A DNA stretch of 39,662 bases from Anaerolineae bacterium (GCA_030950085.1 JAUZRW010000201.1:1-39662), one strand, 5' to 3'. Shown: positions 1 to 39,662, counted from the stretch's first letter. The notes: generated by a model from the letters alone, not told the origin. Translations and numbers: made by a program.

Positions 1-52
1 AAAGTTTTTATAGTAAGAACAGGTAAATCATTAAAAATAAAATCTCGGTTTT

Positions 53-80
53 GTAGGGGCATAGCGCGCTATGCCCTTAC
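53..80. repeat. Palindromic intergenic repeat, copy 1
   Basis: A 28-bp near-perfect palindrome centred on GCGC, with arms GTAGGGGCATAGC and GCTATGCCCTTAC differing at one position pair. It belongs to the palindrome family seen at about ten other places here. A diverged copy with the same flanks lies at about 2503-2529: both copies are preceded by AATAAAAT-type sequence and followed by an AAAACTT/GAAACTTTC-type stretch, so the repeated unit is longer than the palindrome alone. Confidence 0.75.
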
Positions 81-120
81 GACGGAATTCTAAAAACTTA
101 CCGAAGGTTACTAAAGTATC

Positions 121-180
121 GTATTCAAAATCATGCTCTGCGTCTCTGATTCTCCGTTACTCTGTGTTACGCTTTTTCCA
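121..180. repeat. Degenerate heptad-type repeat, inverted partner of 2586-2644
   Basis: The stretch reads as imperfect units such as CTCTGCG, TCTCTGA, TTCTCCG, TTACTCTG and TGTTACG. Its reverse complement matches 2586-2644 over nearly 60 bp with few differences, so the two copies are inverted repeats flanking the VOC and NHLRC2-like genes. The last codons and stop of the VOC gene (minus strand, ending at 167) lie inside this repeat, so the repeat appears to have supplied the protein's C-terminus. Confidence 0.7.
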
Positions 181-562
181 AATACTGAGAGAAATGAATG
201 AGAACGCCCGATGGATCCCAAACGTGGGTCGTTATTGCTCCGTAGCTTTCTTTTTTGGGTGGATTAAGGCGTGCATAGTCGAAATTCTCTTCTGCCAAGA
301 TTGTTGAAACGTGTGTGTGCCAAGCTGCTGCATCTTTGACAGTCACTTGAAACATAAAATTATTTGCCCAATCTTTGACATAATAATTCTGGAGAAAGAA
401 GCGACTATCTGCCATTTCTAATTCCGCTAAGTTGTTTTCGTCATCCTTCCATTTCACTATCCAGCCTAAGCGTGTATAGAAGCGCAGCGATTGTTCAAAG
501 TTGATCACCGGAACGAAAACTCTTATATCTGTTGCTGTCAGATTCAGTTGTTTTTCTGCCAT
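167..562 (-). CDS. VOC superfamily protein (glyoxalase/bleomycin-resistance fold)
   Basis: The 131-residue product has the single-unit length of the vicinal-oxygen-chelate superfamily. The opening strand (ATDIRVFVPV) is followed by FYTRLGW and then an ADSRFFLQN segment, as in glyoxalase/bleomycin-resistance-like proteins. The C-terminal half has the strand pattern VWDPSGVLIHFSQ typical of the second beta-alpha-beta-beta-beta module. Metal ligands cannot be assigned with confidence and the substrate is unknown. The ATG at 562 is preferred because GAGG lies about eight bases upstream; a TTG at 574 would sit before that ribosome-binding site. The final residues and stop fall within a heptad repeat (121-180). 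The gene is monocistronic, with repeats on both sides. Confidence 0.75.
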   Translation of the reverse strand: MAEKQLNLTATDIRVFVPVINFEQSLRFYTRLGWIVKWKDDENNLAELEMADSRFFLQNYYVKDWANNFMFQVTVKDAAAWHTHVSTILAEENFDYARLNPPKKESYGAITTHVWDPSGVLIHFSQYLEKA

Positions 563-612
563 GATTTGCCTCAATATACTTAATTTAACATAGTAGCCAT
601 TATGCCCCTATG

Positions 613-672
613 GACTCTCGCTCACGGTGCAATTTTATGTGAAGCGCAATGAAACCCCGAAAGGGACTTTTT
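613..672 (+). repeat. GAAACCCCGAAAGGG element, copy A (in gap 563-893)
   Basis: This copy reads CTCGCTCACGGTGCAATTTT, then TGTGAAGCGCAATGAAACC, then CCGAAAGGGAC and a T-run. It matches copies at 14728-14783, 14803-14856, 29575-29634 and 36471-36530. The end forms a short CCC-CGAAA-GGG hairpin followed by CTTTTT, which would serve as a weak terminator on the plus strand. A 75-codon minus-strand frame covers most of the 563-893 gap but overlaps the repeat and is not taken as a gene. The rest of the gap is AT-rich leader sequence for the gene starting at 894. Confidence 0.65.
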
Positions 673-893
673 AATTTTCGATAATCCAACTGTACCATAT
701 TAAACAGCTTTGGTCGAATGTTTGTTCTGCATTTTGATGCCTCGCATAAATCAAAAGGTTTTACGCTAGTCCAAAGTAAAACCAGTATGAGTTTGCAGAA
801 TATCGCTAAGATTAAGCGATTTTTCATATTTTAGCGTTATCCTCTCAACGAATACAATCAACAGATAATATTTTGAGGGGTTTAGGATTACGT

Positions 894-1526
894 ATGAAAA
901 CAACGTTACGCATTTTAGTATTGGTACTGGTATTACTGCTTGTTAGTGTCGTAATCGTCGGCGCACAGGGCGGTGATAATGTGGATGAACGCTATGTGGG
1001 ACGGATTCCCGCACCGCCGTTTCCAGAGGCAATTGACTGGATTAATGTCGAAAATCCACTCACACTAGAGGGCTTGCAAGGCAAAATCATCATCCTCGAT
1101 TTTTGGACATATGGCTGCATCAACTGTATCCATATGATACCCGTACTCGCACAGTTAGAAGAACGTTTCGCAGAAGAATTGGTTGTTATAGGTGTCCATA
1201 GTGCTAAGTTTGCCAATGAAGGCGAAACGACCAATATACGGCAAGTCGTCCAACGTTATAATCTACAACATCCTGTGATTAACGATAGTGATTTTCGCGT
1301 CTGGAACAATTTCGCTATCAATGCTTGGCCAACCTTCATGATAATTGACCCCAATGGCAATGTGGTCGCTCGTCAATCCGGCGAAGTGCCATTTGAGGCA
1401 TTTGAAGCCTATCTCTCCAATATGATTGAATACTATGATAACAACCCGTCGATTGGTAGCATTAACCGCTCAGGCAGCTGTCGGGAGTGGGCGAGAAGCG
1501 CAACTCAATTCGACATTAGCCAATAG
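894..1526 (+). pseudogene. NHLRC2-like thioredoxin/NHL protein, N-terminal piece (frameshifted)
   Basis: Residues 1-25 form a hydrophobic signal peptide ending near VGAQGG. A thioredoxin-like domain follows (about residues 40-180) with the redox motif C75-I-N-C78 in FWTYGCINCIHMIP, as in NHLRC2-type proteins where Trx is fused to an NHL propeller. After residue about 183 the frame leaves the family pattern and stops at 1526. The propeller continues in another frame in the next entry. The ATG at 894 follows an AGGATTACGT ribosome-binding region; an in-frame TTG at 873 is less likely. The family expects one polypeptide with the first blades directly after Trx. Here those blades are missing and the frame is shifted, so this is probably a disrupted gene, or else an assembly deletion. 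Confidence 0.7.
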
Positions 1527-2445
1527 CGAATTGGCACAGCCGAGTGGCTTATACTTCAATGACGGTTTACTCTATTTTGCGGATAGCGAAAGTAGTACGA
1601 TTCGGGTTGCCGATATTCCTAATGATACCGTGCGTGTCATTTCTGGAACAATCAACAATAATCTCTTTGACTTTGGAGATGCTGAAGGTGTGGCAGGACA
1701 GTCGCGCTTGCAACATGCGCTCGGTGTCACGGGGAATGATGATGGCTCGTTGATTTACATCGCGGATACCTATAACAGTCGTATCAAAGTGTATGATGCT
1801 GAAACCGAGATTACGACGAATCTATCGGGGCAAGGCGGCAACGGTGCTTATCGAGACGGCGCTACTGATAATGCGGCTTTCGATGAACCCGGTAGACTGG
1901 ATTATGTTAATGGCTTGCTCTATGTGGCTGATACCAATAATCATGTCATTCGTGTGATTGACCTAGAAGCGGGCATCGTCGATACGATTCAATTCCCGAA
2001 TGCAGAGGCGCTTGTGATTGACCAAGATGCCCTGACTGTGTATGGGAGCAATGCGGCGGATGATGTGCAGATTGAATTGGAAACCCAGACCATTGCCGCC
2101 GGAACAGGTGAGTTGGTCTTGAATCTGACGCTGCCAGACGGCTATAAAATCAATAACCTGACAGATTCATTTATGGATGTTAGCGTTGAGGGCGATGCAG
2201 CCAGTTTTGACAGTGAGCGCATCCTTATTCCGCAAAAAATCGTCAATATTCCTGTGACGTTTACAGAGGGCGAAGCGGCGTTGACCTTAAACATGACTAT
2301 TTTCTACTGTGAAGAAGATACGTTCTGCCTTGTTGATGATGTCACGGTCATTGTGCCTGTCAATGTGACTGATGATGCTGAGAATAGCGGCATCATCATT
2401 GACCATACGATTACTTTGCCAGAAGCCTTTGCCGCCGACCTCTAA
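1426..2445 (+). pseudogene. NHLRC2-like protein, C-terminal piece: NHL blades plus DsbD-like beta domain
   Basis: Family similarity starts about residue 20 (GSGREAQLNS). Three NHL blades follow: LYFADSESSTIRVADI, YIADTYNSRIKVYD and LYVADTNNHVIRVIDL, spread over residues 35-185. From about residue 210 a beta-rich domain (LPDGYKINNL, VNIPVTF, LTLNMTIFYCEEDTFC) matches the C-terminal domain of NHLRC2-type proteins. The frame opens at 1426 inside the N-terminal piece but has no signal peptide or convincing start of its own. The joint around 1445-1490 is in a different frame from the thioredoxin part and lacks about two or three blades. The simplest reading is one ancestral gene with an internal deletion and frameshift. 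Its product would be an extracytoplasmic redox protein. Confidence 0.7.
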
Positions 2446-2843
2446 CATCACAAATAGCAATGTAGAATCTGGAAAGTAATTGGAAATAAAATTTTGCTTT
2501 CGTACTGGCGTAGCGCGCTGCGCCCTTACAACCAATTTCCAGAAACTTTCGGGACTCTATACAAGTAAGCCGTGCTATGTTTTTAGAAAAAGCGTAACGC
2601 AGAGAAACGGAGAATCAGAGGCACAGAGCATCATTTTGAATAGCTATCTTTGTGTCCTCTGTGTTCTCTGTGGTTCAAATCATCCTAACTTCATGGATAG
2701 GGGGATAGTTCGCACAAAACTATCTGATTGCCAGCTTGTTTGGAGTTCCCATTGGCACAGCAATTAACATGGGCGAAATATTCTGGTGTAAAATAGAAGA
2801 AGTTTAGATTGCCGATTGAATCTGTACAGGATATAAAAAATAC
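2446..2843. other. Repeat-filled intergenic region
   Basis: No gene is supported here. A palindrome with core GGCGTAGCGCGCTGCGCC lies at 2507-2524, a diverged copy of the one at 53-80. It is followed by a long heptad-type array (2586-2680). The remaining 160 bases lead up to the cytochrome P460-like gene. AGGATATAAAAAATAC just before its ATG holds only a distant AGG. Confidence 0.6.
2586..2680. repeat. Degenerate heptad-type array with fold-back arms
   Basis: The left arm (2586-2644) contains GCGTAACGCAGAG, AAACGGAG, AATCAGAGG and CACAGAG. The right arm (about 2648-2676) reads CTTTGTGTCCTCTGTG then TTCTCTGTGGTT, roughly the reverse complement of the left arm, so the array can fold back on itself. 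The left arm is also the inverted partner of 121-180. Arrays of this CTCTGTG/CTTTGCG type are known as widespread intergenic repeats in many environmental bacteria; a third relative lies at 26539-26571. Confidence 0.65.
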
Positions 2844-3476
2844 ATGAAGCGAAAATTGCTGATGCCGTTGATTTATGTGCTAGGATTAGCTGCGATATTG
2901 GCTTTTGCAGCTATCAATCAAGCGCCGAGTGAGCCTGTACAATTGACACCGACACGGACTAGCCCGATGAGCTTGCCGCCCGATTTTCGTGAGACTTATG
3001 TACAATATCTGGTGGTCGAACGGGTGGATGCTGTTGTCCGTTATGCTTATATCCAGCCCGAAGCATTGGAAAATCTACAACGAGGCGAACCGTTACCGAT
3101 AGGGACACAAATTATCATTGAAGCCTATCATGCCCAACGCAATATCGCCGGACAAGTGCGCCGCGACGATGATAACCGCTTTATCCCTGATGAGATATTT
3201 CCCACGATTCATGCTGCCGAAAAACGCAGCGAATGGTCTCGTGAAGATATCGCCTCTAGTACGCGCCTCAATGGGTGGAACTTCGAGACATTTGATAGCC
3301 AAACCTTAGAACTCGCGTTTGAGAATCGCAATGATTGTTTTGTCTGCCATGATACGAGTGCCTTCCGCCATGATTTCATCTTCACGCGCAACATCATCGA
3401 CGACTTCATCAGCAACAACGAGGACGTGCAATATTTCTACTGCAACCGTCCTGACCGTTCGCCTTGTCGTTTGTAG
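2844..3476 (+). CDS. Cytochrome P460-like exported haem protein
   Basis: The 210-residue product starts with an N-terminal membrane/signal segment (residues 4-24). The mature part begins with SLPPDFRETYVQYLVVER and continues with YIQPEALENLQRGEPLPIGT and IIIEAYHA, the pattern of cytochrome P460-family domains. Near the end C165-F-V-C168-H169 is a c-type haem-binding CXXCH motif. Known P460 cytochromes oxidise hydroxylamine or detoxify NO-related species. Here the role is inferred from the family only, and the special lysine cross-link cannot be checked. The protein probably acts outside the cytoplasmic membrane. No haem-maturation genes are adjacent. It converges with the small secreted protein at 3491, leaving 14 bases between them. 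Confidence 0.75.
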   Translation: MKRKLLMPLIYVLGLAAILAFAAINQAPSEPVQLTPTRTSPMSLPPDFRETYVQYLVVERVDAVVRYAYIQPEALENLQRGEPLPIGTQIIIEAYHAQRNIAGQVRRDDDNRFIPDEIFPTIHAAEKRSEWSREDIASSTRLNGWNFETFDSQTLELAFENRNDCFVCHDTSAFRHDFIFTRNIIDDFISNNEDVQYFYCNRPDRSPCRL

Positions 3477-3490
3477 ATAGACAGTCAACA

Positions 3491-3913
3491 TCAACCAATA
3501 TTGAGGCTAAATTCATCTAATTCTACTTCGCGGAAAGTCACTGTGCCTGTATCAACGGCGCTGCAATCGCCTTCTAAGACGTATTGTTCAAGCAAAATGC
3601 CGGAACTGTCTTTGAAGGAAAGCACGGTGCGCCATGTATAGGGCAAACTGCTCGCACTATAATAAGCGACATAGCCACTATATGCTCCGGCAGCCCCTGT
3701 GAAAGTATTGGTGAGATTATCATTGAGATATTCTTCAACATAAACGGTATCACTGAGTCGGAGTGTCCCTGCTATTGTGATACCGGATACACTGCAAGTT
3801 GTGACTCTGGGGTTATCAAATGAGGCGCGATTACCGGCAAAAACGGAAGTCACAGCAAGTAAAAACAGCGCCAACAGTACAGCACTGAGACTGAATAATT
3901 TAGACTTCGACAT
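3491..3913 (-). CDS. Small secreted protein of unknown function
   Basis: The 140-residue product has a clear signal peptide: MSKSK, a hydrophobic run of about 16 residues, then VFAGNRA as a likely cleavage site. The mature part of about 113 residues is rich in Thr, Ser, Tyr and Val and looks like a beta-sandwich. It has two cysteines (CSVSG near its start, GDCSA near its end) that could form a disulfide. No catalytic motif was recognised. The ATG has AAGGA seven bases upstream. It is likely exported; function is not assignable from sequence. Confidence 0.65.
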   Translation of the reverse strand: MSKSKLFSLSAVLLALFLLAVTSVFAGNRASFDNPRVTTCSVSGITIAGTLRLSDTVYVEEYLNDNLTNTFTGAAGAYSGYVAYYSASSLPYTWRTVLSFKDSSGILLEQYVLEGDCSAVDTGTVTFREVELDEFSLNIG

Positions 3914-3971
3914 CGTTTAATCCTTGAAAAATGACTGAAAGATAACATTTATACAGAAACACTATATCACA

Positions 3972-4053
3972 AAAAACGGCAACCCGTATGAGTCGCCAAA
4001 GATTGTGTCAACATTGTCATCCCCAAAAAAATGGCAACTCGCTATGAGTCGCC
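3972..4053. repeat. Two copies of a 25-bp imperfect palindrome
   Basis: Copy 1 (3972-3998) contains GGCAACCCGTATGAGTCGCC and copy 2 (4025-4053) contains GGCAACTCGCTATGAGTCGCC in the same orientation, about 53 bp apart. In copy 2 GGCAACTC can pair with GAGTCGCC at seven of eight positions. Both follow A-rich runs. They lie upstream of the secreted-protein gene and downstream of the portal gene, which are both on the minus strand. No coding potential is seen. Confidence 0.6.
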
Positions 4054-4160
4054 GTTGGTGAGAGCAGGGTTTAGGCTGCCCTCAATTGAGAAGATGTAGA
4101 ACGTGGGTATATCGCGAGGTCAAACAAGGAGTTTGTAATAATTCCGCATCACCAAATATC

Positions 4161-4192
4161 CGTAAGGGCGAACCCGTGTGTTCGCCCGTTGT
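4161..4192. repeat. Palindromic intergenic repeat (GGGCGAAC hairpin)
   Basis: GGGCGAAC (4166-4173) and GTTCGCCC (4180-4187) form a perfect 8-bp stem with a six-base loop. The same stem occurs at 35486-35507 with loop ACACAG. It lies 12 bases beyond the stop of the portal gene, so it could end that transcript, although no clear T-run follows. Confidence 0.7.
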
Positions 4193-4203
4193 GTTTTGCA
4201 GCG

Positions 4204-5631
4204 TTATTCTATCGGGACGATGACTTGTCCGCGTGCCTCAGAAAAAACCGCTTTCACGCTGTCTTTATCGCCTGCGAAGAGCAAGCCAGCACTGATTTCA
4301 AAGGCGATTTCATCCGGTACAGAGGTCACTTCAAAGGGGCGGATTTCACTTTTACCAAGTCGGTTGAGTGCGAATCGTTCCCATTGCATCAGTTCGCTCA
4401 AAACTGATTTGCTAGACGGTTCGTTTTCATCAGTTACATCATCAGCCGTGTTGTCATTCACCTCTACAAGATTTTGCATATTCACGGGCAAATCACCCCA
4501 TGTTACAGATGGCATCTCATAATAGCGTTCACGGATTTCATTGATGCTGAGGATATTCTGCGCGGTGCGAATCTCATCAAGGCGTGTTTGCGTATCGCTT
4601 GGACGAATATCATCAAAGACGGCGATATGGTCTCCGCTATAGAAAGGCAATAGTTCTTGTGTGATTTTCTGGGCGAGGCGCACGAGTTTTGGATACAGCG
4701 TGCGCTCAATGAAAAGGCGTTCGGCGACTTTGGCATTCGCTTCGGTAGCATTTTCACTGACCAAACCCACCGGAATGCCGAAGATATTCAAGATTTCGTC
4801 TCGATGCGTTTTACGCCCTTTGAGGAAGTCCAAATCGGTATGCGACAAACCGATATTCTGCCATTCGACAGCCCCACCGCGCAAGAAAGCAGTTTTACGT
4901 TGGGCATTGCCATAACTGCCGCGCCATTCGCGTTTGATGCGCTCGAAGTCATTATCGCTGATAAATTCTTTGATATTGACAATGCCTGCCGGAACACCAT
5001 TATCTTGTCCGAAGGTATTTTTGTTCCAGCGTGCCATAGCGCGGTCACTATCAACAGCCATCCGTGCCGCTTCTAATGCCGATAAGCCGTAATAATCACT
5101 CGCCGGATGCCAACGCTTGAAATGCACGACTTCCACTGTTTCTAGCGGAATCCGTTTGCCATCTACTTCATAGATATAGCCTGCGACATAGTGTTGTGGG
5201 TGCGGCACAATCGTCACACGGTCAGGGCGCAGAGTCCAAATTTGCGTCGGGCGACCTTGATTATCGCCCACCAAAAACCAGTAAGCATTGCCTGTTAATT
5301 CCAGAAAACCGATGGTTTGCTCAAATAACTCAAAGCGACTCAGCATCGGATTAGGATTATCTAGCAAAACTTCCAGTGGATGGCGTATTACTTCGACACG
5401 CTGTTCGCCTTGCATTTGCAAAACCCGCAACGGCACGAGTGCGGCGGCTTCTGCAATGCGATTGACCGCAACATAGACATACGGCGATTGCTGATACATC
5501 GTTTCGTGTTCAGTCACACGGAACGAGTCTCCAAAATAGGTGCTATTATGCACAGCGACAGCTTCCACATGCGGAGGCTTTGCCTGTAATTGACTTGCAT
5601 TGCGAAACAGATTACTCAACCACTGCCACAT
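4204..5631 (-). CDS. HK97-type phage portal protein, isolated
   Basis: The 475-residue product matches HK97-family portals throughout. It has the entry segment YVYVAVNRIAEAAALVPL, the conserved LTGNAYWFL and WTLRPDRV, the VEVVHFKRWHP strand, and the region FGIPVGLVSE before the ERLFIERTLYPKL helix. In phages the portal forms the dodecameric ring through which DNA is packaged. Its length suits an intact gene. The ATG at 5631 is preferred because AAAGAGG lies six bases upstream; the ATG at 5637 would abut that site. No terminase, protease, capsid or tail gene lies beside it. It is therefore an orphan, either a prophage remnant or a gene domesticated for another role. The C-terminal 80 residues after VNMQNLVEV are acidic and weakly conserved. 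Confidence 0.85.
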   Translation of the reverse strand: MWQWLSNLFRNASQLQAKPPHVEAVAVHNSTYFGDSFRVTEHETMYQQSPYVYVAVNRIAEAAALVPLRVLQMQGEQRVEVIRHPLEVLLDNPNPMLSRFELFEQTIGFLELTGNAYWFLVGDNQGRPTQIWTLRPDRVTIVPHPQHYVAGYIYEVDGKRIPLETVEVVHFKRWHPASDYYGLSALEAARMAVDSDRAMARWNKNTFGQDNGVPAGIVNIKEFISDNDFERIKREWRGSYGNAQRKTAFLRGGAVEWQNIGLSHTDLDFLKGRKTHRDEILNIFGIPVGLVSENATEANAKVAERLFIERTLYPKLVRLAQKITQELLPFYSGDHIAVFDDIRPSDTQTRLDEIRTAQNILSINEIRERYYEMPSVTWGDLPVNMQNLVEVNDNTADDVTDENEPSSKSVLSELMQWERFALNRLGKSEIRPFEVTSVPDEIAFEISAGLLFAGDKDSVKAVFSEARGQVIVPIE

Positions 5632-5765
5632 ACTCATCCTCTTTTCTCAGGACATTCATCATAAGAGCAGATTAGCCTATTTGTTCTATTGGTTGTGGAT
5701 GATATGGAAGAAACAAAAATGAGAAGATTGTTTGCTTACTTGGCAGAATAGTAAAAATTATCAGT

Positions 5766-5807
5766 GACGTATAGTCCGTTGACGTATTGTCCACACCTTC
5801 ATAGTCT
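5766..5807 (+). promoter_or_regulatory. C-box operators and promoter of the C-R genes
   Basis: Two pseudo-palindromes, GACGTATAGTC (5766-5776) and GACGTATTGTC (5781-5791), are separated by CGTT, the arrangement of the two C-protein operators known from PvuII/Esp1396I-type systems. A promoter fits with -35 TTGACG (5779-5784), overlapping the second box, a 17-bp spacer and -10 TAGTCT (5802-5807). In known systems, binding at the distal site activates and binding at the proximal site represses. The arrangement is seen directly; the regulatory reading is inferred from those systems. Confidence 0.75.
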
Positions 5808-5834
5808 TAATCAGATGGAAAAAGGCAGAATTCA

Positions 5835-6074
5835 ATGGGTGATATAAAACAACTTATAGGCAATCGCATACGCAGTCTCAGGCAAGAGGCAAGTTACAGT
5901 CAAGAAGTGTTGGCACATCGCTCTAGTCTTGACCGTACCTATATTAACAGTGTAGAAAATGGACATCGGAATATTTCAATCGTGAATTTAGAAAAAATAG
6001 CATCAGCACTTGATGTCTCTTTAGCAGAATTCTTTGGAACAAGCGCGTTTGAAGAAGTGCCTCATGATGAATAA
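5835..6074 (+). CDS. Restriction-modification controller (C) protein, XRE-type HTH
   Basis: The 79-residue protein is a single helix-turn-helix domain: IGNRIRSLRQEASYSQEVLA, then HRSSLDRTYINSVENGHRN and NLEKIASALDVSLAEFF. RTYIN-VE-G-RN followed by NLEKIA is characteristic of C proteins of type II RM systems. It should dimerise and bind the boxes at 5766-5791, delaying endonuclease expression after entry into a new host. It is translationally coupled to the endonuclease, whose start overlaps its last codons. An earlier ATG at 5815 is out of frame. Confidence 0.85.
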   Translation: MGDIKQLIGNRIRSLRQEASYSQEVLAHRSSLDRTYINSVENGHRNISIVNLEKIASALDVSLAEFFGTSAFEEVPHDE

Positions 6075-7158
6075 AGCTGAGTTTATTGAGAATCTCATTG
6101 TGCAAGAATTTCCCCAATGTCAAGAATACATCCTTAACCTTCCAATTATTCAATATCTGTACAAGAAAACTCGTTCTGTGACACGGGGTAGTAAGGCGCG
6201 TGGAAGTTTTGGCAATCTATACGCCATTTATGTGCTGGTTGAAGATTACATCAACAACGGCTTTGCGGATACAGAAGATTATGATAATTACGATGGGATG
6301 CAATTTACAGAGGCGTTTAAGCGTCAGCGAGACTTACCCTTTGGTGAAAAACTCCAAAATCATGCGTTGAATCATCGGTGCAATGAAGAATTCAAAAAAT
6401 ATTATCCAGATTTATCCAGCCAATTACCGATAATTCGTAATAGTGACACGAATCGCTATTGGTTCAATACCTATCATTTGCTTGCTGGGTGTGATGGGCA
6501 ACAGGTCAATATTGCACACTTTATCATCCAAATTATTGATAGATATGTGGAATTAAAACAAGCAAACTTTGAGGCGTTCTTTGGAACTTTAGAAAATTTG
6601 GCAGCACAGCAAGATTGGCAAAAATTAGAAGATTTTATCCGTTCGCAATTAAACCCTGATGTTGATGCACGGATTTTTGAGATTGTCTCTTACTGTATCT
6701 TGCGACAGGTCTACGAGCAGGAAAAAGTATTCTTTGGGAGCAGCATAGACCAAGTGACAGAAACGCACCTCAGATTATTTAGGACAGGGCGCACAAACTC
6801 AAATGATGGCGGTATTGATTTTATCATGCGTCCGATTGGAAGGATTTTCCAAGTAACCGAAGTCGTGGACTTCAAAAAATATTTCTTGGATATTGATAAA
6901 ACGAATAAATATCCGATAACTTTTGTTGTCAAAGTGCGTCATACGCCTAATGAAGTTTTTGAGCAAATCGTAAAACAAGCAAAACGACAATATCTCGATA
7001 CTAAAGTGCGAGAAACCTACTTAAATGCTTTCGAGGAAATTATTACACTACCGACGCTAACAACATATCTTCATGCCGTGATTCAAAGTAAACACACCCC
7101 CCAATTGATTGCCGATATTATCCGACAATGTAAAATCGAATATAACATTCCATTCTAA
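6064..7158 (+). CDS. Type II restriction endonuclease (partner of YhdJ-like methylase)
   Basis: The 364-residue product follows the C protein with an 11-base overlap (ATGATG at 6064-6069). A long helical N-terminal region precedes a nuclease core with a GGID motif (D252). The strand IFQVTEVVDFKKYF carries candidate catalytic residues E266, D269 and K271. This resembles PD-(D/E)XK or QxK-type folds, although the exact triad is uncertain. Its place between a C gene and a convergent adenine methylase identifies it as the cognate endonuclease. If the methylase has YhdJ specificity, it should cut ATGCAT (the NsiI site); this is inference. The stop codon overlaps the methylase stop by four bases, in convergent arrangement. 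Confidence 0.8.
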   Translation: MMNKAEFIENLIVQEFPQCQEYILNLPIIQYLYKKTRSVTRGSKARGSFGNLYAIYVLVEDYINNGFADTEDYDNYDGMQFTEAFKRQRDLPFGEKLQNHALNHRCNEEFKKYYPDLSSQLPIIRNSDTNRYWFNTYHLLAGCDGQQVNIAHFIIQIIDRYVELKQANFEAFFGTLENLAAQQDWQKLEDFIRSQLNPDVDARIFEIVSYCILRQVYEQEKVFFGSSIDQVTETHLRLFRTGRTNSNDGGIDFIMRPIGRIFQVTEVVDFKKYFLDIDKTNKYPITFVVKVRHTPNEVFEQIVKQAKRQYLDTKVRETYLNAFEEIITLPTLTTYLHAVIQSKHTPQLIADIIRQCKIEYNIPF

Positions 7159-8063
7159 TCAAATAGCGGCTTCCGATTCGCATGATCCTTTTTTGATTTA
7201 TTCTTAGTCTTTCGCACGAGGTCACGTTCAAGTATCGCGCCCTCATATTTTGTACAAATACTCATCCGTCGCAAGCCAATTTTGAAATACTCAGGATTGA
7301 TGTCGGCTGATAATGCCAAGCGATTGTTTTTGACAGCAACTGCCCCTGTTGTGAAAGAACCCCCAAATGGGTCAAGAACAAAGTCTCCTTCATGACTTGA
7401 TGCCAATATAATACGTTCTAACAAAGTTTCTGGTTTCTGCGATGGGTGATTTTCGTATTCCGGCATCCGATAACGTACTCGTGGAAAATCCCACACATTA
7501 CCCGGTAGTTTTTGAGTATTGTATGGTTGTGGTGGTGACTTGCGATAGTCAATTAATTTTCTTTGAGCGCCTGTTTTCGCTTCAATTTTAATGGCTTCTG
7601 CATTGAAAGTATATTGGTTTGGATTCTTCACTATCATCACAATTGGTTCATATAAAGAACCAAATTGTCGTCTAGGCTGTACCCCAGAACTATCATAAGT
7701 CCAGATAATGCGTGACAGCACATGATAATGTTCTGATACAAAAACATCTAAAGACGGCATATATTGGGTAGCCGCCATGAAATAAAGTGTCCCATTTGGA
7801 TGAAGTATGCGATGGCATTCAGTTAACCATTCTTGACACCACTGTACGTAGTCACTATCGGGCATTTTTGTTCGACCATTGCCAAAATCTTTGCCTAGAT
7901 TGTAGGGTGGGTCAGCAAATATCAGATGGATTGAATTGCTGTTAATAGCTCGCAATACATCAAGAGCATCATCACATATTGCCAATGCTTGATGATTTGC
8001 CTCATATACAGCAGGCATTGTTTTGAAGAGTGCTTGAAAAGTCTTCATAAATTGGAATTGCAT
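7155..8063 (-). CDS. yhdJ: Adenine DNA methyltransferase, YhdJ-like (probable ATGCAT specificity)
   Basis: The 302-residue protein is a beta-class amino-methyltransferase: catalytic motif DPPYN near residues 51-55 and the SAM-binding loop DPFGGSFTTG near 231-240. Several stretches, TYDSSGVQ, SLYEP, QRKLIDYRKSPPQPYN, PGNVWDFPRVRY and YENHPSQKPE, closely follow Escherichia coli YhdJ, an orphan methylase known to modify ATGCAT. Here it is paired with an endonuclease and a controller, so it protects host DNA. The ATG at 8063 has no ribosome-binding site. A TATAAT seven bases upstream suggests a leaderless transcript. A C-box-like operator overlaps that -10. A second ATG at 8048 (MKTFQAL) is an alternative start. 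Confidence 0.88.
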   Translation of the reverse strand: MQFQFMKTFQALFKTMPAVYEANHQALAICDDALDVLRAINSNSIHLIFADPPYNLGKDFGNGRTKMPDSDYVQWCQEWLTECHRILHPNGTLYFMAATQYMPSLDVFVSEHYHVLSRIIWTYDSSGVQPRRQFGSLYEPIVMIVKNPNQYTFNAEAIKIEAKTGAQRKLIDYRKSPPQPYNTQKLPGNVWDFPRVRYRMPEYENHPSQKPETLLERIILASSHEGDFVLDPFGGSFTTGAVAVKNNRLALSADINPEYFKIGLRRMSICTKYEGAILERDLVRKTKNKSKKDHANRKPLFD

Positions 8064-8080
8064 CACGTCGATTATAAGTC
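8064..8080 (-). promoter_or_regulatory. C-box-like operator over the methylase promoter
   Basis: On the minus strand GACTTATAATC (8080-8070) matches the C-box pattern GAC-N-TAT-N-TC of the two operators at 5766-5791. It contains a perfect TATAAT (8076-8071), and CGACGTG then leads straight into the ATG at 8063. A -35 is not obvious (TTATTG 18 bases upstream, or TTGTGA 15 bases upstream). In Esp1396I-type systems a single C-protein site at the methylase promoter represses it; the same logic would fit here. The site is seen; the binding is inferred. Confidence 0.6.
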
Positions 8081-8169
8081 ACATTATCATATCACAATAA
8101 ATGGATTGTAGCAACTTGATTATACCTATGGGACTACGAACAAGTTGTCAGGCAACTCGATTCGGGCGC

Positions 8170-8198
8170 GGCGGACACGACAGGTCACGTCCCTATTT
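8170..8198. repeat. Palindromic repeat next to the J-domain gene stop
   Basis: GCGGACACGACAGGTCACGT followed by CCCTATTTA is one arm of the bipartite repeat seen at 16905-16972 and 24755-24828. GGACACGAC pairs imperfectly with GGTCACGTCC. The other arm is not present. The repeat runs into the 3' end of the J-domain gene (stop at 8197), so the stop codon lies at its edge. Confidence 0.55.
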
Positions 8199-9051
8199 AC
8201 GCCCAGCCATGAAAATCTTTGATGAACTCGTAGGCTTCGTTCAATTCTTTGATGCGACGGTGGGCTTCTTGGCGTGGTAAGGCACTGACATCAGGATGCA
8301 CTTGCAAGGCAATGCGGCGGAAAGCGGCTTTAATGTCGGTCTCTTTCGCGTCTTTATCGACACCCAGCAATTGATAATAATAGGCGAGTTGCTCTGAGCG
8401 TTTACGTGGGTGGCTTCCATTTGCCCTTGCATTAGGAATCTCTTGTGTATATTGGGTGCGATAGTGAAAGCGTTGATGCACACGCTCATGATTCATCCGC
8501 CGTTTATACGCCGGCGATGCGATATCGCCTAAACGCCATGCCCCCTTAATATTGCCTCCGATATCGCGCTTGCGAACGGACACATTTTCAATTTGGAAAT
8601 TGCGTAAATACCAGATGCGATAATCATCTTTTTTTGTGCTAGATGCCGAAAAATGTACCTGTGTCAGCGATATTTCGCCATCTTTGACAGCATAAGCGTA
8701 GATGAAATCATCATTGAGCAGCATTAACGCCTCTTGCCAATCGGTCAGGCGCAGTGTGTCATCGTGTTTTGGCAGTTCGCTCAGTTGCATCACAAACAGC
8801 GTGCCAATGCCATTACGACTATTATCACGCAAGATATTTTTCAGGTCACGGACTTTTGGCGGCTTTTCCAGCACATAAATATATAAACGCGCTCCCATCC
8901 ATGTCGAAACCACGACATGCGCCTTATGATTTTGAAAAATCACACGGCTATCCGGTTGAGTCGTGGCTCGCCGCACATCAGATATCCCTGCGAAGGTATC
9001 TCGTAACCATATGCCAATTGCATCATTCACGTTTTGTTCGCCTTTTTCCAT
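8197..9051 (-). CDS. J-domain protein with a novel N-terminal region
   Basis: The 284-residue product ends in a J domain over the last 65 residues: YYQLLGVDKDAKETDIKAAF with the diagnostic HPD in ALQVHPDVS, then AHRRIKELNEAYEFI. J domains stimulate DnaK ATPase. No glycine-rich or zinc-finger region of classical DnaJ is present. The N-terminal 200 residues (IWLRDTFAGISD, VIFQNHKAHVVVSTW, YIYVLEKPPKVRDL, GTLFVMQLSELP) form an alpha/beta region I do not recognise. It is likely a client-specific co-chaperone. The ATG at 9051 is chosen because upstream codons (MRWIGVFCCY, Cys/Trp-rich) look non-coding; the ribosome-binding site is weak. It lies between two RM systems, which may or may not be meaningful. 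Confidence 0.75.
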   Translation of the reverse strand: MEKGEQNVNDAIGIWLRDTFAGISDVRRATTQPDSRVIFQNHKAHVVVSTWMGARLYIYVLEKPPKVRDLKNILRDNSRNGIGTLFVMQLSELPKHDDTLRLTDWQEALMLLNDDFIYAYAVKDGEISLTQVHFSASSTKKDDYRIWYLRNFQIENVSVRKRDIGGNIKGAWRLGDIASPAYKRRMNHERVHQRFHYRTQYTQEIPNARANGSHPRKRSEQLAYYYQLLGVDKDAKETDIKAAFRRIALQVHPDVSALPRQEAHRRIKELNEAYEFIKDFHGWA

Positions 9052-9210
9052 CAACAAAAACTCATTTTGGGTTTTATCTCGCCACACACAAAATGATACA
9101 AGATAATTGTAGCAGCAAAATACCCCTATCCAACGCAAAATAACCTATAATAGATATCATGGTGCTGTAATAGACAGTAGCCATTTTATTCAAATAGTGA
9201 AAGGTTTGTC

Positions 9211-9225
9211 GGAGGACATGATTTG
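9211..9225 (+). promoter_or_regulatory. Ribosome-binding site deciding a TTG start for rsgA
   Basis: GGAGG at 9211-9215 is followed after seven bases by TTG at 9223. An ATG at 9218 is nearer but opens only ATG-ATT-TGA and stops at once, so it cannot start the protein. The TTG begins MSQQLDG, the right place for the RsgA OB domain. Confidence 0.75.
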
Positions 9226-10179
9226 AGTCAACAACTTGACGGCTTAATCGTCAAAGAGCAAAGTGGTTTTTATTGGGTCGAAGCGACAGATGGTATTGTC
9301 TATGTTTGCCGCTTACGAGGGCGCTTAAAGGAGGATGCAAAAACTTCGGATATTGCCGCAATTGGGGATAGGGTGAGTATCACACTGATTAATGCTGATG
9401 GTCATGAGGGCATCATTGAGGCAGTCTATGAACGGCATACTGTTTTATCGCGTGCTGTCCGGACGACGGGTAAACGCGGTGGTGGGCAAGCAGAGCGCGA
9501 ACAGGTACTCATTGCTAATCCTGACCAAGCATTTTTTGTTTTCGCAGCCGCCCAACCTACACCTAATCTGCAACTGTTAGACCGTTTACTCGTGACCGGA
9601 GAAGCCGCCGAAATTGACGAGGTGGTGATTGTCATCAACAAAATTGACCTTGAAAATCCGTCTAACATAAATGAATTGCTGCAACCGTATCGTCGTATGG
9701 GTTATGATATGATTTTTACGAGTGCAGTGCGCGATGATGGCTTGGATGACTTGAAAGCGCGTCTAAAGGATAAAATTTCAGTTTTCACAGGACCATCAGG
9801 TGTCGGAAAAACCAGCTTACTCAACAAAGTTCAAGCAGGGCTAGGGCGCTCGGTAAAATCCATTAGCGAGTTTAGCCAAGAAGGAATCCATACTACTCGT
9901 GATAGTGCCTTGATTAAATTAGAGACGGGCGGATATTTAGCGGATACGCCCGGTATACGCACGATGGCTGTTTGGGATGTTGAGCCGGATGAGTTGGATG
10001 CCTATTTTGTGGATATCTGGAAATATGCGCCAACTTGTAAGTTTCGCAACTGCACCCATACGAATGAACCCGGTTGTGCTGTCATTGCAGCGACGGAAAG
10101 TGGCGCTATTAGTCGGCGACGCTATGACCATTTCCTCAAATTGCGCGAAGAATTGCGCGAGACCTATATCGTTTATTAG
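9223..10179 (+). CDS. rsgA: Ribosome small-subunit GTPase RsgA
   Basis: RsgA is a circularly permuted GTPase that helps late 30S subunit maturation. Residues 5-80 form the OB fold. The permuted G domain gives NKID (139-142, G4) first, then Walker A GPSGVGKT (190-197), a switch with IHTTRD (222-227) and DTPG (241-244, G3). The C-terminal zinc site is C272, C277, H279 and C285 in CKFRNCTHTNEPGC. The length of 318 residues is near the family norm. A hairpin terminator follows at 10199-10226. The neighbours are unrelated RM genes, so this is a core gene inside an accessory cluster. Confidence 0.95.
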   Translation: MSQQLDGLIVKEQSGFYWVEATDGIVYVCRLRGRLKEDAKTSDIAAIGDRVSITLINADGHEGIIEAVYERHTVLSRAVRTTGKRGGGQAEREQVLIANPDQAFFVFAAAQPTPNLQLLDRLLVTGEAAEIDEVVIVINKIDLENPSNINELLQPYRRMGYDMIFTSAVRDDGLDDLKARLKDKISVFTGPSGVGKTSLLNKVQAGLGRSVKSISEFSQEGIHTTRDSALIKLETGGYLADTPGIRTMAVWDVEPDELDAYFVDIWKYAPTCKFRNCTHTNEPGCAVIAATESGAISRRRYDHFLKLREELRETYIVY

Positions 10180-10198
10180 CATCTAAAATATGATTTAT

Positions 10199-10230
10199 AG
10201 GGCATGATTGATTCTCCACATGCCCTTATT
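10199..10230 (+). terminator. Intrinsic-terminator-like hairpin after rsgA
   Basis: AGGGCATG (10199-10206) pairs perfectly with CATGCCCT (10219-10226) across a 12-base loop and is followed by TATTTCC. It sits 19 bases beyond the rsgA stop and just before the stop of the convergent HNH gene, so it could serve both strands. Confidence 0.6.
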
Positions 10231-10232
10231 TC

Positions 10233-10811
10233 CTATTCACCCCACTCAATATGCCCATTGATGTCGTGCTTATCATAAACAGCCAGAATATCGCGGCAGA
10301 AAGCCATCATGCCTTCATCGTTGATACTCGCAGCAGATTCATAAAGCCGTATGAACATCCGCTTACCGGATTCGGTTTGGCTATAATTCTTTTTACGAAA
10401 GTTATGTGCAGCACAAAGGGTTTGACCATTTTCTAATGTTGCTTTTCCCCCTTTGTCTTTAGGTTTGATATGGTCGGCATGAATTTCGACACCATTTTCA
10501 CGTCCTAAACCGCAAATCACACAGCGATAATTATCCCGTCGGAAAATCTCTTCACGCATTTCTGCTGTAAAATCTTCTAATGTCCTAACATGAACAGTGT
10601 CAGGGTCATAGCGATAAACACCTTTTTTGACTTTGACGAGATAACCATTCTGATGAAGTTTTCTTATCGCTCTATCAGGGTCACGAAAAATACTATCAGT
10701 ACGCCGCTTATATTCAGCAACCGCCCAATCAACAATCTCTGCATGAGGAATGTCTTGCTTGGGATGCGCCTTATAGTATTCTAAAATTAAATCAGCTTGG
10801 GTTTTAGCCAT
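10233..10811 (-). CDS. HNH restriction endonuclease of the second RM system
   Basis: The 192-residue product has a winged-helix-like N-terminal half (ILEYYKAHPKQDIPHAEIVD, then AIRKLHQNGYLVKVKKGVYRY). It then has an HNH nuclease domain with a zinc finger: C97-V-I-C100, H114 in HADHIKPKDKGG, N128, and C133-x2-H136. HNH enzymes cut DNA with one metal ion, and the winged helix would supply sequence recognition. The gene overlaps the end of the upstream methylase gene by 25 bases on the same strand, the signature of a coupled methylase-endonuclease pair. The recognition sequence cannot be read from the protein. Confidence 0.85.
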   Translation of the reverse strand: MAKTQADLILEYYKAHPKQDIPHAEIVDWAVAEYKRRTDSIFRDPDRAIRKLHQNGYLVKVKKGVYRYDPDTVHVRTLEDFTAEMREEIFRRDNYRCVICGLGRENGVEIHADHIKPKDKGGKATLENGQTLCAAHNFRKKNYSQTESGKRMFIRLYESAASINDEGMMAFCRDILAVYDKHDINGHIEWGE

Positions 10812-11698
10812 GTGTCAGTCAGCCTTTTTTCTGCAAGTTGACAGTATTCTTCTGAAAGATCAAAGCCGATGCCAACACGCTTATTATCCCATGCCTCAAT
10901 GAGCGTTGTTCCACTGCCTAAGAAGGGGTCAAGCACTGTCGCACCCACAAAACTAAACAATTTGATACAACGTTTTGGCAATTCACGCGGAAAAGGTGCC
11001 GGATGCCCGATACGTTTTTTGCTTTCGCCATTGAACGTCCAAACCCCATTTGTCCATGCCATAAATTCATCGCGGGTAATGTCATTTTCGCGTGAGCCGC
11101 TTGTCTTCTTCCAATTTTCTTTGTACATCACCACAATAATTTCAACAGGCGCAATGACATAAGGGGCAGAGGCACTCATCCATGACCCCCAAGCAGTCCG
11201 CCGTGAAATATTGCCTTCATTCCAGATAATCGTTGAGTGATATTGCCAACCAACATCTTTCGCTATTTTTGTAATATCCGCACCAACACTTTGTTGACCA
11301 CCTTTATTTTTATCTAGTGGAATGTTCATACATAAGCGCCCATCAGACCGTGAAACTTGATAGGCTTTTGTCAGCCACTGCTCCGTAAACCATAAATAAT
11401 CGTCATATTCATCGGTATCATCATGATTACTGTAATCAATACCGAGATTATACGGCGGCGAAGTCACAATTAAGTCTATGGTCTCATGTTCAAGCGCGGA
11501 AGAAGTGATAAAATTATCATGGTAAATGGTCACATCATTTTCGCTAAAGACGGGTTTAACCGGTGGATTTGTACTCAGATTGTCCTCAATTTCTTGAGTA
11601 GGTGGAAGGTTCTCTCCTTTTTTGATAAAAGCCTTTAAGTCTTCTTCTTTGACCTGTAGTTCTGACGCAATCCGCTTATAATCGACCCAATCCACCAT
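10787..11698 (-). CDS. Beta-class DNA methyltransferase of the second RM system
   Basis: The 303-residue protein has the beta-class motif order: catalytic T79-S-P-P-Y-N84 first, then the target-recognition region, then HPAPFPRELPKR and the SAM-binding DPFLGSGTT near the C-terminus. SPPY is common among N4-cytosine methylases, but the following N and NLGIDYS also fit N6-adenine enzymes, so the modified base is undecided. The first 50 residues (VDYKRIASELQVKEEDLKAF) resemble a small helical DNA-binding extension. It is transcribed before the HNH nuclease with a 25-base overlap, so methylation would precede cutting. No controller protein is seen for this system. Confidence 0.88.
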   Translation of the reverse strand: MVDWVDYKRIASELQVKEEDLKAFIKKGENLPPTQEIEDNLSTNPPVKPVFSENDVTIYHDNFITSSALEHETIDLIVTSPPYNLGIDYSNHDDTDEYDDYLWFTEQWLTKAYQVSRSDGRLCMNIPLDKNKGGQQSVGADITKIAKDVGWQYHSTIIWNEGNISRRTAWGSWMSASAPYVIAPVEIIVVMYKENWKKTSGSRENDITRDEFMAWTNGVWTFNGESKKRIGHPAPFPRELPKRCIKLFSFVGATVLDPFLGSGTTLIEAWDNKRVGIGFDLSEEYCQLAEKRLTDTWLKPKLI

Positions 11699-11973
11699 AT
11701 CGCAACCTTTATTTCTGCTATTTTATATAGAACAATTGTACCGTGTTTACAGGGCGTGTCAATTGCTCTATTAGCTTTCAAAATGAATAGGGTTTTGCGA
11801 CTCTGCCTCTTCAAGCCTTTGCGTTAGGCATTTCTCACGAATAACTAAACTAAATACACCTTACCAAAGTAGATACTCTTTTAAACCCTATGATATTTAT
11901 CATTTACTTCGGTTAAACTCTATTGTAAACTAGAGTCAATTCATTATGAGCATAACGATAAAAGGTGATTAAC

Positions 11974-12735
11974 TTGGAAATAACATCAGTCTGGGCGGTA
12001 TTTATCGCGGCATCTATCACGGCGATTGCGACAGGATTAGGTGCCTTGCCTTTCCTCTTTGTGAAGGATATCAGTAAGCGATGGTTGGGCTATGGCAATT
12101 CACTGGCTGCTGGGCTGATGCTAGGCGCAAGTCTTGGGCTGATGGTCGAAGGGGCGACGCTGGATAATGTTGAACAACCGATATTGCGCCTGATTATTGG
12201 TATGGTATTGGGCTTGGTACTGGTTGTCGTAGCCCATAAATTTCTGGAGCAGCGTGGGGATGATTTTAGCATTGGTAATGTACAGGGCGCGGATGCTATT
12301 TCTATGTTATTGATTGTCGGCGTGATGACAGTTCATTCCTTTGCCGAGGGGATTGGCGTTGGCGTATCGTATGGTGACGGTAATTCTTTTGGCGTACTAA
12401 TTTCGACTGCCATTGCTATCCAAAATATACCCGAAGGCTTGGCGATTAGTCTGGTGCTGATTCCTAAAGGAACTTCGGTGTGGCGTGCGGCAGGATGGAG
12501 TGTATTTAGCAGCGTACCACAACCCTTGATGGCTGTTCCGGCATTCTTGTTCGTATTAGCCTTCCGCCCCTATCTCCCTGTTGGCTTAGGACTCGCTGCG
12601 GGCGCTATGATTTGGATGGTCTTCAATGAATTGATACCCGATGCCCTAAAAGATATATCGCGCAAAGCTGTTTATACGACCATGATTAGCGCGGTGATAG
12701 CAATGCTTGCCTTACAGTTCATCTTGAGCGCCTAA
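11974..12735 (+). CDS. ZIP-family divalent metal transporter
   Basis: This integral membrane protein of about 253 residues has seven to eight hydrophobic segments. The two signature helices are present: HSFAEGIGVG, and QNIPEGLAIS where the His and Glu residues form the binuclear metal site of ZIP proteins. It most likely imports zinc, iron or manganese (ZupT/GufA-like). The loop after the third helix (KFLEQRGDDFSIG) is short, without a His-rich tail. No ATG is available upstream. TTG at 11974 lies eight bases after AAAGG (11961-11965), while GTG at 11965 overlaps that site, so TTG is preferred. A Zur or Fur operator was not recognised. Confidence 0.85.
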   Translation: MEITSVWAVFIAASITAIATGLGALPFLFVKDISKRWLGYGNSLAAGLMLGASLGLMVEGATLDNVEQPILRLIIGMVLGLVLVVVAHKFLEQRGDDFSIGNVQGADAISMLLIVGVMTVHSFAEGIGVGVSYGDGNSFGVLISTAIAIQNIPEGLAISLVLIPKGTSVWRAAGWSVFSSVPQPLMAVPAFLFVLAFRPYLPVGLGLAAGAMIWMVFNELIPDALKDISRKAVYTTMISAVIAMLALQFILSA

Positions 12736-12748
12736 GCAACGCATGGTA

Positions 12749-12780
12749 TTCGCCCCTATACGATTTGTGTGAGGGGCGAA
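12749..12780. terminator. Hairpin between the convergent ZIP and PLD genes (palindrome family)
   Basis: TTCGCCCCT (12749-12757) pairs perfectly with AGGGGCGAA (12772-12780), loop of 14. It lies 13 bases beyond the ZIP stop and 14 bases before the PLD stop. CTTGTTTATA follows on the plus strand. It is a member of the GGGGCGA palindrome family in a place where a bidirectional terminator is expected. Confidence 0.6.
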
Positions 12781-12794
12781 CTTGTTTATAGTCG

Positions 12795-13991
12795 TTAATC
12801 GCAGGTGATATCATCCGCTACCGCCGCAAGATTCTGGATTCGTTGGAATTCTTGCAAATAGAGGCTGGCAATATCCGCATTCCGAATAATGACGACATTT
12901 TCATCATTGCTTTCAACAGCATTATTGCTGAAATTGAACGACCCCGTAATCACGACCTGACTATCAATGATGATGACCTTATGATGCAGCGCCCCATTAT
13001 TGCCATCTTGACGCACATCGACCCCCGCACAGAGCAAACGTGGCATTTCACTGAAACGAGTTTTGCTACCCGTGGTTTCAAAAACACCTTGGACATCAAT
13101 ACCGGCGGCGGCTTGCGCCATCATTGCTTCGCCCATATCATCACGGGTGAAAGAGAATATCATAAAGCGAATCGTGCTTTGTGCGCCATTGATTTCTTGT
13201 AGGATTTCCTCCACAACTTCGTTTTCGCTGGCAAAGTAAATTTCAATCGGTGTGCCATCTTGTGTGAAATTCGCAGTATTACTGTCATCAGAACGGGTTC
13301 CAAATTCACCGCGTTCAAACATCTCATCAAACTCAGCCTGATAAGTTTCGACTGCCCGACGGGAGCGCATCACAAGCATATTGTTATTATTGCGATAAAC
13401 CCCGTTAGTGGTGTAATTCATCGACCCCATCCAAACCGTGATGCCATCCATAATCATGAACTTGTTGTGCATCAAAGCACTGCGCCCATCATCAATGATA
13501 TCAATGCCTTCTAGTTCGAGGTCAAGCAGTGTCGTATCATCATCTTCAATCCCATGTTCGTTATCCGTCACAATGCGAACAGCGACACCGCGTTCATGGG
13601 CGCGTAAAATGGCATCGGTAATGACTTCGTTATTCATCTCAAATGCCGCGATATCGAGCGTATTCTGCACCACATCAATTGCTTCTGCAATCGCTGTATC
13701 CACCCCATTTTGATATTGAGAACGGTCACGGGTATTAATCGGACTCGTAAAATAAACTTGCCAGAATCCGCTGCGTGCGCCACTGCCTTGTTCAAAGGTC
13801 AAAACTTCATAGTCGCCAGTCGCAGCAGGGGTGGCAACAGAGGCGACTTGTGTACTGCTTGCTTCAGGTGTCGCAGACCCATCGGTTAAATCAATACCGG
13901 TCACGGCATAAAAAATCGCGCCAACAATGACCACGACAACGGCAATAATGCTGCTCACAATTGGATTTTGCTTACTCTTCTTTTTCGTCAT
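12795..13991 (-). CDS. Membrane-anchored phospholipase D-like protein with two HKD motifs
   Basis: The 398-residue product has one N-terminal transmembrane helix (residues 10-31), a Ser/Thr/Ala-rich linker (38-60) and two PLD halves. Motif 1 is H175-N-K177 with D182 (MHNKFMIMD); motif 2 is H336-H-K338 with D343 (LHHKVIIID), followed by GSFNFSNNAVESNDEN. Both catalytic sets are complete. The family includes phosphodiesterases acting on phospholipids and nucleases such as Nuc and mitoPLD/Zucchini; the substrate is not decided. The domain would face the outside if the anchor is type II. The ATG has AGGAG 12 bases upstream and overlaps the end of the upstream gene by 20 bases, so the two are coupled. 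Confidence 0.87.
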   Translation of the reverse strand: MTKKKSKQNPIVSSIIAVVVVIVGAIFYAVTGIDLTDGSATPEASSTQVASVATPAATGDYEVLTFEQGSGARSGFWQVYFTSPINTRDRSQYQNGVDTAIAEAIDVVQNTLDIAAFEMNNEVITDAILRAHERGVAVRIVTDNEHGIEDDDTTLLDLELEGIDIIDDGRSALMHNKFMIMDGITVWMGSMNYTTNGVYRNNNNMLVMRSRRAVETYQAEFDEMFERGEFGTRSDDSNTANFTQDGTPIEIYFASENEVVEEILQEINGAQSTIRFMIFSFTRDDMGEAMMAQAAAGIDVQGVFETTGSKTRFSEMPRLLCAGVDVRQDGNNGALHHKVIIIDSQVVITGSFNFSNNAVESNDENVVIIRNADIASLYLQEFQRIQNLAAVADDITCD

Positions 13992-14640
13992 GAATTATAT
14001 TTTCTCCTGATTCATCCTCACCATCGGCTTGATTTATACTATGAGAGTTAGGATTTTCCAATGTTGAATCGTTACGATTTATTTCAAGTGCTGCGGCAAG
14101 ATGGCTAATATCGGGGATAACTTCGGTTTTATCGGTATTCGAGCTATAGGTTGATATGGGCTTATCAGTTGCTGATTGTGCTTCAGTATCAACCCTGTCA
14201 TCAATATTATCAAAAGAAGGCGGCTGGCTAGGTGTTTCAGGCACTAGAGGCTCTGTTTGGGGGGTCAGTGTCGTCAAAATTGCCTTGAGGTTTGCCATCA
14301 TATCTTTGGGGTCAGTGGGCAAAGCTGCAAAGAGGGTTTTTTCGTCCGCCGTATAGCCGAGTGCTTCAAGATACTTGACCACTTTCAGCATATATTTACC
14401 TTGACCATCCCTATCATTAAATTCTCGTTGCCCCACAAAGCGATTAATATTTTTGATGAGCTGCCGTAAAAAGCGCGTCTTTTTCTCAAATTCATCGGGG
14501 AATCTTTGTGCCATCTGCGTGACCTGTGTTTGCCCCCAATCCAATAAGACTGCGCCTTCTGCATCGTTCAAATCATCACGCAGACTCGCCGATTCATATA
14601 ATTTTTCTTGCTCTTTGGCAATGTCATCAGGGCTTGGCAT
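13972..14640 (-). CDS. Uncharacterised helical protein with acidic disordered tail
   Basis: The product has 222 residues. About residues 1-110 are helical and look folded (SPDDIAKEQEKLYESASLRD, VLLDWGQTQVTQMAQRFPDE, FLRQLIKNINRFVG, YMLKVVKYLEALGYTADEK). The remainder is low-complexity, rich in Pro, Thr, Ser, Asp and Glu and probably disordered. No known domain was recognised. The ATG at 14640 has AAAGGAA at the right distance. An in-frame extension to 14961 is rejected because it runs through two copies of a dispersed repeat and into the next gene. The gene overlaps the PLD-like gene by 20 bases, so the two proteins are probably made together. Confidence 0.65.
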   Translation of the reverse strand: MPSPDDIAKEQEKLYESASLRDDLNDAEGAVLLDWGQTQVTQMAQRFPDEFEKKTRFLRQLIKNINRFVGQREFNDRDGQGKYMLKVVKYLEALGYTADEKTLFAALPTDPKDMMANLKAILTTLTPQTEPLVPETPSQPPSFDNIDDRVDTEAQSATDKPISTYSSNTDKTEVIPDISHLAAALEINRNDSTLENPNSHSINQADGEDESGENIIHDEKEE

Positions 14641-14727
14641 AATATTTCCTTTCTTGTGCAGCATCATAGAGTGTACCGTAGCAAGCGACGTTATTTTGTT
14701 TAACCAAGTGGCTATGTTGACCATATA

Positions 14728-14856
14728 GACTCTATCTCGCCATGTCATTTTGTACGAGGCAGGATGAAACCTCCCCGAAGTCAAAACCATACCCCTGCGG
14801 ATAAAATCTCGCCATGTCATTTTGTACGAGGCAGGATGAAACCCCGAAAGGGGCTC
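14728..14856 (+). repeat. Tandem pair of the GAAACCCCGAAAGGGGC element (copies B and C)
   Basis: Copies at about 14728-14783 and 14803-14856 share a nearly exact 36-bp core reading TCTCGCCATGTCATTTTG then TACGAGGCAGGATGAAACC. Copy C ends in the hairpin CCCCGAAAGGGG; copy B has a variant end (CTCCCCGAAG). They are direct repeats about 75 bp apart between the Uma2 gene and the unknown gene, and copy C touches the Uma2 stop (14855). Confidence 0.8.
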
Positions 14857-15409
14857 ATTTCTGGAAAATATCGGCGACTTTGAGTTCAAAATTAGGCAGC
14901 ACCTTGTCGCCGCTAATGGTATCATTCTCTCGATAAATTTTGACTGCCTCACCCGAAACATGCACTTCGACTTCTTTGTTATCGGGCTTCACAACCCAGA
15001 CGACAGTTCCGGCAGCCAAATAATTCGTCATTTTGATGCGGAGTTTATCGTGTTCATCACTACGGTTAGAAGAGATAACCTCGACAGCAAGGTCAGGAGG
15101 ATTAGGATTATAACCGGAACCGGCGAGTTCAGGTTGTTTTTCATAAGAGATAAAGGCGACATCTGGCGCATAGCGTTCACCACTGACGATATATCCACCC
15201 GCTTCACCTGTTATATGTCCGAGTTTATGTTTCTGAACGAAGGTTAATAATAAAGCCCCTATCATCATCGCAATTTTAGATACAGCCGGATTTGATGGCA
15301 CTTCAAATATCCCTCCCCCAATAAATTCAAACAGGCTATCAGCATTTTCCGGCAATTCTGTGAATGCCTCAAATTCTTCAACGGTGTTAATACGTTCTTG
15401 TATCATCAT
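14855..15409 (-). CDS. Uma2 family (DUF820) putative endonuclease
   Basis: The 184-residue product follows the Uma2 pattern: an N-terminal segment ending in DSLFEFIGGGIFEV, a long helix (VSKIAMMIGALLLTFVQKH), then RYAPDVAFIS, PDLAVEVISSNRSDEHDKLR and the IKMTNYLAAGTVVWVVKP helix-strand. The PD, E-V and K residues (PDVAF, LAVEVIS, HDKLR) fit a PD-(D/E)XK nuclease core. The family is very abundant in cyanobacteria and Chloroflexota, with no settled function. The ATG at 15409 has GAGG eight bases upstream; a TTG two codons earlier is less likely. The stop lies in a repeat copy, so the last residue or two may be supplied by it. It is 84-90 bases downstream of translin on the same strand. Confidence 0.85.
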   Translation of the reverse strand: MMIQERINTVEEFEAFTELPENADSLFEFIGGGIFEVPSNPAVSKIAMMIGALLLTFVQKHKLGHITGEAGGYIVSGERYAPDVAFISYEKQPELAGSGYNPNPPDLAVEVISSNRSDEHDKLRIKMTNYLAAGTVVWVVKPDNKEVEVHVSGEAVKIYRENDTISGDKVLPNFELKVADIFQK

Positions 15410-15499
15410 GTGCAAAACCTCAGATTAACCTGAGTCCATTATACGTTCGATATGAAATGCGACCAAATGTGAATTCGGGAAATTGACCTTTACGTCATA

Positions 15500-16141
15500 T
15501 CAGCCGTTATTCATGCGCTCTTCAAATTCTTTCAAGGCAATCTGTAATCTTTGCTGTTGGAGGCTATTGGTCAAGTCACCGCGAGTACGCTCTAAAACAC
15601 CACGCACAATGTCCGTTTGCCGCCGAAGACCGTGAGTTAAGGCATCTGGAAAATCAAATGTAATCAATTGACCGTAAATTTCATCCATCCATTGCAACAA
15701 GCGTTCCGCTTCTTCAATATCGCCATCAGGACGGCGCATAATATCCAAGATAAAGCGCCGCAATTCTGTTGCCGCCTCGCCTAAGCCCTTGAGATACGTA
15801 GACCCTTCGACATTCAATTCTGCCTTTGTCGGAACGGGATGGTTATGAATAATGGCATAGGTAATATAAGCCTCGACAACCTCTTTGAGCGCATCTTGTG
15901 TATACCCACTGTGATACAATTCGGGGTAGCCAGCCACCACTGCTCGTAACTCATCTGCCCGTGATTGAACGACTTTCAGTTTTTCATCCACTGCCTCCCA
16001 CTCGCTGCGATGCACTGCCCGAATACACTGTGAGCAATGACGAATCAATTCTCGTGATTGGGTAATTGCCTTATCACGGGCGGCATTGATGTCTTCCATA
16101 TTAGCGCGAATGGTTTCTGCAATATCGTTAAGATTGCCCAT
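15500..16141 (-). CDS. Translin/TRAX-family protein, candidate RNase subunit
   Basis: The 213-residue all-helical protein matches the translin family along its length: AARDKAITQSRELIRHCSQC, AVHRSEW, DALKEVVEAYITYAII, YLKGLGEAATELRRFILDIM, AERLLQWMDEIYGQLITFDF and LRRQTDIVRGVLERTRGDLT. In eukaryotes translin and TRAX form C3PO, an RNA-cleaving octamer used in RNAi and tRNA processing; archaeal versions also form octamers. TRAX catalytic acidic positions align with E87, E90, E122 (Asp in TRAX) and E126, so activity is plausible. The ATG at 16141 has GAGGG about nine bases upstream and overlaps the DUF3467 gene by 14 bases, indicating coupling. The function of bacterial translins is not established. 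Confidence 0.85.
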   Translation of the reverse strand: MGNLNDIAETIRANMEDINAARDKAITQSRELIRHCSQCIRAVHRSEWEAVDEKLKVVQSRADELRAVVAGYPELYHSGYTQDALKEVVEAYITYAIIHNHPVPTKAELNVEGSTYLKGLGEAATELRRFILDIMRRPDGDIEEAERLLQWMDEIYGQLITFDFPDALTHGLRRQTDIVRGVLERTRGDLTNSLQQQRLQIALKEFEERMNNG

Positions 16142-16454
16142 TATTGTCACCCTCTCCACTGACAACACCAAACAATTGGTCAGCTAAAGACGGCGGACGC
16201 TGTGGTGTCTCAATTTCGCCGAATTTTTCTTCGTATTTCGCCACATTTTCTTGCAAAGCCTTCAAGAACAACTTGGCACTGGTCGGATTCATGATAATCC
16301 GTTGTTGCACTTTGGCACGCGGGTCATGCGGCAATATCTGAATAAAGTCAAAGAAGGCTTCATTTTTGTTATGACTAATCATGACCGTATTGGCATATGT
16401 ACCACTTGGGTCTTTGGGCATCTCTAGTTTGATTTTTCGTTGTTTGGGTTGCAT
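16128..16454 (-). CDS. DUF3467 family protein
   Basis: The 108-residue product matches DUF3467: an early YANTVMISHNKNEAFFDFI strand pair, AKVQQRIIMNPTSAKLFLKA, then LQENVAKYEEKFGEIETP and a polar C-terminal tail (LFGVVSGEGDNNGQS). The biochemical role of the family is unknown. No catalytic residues are evident. It is likely a small cytoplasmic alpha/beta protein. It opens the run leading to translin, sharing 14 bases with it, so the two are probably translated together. AAAGG precedes its ATG. What lies upstream is non-coding. Confidence 0.85.
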   Translation of the reverse strand: MQPKQRKIKLEMPKDPSGTYANTVMISHNKNEAFFDFIQILPHDPRAKVQQRIIMNPTSAKLFLKALQENVAKYEEKFGEIETPQRPPSLADQLFGVVSGEGDNNGQS

Positions 16455-17049
16455 TTAATCGCCTTTTTTCTCTATTTGAATAGTGGTATGGGTTCATTAT
16501 AGCGGATAGATGGACAAATGTGAGGGAAGCAAAAGGACGTTGTTGCTAATAGTTGACCGTTCGCACAACATCGTGTATTGTATGGACACTGTAAAGTCAT
16601 GCGGAGTTCTTATCATGGTCATTTTCACAATCATATATCCGCAGGGCGTAGGGGTCGTCCGCTCTTCTCTTATGTAGCGGTTGATTGCCGCGCCCCACCG
16701 GATTCTCCTCATTTTCCACAATCGGACACATCACCCAAACAGTGCTATACGCTTGCCTGTTATGATTTTGATTTGTGCATTACGCCTCAGCAGATGCCTA
16801 AGACAAAGCGAATTTTAGATGATGTCAGAATTGAATGACTAAAATGCTGATAACTAAACTCAGTAAATCACAGATTCGTACTGTCATGATATTTCAGCAA
16901 TTTTCGGACGTGACAGGTCATGTCCCTACATTCATAATAAATTTGTAGGGACAATATCCATGTTGTCCGCCGTTAAAATGCAAAACTCTGATTGACTGAA
17001 ACTGATGACTCATCACTGACAACTAAACCAATGGAGAGAAAAATTCACA
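16455..17049. other. Long intergenic region between the DUF3467-translin run and leuS
   Basis: The region must hold divergent promoters for the minus-strand run and for leuS. An 86-codon plus-strand frame at 16578-16838 lacks a ribosome-binding site, family resemblance and normal composition (Cys-, His- and Pro-rich), and is not called. The bipartite repeat at 16905-16972 lies before leuS. No T-box core motif was found upstream of leuS. Confidence 0.5.
16905..16972. repeat. Bipartite palindromic repeat upstream of leuS
   Basis: TGTCCCTACA (16921-16930) and TGTAGGGACA (16944-16953) pair perfectly. Each flank is itself a small palindrome (GGACGTGACAGGTCATGTCC on the left, GACAATATCCATGTTGTC on the right), so the 68 bases can form a cloverleaf of three hairpins. 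The same architecture recurs at 24755-24828 and, degraded, at 28079-28148. Confidence 0.75.
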
Positions 17050-19857
17050 ATGAGCGAAAGCTATAATCCGAAAGATATTGAACAAAAATGGCAAGATAAA
17101 TGGCAAGAAACCGAACTGTATCGCAGCACGGTTGATTGGGATAAACCCAAACATTATGCCGTGACGATGTTGCCTTATCCGTCTGGTGATTTACACATTG
17201 GACACTGGTTCGCCATGACTCCCTCTGATGCCCGTGCGCGTTGGATGCGGATGCGCGGTTATAATGTGCTGTTCCCGATGGGCTTCGATGCCTTTGGCTT
17301 ACCTGCCGAACAAGCCGCGATTAGCCGCAATATTCATCCGTGGAAATGGACATACGCCAACATTGAACGGATGCGAAACCAGATGAAGAGCATGGGCGCG
17401 ATGTTCGATTGGGAGCGCGAAACGATTTCTTGCACGCCCGAATACTACAAATGGACAGAGTGGTTCTTCAAGACGTTCTACGAAAATGACTTAGCTTATC
17501 GCGGCGAAGCAACGGTGAATTGGTCAGAGGCGTTACAAACGGTTTTAGCCAATGCACAGGTCATTGACGGCAAAGATGAACGCTTAGGGCAGCCTGTTAT
17601 CCAAAAATTGATGACGCAATGGTTCTTCCGCTATACTGCTTACGCCGATGAGATGCTAGATTTCAGCAAGGTAGATTGGCCCAACCCCATCAAAACCATG
17701 CAGACCAATTGGATTGGACGCAGTGAAGGCGCGAGGGTGCGCTTCAAGATAGAGGGCTACGATGACACAATCGAAGTCTTTACCACGCGCCCTGATACAC
17801 TGTGGGGGGCAACCTTTATGGTCTTAGCGCCCGAACATGCCCTAGTCGAAAAAATCAGCACTGATGAACAACGCGCTGCAATCGAAGCCTATATAGAAGA
17901 AAGTGCTTCAGCGACTGAAATTGAGCGTCTGAGCGAAGACCGCGACAAGAGCGGTGTATTCACAGGTGCTTATGCTATCAATCCGGTCAATAACGAAAAA
18001 ATCCCCGTCTGGATTGCTGATTACGTCATGATTAGCTACGGTACAGGCGCGATTATGGCTGTTCCTTATGGCGACCAACGCGACTTTGAATTTGCCAAGA
18101 AATTCGGTCTGAAAATTATTCCGATTGTGCAACCTGATGGCGTGGATGAAATCCCGAATCCTGATGAGATGGATGAGGCTTATGCGGGTGCAGGTACGAT
18201 GGTCAATAGTGGCGCAATCAGTGGGATTTATCATAATGGCGAAAAAGGGCGCAAGAGTGAAGCCATTTCTGCCACGATTGATTATCTGGAAAAAGAGGGC
18301 ATCGGTGAAGAAAATGTCAATTATCGCTTACGAGATTGGCTCATCAGCCGCCAACGCTATTGGGGTAGTCCGATTCCGATTATTCATCGAGAAGATGGCA
18401 GCTATGAATTTGTTCCCGATGACAAACTGCCGATTGAATTGCCCGAAGATGTCGAATTTATGCCGACAGGTCGTAGTCCGTTGACTTATCACGAACCCTT
18501 CTTGAATACAGTCGATAGTGAGGGCAGACCAGCACGGCGCGAAACCGATACGATGGATACCTTCATGTGTTCGTCGTGGTACTGGTATCGTTATCTATCG
18601 CCGCACAAAGATGATGGCGCTTTTGATGCTGAAGAAGCGGCTTACTGGCTGCCTGTCGATACCTATACCGGCGGTGCGGAACATGCCACGATGCACTTAC
18701 TCTATGCCCGTTGGTTTGCCAAGGCTATGCGTGATTTAGGTATTTTCGATGACACGCTGGAAATCATGAAGCAGCACGGGCGCGAGACCGAATCCCTGCT
18801 GTGGGGTGAACCCTTCTTGCAACTGCGGAATCAGGGACAGGTACTCGGTGCAGAACGCGCTGGCGATAAAATTTTAGCTTGGGGGCAAGTTAAGGGTGAA
18901 AAACTCATCGCCGAGCATGTGGAAGTCGTTAACGAAATTGATGATGAAGAGGCAAACGGCAGCAAGCAACGTTTCCCACAAGGAGTCGCGGTCATTGAAG
19001 GCGAGCTGATGAAACGTGTCGAGAATACCCTGTGGATTGGTGACGAGATGCAATTGGTCGAAGTCCTCGATACAGCACAAGTGGTCATCCCTGCCATTGA
19101 AGGCGAGAACAATGTGAATCAACTCAAGCATCATCTGGAAGTTGAGCGTATGTCTAAGAGCAAGGGCAATGTCGTTAACCCCGATGTACTGGTTGACAAA
19201 TATGGTTCGGATGTCGTGCGTGCTTATCTGATGTTCGGCTTTGATTGGGAAAAAGGCGGACCATGGGATGACCATCAGATTATTGGTGTTGTGCGCTGGG
19301 TCAATGATGTTTGGGATATAGTGCAAAATGGTGTCTCTGGTGAAAGCAATGCCGATGCTGACCGTATGGCAGAACGCAAGGCGCATCAAGCTATCGGCAA
19401 AATGACTCAAAATTTGGAAAACTTCAAGTTCAATGGCTCAGTTGCGAATCTGATGGAACTGCGAAATGACTTGAAAACGGCGATTAAAGCCGGTATCAGC
19501 CAAGAACGCTTTAACGAAGTTGTGTCAACACTGCTGCGTCTGATGGCACCGATTACGCCGCACATCGCCGAGGAATTATGGGCGCGTATGGGTTGGGATT
19601 ACAGTGTCCATACACAAGATTGGCCAGAATATGATGCTGAAAAAGCGAAAGAAGATGAAGTCGCATTAGTCGTCATGATTAATGGCAAACCGCGTGAAAA
19701 TATCATGGTCTCGCCCGATATCAGTGAAGAGGATGCGAAAACATCGGCTCTAGCGAGTGCGGCTGCTAAAAACGCACTCAACGGCAACGAAGCACGACGG
19801 GTTATCTTCATCCCCGGACGTGGTGGCAAAGAGCCGAAAGTCAATATCGTTGTTTAA
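17050..19857 (+). CDS. leuS: Leucyl-tRNA synthetase
   Basis: The enzyme charges tRNA-Leu. The 935 residues carry the class Ia signatures: H49-I-G-H52 in DLHIGHWF and the KMSKS-type loop R700-M-S-K-S704 followed by KGNVVNPD. The editing domain (about residues 225-420) has VFTTRPDTLWGAT and YGTGAIMAVPYGDQRD. CSSWYWYRYLSPH and TYTGGAEHATMHLLYARW follow, and ITPHIAEELW marks the anticodon-binding part. Between LRNQGQVLGAE (about 600) and the KMSKS loop lies an expanded leucine-specific insert of about 95 residues, longer than in Escherichia coli. GGAGAG lies 11 bases before the ATG. The gene is monocistronic. Confidence 0.97.
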   Translation: MSESYNPKDIEQKWQDKWQETELYRSTVDWDKPKHYAVTMLPYPSGDLHIGHWFAMTPSDARARWMRMRGYNVLFPMGFDAFGLPAEQAAISRNIHPWKWTYANIERMRNQMKSMGAMFDWERETISCTPEYYKWTEWFFKTFYENDLAYRGEATVNWSEALQTVLANAQVIDGKDERLGQPVIQKLMTQWFFRYTAYADEMLDFSKVDWPNPIKTMQTNWIGRSEGARVRFKIEGYDDTIEVFTTRPDTLWGATFMVLAPEHALVEKISTDEQRAAIEAYIEESASATEIERLSEDRDKSGVFTGAYAINPVNNEKIPVWIADYVMISYGTGAIMAVPYGDQRDFEFAKKFGLKIIPIVQPDGVDEIPNPDEMDEAYAGAGTMVNSGAISGIYHNGEKGRKSEAISATIDYLEKEGIGEENVNYRLRDWLISRQRYWGSPIPIIHREDGSYEFVPDDKLPIELPEDVEFMPTGRSPLTYHEPFLNTVDSEGRPARRETDTMDTFMCSSWYWYRYLSPHKDDGAFDAEEAAYWLPVDTYTGGAEHATMHLLYARWFAKAMRDLGIFDDTLEIMKQHGRETESLLWGEPFLQLRNQGQVLGAERAGDKILAWGQVKGEKLIAEHVEVVNEIDDEEANGSKQRFPQGVAVIEGELMKRVENTLWIGDEMQLVEVLDTAQVVIPAIEGENNVNQLKHHLEVERMSKSKGNVVNPDVLVDKYGSDVVRAYLMFGFDWEKGGPWDDHQIIGVVRWVNDVWDIVQNGVSGESNADADRMAERKAHQAIGKMTQNLENFKFNGSVANLMELRNDLKTAIKAGISQERFNEVVSTLLRLMAPITPHIAEELWARMGWDYSVHTQDWPEYDAEKAKEDEVALVVMINGKPRENIMVSPDISEEDAKTSALASAAAKNALNGNEARRVIFIPGRGGKEPKVNIVV

Positions 19858-20284
19858 CCCGACAATTCACCAAAACAATAGGGGCGTAACCCATGTTGCG
19901 TCCTACTGGTTCTAGCGGTTATTGCAGCATTTTTATTGTTATTCGGGCTGATATCTGGACGAATACAGATGGAATCATTGACAATTGAAGCAACAGAGTC
20001 TAGACTCATCAAAACGTTACAAAGGAAATTGAAGTCATGCAACATCGCGCAGTCTGTTGTTGTCTGAAGATGGGAAGCAACCGACTTTAGACTAGCAACG
20101 GCAATCATAACGAGACCATTATCAGCCAACAGCACGCTAAAGTGTGGAAGCGAAACCCAAGTTGGGACGCGATATTCTGCGCTTTTTTGTTTGCAAGTTG
20201 GCTTTTTTGATGCAATCACAGGCGCAGACCCAACCCCCACACTGAGCGCCAAATCAATCGTGAGCAAAGGGCATCAAAGACAAC
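19858..20284. other. Intergenic region with a repeat and a possible decayed frame
   Basis: A palindrome-family copy (ATAGGGGCGTAACCCATGTT, with GCGTCCTACT) lies at about 19877-19903, just after leuS. One plus-strand frame from about 19880 stays open to the cysteine synthase start with a single TGA at 20065-20067. It encodes a transmembrane-like run (VLLVLAVIAAFLLLFGLI). No start codon or family match was found, so this may be chance or the remnant of a small membrane protein. A minus-strand frame at 19854-20267 crosses the repeat and has no recognisable content. Confidence 0.35.
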
Positions 20285-21244
20285 ATGAGCGCATTACGCA
20301 AAGTCAATTATCACACCGCATCTAATCTTGCCGCCGTCGATGTTGAAGCACAAATTGGCAATACGCCGTTACTCGGTTTCCGACACATCACTGCCCATTT
20401 ACCCGAAAATATTCAAGTTTATGCCAAAGCAGAATGGGCGAATCTCGGTGGCAGTGTGAAAGACCGTGCTGCCCGTGAGATAGTGCATCAAGCATTTGCC
20501 AATGGCGATTTGGGCAATGGCAAAATCCTCATAGATAGTACCAGTGGCAATACCGGAATCGCCTATGCCATGCTCGGTGCAGCAAGAGGTTTCGGCGTGA
20601 AGCTATTTCTGCCAGAGAGTGCTAGTCCCGAACGAATCGCTATTTTACGGGCATACGGCGTAGACTTAGTTTTTACTGACCCACTAGAAGGCAGTGATGG
20701 CGCGATTATCGCGGTGCGTGAACTCGTGCAAAGAGAACCCGATAAATACTTCTACGCTGACCAATACAATAATCCTGCCAATTGGCAAGCACACTACAAA
20801 ACGACCGGTGTCGAAATTTGGCAGCAGACACAAGGCAAGGTGACACACTTCGTCGCCGGACTCGGTACATCAGGGACATTGACCGGCACAGGTCGGCGTT
20901 TGAAAGCATACAATTCTGCGATTCAAATCATTAGCGCCCAACCGAATCTCGCCTTTCATGGTATTGAGGGCTGGAAGCACATGGCAAGCGCAATGAAACC
21001 CGGCATCTACAATCCGACATTCGCTGACCGTGATATGGGTATTGATACCGAAGAATCGTATCGCATGGCACGACGACTCGCCCGTGAGGAAGGTTATCTC
21101 GTGGGGATTAGTGCGGCGGCGGCGATGGTGGCTACTTTACGTGTCGCAGAAGAACACGCAGAAAATGGCGAATCCGCTATCGTGGTGACACTATTCCCAG
21201 ATAATGCTTACAAATACCTCAGCGCAAATTTCTGGCACGACTAG
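20285..21244 (+). CDS. cysM: PLP-dependent cysteine synthase (CysM/CysK type)
   Basis: The enzyme makes L-cysteine from O-acetylserine (or a related acceptor) and sulfide. The 319 residues belong to fold-type II PLP enzymes: the Schiff-base lysine K59 in GGSVKDRAA, the substrate loop S87-G-N-T90 in TSGNTGIA, and the phosphate-binding glycine loop GLGTSGTLTGTGR. GSVKDRAA resembles CysM more than CysK, but the acceptor (O-acetylserine, O-phosphoserine) cannot be fixed. No partner serine acetyltransferase is adjacent. The ribosome-binding site is weak. It converges with cdd over an 83-base gap containing a small GGTTG/CAACC hairpin. Confidence 0.9.
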   Translation: MSALRKVNYHTASNLAAVDVEAQIGNTPLLGFRHITAHLPENIQVYAKAEWANLGGSVKDRAAREIVHQAFANGDLGNGKILIDSTSGNTGIAYAMLGAARGFGVKLFLPESASPERIAILRAYGVDLVFTDPLEGSDGAIIAVRELVQREPDKYFYADQYNNPANWQAHYKTTGVEIWQQTQGKVTHFVAGLGTSGTLTGTGRRLKAYNSAIQIISAQPNLAFHGIEGWKHMASAMKPGIYNPTFADRDMGIDTEESYRMARRLAREEGYLVGISAAAAMVATLRVAEEHAENGESAIVVTLFPDNAYKYLSANFWHD

Positions 21245-21327
21245 ATAATTGTGAGGATAATGATTATACATCACCTTTATAGGTTGAAGCCCAACCAAAC
21301 AACGCCCGAAAATGCTGGCTTGGATGG

Positions 21328-21735
21328 TTATTCAGGTGGTGAAATCAAATCTGAGGGACCAAAACCATGTGGTAATAAATCACTGAGGGGTGCGTCAATC
21401 GTGATATCACCCTCAAACGATACACAGACAACACGCATTGTCGGGGAAAATTCGTTGAGCATCTGGCGACAAATCCCACACGGAGAGCCGCCATTTTGTG
21501 TGGCAATGATAATCGCTTCAAAGTCGCGTACCCCGTCACTAACCGCTTTGACTAATGCCGTTCGTTCCGCACAGATACTCGCCGGATAAGAGGCATTTTC
21601 GACATTGCAGCCGCTATAGAGATTGCCCTCTTTGTCCACCAGAATAGCGCCTACTGGAAAATCAGAATACGGCGCATAAGCAGCGCGACTCGCGGCAATT
21701 GCCTTACCAATTAAGATGGTCAAATTAGATTTCAT
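21328..21735 (-). CDS. cdd: Cytidine deaminase
   Basis: Cdd deaminates cytidine and deoxycytidine in pyrimidine salvage. The 135-residue length is typical of the tetrameric, single-domain form. The zinc site is complete: C55-A-E57 in SICAERTA, with E57 as the proton shuttle, and P85-C86-G-I-C89 in SPCGICRQML. The substrate motif GCNVENASYP is present. Its ATG overlaps the stop of the upstream CNNM-type gene in an ATGA arrangement, so the two are translationally coupled. The reason for linking a metal transporter to nucleoside salvage is not apparent. Confidence 0.95.
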   Translation of the reverse strand: MKSNLTILIGKAIAASRAAYAPYSDFPVGAILVDKEGNLYSGCNVENASYPASICAERTALVKAVSDGVRDFEAIIIATQNGGSPCGICRQMLNEFSPTMRVVCVSFEGDITIDAPLSDLLPHGFGPSDLISPPE

Positions 21736-23090
21736 GTTGCGTCCACAGTCTGTTCTTGCGCTTCATCTGTATCAGTGACTTGCTCTGGTTTATCTTTGTC
21801 AGAGCTTTCTAGTACATGCGGCTTCAATGTGACCAATACTTTACGAATCCGCCGACCATCAATCGAACGGACAGTCATGGTGATTTCGTCTGTTTCAATC
21901 ACTTCACCGACAATCGGCACGCGCCCAATCATCAAGTAGATATAGCCCCCTAGCGTGTCGGTATCATCAGAGCTAATACTGATGCCGAGCAAGTCATTGA
22001 TATCATCAATATCCATCCCAGCATCAATGATGTATTCGGTCTCGCTATTTTTAATGTATTCGCCCTCTTCGTTGGTATCGTACTCGTCTCGAATATCGCC
22101 GACAATTTCTTCAATGATATTTTCGATTGTGACTAAGCCGGCTGTCCCACCATATTCATCAACCACAATTGCCATATGAACCTTGCGACTCTGTAAGTCA
22201 CGCAGTAATTTACGGGCGGGCAGCGTTTCTGGTATAAAGTGTGCCGAGCGAATTAAATCACGGATACTATGTCCTTCCAAGCCCCCATTATTGAGTAATT
22301 TGAGAACATCTTTGGCATAGGCTAAACCGACGATATTATCAATCGTCTCGTCATAAACAGGAACACGCGAATAACCAGAATCATTGAAGACTCCAATTGC
22401 CTCGTCAATAGGGGTATCAATAGACATGGCAACCATATCAATGCGCGGAATCATCATTTCACGGGCGTAAGTCTCATCAAGTTGGAGGATTGAGTAAATC
22501 ATCTCTTTTTCTTCCACTTCAATTGCGCCGCCTGTGTGTCCGGCACTCACGAGTGTCATGATTTCTTCTTCCGTGACCGTATTAACGAGCTTATCACTGC
22601 CAAATAGCCGTGCTAGGACTGAACTAATTGTCACCATAACAAGCGTAAGGGGTGTCAGCAATACGGTAAACCAATGCAAAGGCAGTGTCAGCAGCCGGAC
22701 TAAGGGCTTAGCATAGGCACTTCCAATCGCCTCCGGCACAATATTCCCGACAATCATCACCACAGCCCCTATGAGCATCACAATCAACACGGCAACGGCT
22801 CGTGACAGATTAATCGTGTCAGCAAAGGCGGGTATCACGAAGGTAATCGTGGCTATCACTGCAATCGCAAAATTGAGCAAGGTTGTACTCACTGTATAGG
22901 TAATATAGAGTTTGGATTTTGCATCCAGCAGAGTCAGCGCCGTTTTCGCCCAACCTTTGCCCTCATCGGCTTGCTCCTGTAAATCACTCTGGCGAGCATT
23001 TTGCAGTGCTGCATAGGCTATAGTGATAAGGGTATCTAACAACAGCAAAAACACCATCAGAAGTAGATAGCCAGAACTACTGTCGTCCAA
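21732..23090 (-). CDS. CNNM/CorC-type membrane protein with CBS pair (hemolysin family)
   Basis: The 452-residue product has the CNNM order: an N-terminal DUF21 region with four membrane segments (about residues 5-155), an EEEIMTLV helix linker, a CBS pair (MMIPRIDMVAMSID to ENIIEEIVGDI, about 210-340), and a CorC_HlyC domain (EYIIDAGMDIDDIND, LGGYIYLMIGRVP). A charged tail (SSDKDKPEQVTDTDEAQ) follows. Family members are linked to Mg2+ efflux or homeostasis; the CBS pair senses adenylates or Mg-ATP. TTG at 23090 is used, with AAAGG seven bases upstream and no better ATG. The leader is potentially structured (see 23113-23200). It is coupled to cdd by a four-base overlap. Confidence 0.88.
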   Translation of the reverse strand: MDDSSSGYLLLMVFLLLLDTLITIAYAALQNARQSDLQEQADEGKGWAKTALTLLDAKSKLYITYTVSTTLLNFAIAVIATITFVIPAFADTINLSRAVAVLIVMLIGAVVMIVGNIVPEAIGSAYAKPLVRLLTLPLHWFTVLLTPLTLVMVTISSVLARLFGSDKLVNTVTEEEIMTLVSAGHTGGAIEVEEKEMIYSILQLDETYAREMMIPRIDMVAMSIDTPIDEAIGVFNDSGYSRVPVYDETIDNIVGLAYAKDVLKLLNNGGLEGHSIRDLIRSAHFIPETLPARKLLRDLQSRKVHMAIVVDEYGGTAGLVTIENIIEEIVGDIRDEYDTNEEGEYIKNSETEYIIDAGMDIDDINDLLGISISSDDTDTLGGYIYLMIGRVPIVGEVIETDEITMTVRSIDGRRIRKVLVTLKPHVLESSDKDKPEQVTDTDEAQEQTVDAT

Positions 23091-23112
23091 GAAAGTACCT
23101 TTCTACATGAAA

Positions 23113-23200
23113 TCCCAACTGTGACACAAACGCAAAAAGCCGAGTAGGGTAACACCTACGCGGTTGGAGAGCATGTGTCTATGTGATTCTGCTGTCGGGA
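23113..23200 (-). promoter_or_regulatory. Structured leader with terminator hairpin upstream of the CNNM-type gene
   Basis: On the minus strand CCGCGTAGG (23163-23155) pairs with CCTACTCGG (23148-23140) at eight of nine positions and is followed by CTTTTT, an intrinsic-terminator form about 45 bases before the TTG start. Outside it UCCCGAC (23200-23194) can pair with GUUGGGA (23119-23113), closing an 88-base domain. This fits an attenuator or riboswitch-like leader for an ion transporter. It matches no known riboswitch core I could recall, and the folding was judged by eye. Confidence 0.35.
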
Positions 23201-23450
23201 TTTATCGTTCACGAGTTTTAATGATAGTCCATTATTATCATAACGCGAGTTTACCACAGACGGGTCAAGTCACGCAAGGATGTGGCAAAGGGCTATCGCC
23301 CCAAAAATGAAACGAGATGTCATTCGGCAAAGCTCTGTAAAAGTGCCATTTATGGTGCTTGCAAGTTTTTTACCAGATTCTTTCAGCATCTGATGTTAAA
23401 ATAGTCTCATTAGATTTGATGCGATTGCCCTACTAGCCCATCTGGTTTAT

Positions 23451-23478
23451 TTCATTGCCCCATTGAGTCTGCTATAAT
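23451..23478 (+). promoter_or_regulatory. Probable promoter of the FHA-TIR gene
   Basis: A perfect -10 TATAAT lies at 23473-23478 with a weaker -35 TTCATT at 23451-23456, spacer 16. The start codon is 40 bases downstream of the -10. GAAGG upstream of the ATG is farther away than usual. Confidence 0.5.
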
Positions 23479-23517
23479 AAAGATGCCTTATTCTCATTTA
23501 GAAGGTCTTATTGTGCT

Positions 23518-24741
23518 ATGCCAAGTTTAAAAATGCTACGTGGACCCGAACCCGGACGACACATCCCCCTAGATGGTGATGTTCTATTAATTGGGCGTGG
23601 TCGTAAAAATGATATCATCATCCAAGATAACGAAGTCAGTCGAACCCATTGTCGCTTGGTACGTGTCTTGGAAGATTATGAAATCCATGACTTAAGTTCT
23701 ACCAATGGCACCTTTGTCAACGGCAAAGAGATCAATCAGGGGGGGTGGTTACTCCATGCCCATAGTATTGTTGAATTAGGAGATTCAATTACTCTAGAAT
23801 ATTTGCCGACAGATATTGCGACAGGGACAAACCCACCTGTTTCTAGCGCAAGCAATGCGGCAGGTGATATCCCACACTATATCATCATCAAACAAGCATC
23901 CTTGCCACAACCAGAAATTTACTTGCTGGATAGAACAACCTTGTCCATGGGACGCGATGTGAATAATGAAATTGTACTTCAAGAGCCAGAGGTCAGTCGT
24001 CATCATATGCGTCTGATTTACACGGAAAATGGCTATGCTGTTGAAGACCTCAATACCGTGAATGGGACATGGGTTAATGACCGTCGCCTGACTAAGCAAC
24101 GTATTTTAAGTATCAATGATATGGTACGTGTTGGAACGCAGGTGAAAATGTGGTACACCAATAACCCCGATGAATTGATTGAGGGTTTACGCGATGGGAC
24201 ATTAGAGAAAAAGTCGATTGAAAGTGACGATGACGAAACTTTTAGCGTCATTGAAGCAGCGAAATTAAGAAAATTAACAACCGATGAACATACAATTCCC
24301 GGCATTTTTTTTGGGCATGGTCTCGCGCCCAATGACTTAGCAAAATCGGTTTTCCTAGCCTATGCCCCAGCAGAATGGAAACTCATTGTCGGTAAATTGT
24401 TCGCTTATCTTGAAGATAACGGTATCAAAATTTGGGCACCACAACATCTACAACTAGAGACACAAGTTTGGAATGATGCGATTGCACAAGCCCAACAAGA
24501 AAGCCCACTCTTATTGGCGATTCTGTCGAAGCGGTCACTCCATGTATCTTATGTGCAGCGTTCGATTCGCTATTTTGTCACCCGTGAAAAGCCGATTCTA
24601 CTCATCCAATTAGGGTCATTGCCACAAGCACCCATGATGACTGAGGGCTTGTCAAGAATTCGTTTCAATACCCAAGACCCACTGCATACGTTCCGTCAGA
24701 TTTTGTTGGAACTTCGCAAAGCCAATCTGGATAACGACTAA
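23518..24741 (+). CDS. FHA-FHA-TIR domain protein
   Basis: The 407-residue protein has two FHA domains. The first (about residues 5-95) has IGRGRKND, EVSRTHCRL and SSTNGTFVNG; the second (about 125-212) has MGRDVNNEI, EVSRHHMRL and NTVNGTWVN. Both keep the phosphothreonine-binding Arg, Ser-Arg-His and Asn-Gly residues. After a linker, residues 275-400 form a TIR fold: SVFLAYAPAEWKLIVGKLFA, NGIKIWAPQHL, WNDAIAQAQQESPLLLAILS and REKPILLIQLG. The NADase glutamate (as in SARM1, in the helix after the LSxxS strand) aligns with S349, so enzymatic activity is doubtful and the TIR is probably an interaction module. This suggests reading Thr phosphorylation and recruiting a TIR partner. No kinase is adjacent. 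Confidence 0.88.
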   Translation: MPSLKMLRGPEPGRHIPLDGDVLLIGRGRKNDIIIQDNEVSRTHCRLVRVLEDYEIHDLSSTNGTFVNGKEINQGGWLLHAHSIVELGDSITLEYLPTDIATGTNPPVSSASNAAGDIPHYIIIKQASLPQPEIYLLDRTTLSMGRDVNNEIVLQEPEVSRHHMRLIYTENGYAVEDLNTVNGTWVNDRRLTKQRILSINDMVRVGTQVKMWYTNNPDELIEGLRDGTLEKKSIESDDDETFSVIEAAKLRKLTTDEHTIPGIFFGHGLAPNDLAKSVFLAYAPAEWKLIVGKLFAYLEDNGIKIWAPQHLQLETQVWNDAIAQAQQESPLLLAILSKRSLHVSYVQRSIRYFVTREKPILLIQLGSLPQAPMMTEGLSRIRFNTQDPLHTFRQILLELRKANLDND

Positions 24742-24754
24742 ATGTTATAGCGTG

Positions 24755-24828
24755 CGGCGGACACAATAGATTATGTCCCTACAAATCATAACGGGTCTGT
24801 AGGGACAGTATCCAATACTGTCCGTTGT
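24755..24828. repeat. Bipartite palindromic repeat between the FHA-TIR and ThDP genes
   Basis: TGTCCCTACA (24774-24783) pairs perfectly with TGTAGGGACA (24798-24807). The flanks GCGGACACAATAGATTATGT and CAGTATCCAATACTGTCCGT are themselves hairpin-prone. The layout is the same as at 16905-16972. It lies between convergent genes, where termination would be useful. Confidence 0.75.
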
Positions 24829-24906
24829 AATTCTCTCAGATAGCTACATTGATGCCTGAGTATCTCAAATCCCTCTCAAAGTATTCGAGAAGGGTTTGAG
24901 GTAATG

Positions 24907-26526
24907 TCAAATCTTCAATACGTCAGTCATGATTTCAAGAATAGCGGGCGAATCAGTGGCGGCAAGAGCCTCTAATCCTGCCCGAACATCAGCATTTTTA
25001 CTGACCCGTTTTCCCCAGCCGCCGCACAGTTGGGCAAACTCCGCGAAGTTGGGGTTTACAAGACTCGTTTGCCAAACCGAAACTTTTACGCCGCGTTGTT
25101 CCTTGCTGATTTTGCCAATTTCACTATTATTCAGCAACACTAACTTAATCGGCAATTGGTACTTTACCGCCGTCGTGAATTCCATCGCATACTGCCCGAA
25201 GCCTCCATCACCAGCAACCGCCCACACCGGACGCGCACCATCAACCGCGACAGATGCCCCTATTGCCGCCGGAAACGAAAAGCCGATACTGCCAAGATAA
25301 CCACTCATCAGGAGTTCTTGCCCAGATTTTGTCTCGAAGTAACGCCCGAAACTATAGGTATTGTTACCGACATCCACTGCTATGACCGTATTTTCTGGTG
25401 CAACGGCACTCATCTCTTGGAACAACAATGCCGAGTTCACGCCATTTTCGTCATCAGCCGCCGCACGGTCAGACTTTTCTTTGCGCCACAACTTCCAGCG
25501 CCCTGCAATTTCGCGGCGGATATAATCGCGCTGATACGTCCCTTTCGTGTTAGATAGTGCCTCTGTCAGCGAGTCCACTGTGCGCCCAATATCGCCCCAA
25601 ATTGGTACATCAACGGGATGAAATTTGCCTAAAATCATACGGTCAGAATCAACCTGAATTAATTTTTTGTAAGTGGCGATTCCCGTGTGATTGCTGAAAC
25701 TCGCACCAAAAACAAGCATTGTATCCGCACGATTCATCATGAAACTGGCAACTGGTGTCCCACTGCGCCCGACCACTCCACACGCCAAGGGATGCGTATC
25801 AGGTATCAGCCCTTTCGCCTTAAATGTCGTCAATATCGGCGCTTCAAGGATTTCTGCTAATGCCATAATTTGTGAACAAAACGGTTTCGCGCCTTTGCCG
25901 ACAACAATCGCTGTAATGCGTGATTCTTTCAGCAGTGCGATAGCCTCTTGCAATTGTGCTTCTGGAGGCGAAATTTCTGTTGTGCTGATACGTCCCTGTC
26001 GCGGCGTTTCAGGACGGGGTTGTAATCCCGATGCAAATGCCACTTCATCGGGGAAAATAAGGTGTGCTACATCTCGATTGACGATAGCATGTTTCATTGC
26101 CAGTGCCATCAAATCCGCGGCATTTTTATTGCTCAAATCCGTTTGTGACCATTCTGCCACGCTGTTAAATGCCGCAGCCAAATCGACCTCTTGGAAAGCA
26201 CCCGGTCCCAAAACTTGGGTCTGTACCTGCCCACTGAGCGCGAGTATCGGCACCCGGTCTACTTTCGCATCCCACAAGCCCGTTAACAAATTGGTTGAAC
26301 CCGGACCCGCAATACCAAGACACGCAGCCGGACTGCCTGTCAACTTAGCGTATCCACTCGCTGCAAAAGCCGCCGCGCCCTCATGCCGCACCCCGATAAA
26401 GCGTATTGTGCCTTTTTCTTCTTCTGTCCGAATAGCATCCGCAACACCCAGATTACTGTGTCCGACCATGCCAAAAATAGCCTTCAAGCCCCAATCAACA
26501 GCGACTTCCATCATTTGCTTCGACAA
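24907..26526 (-). CDS. ThDP-dependent pyruvate oxidase/decarboxylase-family enzyme
   Basis: The 539-residue product has the three-domain fold of the POX/acetolactate synthase family. The Pyr domain carries the cofactor-activating E49 in GVRHEGAAAFAASGYA. The central domain follows (KGAKPFCSQIMALAEILEAP). The PP domain has the ThDP/Mg motif G439-D-G-G to N466-N467 in AGDGGFGQYAMEF and LVLLNN. It most resembles pyruvate:quinone or pyruvate oxidase-like enzymes; the substrate is not provable. The N-terminus is slightly shorter than usual: the frame closes just upstream where a heptad repeat (26539-26571) begins. Starts possible are TTG 26526 or ATG 26514; neither has a good ribosome-binding site, so the gene may have lost its original 5' end. 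Confidence 0.85.
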   Translation of the reverse strand: MSKQMMEVAVDWGLKAIFGMVGHSNLGVADAIRTEEEKGTIRFIGVRHEGAAAFAASGYAKLTGSPAACLGIAGPGSTNLLTGLWDAKVDRVPILALSGQVQTQVLGPGAFQEVDLAAAFNSVAEWSQTDLSNKNAADLMALAMKHAIVNRDVAHLIFPDEVAFASGLQPRPETPRQGRISTTEISPPEAQLQEAIALLKESRITAIVVGKGAKPFCSQIMALAEILEAPILTTFKAKGLIPDTHPLACGVVGRSGTPVASFMMNRADTMLVFGASFSNHTGIATYKKLIQVDSDRMILGKFHPVDVPIWGDIGRTVDSLTEALSNTKGTYQRDYIRREIAGRWKLWRKEKSDRAAADDENGVNSALLFQEMSAVAPENTVIAVDVGNNTYSFGRYFETKSGQELLMSGYLGSIGFSFPAAIGASVAVDGARPVWAVAGDGGFGQYAMEFTTAVKYQLPIKLVLLNNSEIGKISKEQRGVKVSVWQTSLVNPNFAEFAQLCGGWGKRVSKNADVRAGLEALAATDSPAILEIMTDVLKI

Positions 26527-26538
26527 TGACAGCTATTT

Positions 26539-26571
26539 TTCTTGGCGCTCTTAGCGTTTTGGCGGTTCATC
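26539..26571. repeat. Heptad-type repeat at the 5' end of the ThDP gene
   Basis: CTTGGCGCTCTTAGCGTTTT followed by GGCGGTTCATC is a member of the CTTTGCG-type degenerate heptad family (units about CTTGGCG, CTCTTAG, CGTTTTG). It lies within 15 bases of the ThDP-enzyme start, and the adjoining stretch to 26622 includes a fragment GAAACCCCCAAAGGGCTT of the other repeat element. Repeat insertion may have replaced the original start region. Confidence 0.6.
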
Positions 26572-26691
26572 ATTTGACAAGATGATTGTAACGGAAGTTA
26601 ACGAAACCCCCAAAGGGCTTATTGCGTGCTGTGGCATTTCGACATATAGTTGCATTGAGCAGATATTCATGGGTTCGTTGGGCTGTATAGC

Positions 26692-27426
26692 ATGTTGGGT
26701 ATTGGAACTATCAATCTAAAAGTCGTGGTATTAGATACGGATTATTATGCCATGCAAGCCATCAATAGCTACCTCGCGTGGGATAGGCGCACACGGGTCA
26801 CATTTATGACGACAGAAATTGACGCTTTCTGGGCATATCTGAACGAGATACCGATTGCAGAGCTGCCGGATGTGATTATCATTGATGCTGACCATTTGGG
26901 CGATTCACGCCAAGTCCGCGAGGTAATTGGTCGCATGATGCGGATTGTTCCCAAGGCGCTGTTGATTTGTCTGGCACAAGCTATTCATACTCAATTGCTT
27001 GATACAGTTGCCGCTTTGGGTGTGCGAGCGTTTTTACTTAAGCAAGAAGTCAAAATGCAGATAGCATGGGCAATCGTTTATGCCCTAGATTATAATTTTC
27101 TGATTACGCCCGGTATCGCTCATCTGTCAAAAAGCACCCATAATAAGCGTGTTTATGATGCGGCTATTTTACCTGACCAACGAGAATACCCCGAAATGAC
27201 AGACCGTATTCGGCAAGCAATTCGCTTGTGTGTGATTGAAGGAATGCCGGCTCACCTTGCAGCCGATGAAATGGGAATTAGCCTCCATACCGTTCGCGGT
27301 TATATCAAAGACGGCTATCGTATTCTGGAATCATACGACCAGCAAGAATATCCCACAGATATGACTCCTCAAGAACGCGCCTTTATGCGCTTTACTGCCT
27401 TGGCAATAGACGAGAAAAAGTCCTAA
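26692..27426 (+). CDS. REC-like domain plus HTH transcriptional regulator
   Basis: The 244-residue product opens with a response-regulator-like receiver: LKVVVLDTD (acidic pocket D15 and D17), the phosphoacceptor-position VIIID65ADHL, then the strand ALLICLAQ and FLLKQE (Lys). The usual Thr/Ser after the fourth strand is not conserved (CLAQ). A C-terminal HTH follows (RQAIRLCVIEGMPAHLAADE, then MGISLHTVRGYIKDGYRIL) like the NarL/FixJ or sigma-70 region 4 type. No cognate histidine kinase is adjacent; the one at 36586 is 9 kb away. It converges with the membrane-protein gene at 27437, both stops lying in a small palindrome. The ATG lacks a clear ribosome-binding site. Confidence 0.7.
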   Translation: MLGIGTINLKVVVLDTDYYAMQAINSYLAWDRRTRVTFMTTEIDAFWAYLNEIPIAELPDVIIIDADHLGDSRQVREVIGRMMRIVPKALLICLAQAIHTQLLDTVAALGVRAFLLKQEVKMQIAWAIVYALDYNFLITPGIAHLSKSTHNKRVYDAAILPDQREYPEMTDRIRQAIRLCVIEGMPAHLAADEMGISLHTVRGYIKDGYRILESYDQQEYPTDMTPQERAFMRFTALAIDEKKS

Positions 27427-27441
27427 AAAATGACTTTTAGG
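27422..27441. terminator. Palindrome holding both stop codons of convergent genes
   Basis: CCTAAAA (27422-27428) and TTTTAGG (27435-27441) form a 7-bp stem around AATGAC. The TAA of the regulator gene and the TAA of the membrane-protein gene both lie in the arms. It is AT-rich and weak but symmetric, so it may act for both strands. Confidence 0.4.
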
Positions 27442-28000
27442 GTTGTGCGACTTCGGTTTTGATAGGTGGTTTGGTGGCAGTTTCTGGTTTTTTCCATGCG
27501 CGATAAACCAAATCACGATAATTGTAGCCAATGTAGTACGCTAATGGGATACCTTGAATAATACCGGGTGCTATCACTGCCCAACTCAGCGCAGTAACTA
27601 ATATCCACCAAACACCGATTTGCTCTACCTCTGAGCGTAAGATAAGCCATTGTGGAATACCAACGATGAAACCCGCGCCGCCACTGATAAGCATTGTCCG
27701 CACAATGAGATTCATCTCAAACGGCATGAAAGAGAGTAGCAATGACATGATTGCCATACCAATCCACCAACCAATGGTCGTCACGAGAATCCAAGGGATG
27801 AGGATGACAATATGACGATTCATCACCGCGCCTTGAAAAATTGCCGCAATTGGCACAGCAACAGCTAATGTAATTGACCCAATCACTAACCATTCGACTA
27901 AGAATCCGGCAAAGAAGCCGACGTTAGTGAACAGTACCCATAAAACCCAAAAACGCCAGCCCCCATGTACCCGTTCTTCTGTGAAGAATGATTCCAGCAT
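27437..28000 (-). CDS. Polytopic membrane protein of unknown function
   Basis: The 187-residue product has about five hydrophobic segments: WVLWVLFTNVGFFAGFLVEW, ITLAVAVPIAAIFQGAV, ILIPWILVTTIGWWIGMAIM, LISGGAGFIVGIPQWLIL and WWILVTALSWAVIAPGIIQG. An early Glu-rich cytoplasmic start (MLESFFTEERVHGG) and a basic/Pro-rich tail (YRAWKKPETATKPPIKTE) flank them. No family was recognised with confidence. The ATG at 28000 is supported by AGAGG seven bases upstream; an extension of 20 codons upstream looks non-coding. Confidence 0.65.
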   Translation of the reverse strand: MLESFFTEERVHGGWRFWVLWVLFTNVGFFAGFLVEWLVIGSITLAVAVPIAAIFQGAVMNRHIVILIPWILVTTIGWWIGMAIMSLLLSFMPFEMNLIVRTMLISGGAGFIVGIPQWLILRSEVEQIGVWWILVTALSWAVIAPGIIQGIPLAYYIGYNYRDLVYRAWKKPETATKPPIKTEVAQP

Positions 28001-28403
28001 TCCCGACCTCTTTAATATTATGATGTGGTTAAAGCAATATCCGCGATTGTATTTATTCACCTTACCGTGAGATTTTTTCGGACAGCCAGAAGGCAGTCCC
28101 TACGAAATATCATTCTTGAACCGTAGGGGCATGATTTTTCATGTCCGCGATGTAACTAACGCACGTATGGATAGATGAATGATTATCCGTGATTCAATTA
28201 AGGCAACTATGCCACAGTTTACCCGTATCCTGCAACAATAGCTGTTGCTTTTTAACAACTTTTCGATAGGCTATGGGAGCATTTTAGCACAGAAGTCGCT
28301 AGTCGAAGGCTTCAATTAGCACAATTAACGCATTTAGCACATTGAAGTATCTATTACTGAGTATCTTGCACCTCGCACACCATTTCGATGAAAAACTTGC
28401 CCT
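28001..28403. other. Divergent intergenic region before the glycosyltransferase
   Basis: A degraded copy of the bipartite repeat lies at about 28079-28148 (CCCTACG at 28098-28104 pairs with CGTAGGG at 28122-28128, outer ends CGGACAGC and CATGTCCGCG). The remaining 250 bases up to the glycosyltransferase hold no supported gene and no clear promoter. Confidence 0.55.
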
Positions 28404-29537
28404 ATGACTCGCATTCTCTACAACGTCAATATCCCACGTTTTTTTGTGTCTCATCGCCTGCCATTAGCCTTAGCTGCCTGTGATGCGGGTTATGATGTGC
28501 ATGTCACAACATCGGATACCGATACTGAAAATGTCGCCAAAATTATTGATTCGGGCTTGCCGTATCATCCCTTGCCACTCGCTCAACATGGGATAAATCC
28601 ATTCTCGGAGGTCAAGACATTACAAGCTATGCTTGCCTTGTATCGCCAACTGCAACCTGATATCGTGCATCATGTTAGTATCAAGCCCGTTTTGTATGGT
28701 GGGATTGCCGCCCGCCTCAGTGGGATTCGGGCTGTTGTGGGAGCGATGAGTGGACTCGGCTATGTCTTCGTTGATGATACGAAGAAAGCGCGGCTGATTC
28801 GGCAAATAGTACGTCCCTTACTGAAAGTCGCTCTCGGACATTGCAATACGGCTATGATTTTCCAGAATGAAGATGATTTAGCCCGTTTTGTCGCTATGGG
28901 TCTCATCGCGCCTGATAAAGCAGTTTTGATTCGCGGCAGTGGGGTTGATGTGACATACTTTGTCCCCACACCAGAAGCAAACGGTTTACCTGTTGTATTA
29001 TTTGCAGGGCGCTTGATGTGGCAAAAGGGCTTAGGGATGTTTGCAGAAGCAGCACGCCGACTCCGTCATAAAGCCCGTTTTGTCATTGTGGGCTATGCCG
29101 AAGCTACTTCGCCGGATACCGTTTCGCAAACCCAACTCGAAGACTGGTCACAAGAGGGTATTCTCGAATGGTGGGGGAAACGCGACGACATGCCACAGGT
29201 TTTCGCCCAATCGCATATCGTCTGTTTGCCTTCAACATATGGCGAGGGAGTCCCCAAAGTGTTGATAGAAGCAGCGGCTTGTGCGCGACCGATTGTCACG
29301 ACAGATACGCCCGGCTGTCGGGATATTGTCCATGATGGCGAAAATGGCTTGCTGGTTGCGCCTCATGATAGGGATGCCCTGCTATCTGCGCTGGAACAAT
29401 TGATTGATAATGCCCAACTGCGGCAGCAAATGGGGTCGAATGGGCGTGTGATTGCCGAACGAGATTTTTCGCTCGCTTATGTCGTGGGCGAGACATTGGC
29501 TCTCTATGAGCGTTTATTGCAATCTGCGCTTCCCTGA
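28404..29537 (+). CDS. Family 4 glycosyltransferase (GT-B)
   Basis: The 377 residues fit GT4: an N-terminal acceptor half (ILYNVNIPRFFVSHRLPLAL, DIVHHVSIKPVLYGGIAARL, VGAMSGLGYVF) and a C-terminal donor half with VVLFAGRLMWQKGLGMFAEA, RFVIVGYAE, SHIVCLPSTYGEGVPKVLIE and PIVTTDTPGCRDIVHDGENG. The E-x7-E motif is EGVPKVLIE. It resembles enzymes that add a second sugar to an undecaprenyl-linked glycan or capsule unit. It stands alone, without neighbouring polysaccharide genes, so the acceptor cannot be named. It is cytoplasmic or peripheral at the membrane. No ribosome-binding site precedes the ATG. Confidence 0.85.
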   Translation: MTRILYNVNIPRFFVSHRLPLALAACDAGYDVHVTTSDTDTENVAKIIDSGLPYHPLPLAQHGINPFSEVKTLQAMLALYRQLQPDIVHHVSIKPVLYGGIAARLSGIRAVVGAMSGLGYVFVDDTKKARLIRQIVRPLLKVALGHCNTAMIFQNEDDLARFVAMGLIAPDKAVLIRGSGVDVTYFVPTPEANGLPVVLFAGRLMWQKGLGMFAEAARRLRHKARFVIVGYAEATSPDTVSQTQLEDWSQEGILEWWGKRDDMPQVFAQSHIVCLPSTYGEGVPKVLIEAAACARPIVTTDTPGCRDIVHDGENGLLVAPHDRDALLSALEQLIDNAQLRQQMGSNGRVIAERDFSLAYVVGETLALYERLLQSALP

Positions 29538-29920
29538 TGTTGAAATACATTGCAGCCGAAAGCTTGCGTATTTTGGCGCTCATAAGCCCCTTTCGGGGTT
29601 TCACTGCGCCTCACACAAAATTGCAAAGTGAGACCGATGTTAAGGTGTTATCGCAGATAGTTTGTTAAACAAGTGGTTTGCTATGGTACTTGACATGATT
29701 TGACGTATTTTCTGGTAAAATAGACGAATTGCACAACATCCCTCCGTACAAAGTTAAACCATGAATTGTGATTTCACACATCGCTATGTTAGAGAATAGG
29801 GCAATTCATGATGAAAATGCTGGCTAACGCTTGCTCAATTGTCAGGAATATGTTAAAAACACAGGGTGCTTGATAAAGTGCAGATACAGAATTGTTTAAT
29901 TATGCAAGGAAAGAAAAAAT
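29538..29920. other. Leader region of the aap operon with a repeat and an inverted repeat
   Basis: Copy D of the GAAACCCCGAAAGGGGC element lies in reverse orientation at 29575-29634 (CCCCTTTCGGGGTTTCACTG), close after the glycosyltransferase stop, where its hairpin could terminate that transcript. A perfect 9-bp inverted repeat, CATGAATTG (29760-29768) and CAATTCATG (29802-29810), spaced by 33 bases, sits upstream of aapJ and could be a regulator site or RNA hairpin. TTGACA-like sequence at about 29691 and TTGATA near 29872 are possible -35 elements; no -10 was convincing at standard spacing. Confidence 0.5.
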
Positions 29921-31000
29921 ATGAAAACTCGTTTTTCACGTCTGGTAACACTTTTACTTGTTGGTGCGTTACTCATTGTGGGCGTTACCTCTATCACCGC
30001 GCAAGAATCAGAACTGGGTCCAATTACACAGGCTGTTCTTGACCGTGGCTCGTTGATTTGTGGTGGTAATGCCAATGTTCGTGGCTTCGGCTTCCTCAAT
30101 GATGCAGGCGAATATGTCGGCTTCGATATTGATGTCTGCCGTGCTGTTGCTGCTGCCGTTCTCGGTGATGCCAGTGCTGTTGATGTTCGTCCGTTAGCCG
30201 GTACAGAACGTCAAGCGGCTATCCAATCCGGTCAAGTGGACATGATGTCGCGTAATACGACATGGACACTCAGCCGTGATGTGACATGGGGCGCAATCTT
30301 CGGTCCAACCACCTTCTTTGATGGACAAGGTGTTGGTACCCGTGTTGAACTCGGTGTGAACAGCATTGCTGAACTTGATGGTTCATCCATGTGTGTCCAA
30401 GCCGGTACAACGACAGAATTGAACATTGGGGATTACACAGCAGCCAATAGTATTGATATTTCTATCTTGACCTTCCCCGATGCCAACAGCACATGGGATG
30501 CCTACCTCAGTGGCGCATGTGAAAGCTGGACAACGGATAAGAGCGGTATCGCTTCTTTCCATATTTCAGCACCAGATCCTGGCGAACACATGATTCTGCC
30601 AGAAACCATCAGTAAAGAACCACTCGGTCCCTTATCACCACAAAATGACCCCCAATTTGCTGAAATCATTGCATGGACAGTCTTTGGCTTGATTAACGCA
30701 GAAGAAGCAGGTATCACTAGCGAAAATATTGGTGATTTCTTGCCAGCAGATGGTGAAGCTGATGATGCTTATATCGCTCGCGTTGGACCCAATGTCGCAC
30801 GTATCTTGGGACAAGGCAATAATGATAGTGGTAGCTACCTCGGCATTGCCAATGACTTCATGGTGAACGTTATCAGCCAAGTCGGTAACTATGGCGAAAT
30901 TTATGAACGTAACCTGACCCCAATTGGTCTGGCACGTGCCGGTAGTGTCAATGATTTATGGACACGCGGCGGCTTGATTTACGCCCCGCCATTCCGTTAA
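29921..31000 (+). CDS. aapJ: Amino-acid ABC transporter substrate-binding protein (AapJ-like)
   Basis: The 359-residue protein has a signal peptide (MKTRFSRLVTLLLVGALLIV, cleavage near ITAQ). The binding domain fits the AapJ/BztA cluster: VLDRGSLICGGNANVRGFGF, GFDIDVCRAVAAAVLGD, RPLAGTERQAAIQSGQVDMM and TWTLSRDVTWG. Family members bind general L-amino acids or Glu/Gln in the periplasm or cell wall space. No lipobox cysteine is present near the cleavage site, so it is probably soluble or otherwise retained. It is first in aapJQMP. Two hairpins after its stop may raise its level over the permeases. AAGGAAAG precedes the ATG. Confidence 0.92.
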   Translation: MKTRFSRLVTLLLVGALLIVGVTSITAQESELGPITQAVLDRGSLICGGNANVRGFGFLNDAGEYVGFDIDVCRAVAAAVLGDASAVDVRPLAGTERQAAIQSGQVDMMSRNTTWTLSRDVTWGAIFGPTTFFDGQGVGTRVELGVNSIAELDGSSMCVQAGTTTELNIGDYTAANSIDISILTFPDANSTWDAYLSGACESWTTDKSGIASFHISAPDPGEHMILPETISKEPLGPLSPQNDPQFAEIIAWTVFGLINAEEAGITSENIGDFLPADGEADDAYIARVGPNVARILGQGNNDSGSYLGIANDFMVNVISQVGNYGEIYERNLTPIGLARAGSVNDLWTRGGLIYAPPFR

Positions 31001-31009
31001 ATCGCAGCC

Positions 31010-31098
31010 AGATAGGTGGTTAATGGTGATGCTATCAATCACCTATCTGTTATGAAACTGTAATACAACGGCGAGATACTTTTTAATAAATATCTCGC
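31010..31098 (+). terminator. Two stem-loops between aapJ and aapQ
   Basis: AGATAGGTG (31010-31018) pairs perfectly with CACCTATCT (31040-31048), and GCGAGATA (31071-31078) pairs perfectly with TATCTCGC (31091-31098). The second is followed by TGCTTTAATATTTTG. Hairpins here commonly protect or attenuate transcripts so that binding protein exceeds permease. It is seen in sequence; the role is inferred. Confidence 0.55.
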
Positions 31099-31134
31099 TG
31101 CTTTAATATTTTGTTTATTTCTGGGAATTGGCTT

Positions 31135-32826
31135 ATGTCCAAAAGTAAAAATATCCCTCACATGCCACCACAAGAGGCTGATACTTTCGCCTTTTTGCGC
31201 GATTTGCGCTTTATTCGGGCAGCAGCACAGATAATCTTTGCCTTTGTTGTGGTTTTTTTATTGGTGGCAATGTGGGTGAGTGTCTCTGGTGCGCTACAAG
31301 AAAAAAATCTTGTACCGGGCTTTGAATTTTTGTCGCGCCGTAGCGGTATCCCCATCAACGAAGCACCCGAATCTTATTCGGTGAATAGCACTTATCAAGA
31401 TGCGTTTTTAGTCGGCGTTCGCAATACATTACGTATCGTCAGCGTCGGGTTAGTCAGCGCAACGGCACTGGGTATTTTGCTGGGTATCTTCTTACTCAGT
31501 TCAAACTGGTTAGTGCGAACGATTTCGCGGGTCTATGTCGAGATTCTGCGAAATACGCCGCTACTGGTACAACTTATTTTCTGGTATTTTGTCGTCATGT
31601 TGGGCTTGCCAGAAAACGATATTACATTGCCCAACGAATCCGTGCTGATTGTGCCACTGCGTTATATCCCCTATTTAGTAACGATTATCGCTGTGTGGAT
31701 TGTGACTGTGCGCGTAGGAACACTCCCACAACGGCTTGTGACGGGCGCAGTTACGGCTGTTTTGCTGCTAGAAATCGCCTTCCGCTATATGGGTGATAGT
31801 TATGCTGTGATTATCGCGCTGGCGGTGGTTGGGGCAGGATTGTTTGTCCTCCCCCGTTATACGGATAGCATTCCCGAAGGATGGGAAGGCTTTGTAATGG
31901 GTATCGGTATCTCATTTGCCGCACAATTTGTCGGGCATGTAATACTCGATGGACTAGCAGGGATGGGTATCCTTGAGAATGCCCGTTTTGTCTACGGCGA
32001 AGTTTTACCCGCCTTCTACCTTGGGCGCTCAGGTTTTGTTTACCCTGCATTCGCCATTACAGTGAACTTTATGCTCTTTGGCATCGCCTTAGTGATTGGC
32101 TTGATTGTTGCTATCGCTGCCTATGTTTATTTTGGGCAGGTGACAATTCGCACAGGAAAGCCGATTCCACGCCTTTTGTATGCACTCGGTATTATTTTAC
32201 TTTTCGGTATTGTCGGCTGGTTTGCTGCCAAAACCCAAGGCTTGCCGGAAGAAGTGACTATTGGAGAAGGTGATAGCGCACAGGTTGTTACATTAGAGCA
32301 AGCGCGTACTGAAGAATTGCTGGATGCCGAAGAATTAATACGCTATAACACCGCCCCCTTTCTCATCCGTATCCCAGAACGCAATCGCTTTGGACGGGTT
32401 GAAATCGGTTCAGAACTGACACCGTTCTATATGGCGCTTTTGCTCGGTTTGGTGATTTATACATCGGCTTTTATCGGCGAAATTGTCCGTGCAGGTATCC
32501 AAGCTGTCCCATGGGGGCAAGTCGAAGCCTCGCGTGCATTAGGGCTGAGTAACGCTCAAGCACTACGAATGATTGTCTTGCCACAGGCATTGCGTGTGAT
32601 TATCCCACCGATGGGCAATCAATATCTCAACCTTGCTAAAAATAGTAGCCTTGCGGCAGCGATTGCTTATGCCGATACCTATATGATTGGGACAACTATC
32701 ATGAACCAATCAGGTCAATCTATTACGGGATTTTTCCTTGTACTCGTCGTTTATCTCACGATGAGTCTGATTATCTCGCTCGTGATGAATTACATTAATG
32801 GTCGATTCCAGTTGGTGACACGCTAG
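31135..32826 (+). CDS. aapQ: Amino-acid ABC transporter permease (AapQ-like), enlarged
   Basis: The 563-residue permease starts at ATG 31135 (GGGA upstream; a TTG at 31111 is less likely). It has the His/Glu permease core: YQDAFLVGVRNTLRIVSVG, EILRNTPLLVQLIFWYFVVM, ALLLGLVIYTSAFIGEIVRA, and the EAA loop EASRALGLSNAQALRMIVLP followed by NQYLNLAKNSSLAAAIAYAD. Between the first half and the core are additional hydrophobic segments plus a hydrophilic stretch (EEVTIGEGDSAQVVTLEQAR), making it about 160 residues longer than classical AapQ of about 400. It should pair with AapM in the inner membrane and couple to AapP. Confidence 0.9.
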   Translation: MSKSKNIPHMPPQEADTFAFLRDLRFIRAAAQIIFAFVVVFLLVAMWVSVSGALQEKNLVPGFEFLSRRSGIPINEAPESYSVNSTYQDAFLVGVRNTLRIVSVGLVSATALGILLGIFLLSSNWLVRTISRVYVEILRNTPLLVQLIFWYFVVMLGLPENDITLPNESVLIVPLRYIPYLVTIIAVWIVTVRVGTLPQRLVTGAVTAVLLLEIAFRYMGDSYAVIIALAVVGAGLFVLPRYTDSIPEGWEGFVMGIGISFAAQFVGHVILDGLAGMGILENARFVYGEVLPAFYLGRSGFVYPAFAITVNFMLFGIALVIGLIVAIAAYVYFGQVTIRTGKPIPRLLYALGIILLFGIVGWFAAKTQGLPEEVTIGEGDSAQVVTLEQARTEELLDAEELIRYNTAPFLIRIPERNRFGRVEIGSELTPFYMALLLGLVIYTSAFIGEIVRAGIQAVPWGQVEASRALGLSNAQALRMIVLPQALRVIIPPMGNQYLNLAKNSSLAAAIAYADTYMIGTTIMNQSGQSITGFFLVLVVYLTMSLIISLVMNYINGRFQLVTR

Positions 32827-32838
32827 GAGGGCGTAAAG

Positions 32839-35433
32839 ATGACAAATGATAATAAAACGCCCAATGACAATGACATGACTTATGTCAGTTCGTTAGAACC
32901 AGAGGCGAAACCCCCACCGGCACTCGAAGCAGGTGTCTTGAAGTGGATTCGGGAGAACCTGTTCAATTCGGTTGGGAATGCTATTCTCACTGTACTGGGT
33001 GCCTTACTCGTTTTTTATACCGTCGTGAATGTGAGTGGATGGACAATCCAAGAAGGCAATTGGCTCGCCATTACTGCCAACTTGCGCCAATACATGGTCG
33101 GCAGTTTCGCACCGCAGAATATGTGGCGTATTCAAGTGTTGACACTATTCTCAATCACTGTGATGGGAATGGCAGTTGCGGTGTGGATAAAGCAAATTGC
33201 TCGCACGATGATTGTTACTATGGTCGCTATTGTACTCGCGCTAGTATTGTTGCCGATTGTCACGAAATCGCTGATAGAATTGCCGAATTTCTATATGTTG
33301 GCAGGTCAAGGCGCAGTTCAAACGGGCAGTGCTATCGAAACACCGATTCCACAGGTAGCCTTTATTGGGCAAGCCGATGAAGAAATTACAATTCGTTTTG
33401 CAGATGCGCTCGTCGAAAGTGAAGCGACACTTGCCAATTTAGTGGGTTATAGCAGTATCCCCGCCAACACCTTACGCAATGCGGCACGCAATCGGCTGGC
33501 ACTCATTGCAGAACGTGATGTCTTACAGGCGGAATTGGATGCTAACGCAGAAAGTATCCGTGATAGAGGTATCCCGACTCTCACTGATGCCCAAATTGAA
33601 GCCCATACTATGGCTATTGAGGGTGTTGAAATACCCGATGCCATCATCGAAACCTATCAGGTCAACAGTATCTCTGTGTTAGTTACGATTGTTAATGTGG
33701 CAACAGGCGAGGTGCTGAGTGAACCATTTTTGCTGGAAAGTGCTGATGATGTGGCAACTTTCACATTGCCAGCCGATGGTTGGTACATCCTTGAAAAAGT
33801 TGATGTCAATGCGGTGATGCCCGAAGTCGTAGAAACGACAGATGAAACCGAAGCCAGCACCCCAGAAGTGAATACGCAAGATATTCGCAACGTCTCGACA
33901 ATCTCGCCGACGGCACAAAGTACGGCTGCTGAAGAAACTGTCAATGTCGGCGGTAGTGTGGCAATCCTTGAAGTCCAAGGGATTTACCCCGTGCGCCTCA
34001 GCAATGTTTCTGGCGATGATGGCTTTACCCAAGTTTATTCACGCGCCACAGATTTCTTCGATGAAATTGTCGTGGAAGCCAACCCCGTACCGCGTGATGA
34101 GAGCAATACGCCTTTGCCATTTGTCGTGCTGACGAGTAACCAATATCGTGGCGAACGGTCTTTTGGCGATTTCTTACGCGCTTATGTGACCCCCTTCTTT
34201 GACCGCATCAAAGTTAATACCACGATTTTCTTCGTTTTTGGCTTACTCGGTTATGGTGCTGTCATATTGATGGAGAATAACGATAATCGCAAACGCGCTT
34301 CACAATTGACAACTTACGGCTTGATATCGATACCGGCTCTGATGTGGATATTTGTCACAGGTTTCCAGATTACGACAGCCGTGGCAATAGGCGGTGTAAT
34401 TGCGCTTGGATTGCAATGTTTAGCCCTTTATCGCATGGGACAGCGCAATGGTTGGCGTGGCTGGCGACCTAATAGCGGTAGCACGGATGGCGATATGCTG
34501 GTTGTTATCGCCATTATTGTCAGCTATCTGGCACTTATCATGATGATGGAGCGCATTAATGGTGGTGGTTGGGCTGGCTCGATTGTACGCTTGGGCTTCA
34601 TTCCATTGATATTGTCTGCTGCTTTTGGTAGTTCACTCAATACAGCCGATTCTGCTGATGGCATTTCAGGAAGCGCGGTTCTTATGCCTTTCTGGGTTGC
34701 CGGACTCATCATCATAGCTATTTTCTTCTCTGGTGTGGGCGTGCAAGACCCCAACAATGACTGGCTTTTTTCCCAATCGAACCCTGATAACTGGAGTGGC
34801 TTGCTGCTAACGATGATGTTGACCGTCTACGGAATCATCATTGCTTTCCCAATTGGGATTGGCTTGGCGCTAGGTCGTCGCAGTGACCTGCCTCTGATTA
34901 AGTATCTCTGTACGGCTTACATTGAGTTGATTCGTGGCTCACCATTTATCACGGTATTGTTCTTCATGAAGTTGCTCATTCCGTTGATTCGCCCTGAATT
35001 TTCTAATGTGCCAAATGGCTATCGGGCGATTATTGCCACGATTGCCTTTAGTGCCGCTTATATGGCGGAAAATGTACGGGGTGGCTTACAATCACTCCCA
35101 CCGGGGCAAAACGAAGCTGCGAAAGCACTCGGTTTGAGCGCATGGCAAGCAACATTGTTGATTACCCTGCCACAAGCGTTACGAGCCGTCATTCCGGCAC
35201 TCGTTGGTCAGTTTATCTCGCTGTTTAAGGATACGTCACTGGTCACGATTATCGCCTTGGTTGACTTGACAGGGGTTGTGAACTCGATGTCTGTTCAGCC
35301 TGAATTTGTCGGGACACGCTTGGAAGGATTGGTATTTATCTCAATCCTATACTTTGTGATTAGCTATGTGCTGTCGTATATCAGCCGTCTGCTAGAAGCG
35401 AGTGGTTCTGGTGCGACCCGTCGTTTAACATAA
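32839..35433 (+). CDS. aapM: Amino-acid ABC transporter permease (AapM-like) with a large extracytoplasmic insert
   Basis: AGGAGG lies eight bases before the ATG, 12 bases after aapQ. The C-terminal third (about 650-864) is a standard permease core: GLLLTMMLTVYGIIIAFPIG, YIELIRGSPFITVLFFM, and the EAA loop EAAKALGLSAWQATLLITLP. The N-terminal part has membrane helices near 45-66, 98-118 and 123-145, then about 310 hydrophilic residues (147-457) including a helical stretch (ANTLRNAARNRLALIAERDV) and beta-rich, Thr/Glu-rich stretches. Further helices at about 460-630 lead to the core. Classical AapM has about 380 residues, so the 864 here more than doubles it. The insert probably faces outside and could contact AapJ or the cell wall. 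Confidence 0.9.
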   Translation: MTNDNKTPNDNDMTYVSSLEPEAKPPPALEAGVLKWIRENLFNSVGNAILTVLGALLVFYTVVNVSGWTIQEGNWLAITANLRQYMVGSFAPQNMWRIQVLTLFSITVMGMAVAVWIKQIARTMIVTMVAIVLALVLLPIVTKSLIELPNFYMLAGQGAVQTGSAIETPIPQVAFIGQADEEITIRFADALVESEATLANLVGYSSIPANTLRNAARNRLALIAERDVLQAELDANAESIRDRGIPTLTDAQIEAHTMAIEGVEIPDAIIETYQVNSISVLVTIVNVATGEVLSEPFLLESADDVATFTLPADGWYILEKVDVNAVMPEVVETTDETEASTPEVNTQDIRNVSTISPTAQSTAAEETVNVGGSVAILEVQGIYPVRLSNVSGDDGFTQVYSRATDFFDEIVVEANPVPRDESNTPLPFVVLTSNQYRGERSFGDFLRAYVTPFFDRIKVNTTIFFVFGLLGYGAVILMENNDNRKRASQLTTYGLISIPALMWIFVTGFQITTAVAIGGVIALGLQCLALYRMGQRNGWRGWRPNSGSTDGDMLVVIAIIVSYLALIMMMERINGGGWAGSIVRLGFIPLILSAAFGSSLNTADSADGISGSAVLMPFWVAGLIIIAIFFSGVGVQDPNNDWLFSQSNPDNWSGLLLTMMLTVYGIIIAFPIGIGLALGRRSDLPLIKYLCTAYIELIRGSPFITVLFFMKLLIPLIRPEFSNVPNGYRAIIATIAFSAAYMAENVRGGLQSLPPGQNEAAKALGLSAWQATLLITLPQALRAVIPALVGQFISLFKDTSLVTIIALVDLTGVVNSMSVQPEFVGTRLEGLVFISILYFVISYVLSYISRLLEASGSGATRRLT

Positions 35434-35485
35434 TATAAATGACTGAAGGGGAGTGCTACTGCGCGCTCCCACTATAATTCACAAC

Positions 35486-35507
35486 GGGCGAACACACAGG
35501 TTCGCCC
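35486..35507. repeat. GGGCGAAC palindrome between aapM and aapP
   Basis: GGGCGAAC (35486-35493) and GTTCGCCC (35500-35507) form a perfect stem with a six-base loop, the same stem as at 4166-4187. It lies inside the operon, between the permease and ATPase genes, so it may trim or attenuate the message there. CCTATAATG follows it, where TATAAT could also be a -10. Confidence 0.7.
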
Positions 35508-35576
35508 CTATAATGTCCGTGTCTGTCAGTAAGTTTTTCATTTTTGCAAAAACAATAACTATTTTTCGAGGAAATT

Positions 35577-36341
35577 ATGGTTGCCCAAGAACAAGAAACA
35601 AGATTAGGTGAAAATGCCGTTATCGAATGTATCAACATGAATAAATGGTATGGCGAATTTCATGTTCTTAAAGATATTGACTTAGAAGTCAAAGAACGCG
35701 AAGTGGTCGTGGTGATTGGACCATCGGGTTCCGGTAAATCAACCTTGATACGCTGTATCAATCGTCTGGAAGAACATCAAGAAGGCGATATCATTGTCGA
35801 TGGTATTCGTTTGACAAATGATGTCCGCAATATTAGTGCCGTTCGCCGCGAAACAGGCATGGTTTTCCAGCAATTTAATTTGTTCCCCCACCTGACCGTG
35901 ATAGACAATATCACGCTGGCACAACGTCATGTTCGCCATCGCCCCAAAGCCGAAGCAGAAGAAATTGCTTTCAGTCTATTAGAGCGCGTCGGGATTCCGG
36001 AGCAGGCTCACAAATATCCGGGGCAACTCTCTGGTGGGCAGCAACAACGTGTCGCAATTGCACGCGCATTAGCTATGCAGCCCAAGATTATGCTTTTTGA
36101 TGAACCGACATCGGCACTTGACCCCGAAATGATTAAAGAAGTGCTAGATGTGATGAAAGAATTGGCAGTTAGCGGTATGACGATGATTGTTGTAACCCAC
36201 GAAATGAATTTTGCACGAGAAGTCGCTGACCGTGTCATTTTCATGGATGAAGGTTATATCGTGGAAGTGGGAACACCGGAACACTTTTTCACTAATCCAC
36301 AACATGACCGTACAAAACTCTTTTTGTCACAAATTTTGTAA
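35577..36341 (+). CDS. aapP: Amino-acid ABC transporter ATPase (AapP/GlnQ-like)
   Basis: The 254-residue ATPase powers uptake by AapQ-AapM. Walker A is GPSGSGKST (48-56), the Q-loop lies in [15 protein letters not shown], the signature is LSGGQQQR, Walker B is [15 protein letters not shown], and the switch His is in [16 protein letters not shown]. The length is typical of polar-amino-acid transport ATPases. The ATG has GAGGAAAT directly upstream. The 143-base gap to aapM contains a palindrome, but the gene remains in the operon by orientation. A strong terminator follows at 36385-36422. Confidence 0.96.
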
Positions 36342-36384
36342 CACATAAACCACAAAATTGTTGTACAATAGTTAAAGCATTCAT

Positions 36385-36422
36385 AGACGCACTTGGTATA
36401 TCGTGCGTCTTATTGTTTGTTA
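36385..36422 (+). terminator. Intrinsic terminator of the aap operon
   Basis: AGACGCAC (36385-36392) pairs perfectly with GTGCGTCT (36403-36410), loop of ten, followed by TATTGTTTGTT. It lies 44 bases after the aapP stop. This is the clearest intrinsic terminator in the window. Confidence 0.8.
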
Positions 36423-36470
36423 CTTTAAGCTACCATTCTCTTGTTTAACAAAGCAGGGTGGATGTCCCCG

Positions 36471-36530
36471 GAACATCTCGCTCATCTTGCAATGTTGTAT
36501 GAGGCGCGATGAAACCCGAAAGGGGCTTTT
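36471..36530 (+). repeat. GAAACCCGAAAGGGGC element, copy E
   Basis: The copy reads CTCGCTCATCTTGCAATGTT, TGTATGAGGCGCGATGAAAC and CCGAAAGGGGCTTTT. It ends in a short hairpin and a T-run, lying between the aap terminator and the histidine kinase gene. Confidence 0.7.
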
Positions 36531-36585
36531 AGACAGTTACGAATTGTGGCGATATTAACTTGGACAGTTATCGAGTGGGCAGCTA

Positions 36586-39285
36586 ATGACCGGAAATCCG
36601 CAACTTTTGTATATATTCCTTTCTTTAGGGTCTGGGCTAATTTTGCTAACACTCGCCTTACAAGGTTGGCGACGACGGCATATTGCAGGCTCTAGCGCCT
36701 TTATCGTGATGATGCTGAGTGTCGCAATTTGGGCGTTGGCATATGCGGTAGAAGTTGCTGCCAATACCCCCGAAGCCATGCTGACAGCGCAGCGATTCAA
36801 ATACTTTGGTGTAACGACAGTTCCGGTGACATGGTTGCTTTTTGCAGGGCGCTATAGTGGGCGCATACTGCGGTTTAGACCCGTACAAATTATGACTTTG
36901 CTGATTGTGCCAGTGATATCCATGTTGCTCATATGGACATCGGCATCCCACAATTTATTCTTCGTTGGCGAGATTCCCATTATTTCAACGGCTGGCTTTG
37001 AATCACTTGACCCGAATTATGGGGCATGGTGGGGTATTAATCTGGTTTATTCTTATATCCTCATTTTAATCGGTGCTTATTGGTTGATTATCACCTCCGT
37101 CGAATCGATTGATTTGCAACAATCTCAATCGCAGATGGTACTGCTCGGTGTGGCAATTCCGGTATTGGGCAATATCGTCACATTGACCAATATTGCCCCT
37201 CTACGTGGGCTTGACCTTGCCCCCATGCTCTTTACGATTAGCGCCGTTATTTTTGAGCGATTCTTGTTGCAGACGCGCAGTATGGTTGCCTCGCCTATTT
37301 CGTATCATGCCATTATTGATAATCTGCCCGAAGCCGTGATGGTTGCCGATGCCGGTCTTAATATTCTCTCAGTAAATCCACCCTTGCTGCGCCTATTGCG
37401 CCAAGATGAAGAAACAATGCTCGGCAAATCGCTTCATACTATGATGCCGGATATTGTTCCGTTTGTCGGGCAGCAACCGTCATGGATTTCTAGTAGCCAT
37501 GATATTGTCATGAGTGGGCGCTATCTTGAACTGAGTATTTCTGCGCTCGATAATGTGCAAGATGAAATCGACGCTTATGTCTTGACCTTCCGTGATAACA
37601 CTATTCGCAAACAGACAGAGAATGCCTTGTATGGCAATGAACGCCGTTATCGCACCTTGTTTGAGAATAGCCAAGATGCCATTTTCATTATGGATTTGGA
37701 TACCACGCTCATTGTTGTCAATACGGAGGCGGCACGATTACTGGATACCGATTATGGTAAATTGCTCCAACACGGCATTCAGCATTACATCCTAGAAAGC
37801 GAATACGCGAAATTCCGTGACTATATTGACCAATTGCTAGATAGCGAACTTATTCCCCTCTATGAAACGGCATTTGTGCGCTTTGACGGGACGCAAGTAC
37901 CTACTGAAGTGAACCTAACACTCGTATACACATCAGAAGGTGAAGCACTACAAGTACAAATGATTGTGCGCGACATCAGTGACCGCAAACAAGCTGAACA
38001 AATGCGTGAACGCCGTCTCGAACAATATCAGGTGTTACGTGAAGTCGATGTGCAAATTAATCACTCACTGGATATTGGTAATGTGATACAAGTATCGTTG
38101 GATGCGGCGATGCGTCTCAGCAATGCTAAGGCTGGCTTCATCGCAACCGCCCATGATGAGGCAATCTTGGTTGATGAAGTACAAGGGTTGTATTGGGAGA
38201 GCTTTAAGCAGCGAAAAATTCGTTATGATGAGGGGCTATCTGGACTTGTGCTAGAAACACATGAGGCGGTATATGTGCCTGATGTGACGAAAAACCCCCA
38301 TTACAAAGAGTTCATCCCCAATATTCAATCCTTGATGGCATTTCCACTCGTCTCACAAGAGCGTTTAGTCGGCATTCTCCAGTTAGAAACGACAGAAGCC
38401 GATGGTTTTAGCCAGAATATATTTGACTTTTTGAAGTTGCTAGTCGGGCGTGTCTCAGTAGCGATTGAAAATGCGCGTTTATATGACTATGTTAGTAAGC
38501 AACTGACAGAAACAGAAGGTCTCAATGAAGAATTACGAAAGGCAGAATTGCTCAAGACAGATATGATTCGCATTGCGAACCACGATATCAAAAATCCGTT
38601 GTCGATAGCACAAGGTTATGTCAGTATCATGCAGTATGATATTGATAAATTACCGCCTGAATATGAGGAATATTTCTCATCCATGTGGAAATCGCTCGGA
38701 CGGATTCAGGGTATTCTTGATGATTTCATGTCGGTTGATGCGATTAATCAACGGGCATCGGGCGCAACCATGACAACCCTCGATATGCACGACTTAGTGA
38801 TGCAGGCGATTGAAGAATATCAACCGCAGATTTTTAGCAAAGCACAGGGCTTAACTATCAATTTGTGCCATGAAGGTAACGCATGGGTTAGCGGAGATGA
38901 GTCGCAATTGTATGAAGCCGTAACCAATATTCTCGGCAATGCCAGCAAATATACACCCGATGGCGGCTCAATTACGGTTGAACTGGGCATAGACTCTGAT
39001 AACACGGTTATCTACAAAGTGATTGATAAGGGTTTTGGCATCCCAGAAGACCGTCAAGGTCGCATGTTTGAACCGTTCTATCGTGCCAAAGTTGCGGAGG
39101 CTGCCAACATTGATGGCACAGGCTTAGGCATGTATCTTGTCAAGAATATCATTGAACGCCACAATGGAGACATGATTTTCCACAGCGTTTATCAACAAGG
39201 CAGCACCTTTGGCTTTAAGCTCCCTTTAGTAGAAGCAGAAGATGACCCTAGGTCGTCGTCGGAAATGGCACAAATCGAAAGTTAA
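36586..39285 (+). CDS. Membrane sensor histidine kinase, 7TM-PAS-PAS-GAF-HisKA-HATPase
   Basis: The 899-residue kinase begins with a seven-helix N-terminal sensor (about residues 5-225; LLYIFLSLGSGLILLTLALQ, VTWLLFAGRYSG, GLDLAPMLFTISAVIFERFL) like the HisKA_7TM input domain. PAS domains follow at about 240-340 and 350-470, each ending in the (I/V)RDIS/FRDNT type. A GAF domain is at about 485-635 (RRLEQYQVLREVDVQINHSL, GLVLETHEAVYVPDV). The dimerisation motif has H666 in IANHDIKNPLS, and the ATPase has NILGNASKYTPDGG, DKGFGIPED, MFEPFYR and GTGLGMYLVKNI. All core residues are intact. No response regulator is adjacent; the nearest REC protein is at 26692. Its 3' end overlaps the TIR gene by 38 bases (convergent). 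Confidence 0.92.
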   Translation: MTGNPQLLYIFLSLGSGLILLTLALQGWRRRHIAGSSAFIVMMLSVAIWALAYAVEVAANTPEAMLTAQRFKYFGVTTVPVTWLLFAGRYSGRILRFRPVQIMTLLIVPVISMLLIWTSASHNLFFVGEIPIISTAGFESLDPNYGAWWGINLVYSYILILIGAYWLIITSVESIDLQQSQSQMVLLGVAIPVLGNIVTLTNIAPLRGLDLAPMLFTISAVIFERFLLQTRSMVASPISYHAIIDNLPEAVMVADAGLNILSVNPPLLRLLRQDEETMLGKSLHTMMPDIVPFVGQQPSWISSSHDIVMSGRYLELSISALDNVQDEIDAYVLTFRDNTIRKQTENALYGNERRYRTLFENSQDAIFIMDLDTTLIVVNTEAARLLDTDYGKLLQHGIQHYILESEYAKFRDYIDQLLDSELIPLYETAFVRFDGTQVPTEVNLTLVYTSEGEALQVQMIVRDISDRKQAEQMRERRLEQYQVLREVDVQINHSLDIGNVIQVSLDAAMRLSNAKAGFIATAHDEAILVDEVQGLYWESFKQRKIRYDEGLSGLVLETHEAVYVPDVTKNPHYKEFIPNIQSLMAFPLVSQERLVGILQLETTEADGFSQNIFDFLKLLVGRVSVAIENARLYDYVSKQLTETEGLNEELRKAELLKTDMIRIANHDIKNPLSIAQGYVSIMQYDIDKLPPEYEEYFSSMWKSLGRIQGILDDFMSVDAINQRASGATMTTLDMHDLVMQAIEEYQPQIFSKAQGLTINLCHEGNAWVSGDESQLYEAVTNILGNASKYTPDGGSITVELGIDSDNTVIYKVIDKGFGIPEDRQGRMFEPFYRAKVAEAANIDGTGLGMYLVKNIIERHNGDMIFHSVYQQGSTFGFKLPLVEAEDDPRSSSEMAQIES

Positions 39286-39523
39286 GGTGTCCGAGTTCTG
39301 GTGGTGGTGGGGGTAAGGGCTGCTGCCAATAGACAGGTCGAATAAAGCCCACACAGTGATTATCCGCGCATTTATATTTCAGGGCATAATCCCATTCATG
39401 GCGCACGTTGGTTGATGTTGATGAATTTTCTGACCAGAATAGTTGAAAAATATCAGACTCATCAATTGCGGTGGCTAATGCTGCTTGCCAATGTTCGCCA
39501 CTGCGAATCGAATAACTATCCAT
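39248..39523 (-). pseudogene. TIR-domain protein, C-terminal fragment
   Basis: The 91 residues hold only the second half of a TIR domain: SIRSGEHWQAALATAIDESD, IFQLFWSENSSTSTNVRHEW (an SxxSxxVxxE-type stretch that keeps Glu), then VGFIRPVYWQQPLPPPPPEL. This WSENS...PVYW...PPPP pattern is typical of a TIR-like subfamily common in Chloroflexota and cyanobacteria. The usual first strand, helix and VF-D lead are missing. The ATG is probably an internal Met (V-F-M-D-S-like), since family sequence already runs at the first residues. Three codons upstream in the same frame is the stop of a transposase fragment, so the 5' half was removed by an IS or rearrangement. The 3' end overlaps the kinase gene. 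Confidence 0.7.
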
Positions 39524-39532
39524 AGTAACTGC

Positions 39533-39662
39533 TCAGGTAGGTATAAAGGGTCGTCCAAGCAGAGCCTCATAAATAACTTGGATGACATTTTGCCCCTGTT
39601 TACGGGCAGTTGAGATATAACTGCGAATATCACAGAAAGTTTCAGCACCGAGACGAGTACGA
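39533..39662 (-). mobile_element. IS66-like transposase, C-terminal end (partial at window edge)
   Basis: Reading in from the right edge, the minus-strand frame encodes RTRLGAETFCDIRSYI, STARKQGQNVIQVIYEAL and LGRPFIPT, then TGA (39533-39535). The GAExFxxIRSYISTxRKQG pattern with a LLGxPFxP end is the C-terminus of IS66-type transposases. Only 42 codons lie in the window, so the rest of the element is outside. The stop lies only three codons before the TIR fragment, in the same frame, leaving very little room for an IS end. Confidence 0.7.

Follow-up and report, generated by a model that had tools for sequence, protein, structure and literature searches.

A conserved DUF3467-TRAX operon in Anaerolineae and its recurrent SSB neighbour

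Two adjoining genes on the minus strand of the analysed window, the 39,662-nucleotide contig JAUZRW010000201.1 of an Anaerolineae bacterium (GCA_030950085.1), form a conserved, translationally coupled two-gene operon (16454-15500) that encodes a DUF3467 protein and a TRAX-type member of the translin superfamily. The gene order, conservation, family assignments, active-site residues and predicted folds of the pair are established by our analysis. On this basis we put forward a model in which a catalytically competent TRAX, DUF3467 as its adaptor or regulator, and a second type of SSB (SSB2) belong together, the pair in the window being what is left of an ancestral Anaerolineae operon, ssb-DUF3467-TRAX. 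We give this model as a whole about an even chance of being correct.

Layout of the locus

Reading downward from 16454, the minus strand carries five genes, namely those for DUF3467, TRAX, Uma2, a 222-residue protein (UNK222) and a PLD-like protein. The features of the region are as follows.

16496-16524, minus strand: promoter-like sequence CTCACA-17-TATAAT, located 42 bases before the start of DUF3467 and identified by pattern alone (10 of 12 positions agree with the consensus)
16128-16454, minus strand: DUF3467 gene, 108 aa (PF11950, E 2.5e-21; 75.9 bits against a gathering score of 25)
16170-16190, minus strand: SLADQLF motif, residues 89-95, a candidate docking motif conserved in DUF3467s of TRAX loci
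15500-16141, minus strand: TRAX-type translin-superfamily gene, 213 aa, assigned by phmmer, fold match and active-site residues
15872-15883, minus strand: E87 and E90, predicted catalytic residues corresponding to human TRAX E126 and E129; invariant in 183 of 183 ORFs
15764-15778, minus strand: E122 and E126, predicted catalytic residues corresponding to human TRAX D193 and E197
14855-15415, minus strand: Uma2 nuclease-like gene (PF05685, E 4.8e-24); start uncertain, TTG at 15415 or ATG at 15409
14734-14771 and 14806-14843, no strand: a 38-bp direct repeat in two identical copies 72 bases apart, located between the Uma2 and UNK222 genes
13972-14640, minus strand: UNK222 gene, 222 aa, first gene of a conserved pair with the PLD gene
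12795-13991, minus strand: two-HKD PLD-like gene (PF13091, E 1.1e-50), second gene of the UNK222 pair

The five genes, the repeats and both overlaps (14 bases between the DUF3467 and TRAX genes, 16128-16141, and 20 bases between the UNK222 and PLD genes, 13972-13991) lie where the preliminary description of this DNA had placed them. Its account of the last three genes also holds: Uma2 belongs to PF05685, UNK222 has no family in Pfam or NCBIfam, and the PLD-like protein matches PF13091 and keeps two HxKxxxxD motifs (HNKFMIMD and HHKVIIID).

The same description had proposed that all five genes make up one RNA or DNA processing system. Their common strand, the small gaps and the fact that they belong mostly to nuclease families speak in its favour. 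However, in all 46 loci from relatives the vicinity of TRAX is free of UNK222 and PLD homologues, and Uma2 occurs there only sporadically. A second set of 80 TRAX loci, in part overlapping with these 46 and drawn from named assemblies, mostly of Chloroflexota, likewise has no UNK222 or PLD nearby and only sporadic Uma2. The preliminary description had set a conserved-neighbourhood check beforehand, in which separation of the translin-DUF3467 pair from the other three genes in most relatives was to count against the system; this separation is what is found. UNK222 has homologues in 34 relatives, and since 9 out of 11 inspected loci of relatives carry a PLD homologue close downstream, UNK222 and PLD form a conserved pair of their own; none of these 11 loci has the UNK222 homologue near TRAX. 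The N-terminus of the PLD-like protein, as read from the sequence, contains a hydrophobic, membrane-anchor-like segment (SSIIAVVVVIVGAIFYAVTG), because of which it is probably located in another compartment than TRAX. Uma2 is one member of a dispersed family (27 matches in the window genome, 26 of them above the cut-off) and an unlinked neighbour of TRAX. In addition, the modules are parted by the repeats and a gap of 200 bases. A single system of five genes is therefore extremely improbable, and the region is three separate things: the DUF3467-TRAX pair, one Uma2 gene and the unknown-PLD pair.

No Rho-independent terminator above chance level was detected between the modules. The 26-base core of the repeats has one further, degenerate copy in the whole genome, which rules out that the 38-bp repeats are part of a large dispersed family. 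Upstream of DUF3467, the window carries a divergent LeuRS gene.

The TRAX-type protein and its DUF3467 partner

The preliminary description had named the first of the presumed enzymes translin. The superfamily is right, as phmmer matches the protein to archaeal AfTRAX (3zc1) with an E-value of 4e-25, but the subtype is not. Its score against PF01997 (22.9 bits) is slightly below the cut-off of 25.9. In NCBIfam the best matches, none of which reaches its cut-off, are models of the PRK14562 series named 'haloacid dehalogenase superfamily protein'; no haloacid dehalogenase is present among the phmmer matches, and our results suggest that this label is misleading for TRAX-like proteins. The predicted model (pLDDT 96.8) is all-helical, as in the translin fold. 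It superposes on AfC3PO with a Z-score of 23.6 (rmsd 1.6 A over 188 residues), on NeC3PO, also in complex with ssRNA or ssDNA (5jrc, 5jre), with Z 22, and on human TRAX with Z 20.6, as compared to Z 12 to 17.5 for translins. The gene is thus of the TRAX type, the catalytic paralogue, and not of the translin type.

Residues E126, E129 and D193 of human TRAX, which we take to be catalytic, correspond to E87, E90 and E122 of the window protein, so that the one active-site exchange is E for D at E122. Human E197, a catalytic residue (PMC9246224), corresponds to E126, and translin retains just one of the four TRAX catalytic residues (PMC9246224). All four positions are acidic in each of the 183 homologous ORFs, the pattern expected of a catalytic TRAX; the position of E126 is invariant, while that of E122 holds E in 182 ORFs and D in one. 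D114 and E118 of AfTRAX align with E122 and E126 (counted by hand on the alignment). The 3zc0 chain differs from 3zc1 by a change of D to A at the residue aligned with E122, which would fit an active-site mutant built to trap duplex RNA. Judged by its intact active-site residues, the window TRAX is most likely a catalytically competent nuclease. Each genome gave one superfamily match and no translin paralogue was found, so the separate partner that marks a eukaryotic-type C3PO is missing.

The DUF3467 protein is predicted to consist of a strand-strand-strand-helix domain with a long helix, followed by a C-terminal motif and an acidic tail. The model is of moderate quality (pLDDT 76, pTM 0.50), with a core mostly between 87 and 97. 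No solved structure matches its sequence. The structures nearest to the model are COMM domains, PUR-alpha, PC4/Sub1 and trypanosome MRP1/2, all of them weak matches (Z 3 to 4.6), and the top Foldseek match, MoSub1-DNA, is also weak (E 0.09). The model gives a hint that the DUF3467 core may resemble a single-strand-binding fold.

The C-terminal motif is near-invariant in TRAX loci, a [ST]LADQLF-type sequence being present in 73 of 76 DUF3467s. Among eight DUF3467s that do not adjoin TRAX it is absent from six (L229, L231-L233, L172 and L292) and kept in two, one beside an SSB gene (L230) and one a split-off copy (L295). Two of those without the motif, L172 and L292, belong to the distant paralogues that head three-gene DUF3467-X-PIN (RNase) modules in three genera. 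The window genome has two such modules, one with an in-frame stop in its DUF3467, and G022 and G029 have one each. Since these modules exist beside DUF3467-TRAX, DUF3467 accompanies two unrelated nuclease folds, TRAX and PIN.

Spread of the pair and its linkage to SSB

The coupling of DUF3467 to the translin-superfamily gene, as described earlier, proved to be a conserved unit. TRAX is present in 47 of the 61 genomes of our first comparison and DUF3467 of this type in 37, with both in 36 (Fisher p 4e-6, which is indicative because the relatives are not independent). DUF3467 adjoins TRAX in 35 of the 37 genomes that bear it; in the two exceptions it is located elsewhere beside another gene (G022) or there is no detectable TRAX (G030). 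The surroundings of TRAX, taken from 46 relatives, place DUF3467 directly upstream in 34 loci, and the distance from its stop to the TRAX start is mostly -4 to -17, that is, an overlap of 4 to 17 bases. An independent, even draw of 201 genomes over Chloroflexota contained TRAX in 111, with strong matches to TRAX-type DUF3467 only in Anaerolineae, the class of the window, where 17 of 19 copies adjoin TRAX by coordinates. TRAX is therefore widespread in Chloroflexota, and DUF3467 is its partner at the level of the class. Outside the class, no SSB or DUF3467 adjoins TRAX in 41 loci, several of which end at contig ends; TRAX is often found there in the company of other genes, among them a putative thiamine-phosphate synthase and a putative proton-pumping pyrophosphatase, as read from the sequence without a family search. 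DUF3467 is also absent from 11 of the 47 TRAX-bearing genomes, and together with the absence of both partners near TRAX outside the class this indicates that TRAX can work without them. Relatives of the pair were not found in plasmid, phage and viral collections, on which ground we rejected the idea that it came from a mobile element or phage.

Shared ancestry makes the adjacency counts non-independent, and the pair is split at times (G022, G212 and G244). It could therefore be argued that TRAX and DUF3467 are merely ancient housekeeping genes which share an operon by chance inheritance and have no joint function. We consider this very unlikely, as the distribution of TRAX-type DUF3467 falls almost wholly within that of TRAX (36 of 37 genomes) and the pair is retained where the genes around it turn over. 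The PIN modules raise another reading. By analogy with DUF3467-X-PIN, in which distant DUF3467 paralogues head modules ending in PIN in three genera, the pair might be a toxin-antitoxin-like module with DUF3467 restraining TRAX as a ribonuclease. This too is unlikely: instead of a mobile or patchy unit, the pair is single-copy, widespread and apparently vertically inherited, it has no copy in the plasmid, phage and viral collections, and TRAX often occurs without DUF3467 (11 of 47 genomes). Furthermore, no family in PADLOC (2023 library) matches TRAX or DUF3467, so that within this library nothing marks the pair as an anti-phage system.

A neighbour more informative than those considered in the preliminary description, and overlooked there, is the SSB gene located directly upstream in relatives. 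Neighbour clustering identified it as the second recurring neighbour of TRAX. In 20 of 47 TRAX loci, from six families, this gene immediately precedes DUF3467-TRAX or TRAX alone on the same strand. When a distance of 1.5 kb is permitted, it also precedes them in 25 of the 80 loci of named assemblies, and another seven loci of the class, belonging to two additional families, have it directly upstream, giving a total of at least eight families. In the window, a search for an SSB remnant between DUF3467 and LeuRS gave short, chance-level matches only. Two SSB genes occur in the window genome: the first belongs to an rpsF-ssb-rpsR cluster, and the second, whose product has a DDIPF tail, stands by itself on another contig. 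In the SSB tree, a 100/100 branch separates the rpsF-linked SSBs (SSB1) from all TRAX-linked SSBs, which lie together with this second SSB (SSB2). The window lineage thus keeps this type of SSB without the linkage. Some SSB2 genes are present in genomes without TRAX, and SSB2 is therefore not dependent on TRAX.

These observations are best brought together in a mechanism for which we infer the activity, the oligomer, the substrate, the physical contacts, the process and the joint working of the parts. TRAX alone would form a barrel-like homo-oligomer, by analogy with archaeal C3PO, and a metal site made up of E87, E90, E122 and E126 would cut short single-stranded nucleic acid. DUF3467 would be a dedicated adaptor or regulator of TRAX that docks by means of the [ST]LADQLF motif in its tail and perhaps binds single strands with its three-strand sheet. 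SSB2, with its DIPF tail, would coat or present the substrate and bring the pair to SSB-coated DNA. A possible task is to clear leftover RNA or ssDNA from R-loops or from sites of replication or repair; Uma2, UNK222 and PLD stand outside the system. In its fullest form, the proposal is an SSB-DUF3467-TRAX machine of Anaerolineae, in which the adaptor delivers a C3PO-type nuclease to SSB-coated ssDNA and RNA or ssDNA is cleared in replication or repair. This fullest form is tentative.

The main rival is that TRAX is a pure RNA enzyme, which trims tRNA leaders or decays nicked RNA as in eukaryotes, while DUF3467 is RNA-binding or inhibitory and SSB is linked for shared expression only. We regard it as possible rather than probable. 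Eukaryotic C3PO is an endoribonuclease (PMC3834833), TRAX of Nanoarchaeum alone degrades RNA (PMC9051087) and archaeal TRAX genes sit with SepRS and endonuclease V (PMC8762117). In addition, the enzyme has been kept in Chloroflexota classes in which neither SSB nor DUF3467 adjoins it. However, the specific and repeated linkage to SSB2 in at least eight families points to ssDNA as well. The DUF3467 fold, weakly ssDNA-binding-like, and the NeC3PO structure solved also with ssDNA (5jre) argue in the same direction.

Comparison with known systems

Translin and TRAX are tied to RNA decay and also to genome stability, the latter via binding of ssDNA and breakpoints. A bacterial TRAX that has kept its active site and shares an operon with SSB and a small candidate adaptor makes it testable which of these roles is the older one, in a minimal setting that lacks both RNAi and a translin paralogue. 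If our proposal is true, the SSB-DUF3467-TRAX machine would represent a bacterial genome-maintenance role for TRAX. The DUF3467 family, in turn, is now placed beside nucleases of two kinds, TRAX and PIN.

Bacterial members of the translin superfamily are already known (Gupta 2012, as cited in PMC5424206 and PMC3834833). In the open-access literature searched, we found no mention of a linkage of TRAX to DUF3467 or SSB, one unrelated paper on DUF3467 and nothing relevant on a translin-SSB operon or on translin in Chloroflexi; an earlier notice elsewhere is possible.

Within DUF3467 (PF11950), the window copy scores above the Pfam cut-off, and the TRAX-linked subfamily is distinguished by [ST]LADQLF. 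PC4/Sub1, PUR-alpha and MRP resemble its sheet-helix core weakly (Z 3 to 4), with no sequence similarity found, which is below the level that would show kinship.

The eukaryotic C3PO, a translin-TRAX hetero-oligomer, shares with the window TRAX the catalytic fold and the active-site positions. In contrast to it, the window genome has no translin paralogue that could be found and no RNAi context, and the position of D193 is occupied by E. The archaeal C3PO (AfTRAX, 3zc0 and 3zc1; NeC3PO NEQ131, 5jr9, 5jrc and 5jre) has the same fold (Z 22 to 24) and the same four acidic positions, and it too is encoded by one TRAX-type gene and has no translin partner. The difference lies in the company of the gene: archaeal TRAX is found with SepRS and endonuclease V (PMC8762117), whereas the bacterial TRAX is found with DUF3467 and, in relatives, with SSB.

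Naming of TRAX and its neighbours in other genomes

The NCBIfam models which best fit the TRAX protein of the window (the PRK14562 models) bear the name haloacid dehalogenase superfamily. Despite this name, structure and sequence together show that the protein fitted by these models is TRAX, which belongs to the catalytic branch of the translin superfamily.

In five relatives, one of them with the locus L032, TRAX is followed on its own strand by a gene for a large protein, and the start of this protein reads like a TIR domain in its sequence. In Chloroflexota outside the Anaerolineae, the class of the window, TRAX is recurrently flanked by two other conserved genes (L176, L177, L189, L194, L207 and other loci), the products of which, judged by their sequences, appear to be thiamine-phosphate-synthase-like and proton-pumping-pyrophosphatase-like.

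Other genes of the window

4204-5637: gene for a phage portal protein (PF04860, E 1e-63)
6034-8066: second DNA methylase gene, on the minus strand, with its end no more than 4 bases away from a 374-aa ORF that runs the opposite way
10233-11698, minus strand: DNA methylase gene overlapping an HNH endonuclease gene
12795-14640, minus strand: genes for an unknown 222-aa protein and a two-HKD PLD protein

The DNA methylase and HNH endonuclease look like a restriction-modification pair. The 374-aa ORF has no match in Pfam, and together with the second methylase it possibly constitutes a second restriction system. Pairing of the 222-aa protein with the PLD protein, which is predicted to be membrane-anchored, is kept in 9 of the 11 relatives' loci inspected.

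DUF3467 in modules with a PIN ribonuclease

Three-gene modules, in which a distant DUF3467 is followed by a small unknown protein and then by a PIN ribonuclease, all tightly spaced, are present at L172, L292 and L293, representing three genera; a further copy, at L173, carries an in-frame stop.
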